Assembly: GCF_014698995.1 (NCBI RefSeq)
Contig: NZ_JACWZZ010000001.1
Location: forward strand, 1,446,501 to 1,510,500
Origin: Hymenobacter duratus
GTDB lineage: Bacteria; Bacteroidota; Bacteroidia; Cytophagales; Hymenobacteraceae
DNA: 64,000 nucleotides
Direction: 5' to 3'
Under the pieces are notes generated by a model. It saw nothing but the letters and a program-made list of their open reading frames with translations, was not told the DNA's origin and did no database searches. Of the stretch, positions 1 to 64,000 are shown piece after piece. Within the stretch, counting starts at the first letter, position 1; the number at the start of each line of letters is the position of its first letter. The translations under genes were made by a program, and so were the position numbers.

Positions 1-558
1 TAGGCCTGTCACTGCCCGCGCCCGGTGGCTGATGTGGTTTTTCTCGGCCGTCGTCATTTCCGCAAACGTGCGGCCGTCGCCTTCCAGAGGCCGGAATACG
101 GGGTCGTAGCCGAAGCCGCCGGAGCCGCTGGGCGTTTCCGTGATATGGCCTGCTACTTCTCCCGAAAACTCGTGCACCGCGCCGCCGGGCAGCACCAGTG
201 CCACCACCGTCCGGAACCGGGCCGAGCGGTCGGGCTGGCTTTGTAGCTCCTGTAGCAGCTTCTGCACGTTGTCGGCGGCTAGGCGTTGGGGGCCGGCATA
301 GCGGGCCGAGTAGACGCCGGGGGAGCCGCCCAGTGCCGCTACTTCCAGGCCGGTATCGTCGGCGAAGCAGGCCACACCGAAATGCTCCCACACGTAATTG
401 GCCTTCTGGCGGGCGTTGCCTTCCAGCGTGTCCTGGGTTTCGGGTAGCTCCTCATGGCAGCCGATATCAGCCAGGCTCAGCAGTTCGGTGCCAGCAGGCA
501 GCAGCGGCCGGATTTCGTCGAGCTTATGGGCATTATTGGAAGCGAAGCAAAGGCGCAT
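1..558 (-). CDS. rdgB: Non-canonical purine NTP pyrophosphatase RdgB/HAM1 (3' end outside window)
   Basis: House-cleaning enzyme that hydrolyses dITP, XTP and similar nucleotides to the monophosphate plus pyrophosphate, keeping deaminated purines out of DNA. The reading frame is open for 186 codons from ATG 558 to base 1 with no stop, so the gene continues off the left edge. Family motifs are in order: FASNNAHKLDEI at residues 5-16, the metal-binding DDTG at 67-70, GGFGYDP at about 148-153, and the AEKNHISHRARA segment at 171-182. Full-length family members are about 190-200 residues, so only a few residues are missing. It is a single cytoplasmic domain. The identification is secure. Confidence 0.95.
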   Translation of the reverse strand, partial: MRLCFASNNAHKLDEIRPLLPAGTELLSLADIGCHEELPETQDTLEGNARQKANYVWEHFGVACFADDTGLEVAALGGSPGVYSARYAGPQRLAADNVQKLLQELQSQPDRSARFRTVVALVLPGGAVHEFSGEVAGHITETPSGSGGFGYDPVFRPLEGDGRTFAEMTTAEKNHISHRARAVTGL

Positions 559-642
559 CTTGAGTTGGATGATGAAGAAGTGGTGGAGAAGTGGTGGGGC
601 GATGAGAAGTTCGGCAAGCAAAGATGTGCAGGCGCACCGCCA

Positions 643-666
643 CAAAAAAAGCCGGACCAGCCGGCT
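643..666 (-). terminator. Terminator of the fibronectin-like gene
   Basis: A 6-bp stem (AGCCGG at 650-655 with CCGGCT at 661-666) is followed on the minus strand by a run of seven T (A-run 644-650 on the plus strand). It sits about 40 bases past the stop of the gene that starts at 1104. Confidence 0.6.
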
Positions 667-702
667 ACACTCAACAATCAGCAAGCAGCGGCCAACCCGC
701 GT

Positions 703-1104
703 CTATCGAAACATCGACTTAATACTGCCCCAGGAACGCTGTACGGCGCTGGGCGTCTGGCCCAGGGTGCTGGTATAGCTTTGGTCTCCGGTAGTGGTGC
801 GCACCGTGAGGCGGTAGGTATAAGGGCCGCCGCCCTGAGCGCCACGATACACATCCGTGTCCAGATACTGGTACCGCGTTTGGCCGGAAGGCGATGTGGT
901 GCTTATGCGTCCGAAAGCCGGCTCGTTGTTGGCTTTGCGGTACAGCTCGTAGCTCTGCACCCCTGCCTCGTTGGCTACTTCCCACGTTATGCGCACGTTC
1001 GAGCCGTCGAAAGCGGCCTGAAACAGCGTAATTGTGGCACTCAGAGCCACCGTGGCGCACAACAGCACCAGCAGCATCAGCGGAAGAGTAGCCTTACGAA
1101 ACAT
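703..1104 (-). CDS. Small secreted protein with one fibronectin type III-like domain
   Basis: 133 residues from the ATG at 1104; an upstream ATG at 1182 would add 26 residues without signal character, so the shorter start is preferred. Residues 1-22 form a signal peptide with a hydrophobic core (LPLMLLVLLCATVAL). Residues about 24-115 fit a fibronectin III-like beta sandwich: ITLFQAAFDGSNVRITWEV, then SYELYRK, then YTYRLTVRTTTG. Such domains in this phylum occur on exported proteins, often as binding modules. There is no T9SS sorting domain and no catalytic motif, so the function is unknown. It stands alone, divergent from rpmE2. Confidence 0.6.
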   Translation of the reverse strand: MFRKATLPLMLLVLLCATVALSATITLFQAAFDGSNVRITWEVANEAGVQSYELYRKANNEPAFGRISTTSPSGQTRYQYLDTDVYRGAQGGGPYTYRLTVRTTTGDQSYTSTLGQTPSAVQRSWGSIKSMFR

Positions 1105-1197
1105 GGGTGGAGGAGTAAAGTAGATCGATAGGCAATAGAGCAGGGGCAGGGTTTCAAAAATAAACAAATTCCGGTAGCTCACACTGATTCTAGGGAT

Positions 1198-1222
1198 AAA
1201 TGCAGAAAAGGCCTGCTATAGC
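1198..1222 (+). repeat. Copy 1 of a recurring intergenic motif (AAATGCAGAAAA ... GCTATAGC)
   Basis: AAATGCAGAAAA at 1198-1209 is followed by CTGCTATAGC at 1213-1222. The same 12-mer and the same CTGCTATAGC recur before hemC (4143-4199). A related copy, ATGCAGAAAAGGC with CTATAG, lies on the minus strand at 30548-30585. It may be a dispersed repeat or a shared upstream site. Confidence 0.4.
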
Positions 1223-1253
1223 TTTTGAAAGTTGGGCGTAACGTGTACTTTTG
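1223..1253 (+). promoter_or_regulatory. Bacteroidota-type promoter of rpmE2
   Basis: A perfect -7 box TACTTTTG (1246-1253) lies 18 bases after a -33-like TTTTG (1223-1227). This predicts transcription from about 1256, leaving a leader of about 50 bases before ATG 1306. The CTGCTATAGC motif ends 23 bases upstream of the -7 box, the same spacing as at hemC. Confidence 0.6.
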
Positions 1254-1305
1254 CAGTCCCTTCCGCAAAATCGGCAGGCAACCAGGTACAAACGGCATTC
1301 CGACC

Positions 1306-1551
1306 ATGAAAAAAGACATCCACCCCGAATATCGCGAAGTGGTATTCCAGGACAGCTCCAGCGGCTTCAAGTTCGTAACCCGCTCGACGATGAACTCCAA
1401 CGAAACCATCACGATGGAAGACGGTAAGACGTATCCCGTGATTAAGGTGGAAGTTAGCTCGGAGTCGCACCCCTTCTACACCGGCAAAAACGTACTGCTC
1501 GACACGGCTGGCCGCGTAGAGAAGTTCATGACCCGCTACAAGAAGAAGTAA
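1306..1551 (+). CDS. rpmE2: Type B 50S ribosomal protein L31
   Basis: 81-residue structural protein of the large ribosomal subunit. The start [12 protein letters not shown] at 1306 matches the family N-terminus, so an in-frame start 27 codons upstream is rejected. The sequence carries the typical type B features: [11 protein letters not shown], an insertion before SHPFYTGK, and the C-terminal [13 protein letters not shown]. It contains no cysteine, so it lacks the zinc-binding CxxC pair of type A L31, as expected for the zinc-independent paralogue. It is monocistronic, with its own promoter and hairpin terminator. Confidence 0.96.
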
Positions 1552-1606
1552 TTTCTGAGGTGCCGGATGGGGCTTGGCCACTGCCTGCCTTAACCAGAAA
1601 CTCACG

Positions 1607-1638
1607 AAACTCCCGCCGGCCCTGCCAGCGGGAGTTTT
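1607..1638 (+). terminator. Rho-independent terminator of rpmE2
   Basis: A 10-bp stem AAACTCCCGC (1607-1616) / GCGGGAGTTT (1628-1637) is followed by a T-rich tract to 1645. It closes the rpmE2 transcript. Confidence 0.8.
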
Positions 1639-1729
1639 TGTTTTTAAACTTCCCGCAGAAGGCGACCTTTGTACCTCATCCCGGCGGGGCTGACATTGGC
1701 TGACCTCGCCCAACCCTCTCAACCGACTC

Positions 1730-2965
1730 ATGCACGTTCTGCTCTTCGACGACCCGGCCATCCGGCCTCATCTGCTGCCGTTCACGTTTACGCGCCCGGT
1801 GGCAGCCCTGCGCTGCGGTATCCTGACGATTGCCGAAAAGTGGCAGCACCGGCTGGGCCAGGCTGTCGGCTATCTGACCGAGCCGTATCTGCAGGGTAAG
1901 TATCCGGCCGGGGCTACTCAGGGTCCGGCGCTGGTTATCAACGGTGCCGTGTGCCCCGACGACGTGCTGGTGCGGCAGGTGCAGGCGCTGCAAACTGGTG
2001 AGGCCCTGTTCTGCAACCAGACGCTGGTGGCCGCGCACCTAGCCGATGCTACCCAGGTAGCTGAGCTGATTCAGGACGGTTTTCAGAAGACCCGCGACGT
2101 AGCCGAGCCCGTTACCGTCATTCGGGAGGTGTGGCACCTGTTTCTGCGCAACGGCGCCGAAATTCGCCGCGACTTCGATTTGCTGACCAAGGGCCGGCAG
2201 TCGGCTCCTATCGGGGATGCGCATACCATTGTGTATGCTCCGGAAAACGTGTTTATCGAGCCCGGTGTGAAAATCAGGGCGGCCATTCTGAATGCTGAGA
2301 ACGGCCCGATTTACCTCGGCAAGAACTCACAGGTGCACGAAGGCGCCATCATCAGCGGGCCACTGGCGCTCTGCGAAGGCAGCCACATCAACGCCGGAGC
2401 CAAAATGCGCGGCGACAACACCGTGGGGCCCTACAGCAAGGTGGGCGGCGAAGTCGGGAACAGCATTCTGCTCGGCTACTCCAACAAGGGCCACGACGGC
2501 TACCTCGGCAACTCCGTGATAGGGGAGTGGTGCAACCTGGGCGCCGACACCAACACCAGCAACCTCAAAAACAACTACGCGCCCGTCAAAATCTGGAGCC
2601 ACTCGGTGGGTCGCTTCGTGAATACCGGCCAGACCTTCTGCGGCCTGATGATGGGCGACCATAGCAAGTGCGGCATCAACACCATGTTCAATACGGGCAC
2701 GGTAGTGGGCGTGGGCGCCAATATTTTCGGAGCCGGTTTCCCGCGTACGTTCATCCCGAGCTTCAGCTGGGGCGGCGCGGCCGGTTTCGAAACCTTTAAG
2801 CTCCCGAAAGTGAAGGAAGTGGCGGAGCGCGTAATGGCCCGCCGCCAACTCACCTACGACGCCGTGGAGCAGGGCATCATGCAGCACGTGTACAAGCAGA
2901 CGGTGAAAGACCGGGTGTGGGAAAAAGCCGCTCCTGCCGCGCCGGAAGCCGGCGTGGAGCTGTAA
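1730..2965 (+). CDS. GlmU-family sugar nucleotidyltransferase/acyltransferase-like protein (alternative Bacteroidota GlmU)
   Basis: 411 residues. The N-terminus (MHVLLFDDPAIRPHLLPFTFTRPVAALRCG) is the one typical of the alternative bacterial GlmU family. In that family the usual LxxGxGTxM nucleotidyltransferase loop is replaced by a divergent domain. Residues about 165-350 form a left-handed beta-helix of hexapeptide repeats, including VFIEPGVKI, KNSQVHEGAII, HINAGAKMRGDN, KVGGEVGNSI and the conserved NLGADTNTSNLKNNY. The likely role is UDP-GlcNAc or related sugar-nucleotide synthesis for the envelope; the exact substrate is unproven. It is followed by holB after 30 bases on the same strand, so the two are probably cotranscribed. 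A weak -7-like GACCTTTG lies at 1664-1671. Confidence 0.85.
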   Translation: MHVLLFDDPAIRPHLLPFTFTRPVAALRCGILTIAEKWQHRLGQAVGYLTEPYLQGKYPAGATQGPALVINGAVCPDDVLVRQVQALQTGEALFCNQTLVAAHLADATQVAELIQDGFQKTRDVAEPVTVIREVWHLFLRNGAEIRRDFDLLTKGRQSAPIGDAHTIVYAPENVFIEPGVKIRAAILNAENGPIYLGKNSQVHEGAIISGPLALCEGSHINAGAKMRGDNTVGPYSKVGGEVGNSILLGYSNKGHDGYLGNSVIGEWCNLGADTNTSNLKNNYAPVKIWSHSVGRFVNTGQTFCGLMMGDHSKCGINTMFNTGTVVGVGANIFGAGFPRTFIPSFSWGGAAGFETFKLPKVKEVAERVMARRQLTYDAVEQGIMQHVYKQTVKDRVWEKAAPAAPEAGVEL

Positions 2966-2995
2966 ACCGGTAACTGAAAGCGGCAACCCAAGAAA

Positions 2996-4135
2996 ATGCG
3001 TTTCTCCGACATTCCTGGCCAGCAGCAGGTCAAGCAATTGCTGGTGCAGAGTGTGCGCCGCAACCACGTGGCGCACGCGCAGTTGTTTCGCGGGGCCGAG
3101 GGCTCGGCGGCTTTGGCGCTGGCGCTGGCGTACGCCGCGTTTCTGAACTGCGAAAGCCGCACGCCGGAGGCCGAGGATTCCTGCGGGCAGTGCCCCAGCT
3201 GCCAGAAAATCGACAAGCTGATTCATCCCGACCTGAACTTCATTCTGCCCGTCACGACGACCAAGGCCGTGCCCAAGGATGCTACCAGCAGCAAGTTTGC
3301 GGCGGAGTGGCGCGGCTTCGTGCTCGAAAATCCCTACCAGGGCTTCAACGACTGGATGCAGCACATCGGGGCTGAAAACAAGCAGGGCAGCATTTCCAAG
3401 GAAGAAAGCCTGCAGCTGCTGCGGCTGGTGAGCCTTAAGGCGTTTGAGGCGCGGTTTAAGCTCGTCATTATCTGGCTGCCCGAGCTGATGCATCCGGCCG
3501 CCGCCAATGCCGTGCTGAAGCTGCTGGAAGAGCCGCCACCTGCTACCGTATTTCTGCTGGTAAGCTTCTCGCCGGAGCTTTTGTTGCCCACCATCATCAG
3601 CCGGGTGCAGCCCGTGGTGGTGCGTCCGCTCTCGGAAGAGGAGTTGACGAACTGGCTGCGCGATGCGCACCAAGTACCCGAGGTGAAAGCCCGGCAACTG
3701 GCCCAACTGGCCGAGGGCAACCCCGGTATGGCCCTGGCCGCGCAGGCCTCCACTGCCGCCGACCACGACTACTTCGACCTTTTCGCGAAATGGATGCGCA
3801 CCTGCTTCAGCAACAAAGTGAGCGACATTCTGGAGAAGAGCGACGAGTTTCAGAAGCTGGGCCGCGAAAACCAGAAGGAGTTTCTGCAATATGCTCTCAC
3901 GCTCCTGCGGAAGGTGCTGCTCTTTGGCCTCGACCCGAAACTGGTGCCCCATCTGTCGGCGCAGGAGCAACCGTTTGTGCAGGGCTTCAGCCGCTTCGTG
4001 ACGCCCCGCAACGCCGACCCGCTCACTCGTGAGCTGAACGAGGCGCACTACCACATTGAGCGCAACGCCAGCCCGCGTATGGTGTTCGTGGATACTTCGC
4101 TGCGGGTAGCAGAGCTACTGAAAATGTCCTCGTAG
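2996..4135 (+). CDS. holB: DNA polymerase III delta-prime subunit
   Basis: 379-residue clamp-loader subunit that helps place the beta clamp on primed DNA. The N-terminus FSDIPGQQQVKQLL is the family signature. The P-loop position is degenerate (FRGAEGSAAL, no GKT), as is usual for delta-prime, which does not hydrolyse ATP. A zinc module of four cysteines sits at residues 52, 63, 66 and 69. The AAA+ core continues with IWLPELMHPAAANAVLKLLEEPP and TIISRVQPVVVRPL (sensor/SRC-like segment), then the helical C-terminal domain. It lies 30 bases downstream of the glmU-like gene. In Bacillus subtilis holB neighbours ricT; here ricT is 37 kb away. Confidence 0.92.
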   Translation: MRFSDIPGQQQVKQLLVQSVRRNHVAHAQLFRGAEGSAALALALAYAAFLNCESRTPEAEDSCGQCPSCQKIDKLIHPDLNFILPVTTTKAVPKDATSSKFAAEWRGFVLENPYQGFNDWMQHIGAENKQGSISKEESLQLLRLVSLKAFEARFKLVIIWLPELMHPAAANAVLKLLEEPPPATVFLLVSFSPELLLPTIISRVQPVVVRPLSEEELTNWLRDAHQVPEVKARQLAQLAEGNPGMALAAQASTAADHDYFDLFAKWMRTCFSNKVSDILEKSDEFQKLGRENQKEFLQYALTLLRKVLLFGLDPKLVPHLSAQEQPFVQGFSRFVTPRNADPLTRELNEAHYHIERNASPRMVFVDTSLRVAELLKMSS

Positions 4136-4142
4136 GGCTTCC

Positions 4143-4199
4143 AAATGCAGAAAATATAGTTTGGTAAAAAGCTATAGCTGCCGCTAAAACTGCTATAGC
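4143..4199 (+). repeat. Copy 2 of the recurring intergenic motif, upstream of hemC
   Basis: AAATGCAGAAAA (4143-4154) is followed by an imperfect inverted pair, GCTATAGCTG (4171-4180) and CTGCTATAGC (4190-4199). The second arm ends 23 bases before the -7 box of hemC, exactly as in the rpmE2 upstream region. Confidence 0.4.
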
Positions 4200-4222
4200 C
4201 ACTGCGGCCTGACAGACTGCCT

Positions 4223-4230
4223 TACCTTTG
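4223..4230 (+). promoter_or_regulatory. -7 box of the hemC promoter
   Basis: TACCTTTG is a full match to TAnnTTTG. It predicts a leader of about 110 bases before ATG 4343. No convincing -33 TTTG is seen at the usual distance; the CTGCTATAGC arm lies there instead. Confidence 0.5.
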
Positions 4231-4342
4231 CCGAACGCAAGGAAATAAAATCCACGCGAAGCACAAACGTTGCAGCCCCTGCTTTTTGTGGCTTGGCAAC
4301 GCAACCAGCGGCACTACAGGGCCGGCAGAAACAGCATAGAAT

Positions 4343-5290
4343 ATGGCTCGTACTATTCGCATCGGCACCCGCGGCAGCAAGTTGGCGCTGTGGCAGACCC
4401 ACCACGTAGCAGACCGCCTGCAGCAGGCCGGCCTCACCACCGAAATCGTCATCATCACCACCAAAGGTGACGTGGTGCTGGACCGCTCCCTCGATAAAAT
4501 CGGGGCGAAAGGCGTGTTCACGGAAGAGCTGGAGGTTGGGCTGCGCACGGGGCACATTGATATTGCCGTGCATAGCGCCAAAGACGTCCAGAGCTCCATT
4601 CCGGATGATTTGGAGCTACTTGCTTTTATGGAGCGGGAGCAGGTAAACGACGTAGTGGTAAGCTACCATGCCGACCTCGACCTGCAGCGCCCTGGCCTAG
4701 TGCTAGGTACCAGCAGCACCCGCCGCAAAGCCATGCTGAAACGGTTTTTGCCCAATGCTACTACTGCCGAGGCGCGTGGCAACCTCCAGACCCGTCTGCG
4801 TAAGCTGGAAGAAGGACAGTATGATGCCCTGGTGCTGGCCTACGCGGGCGTACACCGCATGAACTACGACGGCCTTATCCGCCACGTGCTGCCCGAAACC
4901 CGGTTTGTGCCGGCTACGGGCCAGGGCAGTGTCGCCATTGAATGCGCGCGAAGCCTGGAGCCAACCCTCAAAGCCGAGCTGCACCACGCCCTCGACCACC
5001 CCGCTACGCACTTGTGCCTGGCTGCCGAACGGGCCTTTCTGCGCACCATGGAAGGCGGGTGCAGTATTCCTTCCTTTGCGCTGGCCACGCTGGATGCAGC
5101 ATCCAGTACTGTGCATTTGCACGGAGGCCTCATTAGCCTGGATGGGGAGCAGTTTATTGAAGAAATGGCGCACGCACAAACCAGTGAGGTAGAGGCGCTG
5201 GGTATCCGGGTGGCCGAAAGCGTGCTGGCCCGTGGCGGCCGGGAAATACTGGAGAGCATTCGGCTGCAGCGGAACGAAAGCAGCACATAG
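4343..5290 (+). CDS. hemC: Hydroxymethylbilane synthase (porphobilinogen deaminase)
   Basis: 315 residues, normal for the family. It condenses four porphobilinogen molecules into hydroxymethylbilane in tetrapyrrole (haem) synthesis in the cytosol. The N-terminal IRIGTRGSKLALWQ is diagnostic. It is followed by KGDVVLDRSLDKIGAKGVFTEELE, the HSAKDV motif with the catalytic Asp, and the SSTRRKAML arginine cluster. Cys240 in MEGGCSIP is the attachment site of the dipyrromethane cofactor. It has its own promoter, with the palindromic terminator at 5311-5368 downstream. No other haem gene is adjacent. Confidence 0.97.
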   Translation: MARTIRIGTRGSKLALWQTHHVADRLQQAGLTTEIVIITTKGDVVLDRSLDKIGAKGVFTEELEVGLRTGHIDIAVHSAKDVQSSIPDDLELLAFMEREQVNDVVVSYHADLDLQRPGLVLGTSSTRRKAMLKRFLPNATTAEARGNLQTRLRKLEEGQYDALVLAYAGVHRMNYDGLIRHVLPETRFVPATGQGSVAIECARSLEPTLKAELHHALDHPATHLCLAAERAFLRTMEGGCSIPSFALATLDAASSTVHLHGGLISLDGEQFIEEMAHAQTSEVEALGIRVAESVLARGGREILESIRLQRNESST

Positions 5291-5310
5291 GAGCCTGCCT
5301 TGTGTGGCAT

Positions 5311-5368
5311 CCGGAATAACCAAAAAAGCCCTGCTGCCATGGCAGCAGGGCTTTTTTGGTTATTCCGG
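5311..5368. terminator. 58-bp perfect palindrome between convergent hemC and the YjdF-like gene
   Basis: The arms 5311-5339 and 5340-5368 are exact reverse complements with no loop. They contain A-runs and T-runs of six flanking a GC-rich core, so the structure can terminate transcription in both directions. It starts 21 bases after the hemC stop and ends 8 bases before the stop of the opposing gene. Confidence 0.85.
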
Positions 5369-5375
5369 CATTAAT

Positions 5376-6014
5376 CTAGCCTGGTTTTTGGCCGCGCCCA
5401 AACAGCGCGTAAAGCAGCAGGGCGAAAACAGCGCCGCTGGTATCAGCCAGCATATCCTTTTGCGCATCCCAGATGTCGCCCTGGCTACCAAGGAAGGCGG
5501 CACCGGCATTACCACCGGCTACTTCCGCATATACCCACTCAATCAGCTCGTAGGCCATAGCCACTGTGCCAATCACACACAGCGGAAACAGGTAGCTGAT
5601 AGTGCGGTTGCGAATGGTGCCATAGCGGTCCGTCAACTCCAGGATGGCGTAAGCGTAAAAGCCTACCGAGAAGTGTGCCACCCGGTCATACATGTTGCGC
5701 TTAAAGCCAAACAGCTGATTAAACCAGTCGAAAGGCACTTTCTCGAATGTGTAGTGGCCGCCTACGGTGTGCATGAAAATCAGCACGCTCATCAGGGCGT
5801 ATGCCAGATTGGAAAACCGGGTACCGCGCACATACAGCACTACCAGCGCCAGCACAATCAGAAAAATCGGCACATTCTCGGCCCACCACGTACCTCGCTC
5901 GGCGGGGCTGATACCCAGCACCACAAATTCAATCAGATATATTGCCAGCAGCAGCTTCGGGAACCAGTGCGACGAGGCGGCGGCTGGCAGAGACAGGGAA
6001 GAAGTAGAGTTCAT
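5376..6014 (-). CDS. YjdF-like (DUF2238) integral membrane protein
   Basis: 212 residues with about six transmembrane helices (first at LLLAIYLIEFVVLGI, then VPIFLIVLALVVLYV, YALMSVLIFMHTVG, YAYAILELT, YLFPLCVIGTVAMAYELIEWVYA, and a C-terminal SGAVFALLLYALFG). Family signatures are GGHYTFEKVPFDW, NMYDRVAHFSVGF and the closing QGDIWDAQKDMLAD. Members are inner-membrane proteins of unknown biochemical function. It is convergent with hemC and shares its terminator. The conserved acidic and histidine residues near the membrane hint at metal or lipid chemistry, but nothing here proves it. Confidence 0.85.
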   Translation of the reverse strand: MNSTSSLSLPAAASSHWFPKLLLAIYLIEFVVLGISPAERGTWWAENVPIFLIVLALVVLYVRGTRFSNLAYALMSVLIFMHTVGGHYTFEKVPFDWFNQLFGFKRNMYDRVAHFSVGFYAYAILELTDRYGTIRNRTISYLFPLCVIGTVAMAYELIEWVYAEVAGGNAGAAFLGSQGDIWDAQKDMLADTSGAVFALLLYALFGRGQKPG

Positions 6015-6191
6015 GTAGAAGAAATTAAGCGCAATACTGGCGCCCCATACGGCGTTTTGGCGATGAAGGCGGAAATGAAGAAAGAAATATAGTGCTTTGA
6101 CCTTATGCTTCTTTTGCTCGGATAGCCCAGCACGTGCCCTGATACCCGGTAAACATCTTAATTTCGCCGCCTAACCTCTGTGAGTTTTCCC

Positions 6192-6833
6192 ATGCGTTCT
6201 GTTTTCCGTGTTTCTGCGCTGCTGAGTGTATTTCTGCTCCTGCTGACTTCTATGGCTGTTGCCGCCAAGGCGCCCAAACCCAGTAAAAAAGACCAGCTTG
6301 TAACCATCAGTACCTCGCTCGGCGACATCAAGCTGATTCTTTTTGATGCCACGCCTCAGCACAAGGCCAACTTCCTAAAGCTGGCGGAAAGCGGCTTCTA
6401 CAACGGGACCACCTTTCACCGGATCATCCCCAACTTCATGGTGCAGGGTGGCGACGCCAATTCCAAGGACGCTGACCCCGCCAATGATGGCATGGGCCAG
6501 CCCAATGAGCAAACCATTCCGGCTGAAATCCGGCCGGAACTGAAGCACCGGTTTGGCGCGCTGGCTGCTGCCCGCCAAGGCGACTTCGTAAATCCGCAGC
6601 GGGCCAGCAGCGCCTCGCAGTTCTACCTCGTGCAAAACCACCAGGGCACCTCCCACCTTGATGGGCAGTACACGGTGTTTGGGCAAGTGGTGAGCGGGCT
6701 TGATATAATCGACAAGATTGCCGCGCAGCCCAAAGACGACCGTGACCGTCCCCTGACCGACCTCAAGATGACGGTGAAAGTGGAGAAGCTGAAGAAGAAA
6801 AGAATCACAGAACTCTATGGCTACGCGTACTAG
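6192..6833 (+). CDS. Exported cyclophilin-type peptidyl-prolyl cis-trans isomerase
   Basis: 213 residues from ATG 6192; an in-frame GTG at 6180 adds only four residues. A signal peptide (residues 1 to about 24, core ALLSVFLLLLTSMAVAA) sends it to the periplasm. The cyclophilin domain follows with FHRIIPNFMVQGGD (catalytic Arg and substrate pocket), SASQFYLV and HLDGQYTVFGQVVSGLDIIDKI. It catalyses proline isomerisation during folding of exported proteins. The C-terminus is lysine-rich. It lies 35 bases upstream of the RmlD-like gene on the same strand, so cotranscription is possible, although no functional link is evident. Confidence 0.9.
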   Translation: MRSVFRVSALLSVFLLLLTSMAVAAKAPKPSKKDQLVTISTSLGDIKLILFDATPQHKANFLKLAESGFYNGTTFHRIIPNFMVQGGDANSKDADPANDGMGQPNEQTIPAEIRPELKHRFGALAAARQGDFVNPQRASSASQFYLVQNHQGTSHLDGQYTVFGQVVSGLDIIDKIAAQPKDDRDRPLTDLKMTVKVEKLKKKRITELYGYAY

Positions 6834-6868
6834 CGCCGCCCGCTTTCCTGCTTAGTGTGGCTGCCACG

Positions 6869-7768
6869 ATGCGTATTCTCGTCACCGGAACCAACGGCCT
6901 GCTGGGGCAGAAGCTGGTAGGGCTTCTGCGCACCCAGCCGGATGTGGAGCTGGTTGCCACTTCGCGGGGCCCTAACAAGCTGGCGAAGCTGTATCCGGAC
7001 GTGCGGTTTTTGTCATTGGATGTGACCAGCAAAGCGGCAGTTGCACGGGTGCTGGCGCAGGTGCAGCCCTCCCACGTCATCCATACGGCTGCCATGACCA
7101 ATGTAGACGAGTGCGAGCTGAACCGCGAAGCGTGCTGGCTACACAACGTCACGGCGGTAGAGCATCTGGTGGCGGCCTGCGAAGCTCACGACGTACATCT
7201 GACCTTTCTGAGTACCGATTTCGTGTTCAGTGGCAAACAGGGGCCGCTGGTCGAAGACGCGGTGCCAGCGCCTGTGAATTTTTATGGCGAAAGTAAAGTG
7301 GCGGCCGAGGAAATTGTGCAGGCCAGCCGCATACCCTGGGCCATTGTGCGTACGGTGCTCGTGTACGGCACGGCCCACAACTATGGCCGCACCAATATTG
7401 TGCTTTGGGTGCGCGACTCGCTACGGGCCGGCCGCTCCATACAGGTCGTCAACGACCAGTTCCGCACTCCTACGCTAGCCGAAGATCTGGCCCAGGGCTG
7501 CTGGTTGGTAGCCCGGCGACACGCCACGGGCATCTACCACATCAGCAGCGACGAACTGCTGACACCTTATCAGATGGCGCTTCGGGTGGCGGCATATTTT
7601 TGGTTGGATGCGTCTCTCATCTCGGAAGTAAATGCCAGCACGTTTTCGCAGCCCGCCAAACGGCCATTGCGTACGGGTTTCGTAATCAGTAAAGCCCGGC
7701 AGGAGTTGGGTTATCAGCCTCATTCCTTCGATGAGGGAATAGCGCTGCTGGCAAGCCAAGTAAGGTAG
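6869..7768 (+). CDS. RmlD-like NAD(P)-dependent sugar nucleotide reductase
   Basis: 299 residues, an extended short-chain dehydrogenase of the dTDP-4-dehydrorhamnose reductase group. Motifs are the Rossmann glycine loop GTNGLLGQKL at the N-terminus, HTAAMTNVDECE, the STDFVFSG segment with the catalytic Ser/Thr, YGESK (Tyr-x-x-x-Lys pair) and the substrate-loop NDQFRTPT. ATG 6869 is chosen over GTG 6857 because it places the Rossmann strand (MRILVTG) at the very start. No rmlA/B/C genes are adjacent, so the substrate is not fixed by context. It may reduce another 4-keto sugar nucleotide for envelope glycans. Confidence 0.85.
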   Translation: MRILVTGTNGLLGQKLVGLLRTQPDVELVATSRGPNKLAKLYPDVRFLSLDVTSKAAVARVLAQVQPSHVIHTAAMTNVDECELNREACWLHNVTAVEHLVAACEAHDVHLTFLSTDFVFSGKQGPLVEDAVPAPVNFYGESKVAAEEIVQASRIPWAIVRTVLVYGTAHNYGRTNIVLWVRDSLRAGRSIQVVNDQFRTPTLAEDLAQGCWLVARRHATGIYHISSDELLTPYQMALRVAAYFWLDASLISEVNASTFSQPAKRPLRTGFVISKARQELGYQPHSFDEGIALLASQVR

Positions 7769-7796
7769 CAGGGGCCTGCAGTTTTAAATAAACGCA

Positions 7797-7832
7797 AAAA
7801 CCCCGCAAGCAAAGCCAGCGGGGTTTTCACAC
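7797..7832. terminator. Terminator after the RmlD-like gene
   Basis: A 10-bp stem AAAACCCCGC (7797-7806) / GCGGGGTTTT (7818-7827) with an 11-base loop. A-run and T-run flanks allow use in both directions between this gene and the convergent small gene at 7902. Confidence 0.8.
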
Positions 7833-7901
7833 ACCTATTGCAACATTATTCACCAGTTGTCTTTGCTCCCTTAGCAAAACCAACCTTTATAAAAAAACAC
7901 A

Positions 7902-8135
7902 TCAATCCTTGTAGCCCTGTTTAGTTTCAAGTAGAAATGTGCCCACCAGAAGCCCGCCTACCAGTACCGCAGTACCCGTGCGCAGTGCTTGCTGTCCAAC
8001 ATCATAGGGTATCACTTCTCCGTCAATAGTCTGGAACCCAGCCAGCGTTTTCACGGCTCGTTGGCAAGTGGCCATTTCCAAAAGCAAGTAACGCAACGCG
8101 TATCCCTGCCGACGCTTGAGTAGTAGTGAGGCCAT
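7902..8135 (-). CDS. Possible small membrane protein, 77 residues
   Basis: I do not recognise a family. The reading frame MASLLLKRRQGY ... has one hydrophobic segment near the C-terminus (TGTAVLVGGLLVGTFLL, about residues 53-69) that could span the membrane. Two sequence signs favour expression. A perfect minus-strand -7 box TACTTTTG lies at 8199-8206, and an 11-bp inverted repeat lies in the predicted leader. A bidirectional terminator also lies beyond the stop. Codon use is less typical than in neighbouring genes, so a spurious frame is still possible. Confidence 0.4.
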   Translation of the reverse strand: MASLLLKRRQGYALRYLLLEMATCQRAVKTLAGFQTIDGEVIPYDVGQQALRTGTAVLVGGLLVGTFLLETKQGYKD

Positions 8136-8155
8136 GAGGAGCCAGAGGCAACAGC

Positions 8156-8206
8156 TTGATATGTGCCTATGGACTCCTGTAAATCCCTAAGCACATATCA
8201 AAAGTA
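8156..8206 (-). promoter_or_regulatory. Promoter and leader hairpin for the small gene at 7902-8135
   Basis: On the minus strand TACTTTTG (8206-8199) matches TAnnTTTG. Directly downstream is an inverted repeat with 11-bp arms, TTGATATGTGC (8156-8166) and GCACATATCAA (8191-8201). It overlaps the predicted start of transcription and the first part of the leader. It could be an operator or a leader hairpin. Confidence 0.4.
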
Positions 8207-8422
8207 GCCTGAAGTACAGCCGCTGTAAAGGACAGTTGAGAGTAAAATGTGACAGTTGAAATAGTGGCGTGGAGTACACAGATATAACACAGGTAGCATA
8301 CACTGCCTGTCGCTGTAATGTGCACTGAATGTTAGCTTATAGATAGTTAGTTGTTGATTGTCTGCCTACTTGGTGCCAAGTGACCTGAATAATGACTGCA
8401 TATAGATAGCTGAATTGTGACA
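8207..8422. other. A/T-richer intergenic stretch downstream of the permease operon
   Basis: No gene is seen. It contains two copies of the motif WWWTGTGACAK on the plus strand (core TGTGACA at 8248-8254 and 8416-8422) and short TATAGATAG repeats near 8340 and 8401. No terminator hairpin is visible for the operon that ends at 8423. Confidence 0.5.
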
Positions 8423-9433
8423 TCAGGGCGCCTGCAATACCCGGCTATGGGGTTCGGGAGCCGCTACCAACCGGCGCAGGGATAAGGCAGTCAGAAGCAG
8501 TGCAATAGTTGGGAATACGATGAGCCACCAACAGGACGGCGCAATCCGGCCGGCAGCGAGTAGGCGGCCCCAGCTAGGTAACTCAGGCGGCAGTCCTACC
8601 CCCAGAAAGGACAAGGTGGTTTCAAGGCTGATAAGTATGGCCAGGCTGAGTGGTACCGCGGTACGTACCACGTGCCAACAATTGGGCAGAACGTGACGAA
8701 GAAGGATTTGGTGTGCCGGCAGGCCCAGGGCAACAGCTGCTTCGAGGTAAGGCAGCCAGCGGATTCGGCGCACTTCAGCACGAATCAGCCGGGCCGTAGG
8801 CACCCAGAATGTGAGTGTAAGCAACAGAACAAGGGTGGTAACACTGGGCGTAACGGCTGTGGCAACCAGCACCACCAGCAACAGCCGCGGCAAAGCGGCC
8901 AGAAACACAATAGCTGCTGATACCAGAGAATCGACGGGCAGGGCAACGGTAGTACGCCACTGCGAAAACCGCGACAGGGCAACGCTCAACAACAGGCCAC
9001 CTCCGGCCGTACACCAAGGCCACCACCCTGCCAGTACACTGTTTGCCGGTGCTGCGAAGAAGATGTAAAAGATCAGCGCCACGGCCACTGAACCCAACCA
9101 GTGCTTTGGTATCCGCAGACGGGTGTTGCCCCAATATCCAGCGGCAACTCCTAGTGCGGTGCCTAATGCGCTGGCAAGCAGGGTAGTTGGTATACTGACC
9201 AGCAGAGCAGTGCGTGCGCCATACAGCATGCCGCGTAAGACATCCTGACCCTGCGAGTCAGTACCAAGTAAGTGGCCGGGGGTAAGCGGAGCGGCATTGC
9301 TGCGCAGCAGGTCAGGGCCGGTGGGTAAAGAAAACAAATCAGCGAGTAGCGCAGCCGCTGCCAGCAGCAACAGCCAGCCGAGGCTAAGGTGCCAGCTCCA
9401 GTTGCGCTTGGTACGAAGGCCGGTGCTGGTCAT
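8423..9433 (-). CDS. ABC transporter permease, DppC/OppC type
   Basis: 336 residues from ATG 9433. That start overlaps the upstream permease stop as TCAT on the plus strand (ATGA coupling), which is why it is preferred to the ATG at 9490. Six or so membrane helices start with WLLLLAAAALLADLF. The DppC family signature HLLGTDSQGQDVLRGMLYGARTAL follows the first helix. The cytoplasmic EAA loop reads EAAVALGLPAHQILLRHVLPN. It pairs with the DppB-type permease in import of peptides or nickel-type ligands. No ATP-binding subunit is encoded in the window. Last gene of the operon. Confidence 0.88.
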   Translation of the reverse strand: MTSTGLRTKRNWSWHLSLGWLLLLAAAALLADLFSLPTGPDLLRSNAAPLTPGHLLGTDSQGQDVLRGMLYGARTALLVSIPTTLLASALGTALGVAAGYWGNTRLRIPKHWLGSVAVALIFYIFFAAPANSVLAGWWPWCTAGGGLLLSVALSRFSQWRTTVALPVDSLVSAAIVFLAALPRLLLVVLVATAVTPSVTTLVLLLTLTFWVPTARLIRAEVRRIRWLPYLEAAVALGLPAHQILLRHVLPNCWHVVRTAVPLSLAILISLETTLSFLGVGLPPELPSWGRLLAAGRIAPSCWWLIVFPTIALLLTALSLRRLVAAPEPHSRVLQAP

Positions 9434-10482
9434 GCCGGGCGGTTTCTGAGCCGTGGGTCGGCGAGCAAATACAGCGCCTCCGCTAGCCAAAGCGAAATCT
9501 GGCGTACCACTACTACCAACCCCACGCCTGCCAGCAGCACGGGAAAATCACGGGCGGCGGCAGCTTCGGCAAGCAGCCGGCCGAAGCCGGGCAGGGCAAA
9601 AATCAACTCCACGACCAAGGAGCCCGCCAGTAAGTTAGGGAGCAGGTCGGTGAGCAAGGTAATGCTGGGAAGCAGGGCATTGCGCAGGGCATGGCGGCGC
9701 AGGGCCTCTGCTGCCGATAGTCCTTTAGCCCGCGCTGCCAACACATATTCCTTCTTGATTTCTACCTGCAGAGCGCCGGCCAGCTGCACGGCTGGCGCCG
9801 TAATGCCAGTCAAAACCAGGCTGGCTACCGGCAATACCAGATAGCTCAGATAATTAATAGGTGCACTCCGGAAAGATACCGCATCTGTGCCGAGGCCGTA
9901 AGCCGGAAAAAGGGCCAGCATATCCGGACTGGCCAGAAACAGCAGCAGCAACAGCGCTACCACAAACAGCGGCAAGGTATCCAGCGCAAACAAGGTAGCC
10001 AGCGCCAGACGGCGCCCTGATACAGCCAGCCAGATGCCCAGCGGCAAAGACAGCCCGGCTAGCAGGGCCGCCGACAACAGGGTGAGAGACACCGTATGAT
10101 ACAAAGAGCCACGTAGTAGCTCGCCCACCGGTTCGCCGGTGCGGTACGATTGGCCGGTATCACCCTGAAGCAGCTTGCTTAGCCAGCGGTGATACTGATT
10201 CTGGGTGCCGGTCCAGCGCCAGCGCGGTGCCAGCGGGGCCTCGGATACATCCGCCTGAGTCAGGTAGAAAAGCGGAATATCCAGCCCTAGACGATGCCGG
10301 GCCTGTGCCTGGGCCACCTGTAGCTGTTGGGCGGAAGCGGCGAGAGGAACGCTAGAAGAGGCAAAGCGCGCCAGCAGATCCTGCTCATTCGGAAGAGTAC
10401 GCGTAAGCAGAAACAGCAGGGTTATGATGCCCCAGCTGATAAGCAGCGTCTGACCCAGTTGAGAAAAAAAACGCCCCGCCAT
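9430..10482 (-). CDS. ABC transporter permease, DppB/OppB type
   Basis: 350 residues. It starts with the family N-terminus FFSQLGQTLLISWGIITLLFLLTRTLP, followed by a periplasmic segment with RHRLGLDIPLFY. The EAA loop is KKEYVLAARAKGLSAAEALRRHALRNALLP. The end is a final helix plus LLADPRLRNR, as in DppB proteins. It forms the membrane channel with the DppC-type partner, whose ATG overlaps its stop by four bases. The substrate-binding lipoprotein stops only 3 bases upstream, so the three genes form one operon. Substrate is inferred only from family: di- or oligopeptides are most usual. Confidence 0.88.
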   Translation of the reverse strand: MAGRFFSQLGQTLLISWGIITLLFLLTRTLPNEQDLLARFASSSVPLAASAQQLQVAQAQARHRLGLDIPLFYLTQADVSEAPLAPRWRWTGTQNQYHRWLSKLLQGDTGQSYRTGEPVGELLRGSLYHTVSLTLLSAALLAGLSLPLGIWLAVSGRRLALATLFALDTLPLFVVALLLLLFLASPDMLALFPAYGLGTDAVSFRSAPINYLSYLVLPVASLVLTGITAPAVQLAGALQVEIKKEYVLAARAKGLSAAEALRRHALRNALLPSITLLTDLLPNLLAGSLVVELIFALPGFGRLLAEAAAARDFPVLLAGVGLVVVVRQISLWLAEALYLLADPRLRNRPA

Positions 10483-10485
10483 CCG

Positions 10486-12210
10486 TCAAGGCTTGGCAGA
10501 CGCGAGCTGCAGACTCAGTACATCGTAGCCCGGGCGCACGCTCAGCGTCCGCACCGACGTTACGCGGCGGGTGGTGATGAGCCGGTTCCGCGTAAAATAC
10601 AGCACCACCAGCGGCGACTCGCGCCGTAGCAGCACCTGGAAGCGCTTCAGCAGCCGGGCATGGCGCTCCGGAGAGGGCTCGGCTGTTATGGCTTCGATGA
10701 GCTCGTCGGCTGCCGGCTGGCTGAAACGACTATAATTAATCAGGCCGATACCACGTGTATGCAGCAGAGGCATAAAATTGTAAGCGAATGGATTTCCGGA
10801 TGTTTTACGGATGAACATGTCCGTATCGCCGGTGGCTAGCTGTTGTTGAAGCAGGCCTGCCTCCGCAGGGCGTAGCTGCACCTCAACCCCAATACGCGCC
10901 GCAGCGGCCTGAAACTGCAGCGCCACGGTTTCATGCTCGGTAGCACCCGCATGGTAGCTGATACGCAAAGCCAAGGGCCCGATTTTGCCGTTCCACCAGC
11001 CGCCGGCGGGGCGCAGCTGCCAGCCCGCTAACTGGAGCTGGCGACGGGCTTCAACCGGAGAAAAAATGAGATTCGGCAAGCTGTCCTGGTAAGCCAGTCG
11101 GTCGTGCGGGTTTATCAGGCTTACACTTCGGTACGCCAGCCCCTGATGCGTTGCCTGCATCAGATCCGGAATATTGAACAGGAGACTGAGTGCCCGCCGG
11201 GTAGCCGCCGTGCGTAGCATGGGCCGTTGCGTATTGAAGCCGACCACCAGCATATCGTACGAGTCGGCCGTGTAAAACGCCAGCCGTGCCGTGTCGGCCG
11301 AAGCCCGCATTGCCGTGAAGTCACGCGCGGTAGGCATCGGGTACAGGTCCAGGCTGCCGCGCCGCAATGCCAGTAGGGCAGTCGTATTGTCCGGAATTAT
11401 TTGATAAGCCAGCTTCTCGGGTCTGGCCTGCAGCCACGGGGGCGGCTTGGGCAAGCGGTTGGCCCACCAGCCCGCTTTACGTTCCAGCACCATGTAACGG
11501 TTGCTTTCCCAGCTTTTGAGCCGATAGGGACCACAGCCGGGAAGCCGATCCGGGTGCCGCGACAACTGCGCTTGCCGGTAGCGTGCCGCGAAAGCACGGA
11601 GTGCCGGATGGCGCCTGACGGCTTCTGCCGTATCAGTGCGTAGCAGGGCCAGTGGCACGGCCCGTAGCGTACCTAATGGGTCAAGGGAATATTCCGGCAG
11701 GATGGAATAGTCGCCGGATGCCAGTACAATATCCGGCGAAGCGCTGCTGCAAATCAGGGTAAAGCGCCGGGAATCAGCAGAGTCCAGCTCTATTTCCTGC
11801 ACAAACCCATATTGGGCTCGCGCAAACTCAGTGGGAAGTCCCGGGCAGTGCATCACCCGAAGGGTGAAGGCGACGTCACGGGCCAGTACAGGCTGGCCGT
11901 TGTCCCAGGTAGCTTCTGCCCGAAGCTGGTAGGTGAGGCGGGTCAGGGAGTCGTGCCGGCTGATTTTCGGCAGAGACTCAACCAACCACGGTACTATTTG
12001 AAGTTGTTCCGGATTGCTGGTCAGCAAACTGCAATGCAGTAAGTTGATAACCTCAAGCGCCTGTGGGGAACTCACCAGGAGCGGATCCAGCGTTTCGGGG
12101 TCACTGGGCCAGCGGATACGGATTGTATCCGCAGAGTCCGTAGAAGCAGTACAGCCGGTAAGCGCGCCACAAAGGACCAGTAGTAATACTAAGCTCGGAA
12201 GAAGCCTCAT
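10486..12210 (-). CDS. Lipoprotein substrate-binding protein of a peptide-type ABC transporter (SBP_bac_5 family)
   Basis: 574 residues. A lipoprotein signal peptide ends in the lipobox LTGC with Cys20. Family 5 solute-binding features follow: IRIRWPSDPETLDPLLVSS, the TYQLRAEATWDNGQPVLARDVAFTLRVM segment, CGPYRLKSWESNRYMVLERK, and LSLLFNIPDLMQATHQGLA. The protein should capture a peptide-like ligand outside the inner membrane and pass it to the two downstream permeases. About 80 bases upstream on the same strand is the tandem-repeat peptide gene, so ligand and binding protein may be linked. That link is an inference from position only. Confidence 0.88.
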   Translation of the reverse strand: MRLLPSLVLLLVLCGALTGCTASTDSADTIRIRWPSDPETLDPLLVSSPQALEVINLLHCSLLTSNPEQLQIVPWLVESLPKISRHDSLTRLTYQLRAEATWDNGQPVLARDVAFTLRVMHCPGLPTEFARAQYGFVQEIELDSADSRRFTLICSSASPDIVLASGDYSILPEYSLDPLGTLRAVPLALLRTDTAEAVRRHPALRAFAARYRQAQLSRHPDRLPGCGPYRLKSWESNRYMVLERKAGWWANRLPKPPPWLQARPEKLAYQIIPDNTTALLALRRGSLDLYPMPTARDFTAMRASADTARLAFYTADSYDMLVVGFNTQRPMLRTAATRRALSLLFNIPDLMQATHQGLAYRSVSLINPHDRLAYQDSLPNLIFSPVEARRQLQLAGWQLRPAGGWWNGKIGPLALRISYHAGATEHETVALQFQAAAARIGVEVQLRPAEAGLLQQQLATGDTDMFIRKTSGNPFAYNFMPLLHTRGIGLINYSRFSQPAADELIEAITAEPSPERHARLLKRFQVLLRRESPLVVLYFTRNRLITTRRVTSVRTLSVRPGYDVLSLQLASAKP

Positions 12211-12289
12211 GGATGCGCAGCGAGCAGATTAAACCTGCTGGGCAAGTTAGCTAAGAATTCCGATGGCACGTATTCCGGGCTGCGAAGTC

Positions 12290-12505
12290 CTACTTGCCCG
12301 TCCAGCCGCCCGAGCCGTGGTCAGCGTCGATACCAGTCCAGCCACCTGAACCATGGTCAGCGTCAATGCCCGTCCAGCCGCCCGAGCCGTGGTCGGCGTC
12401 GATACCAGTCCAGCCACCCGAGCCATGGTCAGCATCTGCCGACATAATCGTAGGATTTGAGAAGGTGCTGATTTGAAACAGGGCGATGGCGAGTAATTCC
12501 AGCAT
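12290..12505 (-). CDS. Tandem-repeat small peptide: four 12-residue units DADHGSGGWTG(I/K)
   Basis: 71 residues with no family I can name. Residues 1-23 (MLELLAIALFQISTFS ...) form a mildly hydrophobic leader without the positive charges of a Sec signal. Residues 24-71 are four back-to-back copies of DADHGSGGWTGI, the last ending in Lys before TAG. Every base difference between units is synonymous apart from the final codon, which supports translation in this frame. A four-unit open frame also exists antisense, with codon third positions aligned, but it alternates Ile and Met and has no leader. The gene is upstream of the peptide transporter operon on the same strand. It may be a multi-core precursor peptide, a signalling peptide, or a binding repeat. 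Confidence 0.65.
   Translation of the reverse strand: MLELLAIALFQISTFSNPTIMSADADHGSGGWTGIDADHGSGGWTGIDADHGSGGWTGIDADHGSGGWTGK
12293..12436 (-). repeat. Four tandem 36-bp repeats with a 72-bp alternating pattern
   Basis: Units 1 and 3 resemble each other and units 2 and 4 resemble each other at silent positions (for example ACT GGT ATC versus ACG GGC ATT). This suggests a past duplication of a 72-bp pair. There are no spacers, so this is not a CRISPR array. Confidence 0.85.
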
Positions 12506-12874
12506 GGCGTTGAGGAGTTGTGTCGTTCAAGTGATTGATTGACACAAAGGTGGGCGCAAACTCAAGCCGCGTAAAGGAAAGACTTGTTGGAAAAGTGATT
12601 TGTATAAAAATTATAATTTGTTTAATATAAATTATAGGCCAGAATAGATAAAGTTGGATATCTCCTTATTGCAAAGCTAACTGGTATGATGAAAGATGCT
12701 CAAATCCCGTTGAAATGTGACATCTTGGCTCAAAAAAAAGTCTATTTCCTCTTTACAAAGGTCTGGATAGATTCCTGTGGTTGTAAAGGAAAATCTGTGT
12801 TGTTTTGTGACAGGGCTTTCGCCAGCAGAAAAAAGTGCTGAAGCCGGCCTACAGCTTTTATTCCGGTTTTTAGA
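12506..12874. other. A/T-rich divergent intergenic region between the repeat peptide and the helical-repeat protein
   Basis: No gene is seen in 369 bases. On the minus strand CACCTTTG (12552-12545) is one base off TAnnTTTG, with a TTT about 20 bases upstream; it could drive the repeat peptide. On the plus strand TTGTTTTG (12800-12807) is a weak -7 candidate for the gene at 12875. Two TGTGACA motifs lie here (12716-12722 and 12806-12812), with a third just inside the next gene (12904-12910). The stretch around 12600-12660 is markedly A/T-rich. Confidence 0.5.
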
Positions 12875-12910
12875 ATGGACGATTTGACAAATTTGGCTCG
12901 TATTGTGACA
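12716..12910 (+). promoter_or_regulatory. Cluster of three TGTGACA motifs
   Basis: TGTGACA occurs on the plus strand at 12716-12722, 12806-12812 and 12904-12910. All fit the extended form WWWTGTGACAK. Two more copies lie beyond the far end of the transporter operon (8248, 8416). They could be sites for a regulator of this block. No protein is identified and chance cannot be excluded. Confidence 0.3.
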
Positions 12911-14404
12911 GACAGGAAGCTGAAAGTGCTTCCTCTGCTGGATTTTACTACCCGAAATTCGTCCAATAAAGAGATGCAACTGGTAAGGCTGCTTACCGAT
13001 AACCAGTCAAGAACACAGCAGCAGATCATTAAGTCGCTGTATAGCAAGACCGATAAGGTGCGGCAGACGGCCTTTCGTAAACTTAAGTCGCGGGTGCAGC
13101 AAAAGCTACTCAATCACCTCTACTTTCTCGATGAGACTGATCCGCGGCATCTGGTTTCGCGGCGGTATGAGCACCAGTTTCTGGGCCTGTACCTGCAGGT
13201 GAGTACGCTATACTCGGAAGGTGAGTTGAAGGCCGCTGAGCCGCTGTGCCGCAAAGCCTTACGCATTGCCCAGACGCAGGAGATGACGCAGTATGCTGTG
13301 TTGTGCGGGCAACTGTTGCGTAGCATTTATGCCGATATGCGGCTGCCGGTGCGCTACCAGGCCAACAAGGAACTCCTGGCCAGAAACCAGCAGCTGCTGG
13401 CACTGGAAGAAGAAGCTGCCCAGATTTATTGGGATATAAAAGCCACCATTGCCTACACCGTGCGTACGAGGCGCTCTATCCTGGAGAAGATGGAGGTGCA
13501 CGTAAAACAATTGGAGCAGCTGCACCGCCAGGCCGGTTCCTACGCTACCTTCCTCTACCACTACCGCACCCGCCTGATTCAGGAAGAGCTGATAGGAAAC
13601 TATGAGGCGGTGATACGGATAACGGCAGATACCGCTCAGCAACTGGCGCAGGGCAAGATAAACGACAAGCGCTTTGACAAGCGGTTCAATGCGTACATAA
13701 GCGTTTATGCGCATTTCAGGAGCCGCCAGGCCGTTAAAGGACTAAAGCTGGCGGAGGAATACGCCAAGGACTTTCACTATTCGTCGGTCAACTGGCTCTA
13801 CTACCTGGAGATTTATCTGCTGCTGGCTATCCATGCCGGGCAGTATGGGCAGGCGCTGGAGTTGATGGATACTGCCCGCAAGAATGTTCATTTTGCAAAA
13901 CAGCGCGCCCTGGCTCAGCAGCGCTGGGACCTGTATGAAGCCTATCTGCAGTTTGTGCGCCCGGAAATATCGCCGGTGCGGATGCGCAACTTCACCACTT
14001 TCGTGCAGACTATCCCGGACCATAGCCGCGACAAGCAGGGCTACAACGTAGCCGTACTGATTCTGCAGTTTCTACACTTTCTGCGCCAGCGGGATGTAGA
14101 AAGCATCTTAACGCGTCTGGAAGGCTTGCGCAAGTACCAGCAGCGGCACCTGCGGGAGTCAGGCAACCTGCGCAGCCAGTTGTTTTTCCGGATGCTGGCT
14201 GTTACCGTGAAATCGGACTTCGACCCCGTGCGCAGCCAGCAGAAGGCGGAGCCGCTGCTGAAGAAGCTGCAGGCTGCCCCGCCGCCCGGTGAAGCGTTTG
14301 CCGAAATTGAGATAGTACCCTACGAAGAGCTGTGGCAGATAACGCTGGAAATCCTGCGTGCCACAGCGCTTTACAATGCCTTGCAGGATCAGGAACTGCG
14401 GTAA
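12875..14404 (+). CDS. Unrecognised 509-residue all-helical (TPR-like) protein
   Basis: I cannot assign a named family. Residues about 33-87 (EMQLVRLLTDNQSRTQQQIIKSLYSKTDKVRQTAFRKLKSR..., continuing to YFLDE) have the pattern of a small winged-helix-like segment: helix, SRTQQQI turn, and a basic helix TAFRKLKSRVQQKLL. The rest is predicted helical hairpins resembling tetratricopeptide repeats, for example LYSEGELKAAEPLCRKALRIAQ and HAGQYGQALELMDTARKN. There is no signal peptide or membrane segment, so it is cytoplasmic. It is divergent from the repeat peptide and transporter operon. The layout recalls TPR regulators of peptide signalling, but DNA binding is unproven. Confidence 0.75.
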   Translation: MDDLTNLARIVTDRKLKVLPLLDFTTRNSSNKEMQLVRLLTDNQSRTQQQIIKSLYSKTDKVRQTAFRKLKSRVQQKLLNHLYFLDETDPRHLVSRRYEHQFLGLYLQVSTLYSEGELKAAEPLCRKALRIAQTQEMTQYAVLCGQLLRSIYADMRLPVRYQANKELLARNQQLLALEEEAAQIYWDIKATIAYTVRTRRSILEKMEVHVKQLEQLHRQAGSYATFLYHYRTRLIQEELIGNYEAVIRITADTAQQLAQGKINDKRFDKRFNAYISVYAHFRSRQAVKGLKLAEEYAKDFHYSSVNWLYYLEIYLLLAIHAGQYGQALELMDTARKNVHFAKQRALAQQRWDLYEAYLQFVRPEISPVRMRNFTTFVQTIPDHSRDKQGYNVAVLILQFLHFLRQRDVESILTRLEGLRKYQQRHLRESGNLRSQLFFRMLAVTVKSDFDPVRSQQKAEPLLKKLQAAPPPGEAFAEIEIVPYEELWQITLEILRATALYNALQDQELR

Positions 14405-14413
14405 ACCCGAGGG

Positions 14414-14812
14414 CTAGTGCCCAGCCGTTTTGGTAGGCACAGCCGCCGGCTTGTTTACCGACAGGGTGCTTTGCGCAGGCACCGTAGACGCTAAGTAGCG
14501 TTGAAACTGGGCTTCGGTCAGCACGGCTTTCAGCTTCTCAGCATACTCCTGCTCTGCCACCCGGAGCTTGTTCTGGCGCATAGACGGGTCGTCGCCGTAC
14601 ATGGTGTTTATTTGGCTTTCCTGCACAAGCCGGTCGTAGGTGAGGCGGCGTACCTGCACTGAGCGGGCGTCATCGAGGGCTATACGGCTGGCCAAATGCC
14701 GGGTCACTTCCATTGCTTCTGAGCGAAGCTTGTCGGTGCCCTGCTGGGCGTGTGCAGAGAAAGAAAGCAGACCGCAGCCGCCGGCAATCAGTAGGGAGAA
14801 TAGTCGTTTCAT
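14414..14812 (-). CDS. Small exported helical protein, Spy/CpxP-like
   Basis: 132 residues from ATG 14812 (MKRLFSLLIAGGCGLLSFSAHAQQ); an upstream in-frame ATG at 14917 would hide the signal peptide, so it is rejected. After the signal peptide the chain is helical with many charged residues. The segment KLKAVLTEAQFQRYLAS near residue 95-110 resembles the LTxxQ-type repeats of Spy/CpxP periplasmic proteins, and is preceded by RQNKLRVAEQEYAEKL. The proposed role as a periplasmic chaperone or stress sensor is only a resemblance. It is convergent with the helical-repeat gene, with nine bases between the stops. Confidence 0.6.
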   Translation of the reverse strand: MKRLFSLLIAGGCGLLSFSAHAQQGTDKLRSEAMEVTRHLASRIALDDARSVQVRRLTYDRLVQESQINTMYGDDPSMRQNKLRVAEQEYAEKLKAVLTEAQFQRYLASTVPAQSTLSVNKPAAVPTKTAGH

Positions 14813-15160
14813 ATCTGAGCGGAAGAACGGGGTTTGGCCGTATCTCTTACAAAGAAAGCAATGTTTTATATGATTAATGCTGCATTGTGTAATTATTTTG
14901 AAATATGTCAAGAACAAGTAGCAATACCGGTAGTGTATTTGGCGGCCAGCCTAGGCTCACGGTAGCCTGCCAAAGGCAGTGACCAAAAATGCCACCCCAG
15001 GAATTGCCCCAGGCACTGAGTCAGGGCGACAGTAAGAGCCATAGCAGTCTGGCCGCTACACCAAACTGCTATAGGAACTGCTGCTAGGGTTGCGCCAGCC
15101 GCGCAAAAACCGGGTGTTCTGGCCACGTGGCCAGTTTCGCGCACGCCGTATGGACTACTA
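14813..15160. other. Intergenic region with two inverted repeats
   Basis: No supported gene. It holds CATAGCAG (15042-15049) opposite CTGCTATAG (15066-15074), related to the motif copies at 1213 and 4190. It also holds a perfect 16-bp palindrome CTGGCCACGTGGCCAG (15119-15134) near the stop of the PorE-like gene. A 78-codon frame at 14908-15144 lacks any supporting sign. Confidence 0.4.
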
Positions 15161-17194
15161 CTACTTACCCGTGACTTTAAACTCAGTACGACGGTTTTGC
15201 TGGCGGCCCGCCTTGGTGGTATTCGGTGCTACGGGCTGCGAGTCGCCGTAGCCAGCGAAGGTGAGGCGGTCTTTAGCCACCCCTTTTGTCACGAGGTAGT
15301 CTACCACGGCTTTGGCGCGGCGCTGGCTCAGGTCTTTGTTGTAAGCGGCGTTGCCCACATTATCGGTGTGGCCGGATATTTCCAGGCGCAGGGCGGGCGT
15401 CTCGGCGAGCAGCTTCTGCAGGCGCTCCAGCTCGCCGGTGCTTTCCTTGCGCAGTGTGGCCTTATCGAAGTCGAAGAAGATATTGTTCAACACCACCTTC
15501 ACGCCCACATCCAGCTTCTTGAGCTGTACATCCTTTATCACCTCCGAATAGGCGGCACCAGCCGGCAGATCGAAGTTTTCGGAGTGGAACAAGTAGCCTT
15601 CCTGGCGTACCACAATGCCATAGTTTACGCCCGAAGGCAGGCTTACGAGGTAGCGGCCCGACTGCGCGTTGGCCCGGAATGAGGCAATGTTTTCGTTGCG
15701 CGAGTTGTCGATGACGTCAATGGTGGCCTCCAGGGGCTGCTTGCTGGCCGCATCGGTCACGGTGCCTTTCAGGATGGTGACCTGAGCCGTAGCCACAGGT
15801 ACGGGCGGGGCTAGCAGCGTTTCTTTCACGGGCTGGGCACGCGAAGCCAGCAACTGGTCTTCCTGGCTAAGGACGGGGGGCTTTTCGGCCCCCAGAAACG
15901 TAATCTGGTAGATGTCCTTGGAGCCCATTCCATCGTCTCGGAAGGAGGAATAATAGCCGTGCCGGCCCGACGCAGAAATTACGAAAAACACGTCGTCGTC
16001 GGGGGTGTTGATGGGCCAGCCCAGGTTTTCGGGCGCACTCCACTGCCCGTTCTGAAACGTGGACTTGAAGATGTCGTAGCCGCCCATGGAGTTGTGGCCT
16101 TCCGACGAGAAGTACATTGTCTTGCCATCGGGGTGCAGAAACACGCCTTCCTCACCGTACGGTGTGTTGATGGCGGGGCCGAGGTTGACGGCCGGGCCGC
16201 GGCCCTCAATTTCAATCTTGTAGATGTCGCGCCCGCCCAGTCCGCCGGGTTTGTCGCTCACAAACAGCAGGCTGCGCCCATCCGGCGTGTAGGCCGCCGA
16301 CGACTCGTGCGCCTTGCTGTTGATGCGTGAGCCGAGCTGGCGGGGCTTGCTCCATTCGGCGCCGCGCAGGTTGCTTTCGTTCAGGTCGCCGCCGTTGTCT
16401 TCCACATACACCAGCAGGCGCTGGGCATCGGGCGCGAGGCCGACGGTGGCGTCGTGGCCGGCGGTGTTCACCGTTTCGCCGAGGCCGCGGGCCGGGCCCC
16501 AAGCCCCGTTTTCGCGGTTGCTCTGGTAGATATCCTCAAAAAAGCCCCCCGATTCGGGGTCCTTCTCACCGCCCGTCGAGCCCTGGCGGCGCGAGGTAAA
16601 CAGAATCACTGATTCATCGGCGGAAATAACGGGACCGTAATCGGGGTAGGGCGAGTTGACGCCCGGCCCGGCGTTGTCCACGAACACCCGGATGGGCTTA
16701 GCTTCCAGCTTGCGGCCGTTTTCACATTCTTTGATTTTCTTCTGAATGTCCTGCGTGAAGCCGGTGGTGTTTTTGGTGCCGGTAGCGGGCGTAGCCTGCT
16801 TGTATTCAGCTATGGCCTCCTGCCACTTGCCGTTCAGGTGCAGCCCGCGGCCCAGCAAATAGTGGATACGAGGATCGACGCCGGAATTGAGCTGATACGC
16901 CTTCTGCAGATACGCCAGGGCCCGTGGCTTGAAACCCGAGTGCAGGTAACAATCCCCGATTTTGAGGTTTAGCTCCGCGTTTTCGGCATTAAATTTCTGC
17001 GCCTCCAGGTAGTGCGGCAGGGCCTGCTCGTAGCGCGGCGGGTCGGCCTGGTACCACTCATCCCCCAGCTTGATAGCCTTAAGGGCCGCCTTCAGGCCGT
17101 CTTTATTCGCGCCGAACTGCTCTTTGCTGAACTCCACACTTTGGGCCTGCGCGGCTGAGGAAAGCAGAAGCAGAGCGAGTAGGTATTTGTACAT
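15161..17194 (-). CDS. PorE-like OmpA-family outer membrane protein (TPR, beta-propeller, CRD, OmpA)
   Basis: 677 residues with a signal peptide (YKYLLALLLLSSAAQAQ). Domains in order: TPR-like helices at about 25-150; a PD40/WD40-like propeller at about 190-430 with repeated blades such as SADESVILFTSRR, TPDGRSLLFVSDKPGG and HPDGKTMYFSSEG; a carboxypeptidase-regulatory-like sandwich at about 455-540 (LKGTVTDAASKQPLEATI); and an OmpA C-terminal domain at about 560-677 with LRLEISGHTDNVGNAAYN and LSQRRAKAVVDYL, which binds peptidoglycan. This is the domain order of PorE, which anchors the T9SS machinery to the cell wall. It may serve here in T9SS or as a general anchor. A TPR gene lies upstream on the same strand. 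Confidence 0.85.
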   Translation of the reverse strand: MYKYLLALLLLSSAAQAQSVEFSKEQFGANKDGLKAALKAIKLGDEWYQADPPRYEQALPHYLEAQKFNAENAELNLKIGDCYLHSGFKPRALAYLQKAYQLNSGVDPRIHYLLGRGLHLNGKWQEAIAEYKQATPATGTKNTTGFTQDIQKKIKECENGRKLEAKPIRVFVDNAGPGVNSPYPDYGPVISADESVILFTSRRQGSTGGEKDPESGGFFEDIYQSNRENGAWGPARGLGETVNTAGHDATVGLAPDAQRLLVYVEDNGGDLNESNLRGAEWSKPRQLGSRINSKAHESSAAYTPDGRSLLFVSDKPGGLGGRDIYKIEIEGRGPAVNLGPAINTPYGEEGVFLHPDGKTMYFSSEGHNSMGGYDIFKSTFQNGQWSAPENLGWPINTPDDDVFFVISASGRHGYYSSFRDDGMGSKDIYQITFLGAEKPPVLSQEDQLLASRAQPVKETLLAPPVPVATAQVTILKGTVTDAASKQPLEATIDVIDNSRNENIASFRANAQSGRYLVSLPSGVNYGIVVRQEGYLFHSENFDLPAGAAYSEVIKDVQLKKLDVGVKVVLNNIFFDFDKATLRKESTGELERLQKLLAETPALRLEISGHTDNVGNAAYNKDLSQRRAKAVVDYLVTKGVAKDRLTFAGYGDSQPVAPNTTKAGRQQNRRTEFKVTGK

Positions 17195-17218
17195 AGTGGT
17201 ATGAAGCTATTGGGAGGG

Positions 17219-17310
17219 CGTCATGCTGAGCTTGCCGAAGCATCTCTACCTCTGGCTAACTTTTGTGATTAGCACTGCGGTAGAGATGCTTCGGCAAGCT
17301 CAGCATGACG
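17219..17310. repeat. REP-like element: perfect 32-bp inverted repeat
   Basis: The arms 17219-17250 (starting CGTCATGCTGAGCTTG) and 17279-17310 are exact reverse complements around a 28-base loop. The element fills most of the gap between two same-strand genes. The core CATGCTGAGC ... GAAGCATCTCT resembles palindromic repeats I know to be abundant in Hymenobacter-type genomes. It can form a strong hairpin and may act on mRNA stability or termination. No terminal direct repeat is obvious. Confidence 0.75.
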
Positions 17311-17335
17311 TTCATTTTCATTGAGAAGCACGCAA

Positions 17336-18400
17336 CTACTCGCCGCAGCCGGAGTTGGCGGCGTAGTTGTTGCCGATTTCCAGGCCCAGTTCGGCGGCTT
17401 TGCGCCAGTCCTGGCAGGCGCCGTCGGCGTTGCGCAGCATTTCGCGGGCGTGGCCCCGGTTGAGGTAGGCCTCGGCGTATTGCGGGTTCAGGGCAATGGC
17501 TTTGCTGGCGTCGGCATCGGCCTTTTTATAGTCCTCCAGCTTGAGGTAGGCGGCGGCGCGGTTGTTCCAGGCAAATGCATAAGTGCCATCCAGCTCCGTG
17601 GCCCGCCCAAAGTCCTCGGCAGCGCCTTTGTAGTCGCCGGACTCGTAGCGGGCGGCCCCACGGTTGGTGTAGGCCGTAGGGTTGTCCTGCTTCTTGCGCA
17701 AATACTCAGTGTAGTCGGCCAGCGCGCCTTTCAGGTCGCCAGCGCGGCGCTTGGTACCAGCGCGGTTCAGCAGGGCCGGGAGCAGCTCGGGCTGCAACGT
17801 GAGGGCTTTGGTGTAGTCCTGGATGGCGGCCGGATACTCCTGCAGCTGCCGTTCGGCGCTGGCGCGGTCGTGCCAAGCGTAGGCGTAGTTGGGGTCGGCT
17901 TTGGTGGCCTGGTCGAAATCCGCTTTGGCCGCCTTGTAGTCGCCTTTCTCGAACCGCAACGCGCCGCGGTAGTACCACGCCGGAGCGTACGCCGGGGTGA
18001 CTTCCACGGCTTTCGAGTAGTCCTGCTCGGCTTCGGCGGGCTGCTGCAGCGCCTCCCGGGCCTGGCCCCGCCCAAAGTAGGCTGTGCCGTCCTTCAGGTC
18101 GAGCTTCAGGGCCGCGTCGTAGTCCTGCACGGCGGGCTGGTAGTCTTTCAGCTCGTAGCGGGTGGTGGCGCGGTTGTAATAGGCGCGGGCAAAGTCGGGC
18201 CGTAAAGTCAGGGCCTTATCAAAATCCAGCAGCGCGGCGCGGTAGCTCTTCTGGTTGAACTTAGCCACCCCGCTGTTATAAAGCTTTTCAGCCTGCTGGG
18301 CCGGGGGCAGGGTGGAGGCCCGCACCGTATCTACCTGGGCCTGCGCCGCCAGGGCCGATAGGCTAAGCGCGGCAGTAAAGAGTATCGATTTGTGTATCAT
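17336..18400 (-). CDS. Exported tetratricopeptide repeat protein
   Basis: 354 residues: a signal peptide (HKSILFTAALSLSALAAQAQ) followed by about nine TPR units of 34 residues, which are very regular (AYYNRATTRYELKDYQPAVQDYDAALKLD, AWYYRGALRFEKGDYKAAKADFDQATKADPN, and so on). The C-terminal unit EAYLNRGHAREMLRNADGACQDWRKAAELG with a closing NSGCGE resembles SEL1/TPR periplasmic scaffolds. It should mediate protein-protein contacts in the periplasm. It lies upstream of the PorE-like gene on the same strand, separated by the REP-like element, so a shared envelope function is plausible. Confidence 0.85.
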   Translation of the reverse strand: MIHKSILFTAALSLSALAAQAQVDTVRASTLPPAQQAEKLYNSGVAKFNQKSYRAALLDFDKALTLRPDFARAYYNRATTRYELKDYQPAVQDYDAALKLDLKDGTAYFGRGQAREALQQPAEAEQDYSKAVEVTPAYAPAWYYRGALRFEKGDYKAAKADFDQATKADPNYAYAWHDRASAERQLQEYPAAIQDYTKALTLQPELLPALLNRAGTKRRAGDLKGALADYTEYLRKKQDNPTAYTNRGAARYESGDYKGAAEDFGRATELDGTYAFAWNNRAAAYLKLEDYKKADADASKAIALNPQYAEAYLNRGHAREMLRNADGACQDWRKAAELGLEIGNNYAANSGCGE

Positions 18401-18521
18401 ATCCGGCCGGTTTGCTTCGGCAGGATAAATGTAATTTTAATTGCGCAAACGCTGTAAATTCAACTTGATATTTGTTTTTTAGTATAACTATGGCAAGATG
18501 AAGTAGTAGCCTGCAACAAGC

Positions 18522-18815
18522 CTAGCCGGGTAGTTGGGTGCGGGCCAGTGCTTCCCACTCAGCCCGAATGCTGCCATCGAACACGGGCCGACCCGCCCGG
18601 CGGTACCAGTAGCCTGCATTACCAGCGTCGCCTTCCTGCCGGTGCAGCAGCGCGTGCAGCCAGTCGAAATAAGGTGCGCCCTCGTGCTCCTGCGCAATGT
18701 CATGGGCAAGGCTCCATTCGTCGCGACCGGCATGCCAGAGGGCACGCAGCAGCGGCGAAAAGCTTCCGGGCACGGCATGCTGCGTAAGGGAGGTCGAAAA
18801 TTCGGCGTAGGTCAT
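18522..18815 (-). CDS. Conserved hypothetical protein, 97 residues
   Basis: From ATG 18815 (MTYAEFSTSLTQHAVPGSFSPLLRALWHAGRDEW); a longer frame from 18929 would run through the likely promoter region. The core DEWSLAHDIAQEHEGAPYFDWLHALLHRQEGDAGNAGYWYRRAGRP is a pattern I have seen in small conserved proteins of several phyla. The repeating helix pairs suggest a tiny TPR-like fold. There is no signal peptide. Function is unknown. It is divergent from the bacilliredoxin gene. Confidence 0.75.
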   Translation of the reverse strand: MTYAEFSTSLTQHAVPGSFSPLLRALWHAGRDEWSLAHDIAQEHEGAPYFDWLHALLHRQEGDAGNAGYWYRRAGRPVFDGSIRAEWEALARTQLPG

Positions 18816-18937
18816 GTGTAGTAAAGTGGTAGGATGAAAAGGCGTGAGGCTATCTAGTGAAAAGCGGATGGCACTTAAACTTCTCAGCGGGCATTTAGGT
18901 TGAATACGCCGACTGCAGAAGGGCCGCACTATTTGCG

Positions 18938-18945
18938 TATTTTTG
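18938..18945 (+). promoter_or_regulatory. -7 box of the bacilliredoxin promoter
   Basis: TATTTTTG is a full match to TAnnTTTG. It predicts a leader of about 55 bases before ATG 19004. No clear -33 box is seen. Confidence 0.5.
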
Positions 18946-19003
18946 CAGCCGCGGCGGCACGTTGCAGTCCGTTTGTTTTAACTCTCACGCCTAGCTTTTA
19001 CCT

Positions 19004-19426
19004 ATGGCTACGTACCCCGAATACATGGTTGCCCCGATTCGCCAGGACCTCGTTGAGGCCGGCTTTGAGCAGCTGATGACCCCCGAAGAAGTGGACGCTG
19101 TCCTCAACGAGCAGACAGGTACCGTGCTGGTAGCCGTCAACTCGGTGTGCGGCTGTGCGGCTGCTAAAGCCCGCCCGGCCCTGAAGATGGCCGTTTCCAG
19201 CTCCGATAAAAAGCCCGCTAAGCTCGTGACGGTATTTGCCGGCATGGAAACCGATGCCGTGGCCAAAGTGCGTGAGCATCTGCTCCCGTATCCGCCCAGC
19301 AGCCCTAGCATTGCCCTGTTCAAAGACGGCGAGCTGGTGCACATGATTGAGCGTTACCACATCGAAGGCAACGACCTGATGCGCATCGTGAATAACCTGC
19401 AGGGTGCTTTTGAGGAGTACTGCTAA
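19004..19426 (+). CDS. BrxA/BrxB family bacilliredoxin
   Basis: 140-residue thioredoxin-fold protein. The CGC active site is at residues 49-51 (NSVCGCAAAKARPAL), diagnostic for the YphP/YqiW family. Flanking signatures are YPEYMVAPIRQDLVEAGF at the N-terminus and YPPSSPSIALFKDGELVHMIERYHIEG near the end. In Firmicutes the family removes bacillithiol from S-bacillithiolated proteins under oxidative stress. Whether this organism uses bacillithiol cannot be judged from the window. It is monocistronic, with its own -7 box and a 19-bp hairpin terminator. Confidence 0.93.
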   Translation: MATYPEYMVAPIRQDLVEAGFEQLMTPEEVDAVLNEQTGTVLVAVNSVCGCAAAKARPALKMAVSSSDKKPAKLVTVFAGMETDAVAKVREHLLPYPPSSPSIALFKDGELVHMIERYHIEGNDLMRIVNNLQGAFEEYC

Positions 19427-19444
19427 TCCCGGATCCAGCATCTG

Positions 19445-19486
19445 AAAACATAGAAGGCTTGCCGGATGGCAAGCCTTCTATGTTTT
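19445..19486. terminator. Bidirectional terminator between bacilliredoxin and recQ
   Basis: A perfect 19-bp stem (19445-19463 with 19468-19486) and a GGAT tetraloop. A-run and T-run tails suit both converging genes. Confidence 0.85.
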
Positions 19487-19504
19487 TACAGGGTGTTTGT
19501 AGCG

Positions 19505-21706
19505 TTAGTTGGCTACCTCACTCAGAAACTTGATACGCATCAGGCGCAGATCCTCTTCCGTGTATTCATCGGAGCCGAGCTCTTTCAGCGCCACGGCAAT
19601 ATTATCGGTGCTGGCCGACATGAAGTAGTCGTAGATTTCGTCCTGGCGCTCGTGGTCCAGTACGCCGTCGATGTAGTAATCGAGGTTGAGCTTGGTGCCG
19701 GAGTAGCAGATGTGCTCGATTTCCTCCATCAGTTCCCGCATGTCAATGCCCTTTGAGGAAGCAATTTCCTCTAGGTCCATCTTCTTGTCGATCTGCTGAA
19801 TGATGTAGATCTTGATTTTGGACTTGTTGACCGCCGACTTCACCACCACATCGGTGGCCGTTTCGATGTCGTTGTCGTCCACGTATTTCTTGATGAGGGC
19901 TAGGAACGGCGTGCCGAACTTGGTGGCTTTGCCCTGCCCGACGCCGCCCACGTGGGCGAGGTCATCCATCTTCAGCGGGAAGGTGGTGGCCATTTCCTTG
20001 AGCGAAGGGTCCTGGAAGAGCACGTATGGCGGCAGGTTTTTCTCCTTGGCCATCTTTTTGCGCAGGTCTTTCAGCATCTGGAACAGCACTTCGTCGTGGC
20101 CGGCGGCCTGCTGTACCTCTTCCTGCTCCTGCTCTTCCTTCACCTCTTCCTCGTAGTCGTGGTCTTTGGTGAGCTTAATAGATTGGGGATTCTCGATGAA
20201 GTCCATACCCTTGTCGGTGATTTTTGCAACGCCAAAGTTTTCAATATCCTTCTCCAATAAACCAAAAATCAGGCACTGTCGCAGCAGCGAGTTCCAGAAT
20301 TGTGCGTCATGGTGCTTGCCTTGTCCGTAGATGGGCAGACCATTGTGGCCGTAGCTCTCCACGTGCGCATTATTCATGCCCATTAGTACGGTGCCAATGT
20401 GGTCGAGGCCAAACCGCTGCTCGGTTTGTACCACGGCTTTCAGTGCCATGGCCACTTCGTCTTTGGCCTCAAACTTCTCCTTGGGGTGCTTGCAGTTGTC
20501 GCAGAAGCCGCAGTCTTTCGGATACGTTTCGCCGAAGTAATGCAGCAGCTGCTTGCGCCGGCACACCGCCGAGTCGGCGTAGTTGGCCATTTCCTGGAGC
20601 AGCAGCTTGGAGTTGTCGCGCTCCGTCACGGGCTTGTCCTTGTTGAATTTCTCCAGCTTCACGATGTCGTCGTAGCTATAGAACATCAGGCAGTCGCCAT
20701 CCAGCCCGTCGCGGCCGCCGCGGCCGGTTTCCTGGTAGTAGCCCTCAATGCTTTTGGGCGTGTCGTAGTGAATCACGAAGCGCACATCGGGCTTGTCGAT
20801 GCCCATACCGAAAGCAATGGTGGCTACAATAACGTCGGCATCCTCGTTCAGGAAAGCGTCCTGATTGGCCATGCGCACCTGCGGGTCGAGGCCGGCGTGG
20901 TAGGGCAGGGCCCGCACGTCGTTCACCTTGAGCAGCTCGGCAATTTCCTCCACCTTCTTGCGGCTCAGGCAGTAAATGATGCCGCCCAGGCCCTTGCGCT
21001 GCTTCACGTACTGAATCAGCTGCTTTTTGGTGTTGTGCTTGGGCCGCACCTCGTAGTAGAGGTTGGTGCGGTTAAAGCTCGTCTTGAACACCGAGGCATC
21101 GTCCATCTGCAGGTTTTTCTGGATGTCCAGCTGCACTTTGGGCGTGGCCGTGGCCGTGAGGGCAATGATGGGCACCTGCCCGATGTTGTCGATGATGCCC
21201 CGGATGCGGCGGTACTCGGGCCGGAAATCGTGGCCCCACTCCGAAATGCAGTGGGCCTCGTCGATGGCCACGAAGCTGATGGTGGCTTTCTGCAGAAACT
21301 CGATGGTTTCGTCTTTGGTCAGGCTCTCGGGCGCTACATACAGCAGCTTCACCTCGCCGCTGATAACGTCCTTCTTTACCCGGTTGATTTCCGATTTGCT
21401 CAGCGTCGAGTTCAGAAATTGGGCATTCACGCCAAAGGCGTTGAGCTGGTCGACCTGGTTTTTCATCAGAGCGATGAGCGGAGAAATAACGATGGCCGTG
21501 CCCGGCAGCACCAGCGCCGGCAGCTGATAGCAAAGGCTTTTGCCCGCACCGGTAGGCATAATCACGAAGGTATTGTGGCCTTCGATGACGTTCTGGATGA
21601 TGGCTTCCTGCGTACCGCGGAACTGACCGTACCCAAAAACTTCCTTTAACTTGCCCTTCAAATCAGGTTTTTCACTGACTACGGTGTTCACAGCTGGCAT
21701 CGACAT
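19505..21706 (-). CDS. recQ: ATP-dependent DNA helicase RecQ
   Basis: 733 residues from ATG 21706 (a GTG two codons earlier is possible). It is a 3'-5' superfamily 2 helicase for recombination and repair. The motifs are Walker A PTGAGKS at about 51-57, DEAH at about 149-152 within VAIDEAHCISEWGHDFRPEY, LTATATP, and motif VI YYQETGRGGRDG. They are followed by the RQC zinc site (CRRKQLLHYFGE then CGFCDNC), a winged-helix part, and an acidic linker (EEEVKEEQEQEEV). The C-terminus holds HRDC-like (MAKEKNLPPYVLFQDPSLKEMA) and helix-hairpin-type segments. It is longer than E. coli RecQ (about 610) because of the C-terminal extension common in Bacteroidota. Confidence 0.95.
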   Translation of the reverse strand: MSMPAVNTVVSEKPDLKGKLKEVFGYGQFRGTQEAIIQNVIEGHNTFVIMPTGAGKSLCYQLPALVLPGTAIVISPLIALMKNQVDQLNAFGVNAQFLNSTLSKSEINRVKKDVISGEVKLLYVAPESLTKDETIEFLQKATISFVAIDEAHCISEWGHDFRPEYRRIRGIIDNIGQVPIIALTATATPKVQLDIQKNLQMDDASVFKTSFNRTNLYYEVRPKHNTKKQLIQYVKQRKGLGGIIYCLSRKKVEEIAELLKVNDVRALPYHAGLDPQVRMANQDAFLNEDADVIVATIAFGMGIDKPDVRFVIHYDTPKSIEGYYQETGRGGRDGLDGDCLMFYSYDDIVKLEKFNKDKPVTERDNSKLLLQEMANYADSAVCRRKQLLHYFGETYPKDCGFCDNCKHPKEKFEAKDEVAMALKAVVQTEQRFGLDHIGTVLMGMNNAHVESYGHNGLPIYGQGKHHDAQFWNSLLRQCLIFGLLEKDIENFGVAKITDKGMDFIENPQSIKLTKDHDYEEEVKEEQEQEEVQQAAGHDEVLFQMLKDLRKKMAKEKNLPPYVLFQDPSLKEMATTFPLKMDDLAHVGGVGQGKATKFGTPFLALIKKYVDDNDIETATDVVVKSAVNKSKIKIYIIQQIDKKMDLEEIASSKGIDMRELMEEIEHICYSGTKLNLDYYIDGVLDHERQDEIYDYFMSASTDNIAVALKELGSDEYTEEDLRLMRIKFLSEVAN

Positions 21707-21831
21707 CCTCACTTACTCGGTTGGGAAATTCAGATAGGTTTTCGGCGCCTGGCGCAGGTTGCCTATCTCAATCTAGGGATTTTTGAAGTATTCGGTAACG
21801 TGTAGCGGGCAAAAAGACAAAACCTTGTTTC

Positions 21832-22848
21832 GTGAGCGGCCCTTTCACGCAATACCTAATCAAATTTAGATTGAAACCGCATAACGAACTTCATTCCATT
21901 GCAAAAAAAGTGCTTTTGCACGAAGCAGAGGCCATCCGGGGCGTAGCAGAAGCTATTGCACAAACGCCGGATTTTGCACAATGCGTAGAGGCGATTTTGT
22001 CTTTGCGGGGTCGGGTCGTCGTCACAGGCATCGGCAAGAGCGCCCATATTGCCGGCAAGATGGTCGCCACATTGAACTCTACGGGTACGCCAGCGCTGTT
22101 TATGCACGCCGCCGACGCCATCCACGGCGACCTGGGCATGATACAGCCCGAGGATTTTGTGGTGGCCATCAGCAAGAGCGGCGACACGCCCGAAATAAAA
22201 GTGCTGGTGCCGCTGCTCAAGCGCAAAGGCGTGCCCATGGCGGCTCTTGTCAGCAACGCGGAATCCTACCTGGCCCAGCAGGCCGACTACGTGCTGCACG
22301 CTCCCGTTGACCGGGAAGCCTGCCCGCACAACCTGGCTCCCACCACCAGTACTACCGCTGCACTGGCCCTCGGCGATGCGCTGGCAGTGTGCCTGCTGGA
22401 AAGCCGGGATTTTACGCGCCAGGATTTTGCGCGCCTGCACCCCGGCGGCACGCTCGGCAAGCAGCTCTACCTGAAAGTAGGCGACCTGAGCCGGCAGAAC
22501 CAGCAGCCCCAGGTACTCGACAGTGCTCCGCTGAAGGATATTATCCTCGAAATTTCCGGTAAGCGCCTGGGTGCAACGGCCGTACTGACTGCCGCTGGCC
22601 AGCTGGAAGGCATTATCACGGACGGTGACCTGCGCCGTATGCTTACCAACTTTGCCGGCCGGCTGGAAGATGTGCGCGCCCGCGACATTCTCACGGCCAA
22701 TCCGGTGAGCGTTGAGGTAGACGATTTTGCGGTAGAAGCCCTGGCGCGCATGCAGCAGCGCAACATCACCCAGCTGATTGTGACGGAACAGGGGCGCTTC
22801 AGCGGCTTCATTCACCTGCACGATCTGCTCCGCGAAGGACTCGTTTAA
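21832..22848 (+). CDS. kdsD: Arabinose-5-phosphate isomerase, KpsF/GutQ type
   Basis: 338 residues as drawn from a GTG at 21832; a TTG at 21871 is an alternative and no ATG is available, so the start is uncertain. It interconverts ribulose-5-phosphate and arabinose-5-phosphate, the first step of Kdo synthesis for lipopolysaccharide. A SIS domain (about 40-175) has VVTGIGKSAHIAGKMVATLNSTGTPALFMHAADAIHGDLGMI and AISKSGDTPEI. It is followed by HPGGTLGKQLYLKVGDL and two CBS domains (about 205-335). It is divergent from recQ and 100 bases upstream of the GMP transferase. Confidence 0.92.
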   Translation: MSGPFTQYLIKFRLKPHNELHSIAKKVLLHEAEAIRGVAEAIAQTPDFAQCVEAILSLRGRVVVTGIGKSAHIAGKMVATLNSTGTPALFMHAADAIHGDLGMIQPEDFVVAISKSGDTPEIKVLVPLLKRKGVPMAALVSNAESYLAQQADYVLHAPVDREACPHNLAPTTSTTAALALGDALAVCLLESRDFTRQDFARLHPGGTLGKQLYLKVGDLSRQNQQPQVLDSAPLKDIILEISGKRLGATAVLTAAGQLEGIITDGDLRRMLTNFAGRLEDVRARDILTANPVSVEVDDFAVEALARMQQRNITQLIVTEQGRFSGFIHLHDLLREGLV

Positions 22849-22948
22849 GGCGAACTGCCGTTCGTTGTCTTACAAAATCGGATATTTGTGCGCCCATGTG
22901 GTAGCGCCTTATCCTCTGAGGCGCAGTGGGTGTTTTCCAGACTTGATT

Positions 22949-24037
22949 ATGAATCAACACACGTACCTAGTGGTTATGGCAGGCGGCATCGGTAGCCGCT
23001 TCTGGCCCTTCAGCCGCACCAATCATCCTAAGCAGTTTCATGATGTGCTGGGAGTGGGCCGCTCCATGCTGCAGCTCACCGTTGACCGGTTTGCCGGGAT
23101 CTGCCCAGCCGAAAACGTCTTTGTGGTCACGAACCGCGACTATCGGGACTTGGTGCAACAGCATTTGCCGGAGTTGCCGGCCGACCAGATTCTGGGTGAG
23201 CCCATCGGCCGCAATACGGCGCCGTGTATTGCCTACGCCAGCTACCGCATTGCGCAGCGCGACCCGCAGGCGGTAGTGGTAGTAACGCCCGCCGACCATG
23301 CCGTGCAGCGCGAAGATGAGTTCCGGCGCGTCATTTCGCTGGCCGTAGATGCGGCCCGCACGCATGAAGTGCTCATCACGCTGGGCATTCAGCCCTCGCG
23401 CCCCGACACCGGCTACGGCTACATCCAGTTCATGGACGATGAGGCCAGCAGCCTGCCGAATGGCCTGAAAAAGGTGAAAACGTTCACGGAGAAGCCGAAT
23501 ACGGAGCTGGCCAACATGTTCCTGGCCAGTGGCGACTTCCTCTGGAATTCGGGCTTGTTTGTGTGGCGCGCCGACGTGATTCTGAAAGCATTCCACAGCT
23601 ACCTGAGCGACATATCTGAGGTGTTTGAGGAAGGAAGTGCCCAGCTAGGCACTCCGCAGGAAGAAGAGTTTATTACGGCGGCTTACTCCCGCTGCCGCAA
23701 CATCAGCATCGACTATGGTGTGATGGAGAAGGCCGACAACGTGTATGTACTGCCCGCCGACTTCGGCTGGAGCGACCTAGGCACGTGGGACTCGCTGCAC
23801 CGCATGGGCCGCCGTGACGAGAACGGCAACGTGATAGATGGCGACGCTATTCTCTACGACACCCAGGAATGTGTTATCAAAACGCCTTCCGAGCGGCTGG
23901 TTGTAGTGCAGGGCCTCGACGGCTACATTGTGGCCGAATATGACAACGTGCTGCTTATCTGCAAGCGTACCGAGGAGCAGCGCGTGAAAGATTTCGTTGC
24001 CGACGTGAAAGCCAAGAAAGGCGCGGGCTACAACTAA
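22949..24037 (+). CDS. Mannose-1-phosphate guanylyltransferase
   Basis: 362 residues from ATG 22949; the 28 upstream in-frame codons lack family similarity. It makes GDP-mannose from mannose-1-phosphate and GTP for glycan synthesis. The nucleotide-binding loop MAGGIGSRFWPFSRTNHPKQF is at the N-terminus. It is followed by GEPIGRNTAPCIA, VVVTPADHAV, GYGYIQF, FTEKPN, DFLWNSGLFVWRADVIL, YGVMEKADNVYVLPADFGWSDLGTW and the C-terminal sugar-pocket segment. It lacks the C-terminal isomerase (cupin) domain of bifunctional ManC proteins. A -7-like GATATTTG lies at 22881-22888. It is probably downstream of kdsD in an envelope-sugar cluster. Confidence 0.93.
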   Translation: MNQHTYLVVMAGGIGSRFWPFSRTNHPKQFHDVLGVGRSMLQLTVDRFAGICPAENVFVVTNRDYRDLVQQHLPELPADQILGEPIGRNTAPCIAYASYRIAQRDPQAVVVVTPADHAVQREDEFRRVISLAVDAARTHEVLITLGIQPSRPDTGYGYIQFMDDEASSLPNGLKKVKTFTEKPNTELANMFLASGDFLWNSGLFVWRADVILKAFHSYLSDISEVFEEGSAQLGTPQEEEFITAAYSRCRNISIDYGVMEKADNVYVLPADFGWSDLGTWDSLHRMGRRDENGNVIDGDAILYDTQECVIKTPSERLVVVQGLDGYIVAEYDNVLLICKRTEEQRVKDFVADVKAKKGAGYN

Positions 24038-24060
24038 CAGTCAGCATACATAACACAGCA

Positions 24061-24095
24061 AAAAGCCGGGCCTGAATAGGTTCGGCTTTTCTTTT
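24061..24095. terminator. Terminator between the GMP transferase and rlmB
   Basis: AAAAGCCG (24061-24068) pairs with CGGCTTTT (24083-24090), with an inner CCT/AGG pair and a T-rich tail. It is placed between convergent genes. Confidence 0.7.
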
Positions 24096-24113
24096 TAGTG
24101 TAATTCGTAGCGG

Positions 24114-25145
24114 CTACTCTTTGGCCGACGTCAGGCGTTGGCGCAGCACTTCAAACAGCATGATGCCGCTGGCTACCGACACGTTGAGCGAGCCAATCTG
24201 GCCAGTCATCGGGATGCGGAGGCGGTGGTCGGCGAGCTGTAGGTATTCAGGCGAAATACCGTCTTCTTCGCTACCCATGAGCACGGCCACCGGGCCGGTC
24301 ATGTCTACGGCAGCGCTTTCCAGGCTGGCGTCGGACTTCTCGGTGCAGGCTACAATCTGCACGCCCGATTCCCGCAGGAAGTTGAGACTGTCGCGCAGGT
24401 TGTTTTCGCGGCACACTGGAATCAGGTTAAGGGCCCCAGCCGAAGTTTTCACGGCATCCCCGTTGATCTGGGCGGCGCCACGAGCTGGCACTACAATGGC
24501 GTGCACGCCCATACATTCGGCGTTGCGGGCAATAGCGCCGAAGTTGCGCACGTCCGTCACGCGGTCCAGAATCAGTAGGAAGGGTACTTTGCCTTCTTCG
24601 TATAGCCCGGACAGAATGCTGTCGAGCGGCATGTAGTCAATCGGCGAGACGAAAGCCACAGCGCCTTGGTGGTTCTTGCGTGTCAGGCCGTCCAGCTTTT
24701 CGGTCGGCACCATTGACACGGGCGTGCCCCGCTCGCGGGCCAGGTCGTTAATTTCCTGCGTCAGGCTGTTTTTGGTACCGCGCAGCAGGAAGATTTTCTC
24801 CAGCGTCCGGCCGGCGTGCAGCGCTTCCAGAATCGGGCGCAACCCGAACAGCATGTCGATGTTGTGGTCGGCGGCCGGGCGGTGCGAATAGAACGGCTTG
24901 TCGCCGCCAGTCGAGCGGCCGGTGTTATTGCGTGGTCCATCAAAATTCCGTCCGCCCCGGTTGTCGTTGCGGGTATCGGAGCGCCCTTCGTCACGGCCTT
25001 CCGGGCGGCTTTCGGGGCGGCGGTAGCCACCGGGCACGTCGTCGCCGAAGTCGCGGCGCGGGGTGCGGGGTACCGGACGGTTTTCCGAATCAAAAAAAGT
25101 GCGGCGCGGCTTTAGCGGCCCGGGGCGGTCATTGCTTTTCTCCAT
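24114..25145 (-). CDS. rlmB: TrmH/SpoU-family 23S rRNA 2'-O-methyltransferase, RlmB type, with an Arg/Gly-rich N-terminal extension
   Basis: 343 residues. Residues 1-90 are disordered and rich in Arg, Gly, Asp and Pro (GGYRRPESRPEGRDEGR and so on), absent from E. coli RlmB (about 243 residues). A substrate-binding domain follows (LFGLRPILEALHAGRTLEKIFLLRG). Then comes the SPOUT knot with LDRVTDVRNFGAIARNAECMGV, VLMGSEEDGIS and IPMTGQIGSLNVSVASGIMLFEVLRQ. It should methylate the ribose of G2251 in 23S rRNA. Its start overlaps the end of the GWxTD gene by 34 bases, so the two are translated from one transcript. Confidence 0.92.
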   Translation of the reverse strand: MEKSNDRPGPLKPRRTFFDSENRPVPRTPRRDFGDDVPGGYRRPESRPEGRDEGRSDTRNDNRGGRNFDGPRNNTGRSTGGDKPFYSHRPAADHNIDMLFGLRPILEALHAGRTLEKIFLLRGTKNSLTQEINDLARERGTPVSMVPTEKLDGLTRKNHQGAVAFVSPIDYMPLDSILSGLYEEGKVPFLLILDRVTDVRNFGAIARNAECMGVHAIVVPARGAAQINGDAVKTSAGALNLIPVCRENNLRDSLNFLRESGVQIVACTEKSDASLESAAVDMTGPVAVLMGSEEDGISPEYLQLADHRLRIPMTGQIGSLNVSVASGIMLFEVLRQRLTSAKE

Positions 25146-26329
25146 TGCTCCACGGCGGCATACCAGAGACGTTCGTTCTCGGGGCGGCGCACCAGTTCAT
25201 AGTGTTCAGGCGCAAAGGTACTCGGTTTGGGCCGGAACATATAAGTAGCTGAGCTGCCGTTGTCGCGGGCATGGTATACCCACCGTTCTTCCTGAGCCGT
25301 GCGGTACACGGCATCGGGCGCGCCAAGCACCATGTAGAGCATGCCCCGGTCGGTCATCCAGCCCGCTTTGTGCGCCGCAAACAGCTGATTGGCGGTAGTG
25401 GCGCGGCTATAATACAGCCGGATTGCCTGCCGTGCCAACGACTGTTGGCCGGCCGCCGCTTTCAGCCAGAATTCATCGACGGCCCGCTTGGGATTGGGGG
25501 CATCGTACAGCTTTTTGCGCTCGGCCGAGGTTGTCAGATAGATAAGAGGCTGGATCAATTCGTCGGCGGTGGTGAGGTCCGGGTACTCGGCTCCGGTTAC
25601 GAGCAACCCCAACACGCTGGGTTCTCCCATCAGCCGCAGCGTATACAGGCCAGGCTCCGGAAGAGCCAATGCCACCCCGGCCCGGGCAAACAGCGAGTCG
25701 CGGACCGCAAGCGTAGCCGGGCCGGCCGACTGCCGCAGCGGGTCGGCATGTGGGGGCAGGGCAGCCACAAAAGGCGTCGTGTACTGTTTCACGCTGACGG
25801 GCTGCTCGGGGCCGTAGCGGTCCACATAAAAAGCCTCGCCTGCTCGCACCGTGCGCCGGAGAAGCGGTACTCCTAAACTATCAGCAAGAATGTAAGGACG
25901 GGCCAGCCGGGCGGCAGTAAGTGGAAGCCAGGCCGCTTCACCAGATGCCGCAGCGCCGGCCGGGCCGCAGGCCATGCTCAGCACGGTTCCGGCCTGCAGG
26001 CGGGCCATCGGCAGGCAGAATTCTACGCGGGCGGCTGCGCCTTCAAAGCGGAGGCGGCGCGCCAGATGCGTAACGGTATCGGCCCAGATTGGTCGTTTGG
26101 CATCATACGCGGGCCACGCCAGCACCCGCAGCGGCTGTTGCTGCTGCAGTACGCTGCCATTAGGAAACCGCAGATAGATGCGCAGACTGTCGCCTTCCCG
26201 CCGCGAGTCCATCAGGATTTTCCGGTCGGAATGATACTGGCCGGCAAAGTCGCGCCGCTGGGCCGATGCAGCTGGTAACAAAGTCAGCAGCAAGCCGCAA
26301 AAAAGAAGTAGTCGGACCGAATGGTTCAC
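25112..26329 (-). CDS. Exported GWxTD domain protein
   Basis: 405 residues from a GTG at 26329, which opens directly into a signal peptide (NHSVRLLLFCGLLLTLLPAASAQ). The family signature GWMTD is at residues 323-327, within AAHKAGWMTDRGMLYMVLGAPDAVYR. It is preceded by a long beta-rich region and a helical part (PKRAVDEFWLKAAAGQQSLARQAIRLYYSR). The conserved GWMTDRG-x-Y-x-x-GxP core is typical of this family in Bacteroidota and Acidobacteriota. Its role is unknown, probably in the periplasm or outer membrane. It overlaps rlmB by 34 bases at its 3' end. Confidence 0.85.
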   Translation of the reverse strand: MNHSVRLLLFCGLLLTLLPAASAQRRDFAGQYHSDRKILMDSRREGDSLRIYLRFPNGSVLQQQQPLRVLAWPAYDAKRPIWADTVTHLARRLRFEGAAARVEFCLPMARLQAGTVLSMACGPAGAAASGEAAWLPLTAARLARPYILADSLGVPLLRRTVRAGEAFYVDRYGPEQPVSVKQYTTPFVAALPPHADPLRQSAGPATLAVRDSLFARAGVALALPEPGLYTLRLMGEPSVLGLLVTGAEYPDLTTADELIQPLIYLTTSAERKKLYDAPNPKRAVDEFWLKAAAGQQSLARQAIRLYYSRATTANQLFAAHKAGWMTDRGMLYMVLGAPDAVYRTAQEERWVYHARDNGSSATYMFRPKPSTFAPEHYELVRRPENERLWYAAVEQWRKAMTAPGR

Positions 26330-26394
26330 TGGTGGCTAAATGAGTGTGACTACTGAAACGAAGAAGTGGCTTGTAATGTCAGCAGAAGCCAACA

Positions 26395-26424
26395 AAAAAG
26401 CCGGCCCAATTGGGCCGGCTTTTT
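26395..26424 (-). terminator. Terminator of the DUF2723 gene
   Basis: A 30-bp perfect palindrome (centre CCCAATTGGG) with A5/T5 ends, 22 bases past the stop at 26447 on the minus strand. Confidence 0.8.
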
Positions 26425-26446
26425 GAGTAGAGCTATGAAACGCTCC

Positions 26447-29446
26447 TTACTGACGCGGATAATACTGGTTGAGCAACTCCAGAGCCTTGCCAGCGCGGGC
26501 CTGGTCGCCTACCTGCTCAGCGGCGCGGTATACGCTCTGCAGACCCAGTAAATACGTCTGACTTTCAATGTCGAATAGGGCCGGATTGTGGGTGCGGTAG
26601 TACGCCAGGGCCACCTGGGCGCGGCTGGTCATTTTGTCCATGATGTCGTGGGCACGCGCCTGCTCGCCTACCGTCACCAGCGCCGGTACAAACTGTGGCG
26701 AGTAGTAGTCATAAGGAATAGTGGCGTCGGGCATCGTTTCGAAAGCCTTATCCAGTATTTCTTTGGCCTTGGCCTTGTCGCCGTCGGCGAGGTAAGCGTT
26801 GGCAAGGCGGGCAAACTTGTCGCGGTAGTTAGCCGGGAAGCGCAGATGGTTTTCGTCGTAGAAAATGCCCGGCTTGTTGAGGTTGCGGAAGGCGAATTTC
26901 TTCATCATGTTCTCGTACATGATGTTTTTCTCAACGTAGCCTTCATCCGAGGAGCGAGGTTCGTAGTTCGGGTCCTTCAGCGGCAGCACGCGGTAGGCCA
27001 TGCCCTCCAGCTGGAAGTACGGCTGCAGGTTCATGAAGTCGGAGCCGGCTACGGTGCTGGAGAAGTAGATAGGGCGCTGCCAGTTGTTGGTAGCCAGCAT
27101 GTCCAGTATCACCAGATTCTTCTTCTCGATGGCGCCTTTGCCCATATCCCATTCCATGCGCGACACCAGTTGCTTGCTGCGGTCAGCCGGCACGAGGCCC
27201 TGCTTCTTCACGGCGGCCGTGTCCACGTTCAGGTAGAACTTGCGCGTCGGATACGACATCATCATTGGCGAGCCTTCGCCATACGATACCTGCAGCAGCT
27301 CGCTGTTGTCTTTCACCAGCTGAATAAACTCATTCAGGTTTACTTCTTTCACCGAAGGATTTTCGGCGTAAGGCAGCATGTCGTTGGTGCCCTGCTTGTA
27401 CCGGTCGTTGGGCATGGAGATGGGCAGCGGCTGCGACAGATAGGCCTTGCGCTTCATCTGCTGGATATACCAGTCGGTGTTCAGGTAGCTCAGTACGGCT
27501 ACGCGCACGTCGGTTCGCACGCCTTCCACTTCTTGGGCATACCAGAGCGGGAAGGTGTCGTTGTCGCCGTTAGTAAACAGGATGGCGTTGGGCTGCAGCG
27601 AGTTCAGCAGGTTTTTGGCTGAGTCAACCGAATTGTAGCGGTCCGACCGGTCGTGGTCGTCCCAGCCCTGGCCCACCAGAATAGCAGGTGCTAGCAAGCC
27701 GAGGACCGTAGCTGCCACAGCGCGGGGCGTATCGGCCTTGAGGATGGAGCGCAGCAGCTCGGCCAGCCCCAGCACACTCAGGCCAATCCAGATGGCAAAG
27801 GCATACGTGGCGCCCGTGAACGTGTAGTCCCGTTCACGCGGCTCGATGGGCGGTTGGTTGAGGTATACCACAATGGCCAGACCCGTAAACACGAACAGCA
27901 GGCCTACGATAAAGGCATTGCGCGAGTCGCGGCGGGCGTGGAAGAACAAGCCAATCAGGCCCAGAATCAGCGGAATGGCAAAGAAGTTGTTGCGGGCGGG
28001 GCTGTCGGCCATGCGCTCTGGCACACCGCTCTTGCCGGCATCCCAAGGCCACAGGCCCCCGGATTGCTGAATGTCGCTCTGGCGGCCGACGTAGTTCCAG
28101 AGGAAGTAGCGCCAGAACTGGTGGCCCATCTGGTAACGGAACAGGAACGACAGGTTCTGGCCCATGGTCGGCTTCACGCCTTCCCTAATATCTACCCACT
28201 TCTGATAGTTGTAGATGTGCTCGGGCTGCGGGCTGTAGATGCGCGGCAGCAGCATCTTGTCGGCATCGTCATAAATGAGCGTCTGGCGCTTTTCGGCTAC
28301 CACGTACCGGTCGCCTTCGCGCACGTAGCGTGGGGCGCCGTCCTCGTAGCGGACGGGGCGGGCGTTGAACTGCGGGCCGTACAGCAGCGGACGGTCGCCG
28401 TACTGCTCGCGCTTCAGGTAGCTCACGAAGCTCAGGACGTCCTCGGGGTTGTTTTCGTTGATAGTAGGGTGGTAGCTGCTCCGAATCGGGATGATGAGGT
28501 AGCTGGAGTAGCCAATCAGGATGAACACGAGGCTCAGCATAGCCGTGTTCACGAGGCGGTTGCGCTTCTGGAACGAGTAGCGGAAGCCCAGCCACAGCAG
28601 ACCCACGAACAGCACCAGGAAAATGATGATGCCCGAGTTGAACGGCAGGTGCACGTTGTTCACGAAGAACACCTCAAACCCGCCCGCCAGCGAAGGCAGG
28701 CCCGGGATGATGCCCACCAGAATCAGGCCTACAATCACAAGGCTTACCACCAGCGTGATGATGCCGCCCATTGTAGTTGGGTTCTGGGTGCGGCGGTAGT
28801 AGTAGATGAAGGCCAGCGCCGGCACCGCCAGCAGGTTCAGCAAGTGGACCCCGATGCTGAGGCCAATAACGTAGGCAATCAGGATCAGCCATTTGTCGGA
28901 ATCGGCTTCGTGGGCGCGGTTTTCCCACTTCAGCATAATCCAGACCACGGCCGCCGTAAACAGCGACGACATAGCGTACACCTCACCCTCCACAGCGTTG
29001 AACCAGAACGAATCGGAAAAAGCAAACGACAAAGCACCCACCACACCGGCGCCCAGGATGAGCAGTGTTTGGCCCGAAGTAGGCTCCGGCGTGCCTGGCA
29101 CCGTGTGGCCGGCTACCTGGCGGTGTAGCACCAGCTTCTTGGCCAGCATTGTGATGGTCCAGAACAGAAACAGCACCGTGAACGAGCTGCTCAGCGCCGA
29201 CAGCGCATTCACCAGCACCGCCACTTTCGTTACGTCTCCGAATGAGAATAGGGAGAAGATGCGGCCCAGTAGCAGGAAGGTAGGCGCACCGGGTGGGTGC
29301 GGCACCAGCAGCTTATACGAACAGGCAATAAACTCGCCGCAGTCCCAGAACGAGGCTGTGGGTTCGAGCGTGAGCAGATAGGTGAGGGTGGCAATGGCAA
29401 AAACCAGCCAGCCCACTAAGTCATTCAGGCTTTTGTATGAACGCAT
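26447..29446 (-). CDS. DUF2723 integral membrane protein, GT-C glycosyltransferase-like
   Basis: 999 residues. The N-terminal half carries about 12 or more membrane helices. The first periplasmic loop reads LEPTASFWDCGEFIACSYKLLVPHPPGAP, where the Asp/Glu pair (DCGE) occupies the place of the catalytic acidic motif of GT-C enzymes that use lipid-linked sugars. The next loop has SDSFWFNAVEGEVYAMSS. The C-terminal part is soluble and includes NAILFTNGDNDTFPLWYAQEVEGVRTDVRVAVLSYLNTDWYI and a short TPR-like end. The family is related to protein O-mannosyltransferases and is a candidate for protein glycosylation in Bacteroidota; the donor and targets are unproven. It is a single-gene unit with a terminator on each side. 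Confidence 0.88.
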   Translation of the reverse strand: MRSYKSLNDLVGWLVFAIATLTYLLTLEPTASFWDCGEFIACSYKLLVPHPPGAPTFLLLGRIFSLFSFGDVTKVAVLVNALSALSSSFTVLFLFWTITMLAKKLVLHRQVAGHTVPGTPEPTSGQTLLILGAGVVGALSFAFSDSFWFNAVEGEVYAMSSLFTAAVVWIMLKWENRAHEADSDKWLILIAYVIGLSIGVHLLNLLAVPALAFIYYYRRTQNPTTMGGIITLVVSLVIVGLILVGIIPGLPSLAGGFEVFFVNNVHLPFNSGIIIFLVLFVGLLWLGFRYSFQKRNRLVNTAMLSLVFILIGYSSYLIIPIRSSYHPTINENNPEDVLSFVSYLKREQYGDRPLLYGPQFNARPVRYEDGAPRYVREGDRYVVAEKRQTLIYDDADKMLLPRIYSPQPEHIYNYQKWVDIREGVKPTMGQNLSFLFRYQMGHQFWRYFLWNYVGRQSDIQQSGGLWPWDAGKSGVPERMADSPARNNFFAIPLILGLIGLFFHARRDSRNAFIVGLLFVFTGLAIVVYLNQPPIEPRERDYTFTGATYAFAIWIGLSVLGLAELLRSILKADTPRAVAATVLGLLAPAILVGQGWDDHDRSDRYNSVDSAKNLLNSLQPNAILFTNGDNDTFPLWYAQEVEGVRTDVRVAVLSYLNTDWYIQQMKRKAYLSQPLPISMPNDRYKQGTNDMLPYAENPSVKEVNLNEFIQLVKDNSELLQVSYGEGSPMMMSYPTRKFYLNVDTAAVKKQGLVPADRSKQLVSRMEWDMGKGAIEKKNLVILDMLATNNWQRPIYFSSTVAGSDFMNLQPYFQLEGMAYRVLPLKDPNYEPRSSDEGYVEKNIMYENMMKKFAFRNLNKPGIFYDENHLRFPANYRDKFARLANAYLADGDKAKAKEILDKAFETMPDATIPYDYYSPQFVPALVTVGEQARAHDIMDKMTSRAQVALAYYRTHNPALFDIESQTYLLGLQSVYRAAEQVGDQARAGKALELLNQYYPRQ

Positions 29447-29605
29447 GCGTGCTTGGGATAGGGACGGGGAGAGCCCCGCCCGTCGTTAGGGCCCGACGGG
29501 GTTTAAATGATGCAGAAATCCGTGAAAGACCAAAAGTAGAGAATAAATCCGGCCGCACCGCACCCTGTTCAACGCCCGAAACGGTGGTTGCCGTGTGTAG
29601 CACAC

Positions 29606-29639
29606 AAAAAAAACGGCCGGGGATGCCGGCCGCTTTTTT
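29606..29639 (-). terminator. Terminator of the T9SS cupredoxin gene
   Basis: A stem CGGCCGG (29614-29620) / CCGGCCG (29626-29632) is flanked by an A-run and T-run. It lies about 25 bases past the stop at 29665 on the minus strand. Confidence 0.75.
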
Positions 29640-29664
29640 CAAAGAATATGTACAGCAAAGGGCA

Positions 29665-30297
29665 TTAGTTCTGCAGAACCAGCCGCTTTGTTGCCACTAC
29701 TTTATCGTTGACCAGCAAGCTGTAGATGTACATGCCGGTTGGCAGGTCGGAGAGGTTGATGGGCACACCAGCCGCGGCTGTTTCAGGGCGTAGTGTAACA
29801 GTGCGCACCTCCCGGCCAATAATATTGCTCAGCCGCAGCTTATACTCCGAGCCGACTTTCTGGCTCACAGTTACGGTTACCAAGCCCTTGCTGGGGTTGG
29901 GGTAAACGCTCATTCCAATGCTGGCCGCTTTGGCATCCAGCGTAGCTTGCGGGGCATTGCTTACGGTAATAGTGCCCGTCTGGCCTATCCACTGGTTGCC
30001 AGCAAACGACGAGTGCGCTGTGCAGTGGTAGTTGAAAGTGCCGGCCGTATTGAAGACGATGGAGTTGGTAGTGGAGGTAGGGCTAATAGTGAACGTAGCC
30101 CAGGAGGCATTGTCCGAAGCAGTAGGGTGGGTACCGAAGCCTACGTTTACCCAGCGTATCTCGTCGCCAGGGCGAATGGTTACAGCTGCCGGACGATAGA
30201 AGTTGTCACCGACTTCCACCGTAATGGTGGCCGCCAAAGCAGAGAGTTGTGCCAGCAAAAGAGCCAGTACTCCAAAAAGACGCGTAGAAATTTTCAT
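29665..30297 (-). CDS. Secreted plastocyanin/azurin-like cupredoxin with T9SS sorting domain
   Basis: 210 residues from ATG 30297 (MKISTRLFGVLALLLAQLSALAATITV); upstream in-frame codons to 30420 carry no signal. Residues 23-115 form a cupredoxin: GDNFYRPAAVTIRPGDEIRWVN, His57 in GTHPTAS, then Cys92 and His95 in YHCTAH. The usual axial Met position appears to hold Gln106 (GQTGTI instead of GMTGTI). Residues about 128-210 are a type A T9SS C-terminal domain (VYPNPSKGLVTV, LSNIIGREVRTV, LPTGMYIYSLLVNDKVVATKRLVLQ). The protein should be exported across the outer membrane and attached to the surface. Its redox partner is unknown. Confidence 0.88.
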   Translation of the reverse strand: MKISTRLFGVLALLLAQLSALAATITVEVGDNFYRPAAVTIRPGDEIRWVNVGFGTHPTASDNASWATFTISPTSTTNSIVFNTAGTFNYHCTAHSSFAGNQWIGQTGTITVSNAPQATLDAKAASIGMSVYPNPSKGLVTVTVSQKVGSEYKLRLSNIIGREVRTVTLRPETAAAGVPINLSDLPTGMYIYSLLVNDKVVATKRLVLQN

Positions 30298-30603
30298 GAC
30301 ATTCAGTACGGGTTGTAGAGTACGGGCTAGCAGCAAGTCCTCTAAATATATTGATTTTTTAATGATGCTATATCTCGCTGCCAAAGGGGCAGAACAGATA
30401 GCACGCATGCCAGTAGACAAGCACCGTGCCTAAGTGTAAGCACATGCCTGGGATACAGATGACTCCGGAAGTGAAAAGGTTGCGCAACTAGCCATTCCAG
30501 TTCATATAGAGCAACTCGGATACTCCTGTCAAAAGGTTGCCTGGCTTCTATAGCCCGACTAAAAAAATACGTGCCTTTTCTGCATCTACTAGTAAGCGCC
30601 TTA
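30298..30603. other. Intergenic region upstream of the cupredoxin
   Basis: No gene is seen in about 306 bases. The part near 30335-30365 is A/T-rich and may hold the cupredoxin promoter. The minus-strand motif copy ATGCAGAAAAGGC (30585-30573) with CTATAG (30553-30548) lies just beyond the birA stop. Confidence 0.4.
30548..30585 (-). repeat. Copy 3 of the recurring intergenic motif
   Basis: On the minus strand ATGCAGAAAAGGC (30585-30573) is followed 18 bases later by GGCTATAG. It shares 13 bases with the rpmE2 upstream copy (1200-1212). Confidence 0.35.
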
Positions 30604-31404
30604 CTAGAGCACGTAGCGTATTTCTTTCAGATCAAAGTGGCGCAACTGGCCTTCTATCGCAACAGCCAAACGGCCCAGTTCATCAACTCCCGTAATTTCG
30701 CCGGTAAGACGACGGCCATCCACTTCATAAGAATGCGTTTCCTGATACCGATAAAGCGCGTGCAGATAGTCGTAGCGGATGGCGGACAGACGACCGGCGC
30801 GCAGCTGCAGATAGCGCCGCTCCAAGCACTCGAGCAAGCGGGTGACTAAGGCCGGCAGGGCGTAGGCCCGGCCCGTTATCCAAGCAAGCGAAGTGGCAGT
30901 ATGCGCGCCGAATGCTCGCTGGTTTACATTAATCCCAATCCCGACTACACTCTGCTGAATCATTGTGCCGCTAAGCGTGTTTTCAATGAGGATACCACCT
31001 AGCTTTCGGTCGCCGTAGAAAATGTCATTGGGCCATTTTACGCGCAGTGCTGCGTCGGGCCCGAGTAAGGAGGTGGCCCAGTCGTGCACGGCAAGCGCTA
31101 CAGTCTGGCTGAGCAGAAACTGATCCTGTGCTGGCAGGAACGTAGGGCGCCATATCACCGAAAACGTCAGGTTTTCGCCCGGATTGGTTTCCCAGCGGTT
31201 GCCCCGCTGGCCCCGGCCAGCGGTCTGTTTGTCGGTAATTACCACGCAGCCGTCGGTGGCGCGGTTTTCGCCAATAAGGTTTTGTGCTTCGGCGTTTGTT
31301 GAGGCACATTCGGGCAACCAAACCACTTGGTGGCCCGTGAAGAGAGTTTGCGGGAATAGAGCCTCCACTTGATTTTCGTACTTTGTGATGTTCAAACCTA
31401 ACAA
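30604..31404 (-). CDS. birA: Biotin--[acetyl-CoA-carboxylase] ligase
   Basis: 266 residues as drawn. It attaches biotin to the carboxyl carrier protein of acetyl-CoA carboxylase. There is no N-terminal DNA-binding domain, so it is a monofunctional ligase. Motifs are the biotinyl-AMP loop GRGQRGNRWETNPGENLTFSV, KWPNDIFYGDRKLGGILIEN, VVGIGINVNQ and a C-terminal SH3-like domain. The start is uncertain. The frame opens at a TTG (31404) only 6 bases from the divergent rsfS ATG. A TTG at 31395 or a GTG at 31368 would leave more room for promoters. Confidence 0.92.
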   Translation of the reverse strand: MLGLNITKYENQVEALFPQTLFTGHQVVWLPECASTNAEAQNLIGENRATDGCVVITDKQTAGRGQRGNRWETNPGENLTFSVIWRPTFLPAQDQFLLSQTVALAVHDWATSLLGPDAALRVKWPNDIFYGDRKLGGILIENTLSGTMIQQSVVGIGINVNQRAFGAHTATSLAWITGRAYALPALVTRLLECLERRYLQLRAGRLSAIRYDYLHALYRYQETHSYEVDGRRLTGEITGVDELGRLAVAIEGQLRHFDLKEIRYVL

Positions 31405-31410
31405 TACCCC

Positions 31411-31800
31411 ATGAAAAGTACCCTGGTTCGACAGGATTCGGACAAGTTGGCAGATGTAGTAGTACGCGGCATGCAGGAAAAGAAAGCTGTCGATATCGTG
31501 GTGCTAAACCTCAAAGACCTCAAAAATGCTGTAGCAGACTATTTTATTATCTGCTCGGCCTCTTCAGATACGCAGATTGATGCTATTGCCCGTTCGGTAG
31601 AAGAAGAAGTAGAAAAGCTGACCGGCCAGAATCCCTGGCAGACGGAAGGCCGCACCAACCGCGAGTGGGTGCTCCTCGACTACGTGGACGTAGTAGTGCA
31701 TGTTTTCCTGCGCGACCGGCGCCAGTTCTACGCTCTGGAAGAGCTGTGGGGCGACGCGGTAATCCGGCACGTGGAAGAGGAAACTGTGCCGACACGGTAA
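31411..31800 (+). CDS. rsfS: Ribosomal silencing factor RsfS
   Basis: 129 residues. It binds ribosomal protein L14 and blocks subunit joining when nutrients are low. Motifs are KKAVDIVVLNLKDLKNAVADYFIICSASSDTQIDAIARSVEEEV, then NPWQTEGRTNREWVLLDYVDVVVHVFLRDRRQFYALEELWGDA, with the family end YxLExLWxDA. It lies 91 bases upstream of ftsH on the same strand, a pairing common in this phylum, so cotranscription is likely. Confidence 0.95.
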   Translation: MKSTLVRQDSDKLADVVVRGMQEKKAVDIVVLNLKDLKNAVADYFIICSASSDTQIDAIARSVEEEVEKLTGQNPWQTEGRTNREWVLLDYVDVVVHVFLRDRRQFYALEELWGDAVIRHVEEETVPTR

Positions 31801-31891
31801 AGTAAAACCGGAGTAGCTGCGTCTGCTTCCGGGAACAAACGTACGGGCGGCGTGTTCCGCCTTTGTTTTTTGCTTTAGCTAATTTCTATTC

Positions 31892-33997
31892 ATGCCTGAC
31901 AACACGCCCAAAAAGAAGAAGCCCATGCTGCCTTCACCCACCCCAAAACCGGGGATGCAGCTCTGGCTACTGGCCGGGTTGGTTTTGTTTCTGTGCGCCT
32001 GGTTGTTCTTCAACCAAAGCGGCAGCACTGTCGAAATCAACCAGCAGAAATTTGAGCAGATGTACGCCGCCGGCGACGTGCGCGACGTAAAACTGCTCAC
32101 CGACCGAAACCTGGTGGAGGTTTCGCTCAAAAACGATGCGGTGAAGTCGGGCCGCTACAACCAACTCCTAAGCCGCCGCGGGCCCCTCACGTTTGACACC
32201 AGCCCACAGTTTGGGTTTCGGGTGGTAGACGGCAAAACCTTCAAGGAGGATTTTGAGAAGCTACAGGCCAATATCCCGCTTGATAAGCGCATTGGCATCA
32301 CCTTCGATACGCGTACCGGCTACGGCGACATTATCACCACGTGGGGCTTCACCATTCTGCTCTTCGTTGGTTTCTGGTTCCTGATGCGCCGCATGAGTGG
32401 CGCGGGCGGCGCCGGTGGCCAGATTTTCAATATCGGTAAGAGCCGCGCGGCCCTATTTGAGGGTGGCGACAAGGTGAAAATCACCTTCAAGGATGTGGCC
32501 GGTCTGGAAGAAGCGAAAGAAGAGGTGCAGGAAATTGTGGAGTTCCTCAAGAACCCCTCGAAATTCACTGTTCTCGGCGGTAAAATTCCGAAAGGAGCAC
32601 TGCTGGTAGGTCCTCCCGGTACGGGTAAGACCCTGCTGGCAAAAGCGGTGGCAGGTGAGGCCGATGTTCCGTTTTTCTCGCTGTCGGGCTCCGACTTTGT
32701 GGAAATGTTCGTGGGGGTAGGGGCAGCCCGGGTGCGGGACCTGTTTAAGCAGGCCAAAGCCAAAGCGCCCTGCATCATCTTCATTGATGAGATTGACGCC
32801 ATTGGCCGCAGCCGCAGCCGCGGCAACGTGCCCGGTGGCAACGACGAGCGGGAAAACACGCTCAACTCGCTGCTGGTGGAAATGGACGGCTTCGGTACGG
32901 ATTCCGGGGTTATCATCCTGGCCGCTACCAACCGCCCCGACACGCTCGACTCCGCGCTGCTGCGTCCCGGCCGTTTCGACCGGCAGATCAGCATCGACAA
33001 GCCGGACATTAATGGCCGTACCGAGATTTTCCAGGTGCATCTGAAGCCGATTACGCTCGGTCCTGATGTGGAGGCCCGCAAGCTGGCCGCCATGACGCCC
33101 GGTTTTGCCGGCGCCGAAATTGCCAACGTCTGCAACGAAGCCGCTCTGATTGCCGCCCGCCGCGACAAGAAAATGGTGACTATGCAGGACTTCACTGACG
33201 CGGTTGACCGTGTGATTGGGGGCCTGGAGAAGAAGAACAAAATCATCAGCCCCGACGAGAAGCGCATTGTAGCCTACCACGAAGCCGGCCACGCCATTGC
33301 GGGCTGGTTCTTGGAGCACGCTGACCCGTTGGTGAAAGTGAGCATCGTGCCCCGTGGGGTAGCGGCGCTGGGCTACGCGCAGTATCTACCGCGGGAGCAG
33401 TTTCTCTACAACACCGAGCAACTCACCGACGAAATGTGCATGACTCTGGGCGGCCGTGCAGCGGAGGAACTGGTGTTCGGCAAGATTTCGACGGGAGCGT
33501 TGAGCGACCTGGAGCGCATCACCAAAATGGCGTACTCCATCGTGACGATGTACGGCATGAATGCCAAGCTCGGCAACATCTCCTACTACGACTCGAAAGG
33601 GCAGAATGAGTACGGTTTCTCGAAGCCGTATTCCGAAGCTACGTCGCAGATGATTGATGAGGAAGTGCGCAACATCATCGAAAACGCCTACGTCCGGACC
33701 AAGGAGCTGCTGACTGAGCGCCGCCATGAGCTGGAAGTAATTGCCAAGGAGTTGCTGGAAAAGGAAGTGCTGCTGCAGGATGACTTGGAGCGCCTCGTGG
33801 GCAAGCGCCCTCATGGCGTGCAGACCAACTATCAAGCGCACATGGCCGGCACCGACCGTTCGGAAACCCTGAGCGAACGGAAGCAGGAGCACCCGTTGCA
33901 AAACGATCTGCCTCCGCTGAACCTGCCCGGTGTAGACGACAACACACAATCAGGTGCTACTTCGGAGCCCAGCGGCTCGGCTGTAACGCCGTTATAA
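31892..33997 (+). CDS. ftsH: ATP-dependent zinc metalloprotease FtsH
   Basis: 701 residues. It is a membrane-anchored AAA+ protease that degrades misfolded membrane proteins and regulatory targets. The N-terminal TM helix ([19 protein letters not shown]) is at about 27-45 and the second ([19 protein letters not shown]) at about 148-166, with a periplasmic domain between them. Walker A GPPGTGKT is at 240-247. Walker B is [12 protein letters not shown], and the second region of homology is [23 protein letters not shown]. The zinc site HEAGH has its first His at 463. The C-terminal tail is low-complexity and acidic. It follows rsfS and ends at a strong terminator. Confidence 0.97.
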
Positions 33998-34009
33998 AGA
34001 ACCTGATTC

Positions 34010-34043
34010 AAAAAAGGCCAGCCCGAAAGGGCTGGCCTTTTTT
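34010..34043 (+). terminator. Terminator of ftsH
   Basis: A perfect 15-bp stem (34010-34024 with 34029-34043) capped by a GAAA tetraloop and ending in T6. This is a textbook intrinsic terminator. Confidence 0.9.
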
Positions 34044-34093
34044 GTTGAGGACCGGCCCATTTCTGCTAGTTTTAAGCCTAGTTGCTTTCAGAG

Positions 34094-34101
34094 TACCTTT
34101 G
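34094..34101 (+). promoter_or_regulatory. -7 box directly upstream of the LUD-protein start
   Basis: TACCTTTG ends only 4 bases before the ATG at 34106, with TTTT (34070-34073) about 20 bases upstream. Transcription would begin at or next to the start codon, suggesting a leaderless mRNA. Confidence 0.5.
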
Positions 34102-34105
34102 CGCC

Positions 34106-34771
34106 ATGCCCGAATCGTCCCGCGACATTATCCTGCGCCGTATCCGCGAATCGTTGCGGGAGCCCACGCCGCCCAAGGCCGCGCCTGACTTCGCGGCGCC
34201 CTTGCACCCCGCCGCTACCGGCGACCTGGCTATTGCTTTTGCTGAAAGCTTCGTGCGGGTGGGTGGGCAGCTGTATTTCTGCGAGTCGGAAGAGCATTTC
34301 TACGACCAGCTATTCATCTATAAAAAGGAAAAGGAGCTGGAGCGGCTGTTTGTGTGGGAGCCGGAACTGAAAAAGCTGCTGCACGCCGGCGGTATCGTGT
34401 TTCAGCCTGATGAAACCGACTTTCTGGAGCACGCCGACGCGGGCCTGACGACCTGCGAGGCGCTGGTGGCGCGTACGGGCAGTGTGCTGGTAAGCGCGGC
34501 CAGCAGCAGCGGCCGGCGCCTGAGCATCTACCCAGACCAGCACCTCGTGTTTGCCCGCACGTCGCAGGTGGTGGCCGACATCGGCGACGCGCTGCGCCGC
34601 ACGCAGGCCAAATATGGCGCCGACCATCTGCCGTCCATGATTTCGCTGACGACCGGCCCCAGCCGCACGGCTGATATTGAAAAGACTCTTGTGCTCGGGG
34701 CTCATGGTCCACGCAGCATTGCCCTGTTTTTGTTGGATGACGAAGCCGACCCCGCCACCCCGCCTGCCTGA
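34106..34771 (+). CDS. LUD-domain protein (LutC/YkgG-like)
   Basis: 221 residues from ATG 34106. The family includes LutC, part of the LutABC system that oxidises lactate. No lutA or lutB is adjacent, and in Bacteroidota single LUD proteins are common, so lactate use is not implied. Visible features are DIILRRIRESLRE at the N-terminus, TTCEALVARTGSVLVSAASSSGRRLSIYPDQHLVFARTSQVV, and the C-terminal MISLTTGPSRTADIEKTLVLGAHGPRSIALFLLDD, which is the family signature. The stop lies 35 bases inside lpxH, so translation of the two is probably coupled. Confidence 0.88.
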   Translation: MPESSRDIILRRIRESLREPTPPKAAPDFAAPLHPAATGDLAIAFAESFVRVGGQLYFCESEEHFYDQLFIYKKEKELERLFVWEPELKKLLHAGGIVFQPDETDFLEHADAGLTTCEALVARTGSVLVSAASSSGRRLSIYPDQHLVFARTSQVVADIGDALRRTQAKYGADHLPSMISLTTGPSRTADIEKTLVLGAHGPRSIALFLLDDEADPATPPA

Positions 34772-35537
34772 TCTGGCGCTGCCTGCCGGCCGCCGCGTAT
34801 ACTTCGCCTCCGATTTTCACCTCGGTGCCCCCGATGCCGCCCGCTCGCTGGAGCGGGAGAGGCGCATTGTGCGCTGGCTCGATGAAGCTGCCAAGGATGC
34901 TGCTGCCATTTATCTGCTCGGCGACATTTTTGACTTCTGGTTTGAGTATAAGCACGCCATTCCGCGGGGCTTTATCCGGCTGCAGGGCAAGCTGGCCGAG
35001 CTGACGGATGCTGGTATTCCCATCATCTTTTTCACCGGCAACCACGATATGTGGATGTTCGACTACTTCACGAAGGAGCTGGGCATTCCGATTCTGCGCC
35101 ATCCGGTGAGCCAGTTGATTGGGGGGCGCGAGTTTCATATCGGGCACGGCGACGGGCTGGGACCGAAGGACTACACCTACAAGATGCTGAAACGTGTATT
35201 CGCCTCGCCGGTGTCGCAGTGGCTGTTTGCGCGGCTGCACCCGAATCTGGGAATCGGCATTGCCAACCGCTGGAGCCGCCACAGCCGAATTCAAAATGCC
35301 GACGCCGACGCCAAATACTTTGGCGAGGACGAGTGGCTGCTGGTGTACTGCCGGGAGCTGGAGCGGCGTTTCCACCACGACTATTACGTATTCGGTCACC
35401 GCCACCTGCCCCTCGACGTATCGGTAGCTGCCGACAGCCGCTACGTGAACCTCGGCGAGTGGGTCAATTATTGCTCTTACGGCGTATATGATGGCAACGA
35501 CCTCGCCCTGCGGCATTTCGAGCAGCACCAAAGCTAA
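34737..35537 (+). CDS. lpxH: UDP-2,3-diacylglucosamine diphosphatase, LpxH type
   Basis: 266 residues from ATG 34737. It cleaves UDP-2,3-diacylglucosamine to lipid X and UMP, the fourth step of lipid A synthesis at the inner membrane. Metallophosphoesterase motifs are SDFHLG (about 25-30), GDIFDFWFEY, FTGNHDMW, a middle HIGHGDGL and the C-terminal VFGHRHLPL. These give the two-metal site. The longer frame from 34677 is rejected because it would extend 60 bases further into the LUD gene without similarity. It lies in an operon with the LUD protein upstream and the propeller gene 1 base downstream. Confidence 0.9.
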   Translation: MTKPTPPPRLPDLALPAGRRVYFASDFHLGAPDAARSLERERRIVRWLDEAAKDAAAIYLLGDIFDFWFEYKHAIPRGFIRLQGKLAELTDAGIPIIFFTGNHDMWMFDYFTKELGIPILRHPVSQLIGGREFHIGHGDGLGPKDYTYKMLKRVFASPVSQWLFARLHPNLGIGIANRWSRHSRIQNADADAKYFGEDEWLLVYCRELERRFHHDYYVFGHRHLPLDVSVAADSRYVNLGEWVNYCSYGVYDGNDLALRHFEQHQS

Positions 35538-35538
35538 A

Positions 35539-36492
35539 ATGATGTTCAGGGCTCTGAGTTCGGTGTGCAGGCCCCAAGCAATGCGTTTTGGGCTTCTGCT
35601 GCTGGTACTGAGCTTTCCGCTCTCTCCGGCTGCTGTTGCTCAGACTACCGTTCCTACACCCGCATCAGTAGTGCCACCCGGCAAGCCGGCTCCGGCCGCG
35701 GCGTCGCCTGCTGTAGCCAAAGCCAATGAGCTAACGGCCCCCGCCGGAGCCTGGCAGCTGGTGCGCACTATTGCGTTGCCGCAGCCGGGCGTAGCTTCAC
35801 TGGACCGCCGTGGCACGCTTTACGTAGCCGATGCCCGCGACAATATCCATCAGTATGGCCCCGATGGGCAGGTGTTGAATACTTTCTCGCCGCCACAGCC
35901 GGGCCATGTAGCGCAGCTGGAGGCCTGGAACACCACCAAGATTCTGGTGTTCTACGACGACCGTCAACAGCTACTGTTGCTCGACCGGTTTGCCGCGCTG
36001 CTGGGCCAGTTCAATCTGCTCGACCTGCTCGACGGTACGGCCCGCACCGCCACGCTGGCGCCGGATGACCGGCTCTGGTTGCTGAACGAATCGGACCTGA
36101 CGCTGCGCCAGTTCGATGCCAACGCCAAGACCTTTACCCATTCCACGCCGCTTGATCTGCTGATTGGCCGCTCGCGCCCGGATTTCCGGTTTCTGCGCGA
36201 ATACCAGAACAACCTCTATCTGGTAGACCGGGTGAATGGGGTGTACGTGTTTGATAACCTAGGGAATTACCGCAAGAAGCTGCCATTCGCGGGCCTGAGC
36301 ACTATTGGCTTCCGCGGCGACGAGCTGTACTTTCTGGCTGACGGCGCAGTTCAGTTTTTTCACCTCTACACGCTGGTCCAGCGCGCGGTGCCCGTGCCAT
36401 CCGATGTAGCCGCTGACGTACGGCAGGTGCTGGTAGGCGAAGGGTATGCGTATGTGTTTACGGCGGCTGGCATCCTGGTATACAAGCTATAA
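35539..36492 (+). CDS. Exported beta-propeller-like protein
   Basis: 317 residues from ATG 35539, one base after the lpxH stop; a second possible start at 35581 (MRFGLLLLVLSFPLSPAAVAQ) gives a cleaner signal peptide. After a Pro/Ala-rich linker the chain has repeated blade-like strands such as GVASLDRRGTLYVADARDNIHQYGPDGQVLN, NTTKILVFYDDRQQLLLLDRF and FLREYQNNLYLVDRVNGVYVFDNLGNYRKKL. There is no catalytic motif. It probably sits in the periplasm as a lipid A-operon companion of unknown role. Confidence 0.75.
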   Translation: MMFRALSSVCRPQAMRFGLLLLVLSFPLSPAAVAQTTVPTPASVVPPGKPAPAAASPAVAKANELTAPAGAWQLVRTIALPQPGVASLDRRGTLYVADARDNIHQYGPDGQVLNTFSPPQPGHVAQLEAWNTTKILVFYDDRQQLLLLDRFAALLGQFNLLDLLDGTARTATLAPDDRLWLLNESDLTLRQFDANAKTFTHSTPLDLLIGRSRPDFRFLREYQNNLYLVDRVNGVYVFDNLGNYRKKLPFAGLSTIGFRGDELYFLADGAVQFFHLYTLVQRAVPVPSDVAADVRQVLVGEGYAYVFTAAGILVYKL

Positions 36493-36939
36493 AACCGGTA
36501 GGCGCCTGCAGGTGCGGTTGAGGTAGTCGGTTATGATACTGCCGGGTGTAGGCACAGTTGATGTGCCAGCTCCTCGCGCCTTTCCCCAAAACCAGCCCCA
36601 ACTTTTGTTGGAATCACTAAAATAGGGGAAGACGAGTAACGCTATTATCTATATGGCTGGCAAAGTGGCTCCTGTTTATATTCAAAAAACACCGGAATGT
36701 ACTGGCCCTTTTTATATCTGATAATTCTGCCATTTTATGCAGGTCGTTGGCAGAAAGCATAAACTGACTAAGAGCGGGCAAACCACCAGTAAAACCAACG
36801 CAAAAACTCCATACATCATAATATTTTGGCTCATGCCAGTATGGGATAATGAGTGCTGATAGAGGTTTTTGCCTAAATTTGAAAAGGTGCCGGCTCAGCA
36901 AGGCTGCAGAGAGCACCTCTTCTGATTATCCTGTTTTCT
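36493..36939. other. Intergenic region upstream of the S8 peptidase
   Basis: No supported gene. It is A/T-richer than the surroundings. TAAATTTG (36874-36881) is a perfect -7 box about 58 bases before ATG 36940. A minus-strand frame of 99 codons (36617-36916) crosses this promoter and shows no family or signal. Confidence 0.5.
36874..36881 (+). promoter_or_regulatory. -7 box of the S8 peptidase promoter
   Basis: TAAATTTG matches TAnnTTTG. The predicted leader is about 52 bases. No good -33 box is visible. Confidence 0.5.
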
Positions 36940-39570
36940 ATGGCGTATCTTGCTGCTTGTATCTGGCTAGGAAATGTGTTGGTGGGGTTATTGACTTTGC
37001 CCGCGCTGGCTCAGCAAAGGCCGCAGGTGCCCACCAGCAAGCTGGCCCCCATACTGCAGCAATCTGCTGCCCGAATGGCACCAACTGCCCGCCAGACTGT
37101 GCGGGTTCAGACCAGCAATGCGGCCGCGTTCAGGCAATGGGCGCGGCAGGAGCTGCCAGGTGCTATACTGCGGGCCGAAACAGGCCAGCCACACATATTC
37201 CAGCTATCCGGAATAAGCCAGGCCCAGCTACAGCTACTGGTAGCCTCGCCGCTGGTTGCATTCATTGATGCCGCTGACCGCCGGCCCCATGATGAGCGGC
37301 AGCTAAACCAAGCCAACCTGAACGTGAATAGCGTGACGCCGCTGCACCGTCGCTATCCGGCACTAGCCGGGCAGGGCCTCACGGTTTCGGTGAAAGAAAA
37401 CCCGTTGGATGTCACAGATATCGACTTCAAGGGCCGGCTAGTGAACATTGATCCGGCCGCAGTTACGGTTTCGTCGCACGCCACTACTATGGCCACGCTT
37501 ATTGCCGGAGGCGGTAACTCGGCTCCGGCCGGCCGGGGTGTGGCGTGGCAGGCCCGTATTACTTCCTCCGACTATGTGCGCCTGCTACCAGATGATGGCG
37601 TGCAGCTGCAGCAGCGCAATGTGAGTGTGCAAAACCACTCCTATGGCACCGGAATCGAGAATTACTACGGTCTGGAATCCCAGGCGTATGATACGCAGGC
37701 CCAGCAGTACCCGACCTTGCTGCATGTGTTTTCATCCGGCAATTCTGGCGCGCAAACCAGCCCTACTGGTCCTTACCAGGGGCTGCCTGGCGTAGCAAAC
37801 CTGACGGGGCAGTTCAAAATGTCGAAGAATACTTTGAGCGTGGGCGCCACCGATGCGTTGGGGCAGGTAGCCGCCATGAGTTCCCGAGGGCCAGCCTACG
37901 ACGGCCGGATCAAGCCGGAGCTAGTGGCTTTCGGGGATGAAGGTTCGTCGGATGCGGCGGCTCTCGTTTCGGGCATGAGCCTACTGGTGCAGCAAACTTA
38001 CCGCGACCAGAATGGAGGAGTTCTGCCACCCTCCGCGCTGGTAAAAGCGGCTTTGCTTAACAGCGCCGATGATACGGGCCGCTCGGAAGTGGATTTTGTG
38101 GCGGGTTTCGGGCAGGCCGATGCGCTGGGTGCGGTGCGTACCATGTTGGACCGCCGCTACTTTCAGGGCAGCGTAGGGCAGGGGCAGGCCACGCAGTTTA
38201 CGCTGGTAGTGCCCCCTGGCACGCAGCAGCTCAAGCTCACGCTTGCCTGGACTGACCCCGCCGCCGCCGCCAATGCTTCCAGCGCCTTGCTGAATGACCT
38301 GGATGTATTGCTGACAAATAATGGCACCAGCTGGCGCCCCTGGACTCTGAGCACCTATCCGCACCCCGATTCCCTGGCGCTGCCCGCCCGCCGCCGCCCC
38401 GACCACCTCAACAACGTAGAACAGATTACACTAGCGGCGCCCGCCCCCGGTACCTACCAGATAGCAGTGCGCGGCTATACGGTAGCTACCGGCCCACAGG
38501 CGTTTAGTGTGGCGTATGAGCTGAACAATGGGTTTGAGTGGTTGACTCCCAATAAAATGCGCAACGTGCGGCCAGGCGAAGCCACGCAGCTGCGGTGGCA
38601 ATGGGCGGGCCCCGCTGCTGCCGGACAGCTGGAGTACCGGCCAGTAGGTGCCACCACGTGGCGCCGCATCAGTTCCGGTGTAGACCTGGCCGCCCGCACC
38701 TATACCTGGGCCGCGCCCGACACCACTACCCTGGCACAAGTGCGCATGGTCTCGGCCAGTGGCACAATCGTGTCCGATACGTTTGCGCTGGCCCGGCCGC
38801 TCCCGCTCACTATCGGGTATTCCTGCCCCGATGAAGCGCTGCTCTACTGGCCGCGGGTGCCGGGCGCCGCGCAGTACCAGCAGTACCGGCTGGGGGCCAC
38901 GCACATGGAGCCAGTGACGCGCACTTCCGATACTACTTATGTGCTAACTGGCGCCGCGCTGGCAGTGCCGCAGTATGCGGTAGCACCTGTGCTACGTGGG
39001 CAGGTGGCTGAACGGGGTTCTTCCATCAACCGCAACACGGCCGGTTTCGACTGCTACATTCGCTCCTTCATCGGCCGGCAGCCCGTTGCCGACACGGTAC
39101 AGCTGCTGGTAGAATTAGGCAGTACGTTCCGGCTTCAGTCCCTGAAGCTGCAGCGGCTCGAGCAAGGCGAGTTTCGCACGATACTAACCCAAAGCCCGGT
39201 TACGCAGCTGCGCTTTACACTCACTGATGCCAGCGCCCCATCCGGCCTCAACCAATACCGGCTGGAGCTGCAGGACAGCGGCGGCCGGGTTTTTCATAGC
39301 CGGCTGGAAAGTGTGTATCAGGTGAGCCAGCCCGAAGTCCTGGTTTTTCCGGTGCCGGCCACCGCGGGCACTCCCCTCAGCATCATTGGTCCTCCCGATA
39401 CGGAGTTGCGCCTGCGTCTCTTCGATACACTGGGCCGCCTGCTACACGAAAGCACGGCTACGGGCACCATCAACCATTTGTCTACCAGCGCACTGAAACC
39501 GGGGACTTATCTGCTTCGCATTGGGGCGGGTGACGGGCCGGAAATCACGCGGCGTATTCTGGTATTGTAG
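36940..39570 (+). CDS. Secreted subtilisin-like (S8) serine peptidase with T9SS sorting domain
   Basis: 876 residues. A signal peptide ends near ALAQQ (residue 25). The catalytic domain spans about 130-400. His180 is in SSHATTMATLIAG, the oxyanion Asn268 in SSGNSG, and Ser337 in GSSDAAALVSG. The position of the catalytic Asp holds Glu153 (VSVKENPLD against the usual VxVxDTG). A P-domain-like beta region follows (LKLTLAWTDPAAAANASSALLNDLDVLL), then Ig-like modules. The last 80 residues form a type A T9SS domain (VLVFPVPATAGTPLSI ... LKPGTYLLRI). The protein should be surface-attached or released. The Glu substitution leaves activity uncertain. Confidence 0.88.
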   Translation: MAYLAACIWLGNVLVGLLTLPALAQQRPQVPTSKLAPILQQSAARMAPTARQTVRVQTSNAAAFRQWARQELPGAILRAETGQPHIFQLSGISQAQLQLLVASPLVAFIDAADRRPHDERQLNQANLNVNSVTPLHRRYPALAGQGLTVSVKENPLDVTDIDFKGRLVNIDPAAVTVSSHATTMATLIAGGGNSAPAGRGVAWQARITSSDYVRLLPDDGVQLQQRNVSVQNHSYGTGIENYYGLESQAYDTQAQQYPTLLHVFSSGNSGAQTSPTGPYQGLPGVANLTGQFKMSKNTLSVGATDALGQVAAMSSRGPAYDGRIKPELVAFGDEGSSDAAALVSGMSLLVQQTYRDQNGGVLPPSALVKAALLNSADDTGRSEVDFVAGFGQADALGAVRTMLDRRYFQGSVGQGQATQFTLVVPPGTQQLKLTLAWTDPAAAANASSALLNDLDVLLTNNGTSWRPWTLSTYPHPDSLALPARRRPDHLNNVEQITLAAPAPGTYQIAVRGYTVATGPQAFSVAYELNNGFEWLTPNKMRNVRPGEATQLRWQWAGPAAAGQLEYRPVGATTWRRISSGVDLAARTYTWAAPDTTTLAQVRMVSASGTIVSDTFALARPLPLTIGYSCPDEALLYWPRVPGAAQYQQYRLGATHMEPVTRTSDTTYVLTGAALAVPQYAVAPVLRGQVAERGSSINRNTAGFDCYIRSFIGRQPVADTVQLLVELGSTFRLQSLKLQRLEQGEFRTILTQSPVTQLRFTLTDASAPSGLNQYRLELQDSGGRVFHSRLESVYQVSQPEVLVFPVPATAGTPLSIIGPPDTELRLRLFDTLGRLLHESTATGTINHLSTSALKPGTYLLRIGAGDGPEITRRILVL

Positions 39571-39753
39571 CTGTAGCAGGATGCTATGCAGTTGCTTTCT
39601 GAGTAGCACGCTTGGTCGTTTCAGCCGGTACAGCGGTTTTGCGCCTTGGCGGCTCTCTTCCAGGCGCCGGTTGGTAGGAACAGTCAGCCTGCCAGCCAAG
39701 TAGTGTGGTCAGAACGCCGCCTGTTGCAGAAAAAGTAGCCCATCCGGCGTTTA

Positions 39754-39819
39754 GCTCCCGACCCCAAAACAAAACCCCTGGCCCGATAGGACCAGGGGTT
39801 TTGTTTTGGGGTCGGGAGC
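39754..39819. terminator. Bidirectional terminator between the S8 and HEIGH peptidase genes
   Basis: Perfect 28-bp arms (39754-39781 and 39792-39819) around a 10-base loop, with internal A/T-rich segments. A 62-codon minus frame overlapping it (39584-39772) is not supported. Confidence 0.85.
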
Positions 39820-39855
39820 AGTTCCTGGCTTTTTACAGCCGGACTGCTCTACGGG

Positions 39856-40665
39856 TTAGTAAACGTAGTTGAGCGCCGTACGGTCGTTGGTATTGAACGG
39901 ACGGTTTGCGCCGCTGCCAATGCAAGCCAGCATCCACGAGCTTGGGTCTGGACCCGACGGCGTGCCGGGAATGAGGATGGCACCTACCGTGCTAGCACCT
40001 TCGTTTACGGCCGAGCCACCGCAGCTATACTGCCGGCTCATGTAGTCGGTGTGGCGGAAGCCGATGCAGTGGCCCACTTCGTGCGCCAGTACAGTTGCCA
40101 GATACGTGCTGGCATTAGCCGTACCCAATGCCGTAGAGTTTACCAGCACCTGGCTGTACGGATTGCCACCGGAAGGGAAGCCAGCCGAAGCCAGATAGCC
40201 AGCTCCCGAAGGAGACTTGGTGAGGGTGATGTTAGCCGAAGAAGTGGAAGCTACACGCGTGAACGTGATGCGCAGGTTCTGAGCATTGTAGCGGCGTACC
40301 AGCTCGTCGGTGGCCGTTACGTAGGCAGAAGGCAGCGTAGACGAAACCCGGATGGTGATGTTGCGCGGTAGCCCGGTTACCAGGTTGGTAGTACGGTACT
40401 GCTCGTCCTCGCCCACCCGCATCATCGAGTAGTCGGGAGTGCTGTTGAGCATTTCGTTGGTCAGCACGATGTCGCCTTCCACGAGGACGCCACCATCTAC
40501 TTTCTGGGCATCTTTGGCGCTGAAGCCAAGGGCGCTGATCTGGCCGATGGTTTCTTCGGAAATTTCATTTTTTGTAACAACTTCCTGCTTCTTTTCACAG
40601 GAGGATAGAGACATGGCAGCGCCGACCAGCAGTGCCAATGGCGTGAATAAACGGTTTACTTTCAT
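39856..40665 (-). CDS. Lipoprotein zinc metallopeptidase, dual-action HEIGH type
   Basis: 269 residues. A lipoprotein signal has its lipidated Cys at position 23 (SLSSCEKK). The zinc motif HEVGHCIGFRHTD (His195, Glu196, His199 and His205) follows the HExxHxxGxxH pattern of metzincin-like M57 enzymes. The upstream part carries ITIRVSSTLPSAYVTATDELVRRYN and a central SANITLTKSPSGAGYLASAGFPSGGNPYSQVLVN. The C-terminal region is rich in Ser/Gly, with two cysteines (Cys216 and about Cys253). It probably acts on the cell surface or in the periplasm; substrates are unknown. It is convergent with the S8 peptidase, which may make a proteolytic pair. Confidence 0.87.
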   Translation of the reverse strand: MKVNRLFTPLALLVGAAMSLSSCEKKQEVVTKNEISEETIGQISALGFSAKDAQKVDGGVLVEGDIVLTNEMLNSTPDYSMMRVGEDEQYRTTNLVTGLPRNITIRVSSTLPSAYVTATDELVRRYNAQNLRITFTRVASTSSANITLTKSPSGAGYLASAGFPSGGNPYSQVLVNSTALGTANASTYLATVLAHEVGHCIGFRHTDYMSRQYSCGGSAVNEGASTVGAILIPGTPSGPDPSSWMLACIGSGANRPFNTNDRTALNYVY

Positions 40666-41059
40666 GGATGATGGTTGGTTGGTTTGGTTGTGGAAAGGAA
40701 CAATTACGTCGAAAAACTACTCATTTATTAATGATATTTCAAAACTATTGCTAATTGATTGCCATAATTATATACATCCGGGTTTTTCGCTATGCAGCCC
40801 TTTCTCTAAATGGAAAACCTGAAATAAGGCAATGGTGAAGGATTAATGAAGTTTTTGTCAACATCATTAAAGTGAAATTTTCAATCAGAGACAATGAGGT
40901 AATTTTCGGAGAGTACAACTACGGTTCAGCTAGTGCCCGGCGCTACCGCAGCTGAGCTTGCGCAGCGCTATACCCTCCCGCCTCTGAATTCTGTATCTTT
41001 GTATGAAACCGACTTTCAGCGGCACTTAGGTGTTGCTTCACGATATAGATACTTTAGTA
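40666..41059. other. Divergent intergenic region between the HEIGH peptidase and ricT
   Basis: No gene. The left part (about 40700-40920) is A/T-rich. TATCTTTG at 40994-41001 is a perfect -7 box for ricT. Confidence 0.5.
40994..41001 (+). promoter_or_regulatory. -7 box of the ricT-gldH operon
   Basis: TATCTTTG, a full match, lies about 58 bases before the GTG start of ricT at 41060. Confidence 0.5.
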
Positions 41060-42691
41060 GTGGCCTGTACTTCCTGCTCCTCCGGCGGCGGCTGCTCTAC
41101 CACAACTGCCACGGGCTGCGGCTCGAAAGGCAGCTGTAGCAGCGGCTGTACGCGACTTAATGTATTCGACTGGCTCCAGGATCTGGACACACCCAGTGAC
41201 TTCAAAGGATTTGACCTTGTTGAAATCCGCTTTAAGGGCGGCCGCAAGGATTTTTACCGCAATGCCAGCCACCTCCCGCTCATCACCGGCGACGCCGTGG
41301 TGATTGAGGCCGGTGGCAACGGCTGGCATTTGGGCCACGTTTCGCTGAAAGGCGAGCTGGTGCGCCTGCAGATGAAGAAAAAGAAAGTGCCCACCGACTC
41401 CAAAGACATCCGCAATATTCTGCGAGTGGCTACCGAGCAGGACGTAGAGCGCTGGAATGCCGTTCGTGACCTGGAAACGGGCACCATGTTCCGGGCCCGC
41501 ACCGTGGTGGATGAACTGCGCCTGAAAATGAAGCTCTCTGATGTAGAGTATCAGGCGGACCGCACCCGCGCTACGTTCTTCTACTCCGCCGAAGACCGGG
41601 TAGACTTCCGGGACCTGATTAAGCGCCTCGCCGATGAGTTTCGGGTGCGCGTGGAGATGCGCCAGATTTCGTTGCGCCACGAAGCCGGCCGCCTGGGCGG
41701 TATTGGGGTGTGCGGGCGCGAGCTGTGCTGCTCCACCTGGCTCACCGACTTCAAGAGCGTGAGCACCACGGCCGCACGCTACCAGAATCTGAGCCTTAAC
41801 CCCGCCAAGCTGTCCGGCCAGTGTGGGCGCCTTAAGTGCTGCCTCAACTATGAGCTGGATACGTACCTCGATGCCCTAAAAGACATTCCGCAGGTACAGC
41901 GCCCTCTCGTAACCGAGAAGGGGGAGTACGTACTGCAGAAAACCGATATTTTCCGCCGGAAGATGTGGTTTGCCATTCGTGGCGACAATAACTGGGTGGT
42001 GCTGCCCACTGAGCGAGTGCGCGAAGTGCAGGAGATGAACCGGCGGGGCGAGAAAGTGGATACGCTGCTGGTGGCTGTGAGGGAAGAGGAGAAAGCGCCT
42101 GATGTAACGGCCATTGTGGAAGGCTCATTGGAGCGCCTCGATGATAAGATAAAAGCCGGCAAGCGTGCCAAACGGCCTAAAAAGAGAACCAAGGGAGATG
42201 CTTCCACCGACGAGCAGCCCAGCGCACCGCGTGGTGGTACCTCGGGCCGCACCGCTACTCCACGGGCTGCTTCCTCGGCCGCAGCCGAAGGTGAAGCCTT
42301 CGATAAGCCAGTGTTGGAAGGCACTGGTGCTGGCGAAGAAGCCCGCCGGCCCAGAGGGGCAGCTGCCCGTCCGCTGAACCGCCGCAACAACCGAAACCGC
42401 TCTGCTAACGCCTCAGAAGGTGGTCCCCGCCAAGAAGGAGGCCGTGGTGAAGGCCGCTCAGCAGAGGGCCGCCGCAATAGCCCCGAAGGTGGGGCGGAGC
42501 CACGCGCCGGCCGCGCCGGCAATGAGCGGCGTGGTGCCCGTGGAGGTTCCGGAGAAGCGGGCAACCGCCCGGCTCCGCCGGAGGGGGGTACCCCCAATCC
42601 GGCTCGTGAGGGTGGCCGTAGCCGCCGTGGTGGGCGCCGTCCCGAAGGAGGCGCTTCTGGTAGTTCACCTGCTGCTCCGTCTGCTTCCTAA
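41060..42691 (+). CDS. ricT: PSP1-domain protein RicT with a long Arg/Gly-rich C-terminal tail
   Basis: 543 residues from GTG 41060, chosen because it restores the family N-terminus ACTSCSSGGGCS. That cysteine-rich head (about seven Cys in the first 30 residues) likely binds an Fe-S cluster, as in the Ric complex. The PSP1 domain (about 35-290) has VEIRFKGGRKDFYRN, then GVCGRELCCSTWL and GQCGRLKCCLNYE. In Bacillus RicT acts with RicA/RicF in RNA processing and competence. Residues about 375-543 are disordered and rich in Arg, Gly, Glu and Pro (RRPRGAAARPLNRRNNRNRS). This could bind RNA. gldH follows after 23 bases. Confidence 0.9.
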   Translation: MACTSCSSGGGCSTTTATGCGSKGSCSSGCTRLNVFDWLQDLDTPSDFKGFDLVEIRFKGGRKDFYRNASHLPLITGDAVVIEAGGNGWHLGHVSLKGELVRLQMKKKKVPTDSKDIRNILRVATEQDVERWNAVRDLETGTMFRARTVVDELRLKMKLSDVEYQADRTRATFFYSAEDRVDFRDLIKRLADEFRVRVEMRQISLRHEAGRLGGIGVCGRELCCSTWLTDFKSVSTTAARYQNLSLNPAKLSGQCGRLKCCLNYELDTYLDALKDIPQVQRPLVTEKGEYVLQKTDIFRRKMWFAIRGDNNWVVLPTERVREVQEMNRRGEKVDTLLVAVREEEKAPDVTAIVEGSLERLDDKIKAGKRAKRPKKRTKGDASTDEQPSAPRGGTSGRTATPRAASSAAAEGEAFDKPVLEGTGAGEEARRPRGAAARPLNRRNNRNRSANASEGGPRQEGGRGEGRSAEGRRNSPEGGAEPRAGRAGNERRGARGGSGEAGNRPAPPEGGTPNPAREGGRSRRGGRRPEGGASGSSPAAPSAS

Positions 42692-42714
42692 CGCTGCCTG
42701 ATCCTAGCTATTCT

Positions 42715-43206
42715 ATGCTCAAACTGTTTCGTCTGTTGCCGCTGCTGCTTGTGGCCGCTGTGCTTACCGCCTGCGACCAGGACCAGGTATATGAGAAGAA
42801 CGTCGATTTCGACGGCTACACATGGTCAGTACGGCAAAAACCGGCCTTCACCTTCGACATTGCGGATACCACCCAGCTCTATGATGTGTACTTCAACGTG
42901 CGCAACGCTTCGGCTTACGGCTACTACAATCTGTATCTGAAGCACACGCTGACGGACCCGGCCGGCAAGCCCGTGTCGCAGCTGCTGCACCAGATGCTGC
43001 TCATGGACCCGCAAACCGGCGAACCGCGCGGCAGTGGCACCGGCGACATCTACGACCACCAGTTTCTTGCGCTGCCCAGTCAGAAATTCCACCAGACCGG
43101 CACCTACAAAATTGTGCTGGAGCAGTACATGCGGCAAAACCAACTGCCAGGGCTTATGGCGGTAGGAGTGCGCGTGGCCCAGGCACGCCCGGCTCAGGGT
43201 AAATAA
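42715..43206 (+). CDS. gldH: Gliding motility lipoprotein GldH
   Basis: 163 residues. A lipoprotein signal ends at Cys20 (LVAAVLTACDQD). Family features include DFDGYTWSVRQKPAFTFDIADTTQLYDVYFNVRNASAYGYYNLYL and the LLHQMLLMDPQTGEPRGSGTGDIYDHQF segment, ending in QNQLPGLMAVGVRV. GldH is needed for gliding and associated T9SS function in Flavobacterium. Presence alone does not show that this organism glides. It is cotranscribed with ricT (23-base gap) and ends at an intrinsic terminator. Confidence 0.93.
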   Translation: MLKLFRLLPLLLVAAVLTACDQDQVYEKNVDFDGYTWSVRQKPAFTFDIADTTQLYDVYFNVRNASAYGYYNLYLKHTLTDPAGKPVSQLLHQMLLMDPQTGEPRGSGTGDIYDHQFLALPSQKFHQTGTYKIVLEQYMRQNQLPGLMAVGVRVAQARPAQGK

Positions 43207-43225
43207 ATTTCCTTTCTGATTATAG

Positions 43226-43264
43226 AAAAGCCCCGTCAGCAACCATGCCGGCGGGGCTTTTTGC
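43226..43264 (+). terminator. Terminator of the ricT-gldH operon
   Basis: AAAAGCCCCG (43226-43235) pairs with CGGGGCTTTT (43252-43261) followed by more T. Confidence 0.8.
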
Positions 43265-43357
43265 GTACAGTTCGGCTGTGAGAAAGTAGCGAAACAGCTG
43301 AAATCAGGATGCTACTGCACAAGGCCGAAGCATCAGGCAAGGCCGGACAACTGCGGC

Positions 43358-43558
43358 TTACAGCGCGGCAATGCGCTCAACGTTCACCGCGTTCAGCCCT
43401 TTTTTGCCCTCAATCACCTCAAACGAAACCCGGTCATTTTCGCGGATTTCGTGAATCAAACCTGTTTGGTGTACAAAAATATCCTGGTTGTTTTCGTCCT
43501 GGATGATAAAACCGAAGCCCTTCGATTCGTTGAAGAACTTTACTTTGCCCGTTTTCAT
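43358..43558 (-). CDS. Cold shock-like RNA/DNA-binding protein
   Basis: 66-residue single cold-shock domain. The RNP1 motif KGFGFI (about 13-18) and the RNP2 motif DIFVH (about 26-30) are intact. The start MKTGKVKFFNESKGFGFI is standard. Such proteins melt RNA secondary structure and bind single-stranded nucleic acid. A -7-like TAGATTTA lies upstream on the minus strand (about 43603-43610). It is divergent from the Gly/Tyr-rich protein gene, 270 bases away. Confidence 0.95.
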   Translation of the reverse strand: MKTGKVKFFNESKGFGFIIQDENNQDIFVHQTGLIHEIRENDRVSFEVIEGKKGLNAVNVERIAAL

Positions 43559-43828
43559 AGGAGAACTGGTGTTGTAGTGGAAATGTAGAAAGACGCTGGT
43601 AAATCTAAGGGGCTATTTCGAATAATCGACGTGCCTGGCCCGGAAAGTAGCTGCGGACGGGGCCGCAGCAAGGGGCGCCTGATATTCTGGTAATCAAGTG
43701 AGTAAGCTGGGGTACTAACTCAGGGAATGCGGGTAGAATACAAGGCGCCAAAAGAACAATGCAGGAAAACCACGCGTATAGTTTGGCTCCTGATGAGTTC
43801 TTTTTCTCACCCCAACCTTCAAATTCCC

Positions 43829-45397
43829 ATGGCAAACGAAGAAAAAAACCAACAGAATGCGGCCGGTCTGCAAAACGGCGGCACCACGTCTAATCCGATG
43901 AATTCCGGGCAGAATCAGCCATCGTCGGCGGCCGGTACCAGTGGAAACCCGGGTCCATCATCTCGGAAAAATCAGCCGGCCTCTCCCGGCTCTACTGATG
44001 GCGTTACCGGTTCTGCTTCCTCCAGCACGTCATTGGCTGCTTCGGAAACAAGTGCCGGGCAAGGCGGCATCAGAGCGAAAACGCCAGCCGGCTCCTCTAA
44101 AGCTCCGACCAGCAAATCTTCTTCCCGGAGCAGCAATGCCGCTTCGGCCGGCTCCAAAACGGGTGCCAAGAAAGACGCCCCGGCAACCGGCCAACAGGCG
44201 GGCAACAGCGCTTCGGCAGTGGGCAGCAAAGGCTCCAACTACGATACCAGCAGCACGCAGGCCAGCTACCAGGATCCTGACCGCCGCGAAAACCAAAGCA
44301 GCGGCGCCAGCCGTGGCGAGTTCGGGAGCCACGGCCCAGGCAACACCCAGGGCGGCTACGGCAATCAGTACCGGGAAACCAACGACTACAACCGCAGCGG
44401 CTACTACAACGACGACCGGGGCTACGGCGGCCACACCGGCCCCAACCAAAACTCTTACCGCGAATATGATGGCCGCGGCAGCTACAACCAAGGCGTTCAG
44501 TACGGCCAGGACGGAGGATACGGCGCGCAGAACTATGGCCGCCAGCAGGACGACTACGGCCAGCAAGAGGATTGGCAGGGCGGATACGGCCAGCGCAACC
44601 AAGGCGGCTATGAGCCGCGCGGCTCCTTTGGTCCGCAGGACCGCGGCGGCCGATATCAGGACGACTACCGGCAGCCCCGCAACGAAAACTGGGGCAGCCA
44701 CGACCGGGGTAGCAGCGGCGGTGGATATGGCCAGAACCGCTACCAGGACCGTGACCGTAACGAGGAGTACGGCCAACGAAATCAGGGCCGTTCTGACTAT
44801 TCGCCCAACGACAATGGCTCAGGCTACGGCCGGGGCCAGGGCTACAGCAACGACTATGGCAACTCGTCGGGGGGCAGCAACTATGGCAATGGCTACCGGG
44901 ACCGTGGCAACTATGGTGGGCAGGGCCGCAACCAGAACGAGGATTCCCGCTCTTCGCGCGGCGGCTACGATGACCAAGGCTACTCCGACCAGAGCAACTA
45001 CAGGGGCCAGCGCGACTCCTATGGTTCTCAGGAGCGCGGCTACGGCCGAAACGAAGGCCGCCGCAACGACGACAACCGCATGACGGGCGGCCCGCAGACA
45101 GGACGTGGGCAGGGTGGCTGGGGCAACTCTGGCGCACCCGACAACCGCAACGGCTACATAGGCGGTAGCTACGGCGGCAATTCCAGCCAGGGCTATGGCT
45201 CACGTGGGGGCTCCTACAACGACGAATACGATTCTTCGGACCGCAACAGCCGGACCGGCTCGCCTTCCCGCGGCGACTATGACCGCCACGACCAGAGCCG
45301 CAACTACGGGCAGGACCGCCGCAGCCAGTACCGCAACGAAGACGATACCGATTATGGCTCTGCACCACGCCGCAACCGTGGCCGCGACGATGAGTAA
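43829..45397 (+). CDS. Large Gly/Tyr/Arg/Gln/Asn-rich disordered protein (prion-like composition)
   Basis: 522 residues from ATG 43829 (MANEEKNQQNAAGLQ). I recognise no domain. Residues 1-150 are rich in Ser, Gly, Ala, Asn, Gln and Lys. Residues about 150-522 are built from short motifs such as GYGQ, NYGR, DRGGRYQ, YGQRNQG and SGGSNYGNGYRDRGNYGG, with Tyr and Arg spaced regularly. There is no signal peptide or membrane helix. The composition resembles eukaryotic RNA-binding condensate proteins. Similar desert-like frames on the other strand are shadows of this repetitive GC-rich coding. The neighbours (csp divergent, ricT 1.1 kb away) suggest a role with RNA, which is inference. Confidence 0.75.
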   Translation: MANEEKNQQNAAGLQNGGTTSNPMNSGQNQPSSAAGTSGNPGPSSRKNQPASPGSTDGVTGSASSSTSLAASETSAGQGGIRAKTPAGSSKAPTSKSSSRSSNAASAGSKTGAKKDAPATGQQAGNSASAVGSKGSNYDTSSTQASYQDPDRRENQSSGASRGEFGSHGPGNTQGGYGNQYRETNDYNRSGYYNDDRGYGGHTGPNQNSYREYDGRGSYNQGVQYGQDGGYGAQNYGRQQDDYGQQEDWQGGYGQRNQGGYEPRGSFGPQDRGGRYQDDYRQPRNENWGSHDRGSSGGGYGQNRYQDRDRNEEYGQRNQGRSDYSPNDNGSGYGRGQGYSNDYGNSSGGSNYGNGYRDRGNYGGQGRNQNEDSRSSRGGYDDQGYSDQSNYRGQRDSYGSQERGYGRNEGRRNDDNRMTGGPQTGRGQGGWGNSGAPDNRNGYIGGSYGGNSSQGYGSRGGSYNDEYDSSDRNSRTGSPSRGDYDRHDQSRNYGQDRRSQYRNEDDTDYGSAPRRNRGRDDE

Positions 45398-45429
45398 GCA
45401 TCATGCATAGTTGATGCGTAAGTAGCCAG

Positions 45430-45461
45430 AAAAGGCCTCCATAATTCTGTGGAGGCCTTTT
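45430..45461. terminator. Bidirectional terminator after the Gly/Tyr-rich gene
   Basis: Perfect 12-bp stem AAAAGGCCTCCA (45430-45441) / TGGAGGCCTTTT (45450-45461). Confidence 0.8.
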
Positions 45462-45480
45462 ACGTGCTTAGCCGAATGCG

Positions 45481-46350
45481 TTACCGGACTTTCTTTTTGG
45501 CGAGGTAGATGCGGCCCTTCTCGTTGCTGACTACAAAGTCAGTACTGTTAATGAACGTCAGGGCTTCTGCCTGGCCGGTAGTAGCCAGCGGCAGGCAGCT
45601 TTTGGGTCCATCGAAGAGCCGATGGCCGGGCTGGCGCTCCAGCAGGTATATATGGCCATAGCCCAGCAACGCCACGGTGCGGCCATCGGGGCTGATGTCG
45701 GCGGCAGTAACCCAGGTATTAATACGAATACTGTCCAGGAGCGTGGCGACATGGTAGCCGGGCCGGGCCGGTAGGGCGTACATTTTCACGTAGTGGCCTT
45801 TGCCGCGGTTCTTCGAGAACAGGTATAGGCTGTCCTGCCGGTAAAAGAAAGCTTCGCAGTCGAAGTTGCGGGCTGTTTTCCGTGGCGGAAACCGCCGCTG
45901 GTCGGAGTAGCGGAAACGGATGGTATCTATCTGGCGCAGGTCGGGGCCGCTGAGGCGGTAAATGCACAGATTGCGGCGCTTATTCTGGTTGTTGCCAAAG
46001 TCGCCGATGTACAGGCGTCCTTCGTCGTCGCGCGCCAGGTCTTCCCAATCGATATTGACGAGTGGAGCCAGGTTTCTCGTCTGCAGCACGTCGCCCTGGG
46101 GCGTGATTTTGTAGAGGGAGGCCGTGCTACCCCCGTCGCCATGCGTCCACAGGTCGCCGTGCGCATCCGCCAGCGCGAAGCCGGAGCTTTCCACCACCAG
46201 GTTTTTGGGCAGTTTTCCCGTCTGCGTTACGGTATACTGTTCGGCTACGTGCGTAAAATCACCTCTCTCGCCGCTGTGGCCGCAGCCACAAATCACCGAT
46301 TGAAGAAAAACGAAAACCGGGAACAGCTTGTCGCGCAGCAAAAACAGCAT
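45481..46350 (-). CDS. Exported beta-propeller protein, probable lipoprotein
   Basis: 289 residues. It opens with a signal-like core (LFPVFVFLQSVICGC) and Cys at 21 and 23, giving a possible lipobox. The body has the SdiA-regulated/teneurin-like pattern: ESSGFALADAHGDLWTHGDGGSTASLYKITPQG, then NIDWEDLARDDEGRLYIGDFGNNQNKRRNLCIYRL, and DCEAFFYRQDSLYLFSKNRG. This DWEDL-IGDFGNN block is common in Bacteroidota propeller proteins of unknown function. It is convergent with the Gly/Tyr-rich gene. Confidence 0.75.
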   Translation of the reverse strand: MLFLLRDKLFPVFVFLQSVICGCGHSGERGDFTHVAEQYTVTQTGKLPKNLVVESSGFALADAHGDLWTHGDGGSTASLYKITPQGDVLQTRNLAPLVNIDWEDLARDDEGRLYIGDFGNNQNKRRNLCIYRLSGPDLRQIDTIRFRYSDQRRFPPRKTARNFDCEAFFYRQDSLYLFSKNRGKGHYVKMYALPARPGYHVATLLDSIRINTWVTAADISPDGRTVALLGYGHIYLLERQPGHRLFDGPKSCLPLATTGQAEALTFINSTDFVVSNEKGRIYLAKKKVR

Positions 46351-46517
46351 AAGGAGGCAGGTTGATTCCTCGTATAACGCCTCCCCGCCCAGATGGTTAG
46401 TCCAAGCGCCTGCTGGCCTCGCTTGGCAGGCCGCAACGGTTCAGCACGCAATACCGCGTCGCCCGGCGGCTGGTGCCCGTCCGCTTCCATTCAGGCACGC
46501 ACGTTACTTCGCGTTAC

Positions 46518-47579
46518 TTACCGGATCAGCAGGTAGGGCAGCAGCTTTTCGTACGTCGCCTCATCCAGAATCCGGATCTGGCGTAGGTCGGTGGGCTGGC
46601 GGAAAGGGCCGTGCTGCTGGCGGAACGATACCAGCACGCGGGCCAGCCGCTTGCCCACATAAGGGTGCGCCTGCAACTCCTCAAACGACGCCCCATTGAC
46701 GTCTACGCCGGCCGGTTCAAAACCGGCGCGCACGAAAGTGTACTTGCGGAGGCTATCCACCAGGTCCGGCGCGTCGCGGAGGCTGTACAGCTCGGCCAGC
46801 TGCCCTGGGCTGCGGAAGCCGCCCAGGCGCTGCCGGTATTTCACCACCCGCGCCGACAGCCCGCGCCCGATGCCCCGAATCTGCATTAGTTGGGTGGTAT
46901 CGGCCGTATTCAGGTCGAAGGGCTGCAGGTTGCGCGGCTTGCGCTGGTATTGGGTGGCGGGCCTGGCTCCCTCAAACGGTCTGGTGGCAAAGCGGCCGGT
47001 ACTACCGTCAGCGGCGCGGCTTCCGTAGGTGCGCGGCTCCCGTGCCGGCAGCTGCTCAGGTAGCTGGATGTAGGGTGCCAGCCGCGCATACGTGGTGTCC
47101 GACAGCCCGTAGGCCCTGCGCAGCTGCTCTTTGGCCCGAAAGCCACCTACCGCCTCCCGGTACTTTACCAGCCGCTCGCCCAGCCATGCCGGCAGCCCAC
47201 GCGCCTGCCAGTCAGTTGCCGAAAAACGGTTGGGGTCGAAGGGAGCCAGGGGCACCTGTGCTACCGTGGCGCGGGCTGCATAGGTGCGTTTGGGGTAGCG
47301 GCTGTTGCGGGTATAGGTCGGGCGCGGCTGGCGCCGTGCTGCCAGCTCAGTAGCCCACGCATCAAGCTGTTGCCGGTCGGGGGCAGGATTGTAGGCGGGC
47401 AGATGCGGGCGCAGCAGCTGTGGGGCAAAAAGCAGCAGCACCAGCAGCGCCAGCAGCACAACGAAACCGGAGGTTTCGCGGCGCGAAAAACCAAAAAACC
47501 GGCGCCGGGTCGCTCGGAAAGACGCCCAGAGGCCGGCCGGCTTGGCAGTAGCCCTGGCAGGTCGGATAGGAGTTGGCAT
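46518..47579 (-). CDS. Membrane-anchored helix-hairpin-helix protein (ComEA-like repeats)
   Basis: 353 residues. A basic N-terminus is followed by one TM helix (SGFVVLLALLVLLLFAPQLL, about 38-57). Three helix-hairpin-helix modules follow: DWQARGLPAWLGERLVKYREAVGGFR; DLNTADTTQLMQIRGIGRGLSARVVKYRQRLGGFRSPGQLAEL; and DVNGASFEELQAHPYVGKRLARVLVSFRQQHGPFRQPTDL. The repeated LNTAD/VNGAS start and GIGxxLAxxVVxYRxxxGGF core match ComEA DNA-binding domains. It could bind DNA at the membrane, but no transformation genes are adjacent. Confidence 0.8.
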   Translation of the reverse strand: MPTPIRPARATAKPAGLWASFRATRRRFFGFSRRETSGFVVLLALLVLLLFAPQLLRPHLPAYNPAPDRQQLDAWATELAARRQPRPTYTRNSRYPKRTYAARATVAQVPLAPFDPNRFSATDWQARGLPAWLGERLVKYREAVGGFRAKEQLRRAYGLSDTTYARLAPYIQLPEQLPAREPRTYGSRAADGSTGRFATRPFEGARPATQYQRKPRNLQPFDLNTADTTQLMQIRGIGRGLSARVVKYRQRLGGFRSPGQLAELYSLRDAPDLVDSLRKYTFVRAGFEPAGVDVNGASFEELQAHPYVGKRLARVLVSFRQQHGPFRQPTDLRQIRILDEATYEKLLPYLLIR

Positions 47580-48106
47580 AGTCAGAAGCCAAAATAATTA
47601 CAGCAGATAACACGGGTAGCGGAGGCAGTATAGCAGAAATAGTTGATAAGCAAAAGGCCGCCCTTGGGCAGAACGCCACTGCGGGCCACGGCCACCTGCC
47701 GCAGCCACGTTTTATGCTGAGCGGGTAGCCAGAAAATAACAGCACAGGCTGCCGGCGTTGCCGGATTTTTCCTGCCCGGCTACCTGCACTGTGTAGGTGC
47801 CGGAGTCCGGTATCCACTCGCCGGCCAGCGGGTGCACCGGTCGGTCGGCATCGTAGGGGGCACTGCGGGGCGGGCCCGGACATAGCGAGCGGCGCACTAT
47901 TTTCGCGGGGGCCGAATCCGGACCGGGTAGCCCTCCGAAACGCGGTAGGAACGAAGCAAAGGGCCGAAAACGCGAATCGGAGCCTGTGACTACGGGCTCA
48001 CAAATCAGATGAATCTTCCGGACCGCTGCCCCCGTAATTGTCGAAGCCGCCGCCGGCCCGTATCATTACGCGCCGTTCGGTACTTATCCTCCCGTCTATT
48101 GTTGCC
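47580..48106. other. Intergenic region with one doubtful short frame
   Basis: About 527 bases with no confident gene. A 61-codon minus frame (47712-47897) contains SGTYTVQVAGQ, which resembles a beta-sandwich end, but has no start signal or family match. It may be a gene remnant. TATTGTTG at 48097-48104 is a weak -7 candidate for the DinB gene. Confidence 0.35.
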
Positions 48107-48688
48107 ATGAGTCAGCCAGTTACCAGCCCAACCGAGTTTTTTGATGGCCTGACCGCCGAGCTGGTCGCCCTGCGTGATGTGACGCAGCAACGCTTTCGGG
48201 CTCTCACCGACGACCAGCTGAACCGCCGCCCCTCGCCCGATAAGTGGAGTGTAGGGCAGTGCCTGGAGCACCTCAATATTGTGGGCGGGCTCTACTTGCC
48301 CACCATCACGCGCAAGCTGAAGCAAGCCCAGGAGCGCGGCAGCAAGCCCGCCAGCACCGTGAAGCACGGCTACATTGGCCGCAAGATGACGGAAGCCCTG
48401 CGTGTCCCGCCTACCCAGAAAGCCATGAAAACGCCCCAGCAGTTTGCCCCCAGCGGCTCACGGCTGCCGCGTACGGTGGTAGAAGTCTTCGGCCGGCAGC
48501 TCGACGAGCTGATCAACCTGCTGGAACAGGCGCGGCACGTCAATGCCAACGCCGTGCGGATTCCCAATCCCATCATCCCGCTGCTTTGGCCTCGCCTTAC
48601 TGATGTTGCCGAGATGATGGTGGTACACATCAAGCGCCACGTTGCGCAGGCCGAACGGGTACTCGATAGCCGGGTGGCAACCAGCTGA
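48107..48688 (+). CDS. DinB-superfamily protein
   Basis: 193 residues from ATG 48107 (MSQPVTSPTEFFDGL). The four-helix DinB-like fold is suggested by the conserved DDQLNRRPSPDKWSVGQCLEHLN, with its His at the metal position. The C-terminal block MMVVHIKRHVAQAERVL supplies the usual later His. Members are metal-binding and some act as thiol-dependent transferases. The substrate here is unknown. An in-frame start at 48038 is rejected because it lacks similarity. It is convergent with the barrel operon and shares its terminator. Confidence 0.8.
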   Translation: MSQPVTSPTEFFDGLTAELVALRDVTQQRFRALTDDQLNRRPSPDKWSVGQCLEHLNIVGGLYLPTITRKLKQAQERGSKPASTVKHGYIGRKMTEALRVPPTQKAMKTPQQFAPSGSRLPRTVVEVFGRQLDELINLLEQARHVNANAVRIPNPIIPLLWPRLTDVAEMMVVHIKRHVAQAERVLDSRVATS

Positions 48689-48712
48689 AACCGATAGAGT
48701 AAAAAACAGGAG

Positions 48713-48759
48713 CAGATAAAAGGCCTGACTTCCACGCTGGAAGTCAGGCCTTTTATCTG
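48713..48759. terminator. Bidirectional terminator between the DinB gene and the barrel operon
   Basis: Perfect 22-bp arms (48713-48734 and 48738-48759) with a 3-base loop and A4/T4 runs within. Confidence 0.88.
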
Positions 48760-48777
48760 ATAGCCGCAAGCGGAAGC

Positions 48778-49491
48778 CTACTTGGTACTGAAGAAGTACG
48801 TCAGCGAGAACTGCGCTGTGCGGTCCTTCAGGCTGCTGTCGTCGTTGTAGTCGTTGTCCGGAAACATATTGGTCAGGCCCAGCGAATAGCCCGCCTGCAC
48901 CTGAAACGGGCCCGCCTTGTAGCCGAGGCCACCGTTCAGGCCGGCGTTGAGAGTCCGGAAGTAAGCCTTATCGTCATTGCCCTCTTCGTTGGCAAACTTC
49001 ACCGTCGCCGTTTCCTTTTCGGAGAAGCTCTCACCATCAATTGAGCCGGATGTTTCGGATTTTACTTTTCCACTCAGCCCGATACCGATGTAAGGACCCG
49101 CAAAAATCTGGAATCCGTTGTCGCCGCCCGTCGTGTACACGAAGTTCAGCGGAATGTCGAGGTAGTTAAGTGCCGCGTCCAGCTTTGACGTTGCCGTATA
49201 GGTAATGCCAGCGTAGGTTCCGCTTTGTGTTTCTTCAATTTTGAAGCCCTTCTGGGAGAAAAGCAGCGACGGTTGAAACGCCACATTGCCGAACTGCGCA
49301 TTGAGGGTTAAGCCAACCTGCGCGCCGATTTTCATTTTCGTGTCAACGTCTTCGCCGCCGTCAAAGTCAGCCTGCACATTGGCCAGGTTCAGGCCCACGC
49401 GCGGACCAATGGTTACCTGGGCTTGCGCAGTGCCGGCAGCGGCTACCAGCAGGGTGGAGGCCAGCAGGCCTTTCAGTAGGGATGATTTCAT
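48778..49491 (-). CDS. Outer membrane beta-barrel (porin-like) protein, paralogue 1
   Basis: 237 residues. A signal peptide (KSSLLKGLLASTLLVAAAGTAQAQ) precedes an eight-strand-type barrel of the Bacteroidota OMP_b-brl family. It has VTIGPRVGLNLANVQADF, VGLTLNAQFGNVAFQPSLLFSQKGF, NYLDIPLNFVYTTGGDNGFQIFAGPYIGIGLSG and the terminal aromatic strand AQFSLTYFF. It shares long stretches with the upstream gene at 49534-50274 and lies 42 bases downstream, so it is a tandem duplicate. It is likely a small ligand-free barrel or porin; the substrate is unknown. Confidence 0.88.
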   Translation of the reverse strand: MKSSLLKGLLASTLLVAAAGTAQAQVTIGPRVGLNLANVQADFDGGEDVDTKMKIGAQVGLTLNAQFGNVAFQPSLLFSQKGFKIEETQSGTYAGITYTATSKLDAALNYLDIPLNFVYTTGGDNGFQIFAGPYIGIGLSGKVKSETSGSIDGESFSEKETATVKFANEEGNDDKAYFRTLNAGLNGGLGYKAGPFQVQAGYSLGLTNMFPDNDYNDDSSLKDRTAQFSLTYFFSTK

Positions 49492-49533
49492 GCGTGTGGA
49501 AATGGGGGATGGGGAAATGAAGTAAAAGGGTCC

Positions 49534-50274
49534 TTAGTTGCTGAGAGAGAAGAAATAGCTCAGGGAAAGATGGAACGCCCGGTTCCGGGCTTTTTCGCCG
49601 GTGTCGTTGCCGTCGGCATCATTCGGAACGAGGTTGGAGAGGCCCAGGCCGTAGCCCAGCTGCGCCTGCACCGGGCCCGCTTTGTAGCCGATACCAGCAT
49701 TCAGACCCACATCGAAGCGGCGGACATACAGGTTGTCGTCGTCCTCGTCGTCGCTGGCTTTGTCGGCGTACTTCACGCCGCTGCTGTTGGAGTCGCTATA
49801 CTCCAGGCCGTCTCCCTCAACGCGCGCTTTCACGTTGTAGGAGCCGCCCATGCCCATGCCCACATACGGGCCGGCAAACACCTGGAAACCGCCTTCCGCG
49901 CCGTCAGTGCTGTACACTAGGTTGATAGGCAGCTCCAGATAGCCCAGGCGGGCTTTGGCCGTCGTCGTCAGGCTGTAGGCTTCGTCAGTTCCGTCCCCAT
50001 CAAAGTCGAAGTCGACGTTGCGGGAATCATCAATCTGGAACCCTTTGCGGCTGTAGAGCAGCGAAGGCTGCACCGAGAGGTTACCGAATTGCGCATTGAG
50101 TGTAAGCCCTACCTGCGGCCCAAACAACGCCTTGGTATCTGGCGCGTCGGCCTGTTCGGTTTCGAGTTTGACGGTAGCCAGATTGCCGCCCAGGCGTGGT
50201 CCGACCGTTATCTGGGCCTGTGCGGCGCCCGCCAGCAGCAACGCTGCCAGCGCAAGGGGAAGTGCTTTTTGCAT
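49534..50274 (-). CDS. Outer membrane beta-barrel (porin-like) protein, paralogue 2
   Basis: 246 residues from ATG 50274 (MQKALPLALAALLLAGAAQAQ). The frame extends upstream to 50370 without signal, so the shorter start is used. It shares ITVGPRLGGNLATVK, PQVGLTLNAQFGNLSVQPSLLYSRKGF and LELPINLVYSTDGAEGGFQVFAGPYVGMG with its neighbour. An acidic loop (DKASDDEDDDN) may face outside and bind cations. A minus-strand -7 box TAGCTTTG lies at 50536-50529, implying a leader of about 250 bases. It is the first gene of the two-gene barrel operon. Confidence 0.87.
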   Translation of the reverse strand: MQKALPLALAALLLAGAAQAQITVGPRLGGNLATVKLETEQADAPDTKALFGPQVGLTLNAQFGNLSVQPSLLYSRKGFQIDDSRNVDFDFDGDGTDEAYSLTTTAKARLGYLELPINLVYSTDGAEGGFQVFAGPYVGMGMGGSYNVKARVEGDGLEYSDSNSSGVKYADKASDDEDDDNLYVRRFDVGLNAGIGYKAGPVQAQLGYGLGLSNLVPNDADGNDTGEKARNRAFHLSLSYFFSLSN

Positions 50275-50690
50275 AGAGCAATGAGAAAATTGGGCAACAG
50301 CGCTGCCGCAGTGCCGAAGGCAGGCAGCACGTAAGGAATAAGACGATGGGAGAAAGCAGGAGGGAGCCACCAGATCAGGAAGCAGAACGGCAGGCGCAAA
50401 CCTGCAGATAAGTAGTAAGCATAGAGAGGTGGCCGGAGCCGGGCGCTACAGGGCGCGCTGATGACAGATAGAAGCGTAGAGTCTGATACCTAGAGTAGTA
50501 TAGCGAATAGCGGGCACTACTTCGTGAGCAAAGCTAAGAGGAAGATTTCAAACTTGAGTAAGGGTGCTAAAGAAATAATGCAAGGTTTTTCTGGGACGGA
50601 AACGGCAAGAAACAGGCGGGTACGTGTGGAATCCGGGTGAGGAGTGCATCTGAATTTTACCAACTTGCCTTCTGCATTCGTTCTGAGCCC
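50275..50690. other. Divergent region between the barrel operon and the macroglobulin
   Basis: No gene in about 416 bases. The minus-strand -7 box TAGCTTTG (50536-50529) is the best promoter for the barrels. I see no strong -7 box for the plus-strand macroglobulin gene. Confidence 0.45.
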
Positions 50691-53600
50691 ATGCGCCCTT
50701 TCCTGTTTAGCTTACTCGCCCTGCTGATGTTGTTCACTGCCGGTTCCTCGCAGCCCACTCCGCCCAGCAACGGTGGCAGCAGAGCCAACGCCGCCACCTG
50801 GAAGAAAATAGACCAGCTGCTGAACAAAGACCAGACTACTTCTGCCGCGAAGCTGCTGGAGCCGTTGTACCTGCAGGCCCGCCAGCGCCAGGATGCGCCC
50901 GAATATCTGCGCGCCCTGCTCTACAAGCTGCAGCTGTTGGAGGCCAAAGAGGAAGAGTCCGACGTGAAGGCCATTGCGCTGGTAGAAGCCGACCTGAAAA
51001 CCGCGCAGTTCCCGGCCCGCCCAGTTCTGCACAGCCTGCTGGCCCAGCTCTACGCCAACTACTACGACCAGCACCGCTACCAGCTCTACGACCGTACCAC
51101 CCAGGCTGCACCCGACTCTGCCGACGCCAGCCGCACCGATATCCGGACCTGGGATGCCGCCCGCCTGGGTAGCGCCGTGGTCAGCCACTACCGCGCCTCC
51201 CTGGCCGACGAGCCTCGGAAGCTGCTGCAGCTGAAACTGTCGGCCCTGGGCTACGCCGTAACGGGCGGTGACACCGAAGGGCGCGCCCTGCGCCCCACAC
51301 TTTATGACCTGCTGGCCCACCGCGCCATCGATGGCCTCGGCAACGATGAATACTACGTAACGAAGCCTGCCGAGCAGTTTGGGTTGCGTGATGCAACACT
51401 GTTTGGCCCGGCTACCGACTTCGCCCGGCTGGCGCTGGCAGCGGTTGAATCTGATTCGCTCAATGGCCGGTTTCACGCGCTGCAGGTGTTGCAGCAGCTC
51501 ACCCGCTTCCGCCTTGCCGATGCCGGTAACACCGCCGCGCTGGCTGATGTGGACCTCAAGCGCCTGCGCTTCGTGCACCAGCATGCGGAGTTGCCGAACA
51601 AGGATGAAGTCTACCGTGCCGCCCTGGCTCGTGCCGCCGAAGCCTACAAGGCGCTGCCAGTTTCTTCTCAGTTTCTGTACGAGCAGGCGGCCAGTATGCA
51701 GGAAGCGGATGCCGTGAAAGCCCGCGAGTTGGCGCTGGAAGCCGAAAAACGCTTCCCAAAGTCGCAAGGGGCGTTGCAGGCCAAGGCGCTGCGGCTGAGC
51801 ATTGAGCGGGTTGAAGTCGGCTTCACAACCGAAGAAACGGTGCTGCCCGGCCAGCCGTGGCTGCTGAAGCTGCAGGTGCGCAACGTGGCCCGGCTCTACG
51901 CCAAAGCCTACCGGGTCAGCAACGCCTACAACGTCCGCCTGTCTGAGCCCGGCAGCGTTGAGGACGCGCGGAACTACAGCTTCCAGAAAACCTTCGCCCG
52001 CGCGCTGGCCAGCAAACCCGCCGCGGCCTGGACGCTGGACGTGCCCGCTCCGGCCGACTACAAAAGCCACTCCGTGCAGCACGCCGGCCCGGCGCTGCCG
52101 CTGGGGCACTACATCATCGTGGTGAGCACCACCGACGAAAACCCGACCAAAGAACGGACCGGTGTTACCACGGCGCGCTCTTTTCTGGATGTGAGCGAGC
52201 TGAGCCAGGTGCGGCGCAACTCCGCCGATGGCACCAGCCTGCTGGTGCTGCACCGGCAGAGCGGGCAGCCGCTGGCCGAGGTACGCGTGCGGCCCCTGTA
52301 TCAATATTACGACCAGAAAGCCCGCCAGTACAAGCAGCGCCGTGGCGACGAGCTGACCACCAATGCCGAGGGCCAGGCGCAAATTGCGCCGGTCACGCAA
52401 ACCGGCGAGAACACGCAGCTGAATGATATTTTCCTCACGCTGGGCCGCGACTCGCTGCTGATCGAAAACGTGGGCGGCTACTACCCCGGCCGCCCCCGCA
52501 ACCCCGAAAACGAGCCGCCCCGCTTCAATCTTTTCCTGTTCACTGACCGAGCCATTTACCGGCCCGGACAGACAGTATATTTCAAAGGTATCCTGGCGGA
52601 AGTACTAGATGGAGTGGCACGGCCTTTCGCAAAGCACAGCATTTCGATAGACCTAAAGGGCGTGAACGGCCAGACGGTTAAATCCCTAGATTTTACCACC
52701 TCCGATTTCGGCTCTTTCCACGGCTCTTTCATTCTGCCAACTGGATTGCTGAACGGACAGATGTCGCTGCAGGCGGTGTATGGCAGCCAGGATTTTGCGG
52801 TGGAAGACTACAAGCGCCCCACGTTCCAGGTGACGTTTGAGCCCGTGGCGGGCACGCCCGTGCTGGGCCAAGAAGTAACCGTGCGCGGCAAAGCCGCCGC
52901 CTACGCCGGCCAGCCGATCGACGGAGCCACGGTACAGTACCGCGTGGTGCGCCGCATGTTCTGGCCCATGTTTGGGCGCGGCTACGGCGGCGACTACATG
53001 CCCGGTCCGCGCGGGGGCCAACCCGAAGTGGAAATCCTAAACGGCACCGCTCAAACCGATTCGGCGGGCGGCTTCGTGGTGAAGTTTGTGGCGAAAGGCG
53101 AGGAGCCAGGCCAGGCCAAGCGCGGCCCCTGGAACCCCGGCTACGTGTTCGAGGTAACGGCCGACGTGACCGACGCGGCCGGCGAAACCCGCACCGGCCA
53201 GCAGTCGGTCAGCCTCGGCACCAACGCCCTGAGTTTGCGCCTGGACGTGCCTGAGCAGCTGAACCGGGAAAAGCTACCCGCGCTGCAATTGCTCAGCACC
53301 AATGCCACCGGCGAGGCCCTGCCCGCCCAGGGCCAGCTGCGCCTCTACCGCCTCGCGCCGCCCGCCCGCGCCCTGCGTCCGCGCGCCTGGGAGCGGCCGG
53401 AGCTGGAAGGCCTGCGCCGCGAGGAGTTCAAGCGCCAGTTCCCGCTCGATGCCTACGCCCGCGACGACAACGACAGCACCTGGGCCCGCACACTGGTAGT
53501 TACTCAGGATTTCAACACCGAAAAAAGTCCGCTGCTACCCGAACTAGCCAAGGCCCTAGGCAGCCAGCAGCCCGGCCGCTACGTGCTAGAAGCCACCGCC

Positions 53601-56600
53601 ACCAGCCCGGCTTCCACGCCGCCCGCCAAAACGGAGCAGGTATTCACGCTGTATTCGGCCACGGTTGCCGCGCTGCCCGTGCCCACGCCCGACTGGGTGG
53701 TGAACCTCCAGGACAGCGTAGCGCCGGGCCAGGCCGTGCGTTTTCTGGTGGGCAGCTCCGAAGCCGGGGCACGCCTGCTGCTGGAAGTGGAAGCCAAAGG
53801 CGAAACCCTGCGCCGCGAGTGGCTCACGCTGGCTGCCGGTGAGCAGCGCGTCATCGAAGTTCCGACCACGGCCGCGCTGGACGGCGCGCCGCTCTACGCC
53901 CACTTCACGCAGGTGCGCGACAACCGCCTGTACCTCCACAGCGCCACCGTGCAGGTAGCCACGCCGCCCGCGCCGCTCGTGCTCAGCATTGCCACCTTCC
54001 GCGACAAGCTGCAGCCCGGCCAGAAGGAAACCTGGCGCGTCACGATTCACAGCACCGCCGGCCAGCCTGCCAACGCCGAGCTGCTGGCCTCGCTCTACGA
54101 TAAGTCGCTGGACACGTTCCGGCCGCATTCCTTCATGGAGCTGGAGTTTCCGAAGCCATACTACCAGCCCGTGTTGGCCTGGAACGGACGATTTGAGACC
54201 CAGGAAGCGAATGAGCTGTTTGATGGTAGTCCTGATATTAACACAGTGCGCAACGTCCTGTATCCTCATATAAATTCGTGGGGCTATTATGCAGTGGTCA
54301 GCAGCGACGATGAAATGGAAGAAATTCCGGACCAGAAAGAATTATCCGACAAAGTCGTAGTCACACGGACTGTGAGGGGGAATGCTGCCGTCATGGAAAT
54401 GGCAGCCGCTCCGGCGCCTAAAATGTCAACGGTAAAATTCACGTCGCCTGTCATTAAGCGAGACGAAGAAGTGCAGGCAGGCTCTGCGGACAGCGCTAGC
54501 CCAACGCAAAAAAAGCCCGACCTCGCCGCCGTGCAGGCCCGCAAAGACTTCCGCGAAACGGCCTTCTGGCTGCCCGAGCTGCGTACCAATGCCCAGGGCG
54601 AAACCGTGCTGGAATTCCAGATGCCCGAAGCCGTAACGCGCTGGCAGCTGCTGGCCCTGGCCCACGACCAGCAGCTGCATTCCGGCCTGCTCCGCCGCGA
54701 GCTGGTGACGCAAAAGCAGCTGCAGGTGACGCCTAATGCCCCGCGCTTCTTCCGCGAAGGCGACCAGCTCACGTTCAGCGCCAAGCTCAGCAACCTCACC
54801 GAGGCACCGATGAGTGGCAGCGCCCAGCTGTTCCTGCTCGATGCGCGCACCCAACAGCCGCTGGAAAGCAAGCTGCTCATGAGTCCTGCCCAACTGAAAT
54901 TCGACCTGAAAGCCAACCAGAGCAGCGCCGTGAGCTGGAGCCTGCAGATTCCGGAAACCGCCGAAGGCCAGGTGCCGCTCGAAGCCATAACCTACCGCGT
55001 GGTGGCCTCCGGAGAGTTGTCGGGCCAGGACAAGAAGGAGCAGCGCAAGCAGCGCCGCCAGAACAAATCAATAACCAGCAACCAGCAACTGACAACTGTA
55101 CAGGACGGTGAGGAAAACACGCTGCCCGTGCTGCCCAACCGACTGCTTGTTACCGAGAGCCTGCCGCTTCCCGTGGTGGGCCCGGCCACCCGCGAGTTCG
55201 AGCTGCAGAAGCTGACCAGCACCACCTCGCCCACGCGCCGCAATTACTCGCTCACGCTGGAAATGACCCAGAACCCGGCCTGGTATGCCGTGCAGGCGCT
55301 GCCCTACCTGATGGAGTACCCGTACGAGTGCTCGGAGCAGGTGTTTAGCCGCCTCTACGCCAATCTGTTGGCTGTCAAAATCCTGCAGAGTAATCCGCAG
55401 TTGCGCACTACACTGGCTGAGTGGAAACGCGCCGCCGAGGCCGGAGACAAAGCCGCCCTCACGAGCAAGCTGGAGCAGAATCAGGAACTGAAAGCGTTGC
55501 TGCTGCAGGAAACGCCCTGGGTGCGCGACGCGCAGAGCGAAACCGAGCGGATGCGCCGCCTCGCCGAGCTGTTTGATGCGCCGCGCCTCCAAGCTGAAAC
55601 CGCCCGCGCCCTCGCCAAGCTAGCCCAGATGCAGCAGCCCAACGGCGCTTTCCCGTGGTTTGAGCGCATGCCCGACGACCGGTATATCACCCAGCTCATC
55701 GTGACCGGTTTTGGCAAGCTGCAGAAGCTGGGCGCGCTGGATGTACAGCAAACCCCGCAGGCCCAGCAAATCGTCAACAACGCACTTAACTACCTCGACA
55801 GCCAGCTGCTGCGCGACTACAACGAGCTGCGCAAGCAGCCCAAGGTAGACCTGAAGCAGCAGCACGTGTCGGACATTCAGGTGCAGGCCCTGTACGCCCG
55901 CAGCTTCTGGCCGACAGAGGCAGTAGCAAAAGCCGCGCAACCGGCCCAGGCCTACTACCAGCAGCAGGCGGCTAGCTACTGGAAAGAGCAGACCCGCTAC
56001 CTCCAGGCCCAGACGGCTCTGGCGCTACACCGCCAGAAAACGCAGCCCGTCGCCGTAAAAAACATCCTGACGGCACTTTTCGAAAACGCGCTGCACTCAC
56101 CGGAGCTGGGCATGTACTGGAAGGAAGTGCGCGGCGGCTACTACTGGCGCGAGGCGCCCACCGAAACCCAGGCTACGCTCATCGAGGCGTTCGATGAAGT
56201 GCTCGGCGACCAGAAAGCCGTGGACGAAATGAAGCTGTGGCTGCTCAAGCAGAAGCAGACCCAGAACTGGGAAAGTACCCGCGCCACCGCCGATGCCTGC
56301 TATGCCCTGTTGCTGCGCGGCTCCAACTGGCTCCAGCCGACACAGCCTATCCGGGTGACGGTAGGAGGGAAGCCCTTAACGCCTGCTGCCCAGCAGGCCG
56401 GCACCGGCTATTTCAAAACCACCTGGCCCGCCGCCGAAATCCTGCCCGCTCAAGGCAAAGTCACGGTACAGAAAACCGATGCCGGCGTGGCCTGGGGGGC
56501 TTTGTACTGGCAGTATTTTGAGCAGTTGGATAAAATTACGCCCGCCGCTACCGGCCTGCAGCTGGAGCGCCAACTCTACCGCGAAGTGCGCACCACCGGC

Positions 56601-56981
56601 GGCCCCACGCTGGAACGCCTCACGGCTGCCGCTCCGCTGCGCGTGGGGGATGTGCTGGTAGTGCGCCTCGTGCTGCGCTCCGACCGGAACCTGGAATACG
56701 TGCACCTCAAAGACCAGCGCGCCGCCGGCCTGGAACTCATCGGCCAGACTTCCGGCTACCGCTACCAGAGCGGCCTGGGCTACTACGAAAGTCCCCGCGA
56801 CGCCGCCACCAACTTTTTCATCAGCTACTTCCCCAAAGGCACGCACACCTTCGAGTACCGGCTGCGGGCCGCGCAGGCCGGCAACTTCTCGGGTGGCCTG
56901 TCGCAGCTGCAGTGCCTCTACGCCCCCGAGTTCACGACTCATTCGGCCGGTACACGGGTGCAGATTGCAGTGCAGCCGTGA
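50691..56981 (+). CDS. Alpha-2-macroglobulin family protein
   Basis: 2096 residues from ATG 50691; 18 upstream codons are rejected because the signal peptide (RPFLFSLLALLMLFTAGSSQ) starts here. It is a broad-range protease inhibitor of the periplasm or surface that traps attackers after bait cleavage. Macroglobulin-type beta domains fill about 150-1100, including LFTDRAIYRPGQTVYFKGI at about 620-640. A flexible, polar bait-like stretch lies at about 1190-1290. The thioester motif is intact as YPYECSEQ, with Cys1547 and Gln1550. The thioester domain and a receptor-like C-terminal sandwich follow. No penicillin-binding protein 1C gene is adjacent. It is monocistronic. Confidence 0.93.
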   Translation: MRPFLFSLLALLMLFTAGSSQPTPPSNGGSRANAATWKKIDQLLNKDQTTSAAKLLEPLYLQARQRQDAPEYLRALLYKLQLLEAKEEESDVKAIALVEADLKTAQFPARPVLHSLLAQLYANYYDQHRYQLYDRTTQAAPDSADASRTDIRTWDAARLGSAVVSHYRASLADEPRKLLQLKLSALGYAVTGGDTEGRALRPTLYDLLAHRAIDGLGNDEYYVTKPAEQFGLRDATLFGPATDFARLALAAVESDSLNGRFHALQVLQQLTRFRLADAGNTAALADVDLKRLRFVHQHAELPNKDEVYRAALARAAEAYKALPVSSQFLYEQAASMQEADAVKARELALEAEKRFPKSQGALQAKALRLSIERVEVGFTTEETVLPGQPWLLKLQVRNVARLYAKAYRVSNAYNVRLSEPGSVEDARNYSFQKTFARALASKPAAAWTLDVPAPADYKSHSVQHAGPALPLGHYIIVVSTTDENPTKERTGVTTARSFLDVSELSQVRRNSADGTSLLVLHRQSGQPLAEVRVRPLYQYYDQKARQYKQRRGDELTTNAEGQAQIAPVTQTGENTQLNDIFLTLGRDSLLIENVGGYYPGRPRNPENEPPRFNLFLFTDRAIYRPGQTVYFKGILAEVLDGVARPFAKHSISIDLKGVNGQTVKSLDFTTSDFGSFHGSFILPTGLLNGQMSLQAVYGSQDFAVEDYKRPTFQVTFEPVAGTPVLGQEVTVRGKAAAYAGQPIDGATVQYRVVRRMFWPMFGRGYGGDYMPGPRGGQPEVEILNGTAQTDSAGGFVVKFVAKGEEPGQAKRGPWNPGYVFEVTADVTDAAGETRTGQQSVSLGTNALSLRLDVPEQLNREKLPALQLLSTNATGEALPAQGQLRLYRLAPPARALRPRAWERPELEGLRREEFKRQFPLDAYARDDNDSTWARTLVVTQDFNTEKSPLLPELAKALGSQQPGRYVLEATATSPASTPPAKTEQVFTLYSATVAALPVPTPDWVVNLQDSVAPGQAVRFLVGSSEAGARLLLEVEAKGETLRREWLTLAAGEQRVIEVPTTAALDGAPLYAHFTQVRDNRLYLHSATVQVATPPAPLVLSIATFRDKLQPGQKETWRVTIHSTAGQPANAELLASLYDKSLDTFRPHSFMELEFPKPYYQPVLAWNGRFETQEANELFDGSPDINTVRNVLYPHINSWGYYAVVSSDDEMEEIPDQKELSDKVVVTRTVRGNAAVMEMAAAPAPKMSTVKFTSPVIKRDEEVQAGSADSASPTQKKPDLAAVQARKDFRETAFWLPELRTNAQGETVLEFQMPEAVTRWQLLALAHDQQLHSGLLRRELVTQKQLQVTPNAPRFFREGDQLTFSAKLSNLTEAPMSGSAQLFLLDARTQQPLESKLLMSPAQLKFDLKANQSSAVSWSLQIPETAEGQVPLEAITYRVVASGELSGQDKKEQRKQRRQNKSITSNQQLTTVQDGEENTLPVLPNRLLVTESLPLPVVGPATREFELQKLTSTTSPTRRNYSLTLEMTQNPAWYAVQALPYLMEYPYECSEQVFSRLYANLLAVKILQSNPQLRTTLAEWKRAAEAGDKAALTSKLEQNQELKALLLQETPWVRDAQSETERMRRLAELFDAPRLQAETARALAKLAQMQQPNGAFPWFERMPDDRYITQLIVTGFGKLQKLGALDVQQTPQAQQIVNNALNYLDSQLLRDYNELRKQPKVDLKQQHVSDIQVQALYARSFWPTEAVAKAAQPAQAYYQQQAASYWKEQTRYLQAQTALALHRQKTQPVAVKNILTALFENALHSPELGMYWKEVRGGYYWREAPTETQATLIEAFDEVLGDQKAVDEMKLWLLKQKQTQNWESTRATADACYALLLRGSNWLQPTQPIRVTVGGKPLTPAAQQAGTGYFKTTWPAAEILPAQGKVTVQKTDAGVAWGALYWQYFEQLDKITPAATGLQLERQLYREVRTTGGPTLERLTAAAPLRVGDVLVVRLVLRSDRNLEYVHLKDQRAAGLELIGQTSGYRYQSGLGYYESPRDAATNFFISYFPKGTHTFEYRLRAAQAGNFSGGLSQLQCLYAPEFTTHSAGTRVQIAVQP

Positions 56982-57089
56982 GCCGGCTGCACTGAAGCTA
57001 TATAGAAACCGGGTGCCGCTTTTTTGTCGACTAAATACTGCTCTGAGGTGACAGAAAGGGCTTTACGGCAAGCTCGATTGATTTTGGCG

Positions 57090-57120
57090 TTGAGTTTGCC
57101 GCCTGAGCATAGTAGCTTTG
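57090..57120 (+). promoter_or_regulatory. Promoter of the basic secreted protein gene
   Basis: TTG (57090-57092), 20 bases, then TAGCTTTG (57113-57120), a full -7 match. The leader would be about 25 bases to ATG 57147. Confidence 0.55.
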
Positions 57121-57146
57121 TGGTTCCTTTCAGCCTAAATGAAGTG

Positions 57147-57581
57147 ATGAAGCGAATCATAATCATGTTTACCGGCCTGCTCCTGAGCAGTGCCTCCGTA
57201 CTGGCCCAAGGCGACAAACCCACGACTTCTATTACTCCTACCACGCTGCCCGGTGAAGAAAAACTGTCGGCGCAGGAGCGTGCCGAGCGCGACTTTCTGA
57301 TGCCCGCCCGCCGCAAGCAGGCTGCCGCGGTGAAGGCGGCTGCCCGTGAAGAGGCCGCCACCCAGACGGATACCGATGTCTCCGCTTACCACGCCGAAGC
57401 CGTAGCCGAGCCAAAGACCCCGGAAGCCGCCGCCAAAGCCAGCACCCCCACTGCCGCACCCCGGCACGTGACCTCACGCAGCCGCTACCGCTCTACCAGC
57501 ACCAAAAAGAAAGTGGTGCATAAGTCGTCGGCCAGCGGCAAGCGCAAAACAGCCACCAAAAGCAGTTCGCGTCGGCGCTAG
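57147..57581 (+). CDS. Small secreted basic Ala/Ser/Lys-rich protein
   Basis: 144 residues from ATG 57147 (MKRIIIMFTGLLLSSASVLAQ, a clear signal peptide). The mature part starts with a Thr/Pro segment, then a helical Ala/Glu/Lys region (RAERDFLMPARRKQAAAVKAAAREEAA). It ends with a very basic tail (SRSRYRSTSTKKKVVHKSSASGKRK, then SSSRRR). I recognise no family. The basic end could bind lipopolysaccharide, nucleic acid or the cell wall. It has its own promoter and a long hairpin terminator. Confidence 0.65.
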   Translation: MKRIIIMFTGLLLSSASVLAQGDKPTTSITPTTLPGEEKLSAQERAERDFLMPARRKQAAAVKAAAREEAATQTDTDVSAYHAEAVAEPKTPEAAAKASTPTAAPRHVTSRSRYRSTSTKKKVVHKSSASGKRKTATKSSSRRR

Positions 57582-57596
57582 ACTGCGCCAGTAACA

Positions 57597-57651
57597 GCTC
57601 CATAAAAAAGGCGTGACGACCAGGATGGTCGTCACGCCTTTTTTATGGAGC
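57597..57651. terminator. Bidirectional terminator with a 26-bp perfect stem
   Basis: The arms 57597-57622 and 57626-57651 are exact complements with a GGA loop. A6/T6 segments inside allow termination of both converging genes. The right arm ends 10 bases from the DoxX stop. Confidence 0.88.
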
Positions 57652-57660
57652 GGCCATTAT

Positions 57661-58032
57661 CTACAGTGAAGTAGTGGCCGTTGGTCGGCGTAGCCAGAAT
57701 ACTAACAGCAGCAGCACCAGCAGTACAATAGCCGGAACGCCACCGGCCAGTCCGCCCGGAATTTTGGTAGCGTGCATCACCACGGCGCCCATCATGATAA
57801 TGGCCAGGCCCAGTGCTGCCGGCCGCACGAAGCGCGGTATCAGCAGCCCGATACCGCCCAGCAATTCGCCGCCGGCCACTACGTAAGCCAGCGCGCCCGG
57901 TAGCCCCAGATTGCCGAACATGGCCACGGTAGCCGGCAAATCCATGAGTTTTCGGCCGCCCGATGCAATAAAGGCAAGGCCCAGTAAGATCTGCAGGATC
58001 CAGGCAATGATGTTGCGGGTAGAAGCTGTCAT
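57661..58032 (-). CDS. DoxX-family membrane protein
   Basis: 123 residues from ATG 58032 with four TM helices (IIAWILQILLGLAFIASG, LAYVVAGGELLGGIGLLI, ALGLAIIMMGAVVMHA, VPAIVLLVLLLLVFWL). The family pattern GLAFIASGGRKLMDLP and the GELLGGIGLLIPRFVRPAALGLAIIMMGAV core are clear. DoxX-type proteins occur in thiosulfate oxidation and redox-stress complexes, but most single copies, like this one, have no assigned role. An upstream start at 58083 lacks support. Confidence 0.88.
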   Translation of the reverse strand: MTASTRNIIAWILQILLGLAFIASGGRKLMDLPATVAMFGNLGLPGALAYVVAGGELLGGIGLLIPRFVRPAALGLAIIMMGAVVMHATKIPGGLAGGVPAIVLLVLLLLVFWLRRPTATTSL

Positions 58033-58165
58033 GCGAAAAGCGGGTTGGAAAAAGTGGAGGATGAATAGCGCGAAGCGCTGCACAATATGACTGATTCAGA
58101 GAATATTTTATACGGCCACCTCCGTCGGCTCTCAGGCAGTTGCTATATGTCGGCATTCTGCTGCT

Positions 58166-59032
58166 TTATTCGGTTTCCGGTGTGGTGTCCGGGTCAGCAT
58201 CATCCGGGTTGAGGCTGTAGCGAGGGGTGGGGTTGCGGCGCATAGCTGCCTCCAAGCGACCCAGGCGCAGGCCGTATCCCAGCTGCACCGTGGCATAGGA
58301 GCCGCGGCTGAAGATAACAAGGCTGCCCTGCTGCACGGTGCCACTGTCATCAAAATACTCCAGTCGGGTTGAGGTAATTTGCGTGAGGACCGACAGGCCG
58401 CGCTGGTAGGTAGCCGTGAGCAGCAGCAGGTGGCGCAGTCCTAGCTCGTAGCGCAGTAGTAGTTCCGTGCCCACTGCAGCGGTGCCGGTCCGCTCAGTTT
58501 CGCGTACCAGCACCAGCGGAATGCCGGGCCGGGGCAGTTGGGCCGGGTTGCCGCCCCAGAGCGGGCCTTCGTAGGTGTAAGTGCCACCGCGGTAAGGCCG
58601 CGCGTATGAGCCGGTCAGGGCCAGGTCCAGCCCCCAGCGCGGCCCCGGCCGCCATATGTCGTAGAGGCGTATACTCAGCCCCGACTGATGGATGGTGGTA
58701 TTGCCGATGCCGGAGCTGAACCCATTGCCGCGGGTGCCGTAGCGTGCGCTCTGGCTCAGGCCTGTTATGCGCTGCTCCAGACCTATGCCCAGCCGCCGGC
58801 TCAGCGGGACCACCAGGCGCAGCGCCGCTCCGGTGTTGAAGCTGCCCACCGTCCGGAACTGCCGGGTCAGGTTCTGCCACTCTATAGCCGGATGGGTAAG
58901 CGAAGCGCCGCCGCTGATGTTCAGCTCCACTTCGCGCTGCGCCAAGGCACTGCCGTTGGGGCCGAGCAACAAAAAACCGCAGCCCAGCAGGCTGCGGTTT
59001 ACATAATCAGAGGAAAGAGTAGAAATAGCCAT
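58166..59032 (-). CDS. Probable outer membrane beta-barrel-like protein
   Basis: 288 residues from ATG 59032. The N-terminus is odd: after MAISTLSSDYVNRSLL the hydrophobic core GCGFLLLGPNGSALAQ looks like a signal peptide, yet its codons form a terminator hairpin with a T-run (58971-59000). After cleavage the chain is rich in alternating strands: EVELNISGGASLTHP, SGLSIRLYDIWRPGPRWGLDLALTGSYARP, VGTELLLRYELGLRHLLLLTATYQRG and SYATVQLGYGLRLG. It ends with an Asp/Pro/Glu tail. There is no family match I can name. Confidence 0.6.
   Translation of the reverse strand: MAISTLSSDYVNRSLLGCGFLLLGPNGSALAQREVELNISGGASLTHPAIEWQNLTRQFRTVGSFNTGAALRLVVPLSRRLGIGLEQRITGLSQSARYGTRGNGFSSGIGNTTIHQSGLSIRLYDIWRPGPRWGLDLALTGSYARPYRGGTYTYEGPLWGGNPAQLPRPGIPLVLVRETERTGTAAVGTELLLRYELGLRHLLLLTATYQRGLSVLTQITSTRLEYFDDSGTVQQGSLVIFSRGSYATVQLGYGLRLGRLEAAMRRNPTPRYSLNPDDADPDTTPETE
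58971..59000 (-). terminator. Terminator-like hairpin inside the signal-peptide codons
   Basis: An 11-bp stem AAACCGCAGCC (58974-58984) / GGCTGCGGTTT (58990-59000), with six A at 58971-58976 giving a U-run on the minus-strand RNA. It can end the ferredoxin transcript or attenuate the barrel-like gene. Confidence 0.6.
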
Positions 59033-59076
59033 TGGTGGCCCAACGCCGGACACCGGCCACAAATTGCGGCGTGAGC

Positions 59077-59403
59077 CTACGTAGTCTGGGGCATCAGGCG
59101 CAGCACTAAGCCATCAAGGCGCTCAGTCAGGCGAATCTGGCAGGAAAGGCGGCTGCCCTGGCTCATCACCGGCAGGCTTTCCAGCATGGCCAGTTCGTCG
59201 TCGGAGGGCTCATCGAGGGCGGGGCCGGCCAGCACCTCGATGTGGCAGGTGCCGCACAGCGCCATGCCGCCGCATGTTGCCTGAATATCGTATTCGTTGG
59301 CCTTCAACAGCTCCATCAGGCTCAGGCCCATATCGGTAGGCCCCACAATTTCTCGCCGCTGGCCAGGAGCTTCCTCCACGTATACGCGTACGTCTTCGGT
59401 CAT
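59077..59403 (-). CDS. 2Fe-2S ferredoxin, adrenodoxin type
   Basis: 108 residues. It carries one [2Fe-2S] cluster with ligands Cys44, Cys50, Cys53 and Cys88 (CGGMALCGTCHIEV, then LSCQI), the adrenodoxin-type spacing. The N-terminal RVYVEEAPGQRREIV is the usual beta strand region. It should accept electrons from the reductase encoded 85 bases upstream and pass them to cytochrome P450-type, Rieske-type or Fe-S biogenesis partners. The partner is not in the window. Confidence 0.93.
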   Translation of the reverse strand: MTEDVRVYVEEAPGQRREIVGPTDMGLSLMELLKANEYDIQATCGGMALCGTCHIEVLAGPALDEPSDDELAMLESLPVMSQGSRLSCQIRLTERLDGLVLRLMPQTT

Positions 59404-59410
59404 TAGTTAA

Positions 59411-59442
59411 GTGATTAGGTGATGACGTGATGAGGTGATGAG
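59411..59442. repeat. Four tandem 8-bp repeats (GTGATGAG-like)
   Basis: GTGATTAG, GTGATGAC, GTGATGAG and GTGATGAG are in a row between the ferredoxin and reductase genes. A partly complementary stretch (CACCTCATC) occurs at about 59467-59475. It could form a hairpin in the intergenic RNA. Confidence 0.55.
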
Positions 59443-59488
59443 GAGTCGACATCCTGTCACCCCAATCACCTCATCCCCTCATTACTGG

Positions 59489-60502
59489 CTACAGCGTAGG
59501 TACGCCGTTTACGGTGGTGTATTTCAGCACGTATTTCTTGTCGGGGTTGATGTACTTGAAGGCTCCCTGGCACATCAGCGCCGCTTCGTGGAAACCGCAC
59601 AGAATCAGCTTCAGCTTGCCCGGATACGTGTTGATGTCGCCGATGGCAAAAATGCCGGGCTCCGATGTGGAGTAGTCCAGCGTGTTCACCTTCACGGCGT
59701 TGTCTTCCAACTCCAAGCCCCAGTCCTCAATCGGTCCGAGCTTGGGCGTGAGGCCGAACAGCGGAATGAACGAGTCGACGGGCAGTTGCGCCGTCGTGCC
59801 ATCATTGGCGGTGATGGTTACGGCATTGAGCTGCCCGTTGCCGTGCACGTGCGTCACGTTGCTGCTGAGCACAAGGTTTACCTTGCCGGCATCGTGCAGC
59901 TTCTTCACTTTCTCCGCCGAGTCGGCGGCACCGCGGAAGGTAGTGCCGCGGTGTACCAGCGTCACTTCCTTGGCTACATCGGCCAGGAAAATGGTCCAGT
60001 CAAGCGCCGAGTCGCCGCCGCCGGCAATGACGAGACGCTGGTCGCGGAAGGTTTCCGGGTCGCGCACCATGTAGTACACGCCCTTGCCACTCTCAAAGTT
60101 TTCCAGCTGCTCAATGGCCGGCTTACGGGGCTCAAAAGAACCCAGGCCACCTGCAATAGCAATGGTTTTGCACAGAATTTCGGTGCCATCGGACGTGAAC
60201 AGCTGAAATGAGCCGTCCTCCAGCTTGGCAAACCGCTCTACCCGCTCACCCAAGGTAAAGGTGGGGTGGAAAGGCTCGATCTGGCGCATCAGGTTACGCA
60301 CCAGGTCGCCGGCCAGAATATCAGGAAAGCCCGGAATGTCGTAGATGGGCTTTTTGGGGTAGATTTCCGAGAGCTGACCGCCCACCTGGGGCAGGGCATC
60401 TACCACATGGCAGCGGAGTTTTAGCAGTCCGGCTTCAAACACGGCAAACAGCCCCACCGGGCCGGCCCCGATGATGCAGATATCGGTGGAAATAGAATTC
60501 AT
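59489..60502 (-). CDS. Ferredoxin-NADP+ reductase, thioredoxin reductase-like type
   Basis: 337 residues. It is an FAD enzyme that transfers electrons between NADPH and ferredoxin. The FAD loop GAGPVGLFAVFEAG is at 12-25, the NAD(P) loop AGGGDSALDWT is near 160, and the C-terminal GIFAIGDINTYPGKLKLI completes the FAD site. The redox CxxC of thioredoxin reductases is absent, which fits the YumC-type reductase. It is upstream of the ferredoxin on the same strand and likely forms an operon with it. Confidence 0.93.
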   Translation of the reverse strand: MNSISTDICIIGAGPVGLFAVFEAGLLKLRCHVVDALPQVGGQLSEIYPKKPIYDIPGFPDILAGDLVRNLMRQIEPFHPTFTLGERVERFAKLEDGSFQLFTSDGTEILCKTIAIAGGLGSFEPRKPAIEQLENFESGKGVYYMVRDPETFRDQRLVIAGGGDSALDWTIFLADVAKEVTLVHRGTTFRGAADSAEKVKKLHDAGKVNLVLSSNVTHVHGNGQLNAVTITANDGTTAQLPVDSFIPLFGLTPKLGPIEDWGLELEDNAVKVNTLDYSTSEPGIFAIGDINTYPGKLKLILCGFHEAALMCQGAFKYINPDKKYVLKYTTVNGVPTL

Positions 60503-60645
60503 CAGTGAAGGGTGAGTACAAACAAACGGTGGCTAAAGCCGTGAACACAACAGCCAACCAACCGAAAACGTTGGCCGGAGTTTATGTTGCCGCCGCAAAG
60601 ATAGGCACACCGCTTCAACCCGGCGCGGCATGTTTCGTCACCGGT

Positions 60646-61059
60646 TTATTGTTCGCACGCGACCCGCATGCGGAAGTGCGCCAGAAACGCTTCGGCTTCC
60701 TGCAACTCAGTAAACTGATGCGTGGGCAGGGATACTTTCCGGCGAAGCATCTGGGTAAGCCGGAGCATAGAGGGCTGTGGCGAGTGGACTTCGACCACCA
60801 TGCCTACTTCTGCTGCCTGAAGCATCTCCCGCGACGCCTGAAACAAAGGCAGTACCCTCAGATTTGGCCCCAGGGTGCGGCGCAGGTCACAGAGCAGGGT
60901 AAAGCCGGGCTTCACCAGCTTCAGGGCCCGGGCAATATCAGACAGGTAGTGGGGCAGGTCGGGAGCCAGGGTCAGTTCCTCCAGCCGCTCATAGGTTAGG
61001 TGATTGCGCTCCTCATCCAGATAAATTCGGTACTCAGGACGGTAGGCAATCAACGGCAT
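60646..61059 (-). CDS. Hypothetical protein, STAS-like length and pattern
   Basis: 137 residues from ATG 61059 (MPLIAYRPEYRIYLDEERNHLTYERLEELTLAP); a longer frame to 61233 is rejected. The pattern of a strand, an amphipathic helix, VKPGFTLLCDLRRTL (strand plus helix cap) and LPLFQASREMLQAAEVGMVVEVHSPQP resembles the alternating fold of SpoIIAA/STAS-like proteins. There is no conserved phosphorylatable Ser I can point to. It is a cytoplasmic protein of unknown role. A terminator for the tRNA lies upstream. Confidence 0.65.
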   Translation of the reverse strand: MPLIAYRPEYRIYLDEERNHLTYERLEELTLAPDLPHYLSDIARALKLVKPGFTLLCDLRRTLGPNLRVLPLFQASREMLQAAEVGMVVEVHSPQPSMLRLTQMLRRKVSLPTHQFTELQEAEAFLAHFRMRVACEQ

Positions 61060-61276
61060 AAACAGGGCAACAGGTGGCTGGCAGATCGGAGGCTCGATCC
61101 AACAAACAGCGAAAAGCAGAAAAAGGTCCTTACGAATGTCGGGCTTGCTGAAAAATACAACCAACTGGTCCCGAAGCTTGTGGCCGGGCAAAGCAGCTTC
61201 TTGTGCGAGTATGTAGCGTGGCAAACACACCACTCAGCCATCATTACGCACTGCGCATTACTCAGACAGATATTAT

Positions 61277-61312
61277 AAAAAAAGCCCCTTAGCAAGTAGC
61301 TAAGGGGCTTTT
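61277..61312 (-). terminator. Terminator of tRNA-Arg
   Basis: A 14-bp stem (61280-61293 with 61299-61312), with A/T runs. On the minus strand it begins 3 bases after the 3' end of the tRNA. Confidence 0.85.
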
Positions 61313-61314
61313 CG

Positions 61315-61388
61315 TGGTCGTGTAAGGAGTCGAACCTTAAACCTTCTGATTCGTAGTCAGATGCTCTATCCAATTGAGCTACACAACC
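61315..61388 (-). tRNA. tRNA-Arg, anticodon ACG
   Basis: 74 bases. The acceptor GGTTGTG pairs with CACGACC (one G-T pair). The D arm has GCTC/GAGC. The anticodon stem TCTGA/TCAGA closes the loop CTACGAA, with anticodon ACG. The T arm has TAAGG-TTCGACT-CCTTA. The discriminator base is A. CCA is not encoded and must be added by nucleotidyltransferase. A34 would be deaminated to inosine for CGU, CGC and CGA codons, which implies a TadA enzyme elsewhere. Confidence 0.96.
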
Positions 61389-61534
61389 GTTTTTGTTACC
61401 ATTTCACGGAGCGTTTTTCCGTTTTGGTTGTGCAAAGATAGCAGCTAAAAATTTGGTCGTGCAAGCATCGTCCTGCTTTTTCCGGCTAAAATTTCAGTGA
61501 AAGCCTGCAAGGTGCTGAATTTCAGGCAAAATTT

Positions 61535-62245
61535 TTACGCTTTGGGAATGCCTTTGCGTAGAGCGCGCTGCATGGCCCGGCTGAACAGGTAATACAACCC
61601 GAAAAACGAAACCACCACCAGCACTATAACCAGTATTTTGCCCACAGTGCCGGTACCAGGGTCGCGCAGCAGCAGCACAATGTCCTGCGCTTTGGTGCCC
61701 AGCCAGTAAAAAAAGAGGCTTCGGGGCAGCATGCCCACCACGGAGGCCAGCAGAAAGTGTCGCCGGTTTACGCCCATTACGGCCAGGATAAAGGTCATGA
61801 GGGCGAAGGGCGTGACCGGCGAAATGCGCAGCAGGAAGACCAGTTGCCAGCTGTCGGCCTTCATTTCGCGCATCACGGCATCGGCCTTTGGGAAGTGCCG
61901 CAGGAAAGTCAGCATTTTGCCGTGGTCGAGACTGGAGGCAATCTGGTAGCCAATGAGGGCCGCCAGCGTGTAGGCTACCAGCATGCCCGGGAAACCTGGC
62001 CAGCCAAAGTAGAAGCCAGTAATGAGTACCGCCAACGTGGTGTGCATCAGAGAAAAGGCCATTGCCAGCCCAATCACCAGAAAGTATACTATGCCCTGCA
62101 GCAGCGTTGGGTTCTGCAACAGATCCTGATTGTTGTAAAGAATGAACCCGAGGGAAGAGCTGCCTACAAACGGCAGACCGGCCAGCAGAATCATGGAAAG
62201 CAGCGTAGAGGCATTTTTGTGAAAAAGCTCCCGGAGAAAGGTCAT
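61535..62245 (-). CDS. VTT-domain (TVP38/TMEM64, DedA-like) membrane protein
   Basis: 236 residues from ATG 62245; the open frame runs to 62542, over the divergent promoter and the start of the next gene, so the longer form is rejected. About six TM helices. The conserved VTT features are FYFGWPGFPGMLVAYTLAALIGYQIASS with the gly-rich re-entrant segment, then LLRISPVTPFALMTFILAVMGVNRRHFLLASVVGMLPRSLFFYWLG. Members influence lipid transport and membrane potential, and the exact role here is unknown. It is divergent from the trans-sulfuration gene. Confidence 0.87.
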   Translation of the reverse strand: MTFLRELFHKNASTLLSMILLAGLPFVGSSSLGFILYNNQDLLQNPTLLQGIVYFLVIGLAMAFSLMHTTLAVLITGFYFGWPGFPGMLVAYTLAALIGYQIASSLDHGKMLTFLRHFPKADAVMREMKADSWQLVFLLRISPVTPFALMTFILAVMGVNRRHFLLASVVGMLPRSLFFYWLGTKAQDIVLLLRDPGTGTVGKILVIVLVVVSFFGLYYLFSRAMQRALRKGIPKA

Positions 62246-62470
62246 AAGCGGCGGCAAAGCAAACGGGCCGGCGTGAAGGCGCCGGCCCGAAAGGTAGAAC
62301 GTAAGAACGGGTTGGAAGGCTGCATACCAGTTGCTGATTGGCCACCCACCCGGCTGCCAGGCTCCCAGCTTGGCCGTGAAATAAACACCGGTGCAACGCT
62401 GGCGGCTACGTCGGGAGACGTTGGCGTAGAAGACATTTGGTGATGCCGACTGAAGCTGACCGCACATACT

Positions 62471-62478
62471 TACCTTTG
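62471..62478 (+). promoter_or_regulatory. -7 box of the trans-sulfuration gene
   Basis: TACCTTTG is a full match to TAnnTTTG, with a leader of about 40 bases before ATG 62520. Confidence 0.5.
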
Positions 62479-62519
62479 CTGCTTCCCGATTAGAGCACTC
62501 AACTTCCAAGTCCCACACG

Positions 62520-63659
62520 ATGAAATTCGGAACCAAGGCCATTCATGCCGGCGTGCACCCGGACCCTACTACCGGGGCCATCATGACGCCCATCTACCAG
62601 ACCTCGACCTACGTGCAACGCTCCCCCGGCGACCACAAAGGCTTTGAGTATTCGCGCACGCACAATCCTACCCGCTCGCAGCTGCAGGATGCGCTGGCGG
62701 CCCTCGACGGCGGCAAGCACGGCCTAGCCTTTGCCAGTGGAATGGCCGCCATCGACTGCATCGTGAAGCTGCTGCAGCCCGGCGACGAAGTCATCAGCAC
62801 CAACGACCTGTATGGCGGCTCGTACCGTCTGTTCACGAAGGTGTATGCCACCTACGGCATCAGGTTTCACTTTGTGCCGATGCACGACATGGCCGCCGTG
62901 GAAGCTGCCGTGACGGAGCGCACCAAGCTGATTTGGGTGGAAACGCCGACCAACCCGTTGCTTAACGTCATCGACATTGCGGCAGCCTCGGCCGTGGCCA
63001 AGAAGGCCGGCGCGCTGCTGGTGGTGGACAACACCTTCGCCACGCCTTACCTGCAGACGCCGCTGGAGCTGGGTGCCGATATGGTGATGTACTCGCTGAC
63101 CAAGTACATGGGCGGCCACTCCGATACGGTGATGGGCGCCGTGGTGGTAAATGACGACGAGCTGCATGAGCGGCTGAGCTTTTTCCAGAATGCCTGCGGC
63201 GGCACTCCCGGCCCTCAGGACTGCTTCCTGGTGTTGCGCGGCCTCAAAACCCTGCACGTACGCATGCAGCGCCACTGCGAAAACGGCCGCGCCATTGCCG
63301 AATACCTCAAGGCCCACCCCAAGGTGGAGAAAGTGTACTGGCCCGGTTTCCAGGACCACCCCAACCACGCCGTGGCTGCTAAGCAGATGCGCGACTTCGG
63401 CGGCATGATTTCCTTCGTACTCAAAGGCGACCGGAAAGAAGATGCCATTGCCGTGCTGGAGAAATTCCAGCTGTTTTCGCTGGCTGAAAGCCTGGGCGGC
63501 GTTGAGAGCCTCTCGGGCCACCCCGCCACCATGACGCACGCCAGCATTCCGGCCGAAGAGCGCCGCAAAGCCGGCCTCTCCGACTCGCTGATTCGTTTGA
63601 GCGTAGGCATTGAGGATGCGGAGGACCTGATTGAGGATCTGAAGCAAGCTATTGGGTAA
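62520..63659 (+). CDS. Trans-sulfuration PLP enzyme, cystathionine gamma-synthase/lyase group
   Basis: 379 residues, a complete Cys/Met-metabolism PLP enzyme. The cofactor Lys195 is in [12 protein letters not shown]. Other signatures are [57 protein letters not shown] and [20 protein letters not shown]. The C-terminal [20 protein letters not shown] and [18 protein letters not shown] complete the domain. It could form cystathionine (gamma-synthase), cleave it (lyase), or act in direct sulfhydrylation. Sequence alone does not choose. It is a single-gene unit with a -7 box and terminator. Confidence 0.92.
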
Positions 63660-64000
63660 GCTGCTAGGATGCCCATTGAAGCACTTAGATAAGAGCAACC
63701 TTTCTCTGTTGGTCTCCTAACTAATCCGATTGAGAAGCTATTGTAGCGCAAAAGCGGCCCCAACTATCTTACTAGATTGTCGGGGCCGCTTTTGTATGAT
63801 ACCAGTGGCTGGGAAGCAGCCTTGGGCGACTTGAAGAGAAAGGCGTAGTAAGGTGCCAGAGGTCAGATTATCACATTATTATGTGTAGCTGTCTGAACTG
63901 TAAAACATATAATTGTTATAGTTATTGATGGAATATTTATTGTAAATTCCGTTGCTTCTTCAAGTTGGTACTGCTGCGCCAGCTTTAGATGGTTGAAGCA
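63660..64000. other. 3' flank of the window
   Basis: About 340 bases without a supported gene. The terminator at 63750-63793 lies in it, followed by an A/T-rich stretch (about 63880-63950). Confidence 0.4.
63750..63793 (+). terminator. Terminator of the trans-sulfuration gene
   Basis: AAAAGCGGCCCC (63750-63761) pairs with GGGGCCGCTTTT (63782-63793) around a 20-base loop. Confidence 0.75.

Follow-up and report, generated by a model that had tools for sequence, protein, structure and literature searches.

A candidate peptide-pheromone locus in Hymenobacter that resembles Gram-positive RRNPP quorum sensing

RRNPP propeptides carry a basic N-terminus and a hydrophobic stretch and are exported through Sec or PptAB, and the mature peptide is re-imported by Opp before it binds its receptor. 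The receptors are recognised by a C-terminal superhelix that is built of 5–9 TPR repeats and offers a groove for the peptide (PMC9765709), and the systems by an adjacent propeptide gene of 10–100 aa (PMC10075063). Precursors with multiple core copies, up to six, are known (PMC9765709; PMC11343458). Peptide pheromones read inside the cell have been described from Firmicutes/Bacillota, which is where two large surveys searched (PMC9765709; PMC10075063); for Bacteroidota, acyl-cyclolysines are listed as a signal in a review from 2026 (PMC13419125). Our literature search for such a peptide-receptor system in Bacteroidota found no report.

We analysed a 64,000-nucleotide stretch of Hymenobacter duratus DNA (the window; NZ_JACWZZ010000001.1, positions 1,446,501 to 1,510,500), in which a sequence-only reading had proposed an RRNPP-like combination of a four-repeat peptide, a peptide importer and a divergent TPR-like protein. 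The 71-residue peptide was confirmed on the minus strand, as were the binding lipoprotein and the two permeases downstream of it on the same strand (Table 1). As in the RRNPP/RRNPPA systems (Rap-Phr, NprR-NprX, PlcR-PapR, AimR-AimP), a small precursor gene lies next to the gene of a TPR-domain receptor candidate; the precursor has a hydrophobic N-terminus, a linker and a C-terminal core, and multi-core forms occur in both. Unlike the RRNPP systems of Bacillota, the locus belongs to another, Gram-negative phylum and shows no profile similarity to them; its leader lacks basic residues, its gene order is divergent, the importer genes lie within the transcription unit of the peptide, and the cores carry a Gly/Trp motif and number up to 18. 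The likeness to RRNPP would be one of working, and sequence profiles do not confer membership.

Table 1. Features of the locus (positions counted from the first letter of the window)
Feature	Position	Strand	Remarks
Permease 2, Opp/Dpp/Nik-type (BPD_transp_1)	8423..9490	(-)	domain match; likely start ATG near 9433
Permease 1, Opp/Dpp/Nik-type (BPD_transp_1)	9430..10482	(-)	domain match
SBP_bac_5 lipoprotein, oligopeptide-type binding protein	10486..12210	(-)	domain match
Precursor peptide gene, 71 aa	12290..12505	(-)	leader MLELLAIALFQISTF + four tandem DADHGSGGWTG cores
Proximal promoter-like module TTCCTTT-N-CTTTGT	12544..12579	(-)	~40-75 nt upstream of peptide start codon
Second TGTGACA box	12716..12722	(+)	
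Distal copy of TTCCTTT-N-CTTTGT module	12755..12791	(-)	~250-287 nt upstream of peptide start codon
TGTGACA box	12806..12812	(+)	~65 nt upstream of TPR start codon
509-aa receptor-like protein	12875..14404	(+)	HTH-like helices ~32-84; TPR-like superhelix ~94-508 (model)

The precursor begins with a hydrophobic leader free of K and R, and its C-terminal part is closed by four perfect units, encoded by a DNA repeat with a period of 36 nt (3.7 copies, 81% matches). The codon differences among the four units were all synonymous (18 versus 0 non-synonymous). The 71-aa open reading frame is therefore a real gene, with a repeat beyond chance. Over 46 multi-core loci the differences amounted to 2447 synonymous and 254 non-synonymous, with no non-synonymous core difference in 39 of them, against an expected 75% non-synonymous among random single changes; selection at the protein level acts on the core. 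The hydrophobic leader and the core are both kept at the protein level, and in 73 of 79 peptides the opening 20 residues contain neither K nor R.

The SBP gene starts 79 nt past the stop codon of the peptide. For permease 2, the ATG start, which overlaps the permease 1 stop, is more probable than TTG at 9490. The SBP and permease domains are those of oligopeptide ABC importers (OppA/DppA/NikA-type SBP_bac_5 with two permeases), but the copy here is bound to the locus and its ATPase gene lies outside it; a fused Opp-type ATPase is encoded elsewhere in the genome. The locus-bound copy stands beside a general one in genomes G000, G002 and G103 and is the sole copy in G180 and G197.

Sequence searches did not tie the 509-aa protein to known RRNPP/RRNPPA receptor or TPR family profiles: Pfam gave TPR matches that were all sub-threshold, NCBIfam profiles gave no relevant match, and the PDB-sequence profile search returned a designed protein alone (E 0.053). 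The AlphaFold2 model (pLDDT 85.6) is that of a helical-repeat protein with 18 helices over residues 94–508, and its nine best VIA-align fold matches were the pheromone receptors Rap and NprR. Structure prediction, which the sequence-only reading had recommended, thus yielded a receptor-like fold, and the model presents the C-terminal TPR superhelix, with a putative peptide groove, by which RRNPP receptors are recognised. For the N-terminal 90 residues the prediction shows helices that follow each other as in an HTH, and no strands. Folded alone, this domain gave a middling model with weak fold matches; no RRNPP HTH domain appeared in its VIA-align listing, and none of its profile or PDB-sequence matches rose above chance. 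The divergent position and the TPR-like nature of the protein were borne out; the suggested winged-helix-like segment was not established.

The peptide and TPR genes are separated by 369 nt. The exact tandem promoter-like pattern has two matches genome-wide, both in this intergenic region, and we rejected a general promoter class for these boxes on that ground. In most of 26 genomes a looser pattern came close to the reversed control or stayed below it, and in five (the Hymenobacter G009 as well as G180, G197, G066 and G069) it was raised about 1.8- to 2.6-fold over that control, so the loose matches are uninformative either way. Rfam gave a sub-threshold match only.

The TPR and SBP genes co-occur in 56 of 61 Hymenobacter genomes, and the same five genomes lack both. 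A random distribution of the transporter, which would have spoken against the proposed association, was not found, and the quartet is syntenic beyond the genus. Of 80 loci examined, 79 have a similar peptide in divergent orientation to the TPR gene, and the same ratio, 79 of 80, holds for the named loci, a set that overlaps the first. The order TPR | peptide-SBP-permease-permease is kept in five other sampled GTDB genera and in Rhodocytophaga. In Hymenobacter the conserved neighbourhood reaches well past the quartet; outside it, including in Rhodocytophaga, flanking genes change while the quartet persists. Precursors outside Hymenobacter are mostly Phr-like, with a hydrophobic start, a Thr/Ser linker and a single C-terminal core (GGTGTWDDSN), and those of Hymenobacter carry up to 18 cores. 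An adjacent propeptide gene, as in RRNPP systems, was found in 79 of 80 loci; some multi-core forms exceed the 100 aa given for those systems and reach ~270. Core divergence follows the TPR domain best, and one genome (that of L196) holds a second set with a different core.

The conserved quartet, core selection, joint TPR/SBP absence, core-TPR covariation, receptor-like fold and locus-specific regulatory pattern form the computed basis on which we consider the locus to be, more likely than not, a Bacteroidota peptide-pheromone circuit whose mode of working is that of RRNPP quorum sensing in Gram-positive bacteria. The precursor would be exported and cut by proteases into Gly/Trp peptides of ~8–12 residues ending 4–5 residues past Trp, as single-core homologues suggest. 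The SBP and two permeases, driven by the fused Opp-type ATPase, would return the peptide to the cytoplasm, where, judging from fold and core-receptor covariation, it may be bound in the concave groove of the TPR protein. The latter, as a putative DNA-binding protein, would control the divergent peptide-SBP-permease unit through the duplicated boxes, and through the same boxes its gene is perhaps autoregulated. The RRNPP-like reading thus gains from synteny, joint absence and the Rap/NprR-like fold, and sequence profiles do not extend it to RRNPP membership. A type of peptide-hormone circuit so far known from Gram-positive bacteria looks to be present in a Gram-negative family. If so, a conserved peptide-receptor-importer unit in Hymenobacteraceae applies the same logic behind an outer membrane, common environmental bacteria offer testable pherotypes, and convergent origin becomes a question.

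The TPR protein could instead read imported fragments of periplasmic proteolysis and so gauge the state of the envelope or of export. The periplasm is a peptide source for a Gram-negative importer, Thr/Ser-rich linkers would suit an exported protein, and the operon looks autoregulated. However, species-specific core diversification with a covarying TPR domain, and the second set with another core in the L196 genome, resemble pherotypes more, and although neither point is decisive, we regard such self-monitoring as unlikely. Within the pheromone circuit, the signal may report the cell's own periplasm besides neighbours.

The sequence-only reading had also entertained a multi-core precursor. The repeats would then be the core segments of a peptide that is modified or antimicrobial (a RiPP or bacteriocin), and the transporter would serve uptake or immunity. 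Graspetides and His-Xaa-Ser repeat peptides likewise have tandem cores behind a leader, the cores here are near-identical, and weak NCBIfam similarities that fall short of the cut-off link the peptide to GRASP_targ_2 (E 0.014) and HxsA4 (E 0.034). However, no maturation enzyme or peptidase-type exporter was recognised among the ORF clusters (ORFs of at least 120 aa, assessed by visual inspection and from their homologues in the window, partly profiled) common to at least 13 of the 56 Hymenobacter loci. Single C-terminal cores prevail outside Hymenobacter, the divergent TPR partner is retained, and the transporter belongs to the importers, which makes this origin rather improbable. PADLOC and PHROGs gave no match at E ≤ 0.01.

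That the peptide is a secreted structural or adhesive repeat protein, linked to a nutritional peptide transporter by neighbourhood alone, would agree with the extended conservation around the quartet in Hymenobacter. It is very improbable, given that outside the genus the quartet stays while flanks change and a single short core is the rule among the peptides, and that the genomes without TPR are also those without SBP. Cis-acting attenuation, in which translation of this short Trp/Gly-rich ORF directly upstream would control transporter expression whatever its product, was largely rejected, since leader and core are conserved at the protein level, G064 (GTDB genus of Rhodocytophaga aerolata) keeps peptide and TPR together and has its SBP gene at a distance of ~1.2 Mb, and Imperialibacter L280 has no SBP within the 7 kb examined.

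Beyond these loci, we give even chances to a family of intracellular peptide-receptor signalling that spans the phylum and takes in the Gram-negative Bacteroidota and Kapabacteria. One TPR receptor family would be paired there with short precursors that have a K/R-free hydrophobic leader in common and differ in their codes: Hymenobacteraceae, Rhodocytophaga and Imperialibacter would use Gly/Trp cores, and Kapabacteria a C-terminal Asp-Arg-x-Glu-Asp. In Hymenobacter the code would have been amplified up to 18-fold and tied to its own importer. Paralogues L108-L110, L160-L163, L165-L167 and L169-L173 have no visible leader peptide; the same holds for five of nine distant TPR homologues in another set, where L283 has a possible one on an internal-Met reading, and for 8 of the 16 Kapabacteria loci having upstream sequence, one of which (L298) has repeats without a leader. 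Half of the loci of distant TPR homologues in Kapabacteria are paired with peptides ending in DRxED or similar, and tandem IIDRGE repeats occur there too.

The sequence-only reading had placed a small repeat peptide, a peptide-type binding lipoprotein (SBP) with two permeases downstream, and a divergent gene for a 509-residue TPR-like protein side by side, and this arrangement was confirmed in the window. The window comes from Hymenobacter, the genus to which the best matches of the TPR protein (identity up to 88%) belong. No ATPase gene was found in the locus; oligo_HPY matched twice elsewhere in the window's genome, apparently within one fused ATPase gene, and once or twice per genome in 13 further genomes.

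Features of the peptide-TPR-transporter locus
Feature	Coordinates	Strand	Remarks
Precursor peptide ORF, 71 aa	12290-12505	minus	MLELLAIALFQISTF... then four perfect DADHGSGGWTG units
SBP_bac_5 lipoprotein	10486-12210	minus	starts 79 nt past peptide stop codon; domain match
Permease	9430-10482	minus	in tight run directly after SBP gene
Permease	8423-9490	minus	in the same run
TPR gene, 509 aa	12875-14404	plus	divergent from peptide ORF; start-to-start distance 369 nt; HTH-like N-domain ~32-84, TPR-like domain ~94-508

The peptide ORF is a gene under protein-level selection. We compared codons from W-4 to W+2 (positions relative to the core Trp) between cores of the same precursor. Across 46 multi-core loci, 2447 differences were synonymous and 254 non-synonymous, with 75% non-synonymous expected for random single changes. 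Non-synonymous differences were absent from 39 of these loci, including the window's precursor (18 synonymous, 0 non-synonymous).

The precursors share a leader, a linker that is frequently Thr/Ser-rich, and one or more cores. Residues 1-16 follow M-[LF]-E-L-[LI]-A-x-A-L-[LF]-Q-[LF]-A-[ST]-[LF]-T, with Gln11 present in 71/79 precursors; in 73/79, residues 1-20 are free of Lys and Arg. The core carries Gly at W-4 in 77/79 and Trp in 79/79, Trp having been among the selection criteria. Single-Trp precursors accounted for 33/79, and 27 of these end 4-5 residues past the Trp (single-core C-termini include GGTGTWDDSN, IGTSGWDDRN, YGGTGTWDNKD and IGGNGWGETH). The 46 precursors with more than one Trp core, reaching 18 cores, all came from Hymenobacter or its sister GTDB genus g38, save the distant L168 (two cores). 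In Adhaeribacter soli (L115, L206), the entire peptide gene occurs instead in three tandem copies.

One set of 80 loci comprised the window, a further 56 from Hymenobacter, 20 spread over five more GTDB genera in the family, and three from beyond it. A similar peptide gene was divergent from the TPR gene in 79/80, the sole exception being a second TPR copy in one genome (L093 in G047). An overlapping set of 80 named loci gave a divergent peptide in 79/80, five of these loci being read by eye, and the SBP and both permeases next in 75/80. The peptide counts of both sets describe a searched-for pattern, because the scripts sought hydrophobic starts and Trp motifs. The proposed co-occurrence held in related genomes, with TPR and SBP present in the same 56/61 Hymenobacter genomes and absent from the same five. 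Within the family, 196/204 genomes carried the TPR gene. All eight lacking it were Hymenobacter, possibly reflecting a single loss, and the seven of them tested each had one SBP_bac_5 scoring like the general, non-locus copy of genome G000.

The neighbourhood beyond the quartet was also conserved within Hymenobacter, which makes adjacency in this genus weak evidence. Beyond the genus, nine loci, Rhodocytophaga aerolata among them, kept the order TPR-peptide-SBP-permease-permease, and flanking hemC, PPIase and RmlD were not found at these nine. In G064, which shares its GTDB genus with R. aerolata, the peptide gene is still next to the TPR gene and the SBP gene lies ~1.2 Mb off, which marks the peptide-TPR pair as the core unit and makes cis-attenuation by the peptide ORF unlikely. 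Variants around the pair were also seen. Hymenobacter G112 holds a second peptide-TPR-SBP set (L196) with a different core, IGDSGWGHD, in which the SBP gene lies beyond the TPR gene; some Pontibacter-type genomes (L122, L124, L177, L186, L187) have a second, diverged TPR gene after the first in the same direction. Two response-regulator-like genes, recognized by eye, come ~1.5-6 kb after the TPR gene in Hymenobacter loci (36/56 and 38/56; e.g. L051); the window lacks both, and OmpA/PD40 and TPR genes come there instead.

Core divergence correlated most strongly with the TPR domain (Mantel 0.669, 63 loci), followed by the SBP (0.642), the permeases (0.585, 0.611), the TPR N-domain (0.596) and the leader (0.354). 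After controlling for the remaining four proteins or domains, the TPR domain retained a partial r of 0.218 (reached by 0/500 permutations); none of the others exceeded 0.066, and their values were each reached by at least 37/500. The best covariation of core sequence thus appears to be with the TPR domain, a suggestive result because the Mantel test ignores tree structure.

Across the intergenic regions of 56 Hymenobacter loci, the window's among them, counts of 36 for TTTCCTTT and 38 for ATGTCACA far exceeded the highest count, 9, that any 8-mer reached when the regions were mononucleotide-shuffled 20 times. TTTCCTTT belongs to modules of TTCCTTT, a ~20-27 nt spacer and CTTTG, which put CTTTG ~45 and ~255 nt upstream of the peptide start; we take CTTTG to resemble part of the Bacteroidetes -7 element. 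The proximal module was found in 69/76 family loci (0.7 expected) and in 0/3 loci outside the family, and the distal module in 29/56 Hymenobacter loci (0.9 expected). The exact pattern TTCCTTTN{20,27}CTTTGT had two matches in the genome, both at the peptide locus. The module pattern fits a locus-specific, putative autoregulatory switch, to which the TPR protein may bind.

By analogy, the locus would work like the RRNPP systems, which combine a TPR receptor, a small peptide and an Opp-type importer in Gram-positive bacteria, with export, import, DNA binding and output as putative steps. RRNPP systems include examples with tandem copies of the pheromone, up to six (PMC9765709), and such copies have been studied by experiment (PMC11343458). 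The likeness concerns the manner of working: we do not class the locus as an RRNPP member because no sequence profile match places it there, its leader lacks basic residues, its importer is co-encoded and its phylum differs. No account of this system was found in the literature searched, many subscription papers lying outside the reach of that search.

TPR homologues at E <= 1e-50 were detected in 12/395 genomes sampled from the phylum, four being Hymenobacter. Nine such loci lay in genomes other than Hymenobacter; at L286, L288 and L291 the leader of a divergent peptide resembles the one described above, as judged by eye across the wider family, and L283 possibly has such a peptide when read from an internal Met. 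Kapabacteria yielded 19 TPR matches in 14/23 genomes, with upstream sequence for 16 loci: a divergent leader peptide ended in DR-x-ED (mostly IDRxED) in seven and in VIDRTEGN in one, tandem IIDRGE repeats occurred in two (L295 and L298, the latter without a leader), and seven had no leader peptide or repeats. Divergent small peptides with a K/R-free hydrophobic start and a C-terminal motif that is DR-x-ED or close to it were seen at the Kapabacteria loci L286, L288/L292, L293, L295, L297, L299, L304 and L309. In Imperialibacter (L279, L280), Trp-core peptides adjoin both TPR genes, with an SBP adjacent at one. The comparison suggests one receptor family that may use several peptide codes.

At L164, L178, L283 and L291, certain or possible divergent peptides have a hydrophobic K/R-free start and different tails, perhaps further codes. 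In several members of the order (L108, L165, L166, L169), a separate TPR paralogue is divergent from a conserved ~145-aa gene with a hydrophobic segment, presumably akin to DUF1232/YkvA.
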